From the NCBI GenBank assembly GCA_947303535.1, contig CAMYYQ010000020.1, positions 1-9,243 of the forward strand: a stretch of 9,243 nucleotides of DNA, given 5' to 3'. A program made the position numbers and the translations under genes. The stretch comes from an uncultured Ruminococcus sp. (GTDB lineage Bacteria; Bacillota_A; Clostridia; Oscillospirales; Ruminococcaceae). The notes beneath the pieces are model-generated. The model had not been told where the DNA came from. It worked only from the letters and a program-made list of their open reading frames with translations, and made no database searches. This document shows, piece after piece, positions 1 to 9,243 of the stretch. Position 1 is the first letter of the stretch; each line of letters begins with the position of its first letter.

Positions 1-1298
1 CTATCGCGCTCTCCAATATTATCCTTATGGGAGCTCTCCTTGCAGGCGGTTTTGCATACATGACCCTTCTCCCGCATGAGACAAAAGCTGATGACGAGAA
101 CCGTATGCTCACCAAATTCCCGAAATTAACTGCAAAATCATATGCAAGCGGTCAGTATACAGAGGGAATCGCTGATTATTTCGATGATACAGTCCATAAC
201 AGAGCTAATATAAAGGAATTCATCGCTGATAATCTTATGCCGCTGAAAGGCAGAAAATACGGTGACGGCGAAGACGGCGCAGAGCTTTACGGAAGCGGCG
301 CAAAGAAAAAGAAGCCTGTCAGCGTAACTACTGCTTCACAGCCAAAAGCTGATATTCTGACTACAACAACTGCTGTACAGGAGACAACTGAACCTGCTAC
401 AGAAGAACCTGCTCCTGCTGAGGGTGAGCTCACGAACAATATCCTTATCGTGAACAAACGCGGTATCACTCTTTACGGCGGCGGCTGGGGAACTGAGCTG
501 GAATACGCTTCATATCTTAATGCTTACAAGGAAAAGCTTGGAAATGTCAACGTTTATTCTATGGTGCTCCCTACTTCAAGCTCGTTCTATCTGCCTGACA
601 ACTACAAAGACCTTGCTCACAGTGAGAAGGAAGATTTTGACAATATCGACGGTGCATTGCAGAATGTTATGTCAGTTGATGCATATTCGGCTCTTAACGC
701 CCATAAAGACGAGGCTATCTACTCACGTACAGATCATCACTGGCAGCCCCTGGGGGCTTATTATGCTGCTGAGAAATTCGCACTCACAGCAGGTGTGCCT
801 TTTGCCGATCTTTCCGAGTATGAAACAGTTACTCTCCCGGGCTACGTCGGTACATTGTATATGTATACACAGAGCGCTACTCTTCTCAATAATCCCGAGG
901 ACTTCGTTTACTATAAACCAAAGTCTCCTGTAACTGTAACTCAGTACGATACACGTTTCCAGAACCCTGTTGTGGCTAATCTCCTGCTTGACCCGTCAGG
1001 TATGCCGAATTCGGGATACTATATGGTATTCGGCTCTGACGAGAGGATAGTCCATGTGAATACTGAGTGTAAGAACGGAAGAACTCTCGTTATCTTCAAG
1101 GACAGCTACGGAAACGCTCTCCTGCCTATGCTCACAAGCTCGTTCGAGAACATCTACCTCTGCGATATCCGCTATTTTGACCTTAATGCCATTGATTTCA
1201 TCAATCAGGTGGGTGCTACAGACCTGCTGTTCTCGATGTGTTCGTTCTCGGCTGTAGGCGTGAACAGAAACAGTATATACAACAATCTTATCAGATAA
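1..1298 (+). CDS. DHHW family membrane-anchored AlgX/DltD-like protein, 5'-partial
   Basis: The frame is open to the left edge (first full codon at 3). The ATG at 27 has no ribosome site and lies inside a hydrophobic stretch (bases 3-75), so the true start is probably upstream of the window. That stretch looks like a signal anchor, placing the rest of the protein outside the cell. A TDHHW motif sits at 729-743 and KDSYGN at about 1098-1115. By analogy with AlgJ/AlgX, where D-x-H-W and a downstream Ser form a SGNH-like triad, the candidates are Asp 732-734, His 738-740 and Ser 1104-1106. A Lys then Thr/Pro/Ala-rich stretch (about 300-430) splits the N-terminal part from the SGNH-like part. DHHW proteins are typically encoded next to MBOAT acyltransferases and are thought to help O-acylate extracellular glycans. 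It ends nine bases before the FkbH-like gene, in one operon. The family call is firm; the substrate is unknown. Confidence 0.85.
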   Translation, partial: IALSNIILMGALLAGGFAYMTLLPHETKADDENRMLTKFPKLTAKSYASGQYTEGIADYFDDTVHNRANIKEFIADNLMPLKGRKYGDGEDGAELYGSGAKKKKPVSVTTASQPKADILTTTTAVQETTEPATEEPAPAEGELTNNILIVNKRGITLYGGGWGTELEYASYLNAYKEKLGNVNVYSMVLPTSSSFYLPDNYKDLAHSEKEDFDNIDGALQNVMSVDAYSALNAHKDEAIYSRTDHHWQPLGAYYAAEKFALTAGVPFADLSEYETVTLPGYVGTLYMYTQSATLLNNPEDFVYYKPKSPVTVTQYDTRFQNPVVANLLLDPSGMPNSGYYMVFGSDERIVHVNTECKNGRTLVIFKDSYGNALLPMLTSSFENIYLCDIRYFDLNAIDFINQVGATDLLFSMCSFSAVGVNRNSIYNNLIR

Positions 1299-1307
1299 GG
1301 AGACATA

Positions 1308-3104
1308 ATGAAAGAGCTTGATTTTCCTTTTGATGCTGCTTATATAATGAGAAAAAAGCGCGGTCTTCGCAAAGAGCTTCTTAGTGACGGCAGCGTCCGC
1401 ATAAAGAAAAAGATCGCTGTTCTCGGCGGTTCAACTACCGATCATATCGTTTCAGCTCTTGAGCTTTTCCTGCTTAATTCAGGCATTGAACCTGAGTTTT
1501 ATCAGTCAGAATACAATAAATTCTACGAGGACGCTGTTTTCGGCAATGCCGAGCTTGACAGCTTCTCCCCTGATATAATCTATATCCATACGACTTCGAG
1601 AAATCTTACTCTTGTTCCCGATAGCCCTTTGGAAACTGCCGAAAGCGTTCAGTCAAGGCTCGATGAACAGGAAAACATATTCAGACAGGTCTGGAAAAGT
1701 CTTGAAAACCGCTTCCACTGCCCTGTTATTCAGAATAATTTCGAGCTTCCCCTCTTCCGCCGCTCAGGCAGCTTCGACGGCTGGAACACCTGCGGTCAGG
1801 CTGCTTTTATCCAACGCATGAACGTTTTTGTGTCGGACTGGGCGCGTACGCATAAGGGCTTTTTTGTGAATGACATAAACTACCTTTCATCAGTCTGCGG
1901 ACTTACCAAATGGCATAATGCTGATGACTGGTATCTCTATAAATACGCCATGAGCACAGAAGTTATCCCCGACCTTGCCTACAGCATCGCCTGTATCATC
2001 AAGTCGGTATACGGCAAAAACAAAAAGGTCATCGACCTTGACCTTGATAACACACTATGGGGCGGCGTTATCGGCGACGACGGTCAGGAGGGTATCGAGA
2101 TAGGTCCCGAAACTGCCACAGGACAGTCATTCAGCGAATTCCAGTCTTTTCTCAAAGGCTATAAGGACTACGGTGTGCTCCTTGCCGTATGCTCAAAAAA
2201 CGAAGAGGAAAATGCTCTTCTCGGATTGAAGCACCCAAGCAGTATACTTGCTCCCGAAGATTTTGTGTCCATAAAGGCAAACTGGCAGCCAAAGGATCAG
2301 AATATTGCGGAGTCGGCTGACGAGCTTTCACTTGGCATAGACTCTTTCGTATTCCTTGACGATAATCCTGCGGAATGTGCTATAGTTGAGGGACAGCTAC
2401 CCTCAGTGCAGACAGTTCCTGTAACAAGCGTACACGACGCTATGTATATGCTTTCAAGAAGCGGATTTTTTGAGATCACTTCCCTTTCCGATGATGATAT
2501 GCACCGCTCGGAGATGTATGCGGCAAATGCTAAAAGAGCTGCTCAGCAGAAGCAGTTCGGAAACTATGCCGATTATCTGCTGAGCCTTGATATGACGGCT
2601 GTTATAAGCGGGTTTGAGCCTGTTTACATTCAGCGTGTGACTCAGCTCACCAACAAGAGCAATCAGTTCAATCTGACAACAAGACGTTATACCGAAAATG
2701 AGATACAGCAGCTAAGCAACAGCAGCGACCATATCTGTCTCTGCGGTCAGCTCAGTGATAAATTCGGCGACAACGGCATAGTTTCAGTAGTTATCGGAAA
2801 GATCAACGGCAATGTCCTCGATATCGAGCTGTGGCTCATGAGCTGCCGCGTTCTCAAACGTGATATGGAGCTTGCCATGCTGGACGAGCTTGTAAGTCAG
2901 GCTAAGCGCAGAGACATCACAAGGCTTAACGGCTATTACTACAAAACTGCAAAAAACAATATGGTATCGGAGCTGTATGGTGAATTCGGATTCACTCTTG
3001 ATGAAAAAGCCGAAAACGGCGACTCTGTGTGGCATCTTGATATCACTGACTATAAAAAGAAAAATAAAGTCATAAAAACAAAAGAAAAGGAGCTTATAAA
3101 ATGA
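1308..3104 (+). CDS. FkbH-like HAD-IIIC family protein (SGNH-HAD-GNAT), probable glyceryl-ACP synthase
   Basis: Three parts are visible. The N-terminal SGNH-like region (about residues 35-225) begins with a GGST motif at 40-43. The HAD core has motif I DLDNTLWGG with Asp245 and Asp247, a CSKNEE segment (Cys295-Ser296-Lys297) and a DDNPAE motif at 351-356. The C-terminal GNAT-like domain (about 430-585) has the family blocks QLTNKSNQFNLTTRRYT, DKFGDNG and WLMSCRVL (Cys513). Characterised FkbH relatives of polyketide pathways take the three-carbon unit of 1,3-bisphosphoglycerate, remove phosphate and pass glyceryl via an enzyme thioester to a carrier protein. All HAD catalytic positions are present here, so an active enzyme is likely; C295 and C513 are the candidate thioester cysteines. 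The start at 1308 has AAGGAG at 1297-1302. The 3' end overlaps the ACP gene by ATGA, matching a dedicated carrier. Family is certain; acyl identity is inferred. The protein has no signal peptide and should be cytoplasmic. Confidence 0.92.
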   Translation: MKELDFPFDAAYIMRKKRGLRKELLSDGSVRIKKKIAVLGGSTTDHIVSALELFLLNSGIEPEFYQSEYNKFYEDAVFGNAELDSFSPDIIYIHTTSRNLTLVPDSPLETAESVQSRLDEQENIFRQVWKSLENRFHCPVIQNNFELPLFRRSGSFDGWNTCGQAAFIQRMNVFVSDWARTHKGFFVNDINYLSSVCGLTKWHNADDWYLYKYAMSTEVIPDLAYSIACIIKSVYGKNKKVIDLDLDNTLWGGVIGDDGQEGIEIGPETATGQSFSEFQSFLKGYKDYGVLLAVCSKNEEENALLGLKHPSSILAPEDFVSIKANWQPKDQNIAESADELSLGIDSFVFLDDNPAECAIVEGQLPSVQTVPVTSVHDAMYMLSRSGFFEITSLSDDDMHRSEMYAANAKRAAQQKQFGNYADYLLSLDMTAVISGFEPVYIQRVTQLTNKSNQFNLTTRRYTENEIQQLSNSSDHICLCGQLSDKFGDNGIVSVVIGKINGNVLDIELWLMSCRVLKRDMELAMLDELVSQAKRRDITRLNGYYYKTAKNNMVSELYGEFGFTLDEKAENGDSVWHLDITDYKKKNKVIKTKEKELIK

Positions 3105-3343
3105 ACACTAACGAAATAATCCCAAGACTTAATGAGGTTTTCCGTGATGTTTTCGGAGACTCTTCTATCTCGGTCACAGCTTCTACTACAGCAGACGATA
3201 TAGATGACTGGGACAGCATCGAGCACATCAACCTCATTGGTGCTGTTGAGGCTGAATTCGGTATGCGCTTTAAGATGCGCGAAGTCTCAGGCATGAAAAA
3301 TGTGGGAGAAATGATAAATATTATCGCAGAAAGAGGAAAATAA
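3101..3343 (+). CDS. Acyl carrier protein, partner of the FkbH-like enzyme
   Basis: An 80-residue stand-alone carrier protein of normal ACP length. The phosphopantetheine site is the Ser39 of DDWDSIEH (residues 35-42), followed by the helix II/III pattern INLIGAVEAEFGMRF. The WDS-I/L-xH-xxLI form is the version usually seen in carriers adjacent to FkbH genes, rather than the DSLD form of fatty-acid AcpP. It probably holds a three-carbon acyl group as a thioester in the cytoplasm and presents it to a membrane acyltransferase, as DltC does for D-alanine. A strong AAAAGGAG lies at 3085-3092. The start overlaps the end of the FkbH-like gene (ATGA), indicating translational coupling and matched amounts. 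A phosphopantetheinyl transferase must act on it; none is in the window. Confidence 0.92.
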   Translation: MNTNEIIPRLNEVFRDVFGDSSISVTASTTADDIDDWDSIEHINLIGAVEAEFGMRFKMREVSGMKNVGEMINIIAERGK

Positions 3344-4203
3344 TGGGTAAGAAATTTTCCCAAAAAACTAAAAAAAAACTGAAGATACTCCTTATACTGT
3401 TCATTATATATGTTATCCTCACTGCATGGGGATATGTGATGCAAACAGTAAAATACAAGGTGAAGTCCGACAAACTGGATAAGGGTCTGAGGATAGTATT
3501 CATCTCCGATCTGCATAACTGCTTTTACGGCGGTACAGACCAGTCGGCTCTCATTGATAAGGTACATGATGCTGCTCCCGATATCGTTGTATTCGGCGGC
3601 GATATCATTGATATGTGGGGCGGTACCAAACACGCCCTCACCCTTATGAGAGCTCTCAGCAGCGAGTATCCCTGTTTCTATTCCCCGGGCAACCACGAAG
3701 AAATGAGAAGCGATGTCGAGGATTTTTACAATAAAGCAAGGAAGATATGTCCTTTGCTTATCGGCGAAAATTACGCAGATATCACTGTAAACGGTCAGGA
3801 TATACGCCTTTTCGGTGCTATAAATGCTCAGGCGTGCAATAAGTATTCGACTCAGCTTCAGGAGTGCTTTGATAATATGGACAATGAGCATTACAATATA
3901 CTTGTTGCTCATCACCCAGAAGATATCGACAGCTATCTCGGCGAAGGCTGCGATACCGACAAAGATTTCGACCTTATACTCTCGGGACACGCTCACGGCG
4001 GTCAGTGGAGAATACCAAAGCTCCTCGATCAGGGACTTTATGCCCCTCAGCAGGGAATGTTCCCGAAATATACCACGGGTATGTATGAGTACGGAGACAC
4101 TGTACATATAATAAGCCGCGGACTTGCAAAGCCACTCAGAATGATATTCATACCAAGGATTTTCAATCGTCCTGAGTTTTCTATCATAGATATAAACAGA
4201 TAA
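3343..4203 (+). CDS. Membrane-anchored calcineurin-like metallophosphoesterase (YkuE/YaeI type)
   Basis: This 286-residue protein starts with a Lys-rich N-terminus and one hydrophobic segment (about residues 12-31). The positive-inside rule then places the catalytic domain outside the cell. The five metal-binding blocks of calcineurin-like phosphoesterases are intact and in order: ISDLH with Asp56 and His58, GGDIID with Asp87, GNHEE with Asn117 and His118, AHHP with His190-His191, and SGHAHGGQ with His216 and His218. This spacing and the GHAHGGQ ending fit the YaeI/YkuE subgroup, which acts on phosphodiester or pyrophosphate lipids. The start codon overlaps the stop of the ACP gene (TAATG), with AGAGGA at 3332-3337. 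It is the last gene of the left operon, so a role in lipid-linked glycan or polymer turnover fits, but the substrate cannot be read from the sequence. Confidence 0.9.
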   Translation: MGKKFSQKTKKKLKILLILFIIYVILTAWGYVMQTVKYKVKSDKLDKGLRIVFISDLHNCFYGGTDQSALIDKVHDAAPDIVVFGGDIIDMWGGTKHALTLMRALSSEYPCFYSPGNHEEMRSDVEDFYNKARKICPLLIGENYADITVNGQDIRLFGAINAQACNKYSTQLQECFDNMDNEHYNILVAHHPEDIDSYLGEGCDTDKDFDLILSGHAHGGQWRIPKLLDQGLYAPQQGMFPKYTTGMYEYGDTVHIISRGLAKPLRMIFIPRIFNRPEFSIIDINR

Positions 4204-4237
4204 AAATGCCTGTATTTCCAAGAAAAATAAAAAACAC

Positions 4238-4266
4238 TTGTAATTTCAAACGAATAATGATATAAT
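4238..4266 (+). promoter_or_regulatory. Sigma-A type promoter with extended -10, upstream of the rRNA methyltransferase gene
   Basis: TTGTAA at 4238-4243 and a perfect TATAAT at 4261-4266 are exactly 17 bases apart, and TG at 4258-4259 makes an extended -10. Transcription would begin near 4273 and give a leader of about 75 bases. No hairpin terminator is visible between the end of the phosphoesterase gene at 4203 and this promoter. The rest of 4204-4347 is AT-rich with no other feature except the hairpin near the start codon. Confidence 0.8.
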
Positions 4267-4310
4267 AGGAATGATATTTCGTTTTAAGCAAGTATCACAA
4301 AACACAGAAC

Positions 4311-4337
4311 AAAAGGAGCATGGGCAGCTTTGTGCCC
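4311..4337 (+). promoter_or_regulatory. Distant Shine-Dalgarno plus hairpin before the methyltransferase start
   Basis: AAAAGGAG at 4311-4318 is the only good ribosome site, but the start codon is at 4348, about 29 bases away. Between them GGGCA (4322-4326) and TGCCC (4333-4337) can form a five-base-pair hairpin with a six-base loop. Folding would shorten the effective distance to roughly 13 bases. An in-frame TAA at 4342-4344 rules out an earlier start. Confidence 0.45.
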
Positions 4338-4347
4338 TCTGTAAGAT

Positions 4348-5109
4348 ATGGAAAAAGAGAAAAATACTACAGAAGCGTCCGAAAATATGATCTGCGGACG
4401 TAATCCGGTTATCGAAGCACTAAAATCAGGTGCTAACCTTGATACTATATATATCAACGGTAACGGCGGAAGCCTCGGTGTTATCCGCCGACTTGCAAAA
4501 GAAAATGGCATCGTTGTAAAAGATGCCGATGATAAAAAGCTCTCAAGACTGTCAGGCGGTGCTTCTCATCAGGGCGTTGTTGCCGAAGGAGCCTGCGGAG
4601 AATATGTTTCCGTTGAGGATATCCTCGCTGTTTCACGGAAAAAAGGCACAAAGCCTTTCATTATAATCTGTGATGAGATCGAAGATCTACATAACCTCGG
4701 TGCTATTATCCGTACTGCCGAAACATCGGGAGCTGACGGCGTTATCATACCGAAGCGCAGAAGCGCTTCCCTTAACGCTACTGTTTTCAAGACATCAGCA
4801 GGTGCAGCAAATTATGTGCCTGTTGCAAGAGTCTCAAATCTTGCCAGCTGTATCGACACCCTCAAGGAAAACGGTGTGTGGATATACGGCACCGATGCCT
4901 CGGGTACTGATTATTCCGAGACCGATTTTACGGGCGGAGTTGCTCTTATTATCGGCTCTGAGGGCTTCGGCATGAGCAAGCTTATACAAAAAAAATGCGA
5001 TTTTATGATAAAACTCCCTATGCTTGGAAAAATAAATTCACTCAATGCTTCCGTCGCAGCAGGTATCTTTATGTATGAGGTGCTGCGTCAGCGCAGAGGC
5101 AATAACTAA
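4348..5109 (+). CDS. rlmB: 23S rRNA 2'-O-ribose methyltransferase, RlmB/TrmH (SpoU) family
   Basis: A 253-residue SpoU-family enzyme of usual length. It has an N-terminal substrate-binding domain (ICGRNPVIEAL at about 15-25) and then the knotted methyltransferase fold. The three family motifs are present: motif 1 DLHNLGAIIRTAE with Asn116 and Arg122, motif 2 IIGSEGFGM around Glu205, and motif 3 LPMLGKINSLNASVA at 223-237. These bind S-adenosylmethionine and catalyse ribose 2'-O-methylation, most likely of 23S rRNA guanosine (position 2251 in E. coli), although closely related paralogs methylate other sites. The start is fixed at 4348 because an in-frame stop lies two codons upstream and the next ATG (4387) has no ribosome site. 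It is driven by the promoter at 4238-4266 and is followed after ten bases by the pseudo-ATPase gene. Confidence 0.92.
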   Translation: MEKEKNTTEASENMICGRNPVIEALKSGANLDTIYINGNGGSLGVIRRLAKENGIVVKDADDKKLSRLSGGASHQGVVAEGACGEYVSVEDILAVSRKKGTKPFIIICDEIEDLHNLGAIIRTAETSGADGVIIPKRRSASLNATVFKTSAGAANYVPVARVSNLASCIDTLKENGVWIYGTDASGTDYSETDFTGGVALIIGSEGFGMSKLIQKKCDFMIKLPMLGKINSLNASVAAGIFMYEVLRQRRGNN

Positions 5110-5119
5110 GGAGATAATT

Positions 5120-7651
5120 ATGTCGGAACAGAAACCATCGCTGGAGGCTATTCTTGACGAGTACTCTCCCGATAACAACGAACCCAAGACTAAAGTGGGC
5201 AGAGTAGATGCCCAGAAGATCATAAATTCAACTGTAGACTCACCCGACATTGTTCAGAAAGCTAAATCAAGACCTCCCGTTTCACATGAGAAATCCGCGC
5301 TTTTTGACAACGCGCTCCGCAACGAACAGCCTGCGGACGCAGTCAAGCCTGCCGACCTTTCACGGCACAAGATAGCCGTTGTAAGCTCGGACGCAATGAG
5401 CGAGATACGGACAAATCCTCAGCGAAAGGTCATTCCGTCAGGTGTTGTCACCCCGGTACAGATGAATCCCGATGAAGCTCCCAAAATAAGGCGTATGAGC
5501 GAATCTACCCGCGCCAAGGAAGCTGACGGTAAAAAATATAAAAAGAAGCGCAAGGGCAGAAAGGATAACGACTACACCTACGCTAAGGAAACTCCCGACG
5601 GAGAGTATATGTATGCTCCGCCTGAGTTCAAAAAGAAAAAGCGAAGCAGGATACAGATAATCCAGGCTGCCGAAAGTCCTGAGGGACGCAAGCAGATAAC
5701 CGATATCGTTCCGTCACCTGCTGCTGTTGAGGCTGCAAAGCCTGTTGAGCCTGCTCCGAGAGCTGAGCTCACAAGCATAAACCTCAGCGAAAAGGCACAG
5801 ATAGACGCAGGTCAGCTCGATGTACACATAACTCAAGAAGCTGACGAGTATATGTCGGTACATTCAAAGCGCAAGCGTACAAAACGTATCGTTGACTTCA
5901 ATTATTACGGCGATGTTGAAGATGTGGGACGAGATATATATGAGCTGAAAAGCACGATTTCCGTCAGAGTAGTTATTCTCGCTATGACGGCTTTTCTGAG
6001 CCTGTTCATCACTATATCCAACCAGTTCCAGCTGCCGCTGCTGGATTTTCTGAGTATGTCGCATATCAAGACATATCTCACTACACATCTGGTGCTTGGT
6101 ATTATTTCCATACTGTCGTCAATGGCTGTCATCACAAAGGGCGTGAAAAAGCTTGTAAGCCTGAAAGCAGACAGCGATTCTATGACAGCTGTTACAGCTC
6201 TTTCCTGTCTCATTGCTATCATACCTGCATTTCTGAGACCGGGACTTGTTACAACGGAAAATATACACATCTATATGCCAGTGGGTATCCTTGCTCTGTT
6301 TATCAATGCAGTTGGCAAACTCCTTATTATAAGGCGTGCGGCAAGGAACTTCAAATTCGTTTCAAAGAATTTCGACCGTCACGGCGTTACCTACGTTACT
6401 GATGAAGAACGCGCTGAACGCATAACCCGCGGAACACTCGGCGACTTCCCTATTCTCGCTTCTATGAGAAAAACGGACTTTCTCACCGATTTTCTGCGAT
6501 ATACCTATTCATCTGATATGACCGATGAATACTGCAAAAAAGCAACTCCTATATGCTTTATCGCTTCGATCATCGTTGCTTTCTTCCTTACGTTCTTCTG
6601 CAAGGGTACTTTCTTCAATCTTGACTCCGCTGCATTCGGATTTTCAATATTCAGTATGCTCATATGCGCTACTTCCTGTATCGCTATGCCGTTCGTAGTC
6701 AACATACCTCTGGAGAATGTTTCAAACAGCGCTATCAGGAACAAAGGCATAATGCTTGGATATCAGAGCGTTGACGACTTCTATGACACTAACTCGATAC
6801 TTGTTGACGCAGGTTCGCTTTTCCCTGAGGGTACTGTAAGACTTGACGGTATCAAGGTATTCTCAAATACAAAGCTTGATGAAGCTCTTCTTGAAGCTGC
6901 AAGCCTTACTGCTACGGCAGGAAGCATAATGTCTCAGCTTTTCACTGACGTTATCGCAGGCAGAAACGGTGTGCTCTACCCTATCGAAAATTACTCCTAT
7001 GAGGAGGGTATGGGTATGTGCGGCTGGATAAACAACAAGAGAGTCCTCTTCGGCAACCGCGAGCTTATGACGAGCCACAACATCGAAGGCGTTCCTACAA
7101 AAACTCAGGAAGCCGAAATGATAGACGGCAAAAAGGACGCGATGTATCTTTCGATATCAGGCAATCTTGCTGCGATGTTCGTAGTTGATATAGTTGCAGA
7201 CCGTTATGTAAAGAAATGGTCGAGGAAACTCTGCAAAAACAAGATATGCTTATTTGTAAAGAGCATTGATCCCTGCATCACCGTTAAAAAACTCAATTCT
7301 CTTTTCGGTATACCCGAGGATATGGCAAGGATACTTCCCAAAAAGCTCCATGAGGACTTCTATGAGGAGACCAAAAAGGCTGTACGTCTCAGCTCTTCAA
7401 TGGCTACTACAGGTAAATTCTCCTCACTTGCCGAGCTTCTCATCGGCACTAAGGTAGTTCATACCTCTGCTATTATCGGACTTATCCTACAGACTGCATC
7501 TATACTTCTCGGCTTCGGACTGTGTATGCTTCTGATACTTTCAAAGGCATTCCGCTCCAATTATGTGTATATGTCGGCTACTGCACTGACCGTTTATAAC
7601 CTGGTCTGGGCTGCTGTCACATACATTGCCGTAAGCATCAAAAAAACATAA
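5120..7651 (+). CDS. P1B-type ATPase-like membrane protein lacking catalytic motifs (pseudo-ATPase)
   Basis: The 843-residue frame starts at 5120, with TAAGGAG at 5107-5113; the open frame extends upstream into the methyltransferase gene but without a ribosome site. Residues 1-280 are polar and low-complexity with Lys/Arg clusters and no metal-binding CxxC domain. Eight hydrophobic segments follow: about 282-303, 322-342, 355-374, 384-405, 476-496, 504-530, 781-812 and 815-838. This is the P1B metal ATPase topology, with a P/N-domain-like region between segments 6 and 7. Recognisable landmarks are DEALLEAASL, GMGMCG and KRVLFGNRELM (GNR at 645-647). The key motifs are lost. DKTGTLTEG reads DAGSLFPEG (Asp563 kept), GDGxND reads TTGKFS (763-768), the TGD region reads KSID (714-717), the SEHP motif is absent, CPC is TSC (518-520), and the actuator loop is short with no TGE. 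Ion pumping is therefore unlikely; a scaffold or sensor role is possible but unproven. Confidence 0.8.
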   Translation: MSEQKPSLEAILDEYSPDNNEPKTKVGRVDAQKIINSTVDSPDIVQKAKSRPPVSHEKSALFDNALRNEQPADAVKPADLSRHKIAVVSSDAMSEIRTNPQRKVIPSGVVTPVQMNPDEAPKIRRMSESTRAKEADGKKYKKKRKGRKDNDYTYAKETPDGEYMYAPPEFKKKKRSRIQIIQAAESPEGRKQITDIVPSPAAVEAAKPVEPAPRAELTSINLSEKAQIDAGQLDVHITQEADEYMSVHSKRKRTKRIVDFNYYGDVEDVGRDIYELKSTISVRVVILAMTAFLSLFITISNQFQLPLLDFLSMSHIKTYLTTHLVLGIISILSSMAVITKGVKKLVSLKADSDSMTAVTALSCLIAIIPAFLRPGLVTTENIHIYMPVGILALFINAVGKLLIIRRAARNFKFVSKNFDRHGVTYVTDEERAERITRGTLGDFPILASMRKTDFLTDFLRYTYSSDMTDEYCKKATPICFIASIIVAFFLTFFCKGTFFNLDSAAFGFSIFSMLICATSCIAMPFVVNIPLENVSNSAIRNKGIMLGYQSVDDFYDTNSILVDAGSLFPEGTVRLDGIKVFSNTKLDEALLEAASLTATAGSIMSQLFTDVIAGRNGVLYPIENYSYEEGMGMCGWINNKRVLFGNRELMTSHNIEGVPTKTQEAEMIDGKKDAMYLSISGNLAAMFVVDIVADRYVKKWSRKLCKNKICLFVKSIDPCITVKKLNSLFGIPEDMARILPKKLHEDFYEETKKAVRLSSSMATTGKFSSLAELLIGTKVVHTSAIIGLILQTASILLGFGLCMLLILSKAFRSNYVYMSATALTVYNLVWAAVTYIAVSIKKT

Positions 7652-7659
7652 ATAATCAG

Positions 7660-7695
7660 AGAACCTGTATCTTCCGCAACGTTGATACAGGTTCT
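7660..7695 (+). other. Intergenic perfect hairpin, 12-bp stem
   Basis: AGAACCTGTATC at 7660-7671 and GATACAGGTTCT at 7684-7695 are perfect inverted repeats around a 12-base loop. They lie in the 67-base gap between the pseudo-ATPase and LCP genes. The bases after it (TTAAAGCATAG) are not a U-tract, so it is not a standard intrinsic terminator in this direction. It may be an attenuator, an RNA-processing or stability element, or a protein-binding palindrome. No promoter is evident between it and the LCP ribosome site. Confidence 0.6.
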
Positions 7696-7718
7696 TAAAG
7701 CATAGAAAGGACACAACC

Positions 7719-8162
7719 ATGCCAAACAGATATAATGGCAAAAACCATGACGAAATAAAAAATACTGACGATGAGGATACAATGCTGCTGCCTGATGATC
7801 TGAACGATTACAGGCAATATCAGCAGCCCCGTCAGGAGCTTCCTCATCTGAGAAAGGTGGGCAGCAATACCTCACGTCCACAGCAGAAAAACGGCGAGAG
7901 AGTGTATACTTCAAATGATCCGCCTCAGTTTCCACAGTCGGGACAGCCGCCGCAGTTCCCGCACAGCTCTGCTCCCCCACCGCCGATGCATCAGCAGTCG
8001 GGACAGTATTACGATTATAATCAGCAGCCGCCTCAGAACTACAGCGGATATTCACAGACTCCGCCGCCTGTAGCACCTACAGCTCCACCTCCGCCACCCC
8101 AGCGTCCTGCTTCACAGAGCAGACCTGCCGCTGCTCCCGAGCCTGAGCATCAGCCCAAATAG
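7719..8162 (+). CDS. N-terminal half of the split LCP protein: Pro/Gln-rich cytoplasmic tail
   Basis: 147 codons ending at TAG. The first 60 residues are acidic and polar (DDEDTMLLPDDL), followed by a proline, glutamine, serine and tyrosine-rich stretch with PPQFP and SGQ repeats. The 12-base direct repeat CAGTCGGGACAG occurs at 7935-7946 and 7995-8006. On its own it has no membrane segment and no recognisable enzyme domain, so as a free product it would be a short disordered cytoplasmic peptide. Its ribosome site (AAAGGA, seven bases before ATG) is good. It is best understood as the tail of the LCP protein encoded immediately downstream in the same frame. Confidence 0.6.
   Translation: MPNRYNGKNHDEIKNTDDEDTMLLPDDLNDYRQYQQPRQELPHLRKVGSNTSRPQQKNGERVYTSNDPPQFPQSGQPPQFPHSSAPPPPMHQQSGQYYDYNQQPPQNYSGYSQTPPPVAPTAPPPPPQRPASQSRPAAAPEPEHQPK
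8160..8162 (+). other. In-frame TAG between the tail and the membrane anchor
   Basis: The codons read CAG CCC AAA TAG AAA AAG CGC AAG. The seven other stops of recognised genes here are TAA or TGA, so this is the only TAG in a stop position. One base change from AAG (Lys) or CAG (Gln) would create it. No -1 slippery heptamer fits the zero frame, and no frame change is needed to continue. Confidence 0.9.
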
Positions 8163-8285
8163 AAAAAGCGCAAGCATAAATCTCTTGCAGGAAAGATAAT
8201 CGGCAGGATAATAAAATCATTACTTGTTCTTTTCCTGCTGCTGTTCGGCATATATTCATGTACATCTTTAAGCCTTATAAGCAAG

Positions 8286-9131
8286 ATGAACCATGTTGAA
8301 ACAGGCAGCCGTACTCATTACGCTAATAATACGGGCAGAACCCATGTACGCAGCGTACTTGTAATAGGCACTGACGGAAGGACCAATGACGACCGCGGAC
8401 GTTCGGACTCTATGATACTTGTTTCTCTCAACAGCAAGACAAATGAGCTTATTATGACATCTTTCATGCGTGACTGTTATGTTGAGATACCTGATAACGG
8501 CTGGAACAAGCTCAATGCAGCATATGCTTTCGGAGGTCCTGAGCTTCTTATGGACACTATCGAATATAACTTCGATGTACGTATCGACGATTATGTTTCT
8601 GTGGATTTTGCTTCATTCGTATCCGTTGTTGACTCTGTCGGCGGAATCGATATCGAGGTAAGTGATGAGGAAGCCGAAGAGATCAACGTTATCCTCATAT
8701 CTGAGGTAAATGAGCTTATGGGTGATGACAGAATGTCAGACCTTCTTGACCACGGTGGAAAGCTCCACCTTAACGGCAAGCAGGCACTCTCCTACTCACG
8801 AATACGTAAGGTCGGCAACAGCGACTTTGAACGTACTCAGCGTCAGCGCAGAGTTATGTCACTTATCATCGCTAAACTCAAGTCATTCAGACCTTCAATG
8901 TTCAAGCACCTTGCTTCTGACGTTATCCCCGATGTTTCAACAAATATGTCAACTCTTGACGCTTATCTGCTCTCACTGAGACTGCCTTTCGCAGCAAGAT
9001 ATAAGATGAAGCAGATACAGATACCTGCTGATAACACATTCTACGGCGCAGATGTTGATGTCGGAAACGTTCTGCAAGTTGATTTTGACGCAAATATGGA
9101 CGTTATCGAAAGAGAAGTATTTGCAAAATAA
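8286..9131 (+). CDS. LCP domain: cell-wall polymer ligase (LytR-CpsA-Psr family)
   Basis: 281 codons from the first ATG after the stop; the open frame itself begins at 8163 and includes the basic stretch and membrane helix. LCP landmarks are all present: VLVIGTDGR near residues 25-33, RSDSMILVSLN, SFMRDCYVEIP, KLNAAYAFGG, SVGGIDIEV, and LNGKQALSYSRIRKVGNSDFERTQRQRRV. The last block carries the conserved Arg residues that hold the polyprenyl pyrophosphate. The family attaches teichoic acids, capsule or other glycopolymers to peptidoglycan on the outer face of the membrane. Starting at 8286 would lose the membrane anchor and export signal. There is no Shine-Dalgarno before this ATG (TTATAAGCAAG). 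A functional product therefore seems to need readthrough of the TAG, or an unusual start near 8196-8199, after AGGA at 8189-8192. Confidence 0.85.
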   Translation: MNHVETGSRTHYANNTGRTHVRSVLVIGTDGRTNDDRGRSDSMILVSLNSKTNELIMTSFMRDCYVEIPDNGWNKLNAAYAFGGPELLMDTIEYNFDVRIDDYVSVDFASFVSVVDSVGGIDIEVSDEEAEEINVILISEVNELMGDDRMSDLLDHGGKLHLNGKQALSYSRIRKVGNSDFERTQRQRRVMSLIIAKLKSFRPSMFKHLASDVIPDVSTNMSTLDAYLLSLRLPFAARYKMKQIQIPADNTFYGADVDVGNVLQVDFDANMDVIEREVFAK

Positions 9132-9136
9132 TATGT

Positions 9137-9173
9137 AAAAAGCCATAGTATTCATTGATACTATGGCTTTTTT
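9137..9173 (+). terminator. Intrinsic terminator after the LCP gene
   Basis: AAAAAGCCATAGTAT (9137-9151) pairs perfectly with ATACTATGGCTTTTT (9158-9172) around a six-base loop, and the 3' side runs into TTTTTT (9168-9173). It starts five bases after the LCP stop codon. The A-tract on the 5' arm could also let it work on the opposite strand. Confidence 0.92.
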
Positions 9174-9174
9174 A

Positions 9175-9203
9175 TTGACACAGGCAGCATATTGAGGTAT
9201 AAT
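9175..9203 (+). promoter_or_regulatory. Perfect consensus sigma-A promoter
   Basis: TTGACA at 9175-9180 and TATAAT at 9198-9203 are separated by exactly 17 bases, the textbook housekeeping arrangement. A second TATAAT lies at 9207-9212. The -35 begins just after the U-tract of the preceding terminator. It should drive the gene starting at 9239. Confidence 0.88.
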
Positions 9204-9238
9204 TTTTATAATACTTATACATGAATTGAGGTGCTGCT

Positions 9239-9243
9239 ATGAC
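9239..9243 (+). CDS. Start of an unidentified gene cut by the window edge
   Basis: ATGAC at the end of the window is preceded by GAGGTG at 9228-9233 with five bases of spacing, and by the consensus promoter at 9175-9203. The expected leader is short (about 30 bases). Only the first codon and part of the second are visible, so no function can be given. Confidence 0.6.

Follow-up and report, generated by a model that had tools for sequence, protein, structure and literature searches.

Introduction

P-type ATPases are usually regarded as pumps, and their cycle should not run without the Mg site of GDGxND, the lysine of DKTG and the TGES loop. A P-type fold with degenerate catalytic motifs is nevertheless carried by a human ER protein, TMEM94/ERMA, whose activity is disputed. 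TMEM94, which is closest to SPCA in its authors' comparison, lacks TGES, and no ATPase activity was detected for it in detergent. It nonetheless binds a nucleotide and a lipid-like density, and its authors leave pumping open (PMC12134183). Another group holds that ERMA does pump, its DKTGT being replaced by DKQGI and its GDGVND by GSSANL (PMC13322241). As for prokaryotes, a review considers that more P-type families are likely, and the accessible part of its text does not mention a pseudoenzyme branch (PMC10654040). Our literature searches, with subscription papers mostly outside their coverage, found no bacterial pseudo-P-type-ATPase, and no Pfam or NCBIfam model specific to such a pseudo-P1B branch reached its cut-off here. 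Pseudoenzymes and the P-type fold are both already known as kinds; the order-wide bacterial pseudo-P1B branch described below appears to be new.

The gene that led to this branch lies at 5120..7651 on the + strand of the window, i.e. the whole stretch of 9,243 nucleotides analysed, which comes from an uncultured Ruminococcus sp. It encodes a protein of 843 aa, and its frame is open throughout the 843 codons without any interruption, as the initial annotation had stated. The ATG start is backed by a conserved start among relatives and by an AAGGAG at 5108-5113, a likely ribosome-binding site that overlaps the stop codon of the upstream rlmB gene. The closest named relatives are Ruminococcus flavefaciens ATCC 19208, Y1 and YAD2003, with 97-98% identity. 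NCBI places the species in Eubacteriales, Oscillospiraceae; the order used in our searches, which we take to be Oscillospirales, is simply called the order hereafter.

When compared to CopA-type P1B pumps (LpCopA, 3rfu/4bbj), the family has lost DKTG, TGES, GDGxND, SEHP and CPC as well as most of the A domain, and where these pumps have a metal-binding N-terminal domain, the window protein has a cysteine-free arm instead. The likeness to TMEM94/ERMA is of another kind: in both, a P-type fold is combined with degenerate catalytic motifs, TGES being absent and GDGxND replaced or lost. However, TMEM94/ERMA is eukaryotic and has 10 transmembrane helices, a large N-like domain and a DKQGI motif that keeps the Asp, whereas the bacterial family has 8 predicted helices and no DKQGI. 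It is further degenerate than TMEM94/ERMA, because even the acceptor Asp is not fixed. For research on P-type proteins, it thus offers a prokaryotic counterpart to the disputed human protein, with hundreds of natural variants.

Relationship to P1B-type ATPases

Taken as a single sequence, the window protein shows a weak but real similarity to P1B ATPases (TIGR01525, E 4.7e-8; LpCopA 3rfu, E 1.3e-7). A Pfam search gives no family at E<=10 for it, and of the 57 sequences in the order-wide core alignment (profile A3), only 2 have a Pfam match at E<=0.001. Profile comparison is decisive, as hhalign aligns the family to P1B ATPases with a probability of 99.9 and an E-value of 4e-35 over 521 columns. 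The structure model also predicts a P-type fold, with a complete 8-helix bundle and P and N domains, and its N-like domain superposes on the solved P1B N-domain 5lbd with an rmsd of 2.6 over 113 residues. The fold search was restricted to the PDB, and the absence of a TMEM94 entry among the 50 matches listed excludes nothing. The alignment to P1B pumps that the initial annotation had made by eye is thus borne out by hhalign and the modelled fold, and the P/N-domain fold, on whose presence that annotation had made its reading depend, is found in the model. The family and CopA-type pumps share common descent.

This P1B-like core, with its 8 predicted transmembrane helices and A-, P- and N-like domains, spans residues 266-843 (5915..7648, +). 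The A (actuator) domain is reduced to a remnant at residues 406-466 (6335..6517, +), made in the model of two strands and short helices only. Ahead of the core and outside the modelled part, the N-terminal arm (residues 1-265; 5120..5914, +) is of low complexity and devoid of cysteine, and is probably disordered.

Loss of catalytic and metal-binding motifs

Motifs were placed with hhalign and by aligning 65 family members to 26 genuine pumps in MAFFT. They were then counted in 281 members, i.e. 221 proteins (the query and its listed homologues, a set skewed to near relatives) and 60 order-wide loci.

At the phosphorylation site of the window protein (D563-A-G-S-L-F-P569; 6806..6826, +), DAGSLFP stands in place of DKTGTLT, as first read by eye and now found by both methods. 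DKTG is found in 0/281 aligned cores, and its lysine in 0/281. The acceptor position is still an Asp in 209/281 members and in 39/60 order-wide loci, and otherwise mostly N, E or S; among the 26 near relatives of profile A1, 12 have D and the others N (5), E (5), S (3) or G (1). What has become nearly fixed there is L-F-P, now the conserved part of the site (F in 273/281 and P in 272/281; among the 60 order-wide loci, F568 in 54/60 and P in 51/60). A DKTGT string in one homologue, L072, was considered as a motif-keeping intermediate and rejected: the P-site of L072 is DASSLFP and no aligned core has DKTG, so that the string sits in the arm.

The other catalytic motifs have not fared better. 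GDGxND, which had been read as replaced by TTGKFS, turns out in hhalign to be deleted, within 32 gap columns, and TTGKFS lies farther downstream; the sole GDG..D string among the 281 members is elsewhere in the protein (L089). The earlier remark that the actuator lacks TGE is correct, TGES being comprised in a large deletion that takes most of the A domain. TGES is present in 0/281 cores, and TGE without the serine in 5/281, at five different places, one of which (L107) is within the A-domain remnant. For TGD, the loss proposed at first stands, but the substitution by KSID is only part of the picture, since the aligned residues S715-I-D717 (7262..7270, +) retain the Asp, which is kept in 277/281 members and 57/60 order-wide loci. 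SEHP is gone according to both methods, in agreement with the HP loss noted by eye; its histidine, like the first Gly of GxG, is either lost or variable. The PxxK lysine is retained in 1/281 members. Other positions are fixed or nearly so: G632 in 281/281 and 60/60, G645 in 60/60, and R647 in 50/60.

The metal motif is lost too. The CPC position aligns with S519-C520-I521 (6674..6682, +), one residue off the TSC initially proposed, and no [CST]P[CH] is found at this stretch in the 281 members. The CPC position retains its helix-breaking proline in 40/60 order-wide loci, but a Cys stands there in 26/26 A1 sequences. This proline, together with the complete 8-helix bundle of the model, would suit an ATP-independent conductor of lipids or ions, as debated for TMEM94/ERMA. 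We hold such a role to be very improbable, as a CPC-like motif occurs in 0/281 members and we know of no conserved polar path in the family.

When homologues are compared as had been advised, neither DKTG nor a genuine GDGxND is kept in any of the 281. As the same losses are found across members, they reflect a shared state of the family and not the private decay of one gene. No phosphorylation cycle is expected of a family that lacks the Mg/phosphate loop, the dephosphorylation loop and the DKTG lysine, and in which the acceptor Asp itself varies.

The near-fixed residues of the P and N domains (G632, G645, R647, D717 and F568) raise another possibility, namely that the P/N cleft of the headpiece could still bind a nucleotide or another small ligand, a change of shape then carrying the signal through the arm. 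The match of the modelled N-like domain to 5lbd is consistent with such a sensor, as is TMEM94, which binds AMPPCP at micromolar affinity with no ATPase activity detected (PMC12134183). The loss or variability of the SEHP histidine and of the first Gly of GxG argues against it, and we regard this role as unlikely.

Selection and distribution

The pairwise dN/dS of the window gene is 0.030, 0.028 and 0.031 when it is compared to L001, L028 and L030, respectively, and it is below 0.1 in every region, the arm included. The dN/dS computation suggested at the outset thus gives a value of about 0.03 in the three near pairs, which indicates purifying selection. Against L002, L004 and L006, the ratio is 0.050-0.055, with a dS above 1.2 and some regions saturated; the pairs with L033 and L014 are saturated, and their whole-gene dN/dS is not computable.

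These values bear on the simplest alternative, that of a decaying pump or of a divergent but active pump with unusual motifs. The Asp found at the acceptor position in most members, the TGE within the remnant of L107 and the case of ERMA, argued to pump with DKQGI (PMC13322241), could be taken in its favour. Yet the acceptor Asp is changed to N, E, S or G in 14/26 near relatives, GDGxND and TGES are deleted, and the lysines of DKTG and PxxK are absent or almost so. With a dN/dS of about 0.03 in near pairs and no catalytic homologue among the 281, we reject decay, and consider a pump of either sort hardly credible. By its common ancestry with P1B ATPases, the catalytic loss in the members examined and the purifying selection, the family is a pseudoenzyme branch of these ATPases, and all this suggests that the pump body is kept for a different job. 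The proposal of the initial annotation, a pseudo-P1B-ATPase selected for a function other than pumping, therefore holds as regards the fold, the 281 homologues and dN/dS; the sensor, scaffold, chaperone and lipid-site roles that it named are candidates.

Profile A1 matches 122 of the 295 order genomes at E<=1e-5, which understates the spread of the family when compared to A3. With the latter, 274/295 order genomes (93%) each give exactly one match at E<=1e-45: a fold without its chemistry is thus retained, as a single gene, in most sampled genomes of an order to which rumen and gut bacteria belong. When 391 genomes of the class were sampled, 17 were matched at E<=7e-83 among the matches listed, all from the order set; 18 order-set genomes are among the matches listed, G108 being the one without such a match, and the next-best match listed is at 8e-40. 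Weaker matches in this list are confined to about residues 202-530, and for the most part to 202-483, the kind of coverage that genuine P-type ATPases should give. The phylum sample (398 genomes) has six matches at E<=1e-45 and no more, all six in order-set genomes. Full-length matches in the two samples come from order-set genomes in every case. From the presence of the losses in every member seen, we infer a single ancestral loss, in or before the ancestor of the order.

Genuine P1B pumps above the curated cut-off co-occur with the family in 15/15 carrier genomes tested. Family members are annotated, in the records seen, as 'hypothetical protein' or, three times, as 'Cu+-exporting ATPase'. 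Apart from the family, P1B-like matches below the curated cut-off are found in frames of about 1,300 aa at G112:C1:902811-904457 and G082:C81:36367-38019, which may represent another unusual long P-type protein.

The N-terminal arm and its peptide

The arm is highly variable in length, from about 0 to about 900 aa before the core in 60 distant members. Near its start, it often carries a short peptide, S-[VIL]-[DE]-[DES]-I-L-x-E. In the window protein, the docking-like peptide SLEAILDEY (residues 7-15; 5138..5164, +) lies in a region conserved in A1, and its SLEAILDE part is one residue (Ala) off the strict pattern. When counted as a slightly wider regular expression, [STND][VLIM][DE][DES]IL.E, the pattern is present in the first 120 residues of 27/60 distant members (mean of 0.002 and maximum of 1 over 500 shuffles), and 0 times elsewhere in the proteins of the same 60 members. 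Similarly, among 4,355 frames of at least 100 aa, taken from the loci and the window (L035-L067 excluded as repeats), 40 carry it within their first 110 residues, all of them family genes or, once, a family fragment.

Searching sets of 147, 80 and 71 order genomes (298 genome searches) with a profile built from 23 such peptides (A2) gave 75 matches at E<=0.003, about 0.9 being expected by chance if the E-values hold. The majority (60/75) are in or just ahead of a family core on the same contig, and five more are contig-end pieces counted as family arms, either by clear similarity (L200, L201, L202), by their place after rlmB (L204), or by weak similarity (L220, E 4e-4). Ten matches remain that do not belong to family genes; they lie in three ABC-2 permeases, four VanW proteins, one LspA and two chance-like frames. 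Among the permeases, L196 and L219 are typed by Pfam, with the Wzm/RfbD galactan exporter as their nearest NCBIfam model (74-75 bits for a cut-off of 380), and L218, an arm at the end of a contig, shares 65% identity with the arm of L219. The VanW proteins (L203, L205, L207, L208) bear the peptide at their start, and the LspA (L206) at its extreme C-terminus. The MazG-like frame (L209) and the 79-aa frame (L210) look like chance matches, as do weaker ones in frames tentatively named AroQ-like, RluA-like and MutS-like; a sortase (L212) is matched at E 0.0156 only.

On the basis of its sequence and distribution, we read the peptide as a putative docking peptide used by several envelope proteins. 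Several points count against docking and against the scaffold proposed below: the strict pattern is absent from 33/60 distant members and from the window protein, L120-L122 have almost no arm, and the envelope proteins sharing the peptide number only eight, beside two chance-like matches. As a separate observation made by eye, the arms of one subgroup (L078, L081, L086, L093, L098, L100) carry a second short string, D-I-Y-Y-G-[LI]-x-L.

A possible role as a membrane scaffold

The reading we favour, with a little less than half of our confidence, is that of a membrane pseudoenzyme: a P1B-type ATPase of the CopA kind, having lost its catalytic and metal-binding residues, would have been retained as a scaffold with a recruiting arm. 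The 8-helix body and the headpiece would form the membrane-anchored part, and the long cytoplasmic arm would recruit, through its peptide, a common cytoplasmic partner. As the peptide also occurs on a handful of exporter permeases and VanW proteins and on one LspA, this partner would be shared with envelope proteins, and the pseudo-pump would therefore help to gather envelope-assembly proteins, presumably while being expressed together with rlmB. The strong constraint on core residues counts against the scaffold, since a passive anchor would not need it.

In the GpsB-type systems of Firmicutes, a cytoplasmic adaptor gathers envelope proteins via short N-terminal peptides. The gathering proposed here would be alike, with a peptide that differs from theirs. 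An extension of this proposal, unlikely as it stands, is that the pseudo-pump could be the core of an order-specific envelope-organising system, in which one adaptor would read the peptide on the pseudo-pump, polysaccharide exporters, VanW proteins and the lipoprotein signal peptidase, the pseudo-pump being the invariable component and fixing the site of their assembly. For work on the envelope of gut bacteria, the protein would then represent a candidate hub that can be put to the test.

Genomic neighbourhood

The neighbourhood was compared in 60 distant loci, chosen from the 122 A1-positive genomes from the strongest match down to about E 1e-18. In the window, the gene is preceded by rlmB (4348..5109, +; TIGR00186, E 4.9e-73), which encodes the 23S rRNA G2251 2'-O-methyltransferase. 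The same gene is directly upstream on the same strand in 59/60 distant loci, its match ending -132 to +171 bases from the frame, and in the 60th (L124) the frame is cut off by the contig end. Downstream genes are variable; an EF-G-like gene, typed by Pfam on one representative, is next on the same strand in 11/60 loci and lies elsewhere in two more. As both the constant neighbour rlmB and the EF-G-like gene belong to translation and not to the envelope, they count against the scaffold reading.

These neighbours would fit another reading, in which the protein tethers RlmB, the ribosome or translation, so that rRNA modification or translation would be tied to the membrane. The genomes without an A3 match at the threshold bear on this alternative, and 8 of the 21 were examined, namely seven of at least 2.2 Mb and G031. 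The two that have an rlmB above the curated cut-off still have the gene or its arm: in G221, rlmB is followed by a divergent copy (A3 E 5.5e-45 at this locus), and in G031 the contig ends inside an arm-like frame that follows rlmB. The six others (G037, G067, G094, G108, G137, G247) have neither an RlmB above the curated cut-off nor an A3 match, a hint of joint loss of the two genes that missing contigs could explain too. The arm of the window protein is also slightly basic (48 K+R for 41 D+E), but the 11/11 distant arms counted are net acidic, and operon history can account for the conserved gene order. A tether thus appears improbable to us.

The initial annotation had instead retained as a telling neighbour the downstream LCP-family gene (7719..9131, +). 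An LCP match is found downstream in 33/34 Ruminococcus loci, the 34th (L003) being a 3-kb contig, and no blastp match to it at E<1e-10 is found in the 60 distant loci, over about 8 kb on each side where the contig allowed. Because this neighbour is local to Ruminococcus, it is demoted as a functional clue, and the order-wide neighbour is rlmB. In the window, the LCP gene is split into 7719-8162 and 8286-9131, in the same frame, by one in-frame stop (8160-8162) between a proline-rich part and the LCP domain. Its counterpart in R. flavefaciens ATCC 19208 (L001:10601-12016) is a single intact frame of 471 aa; the stop is either a real nonsense change or an assembly error.

Finally, the beginning of the window (1-4203) contains, consecutively, genes for a DHHW/AlgX-like protein, an FkbH-type HAD protein, an 80-aa frame taken for a putative acyl carrier protein, and a calcineurin-like phosphoesterase. 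Together, they may be a surface-polymer acylation cluster.
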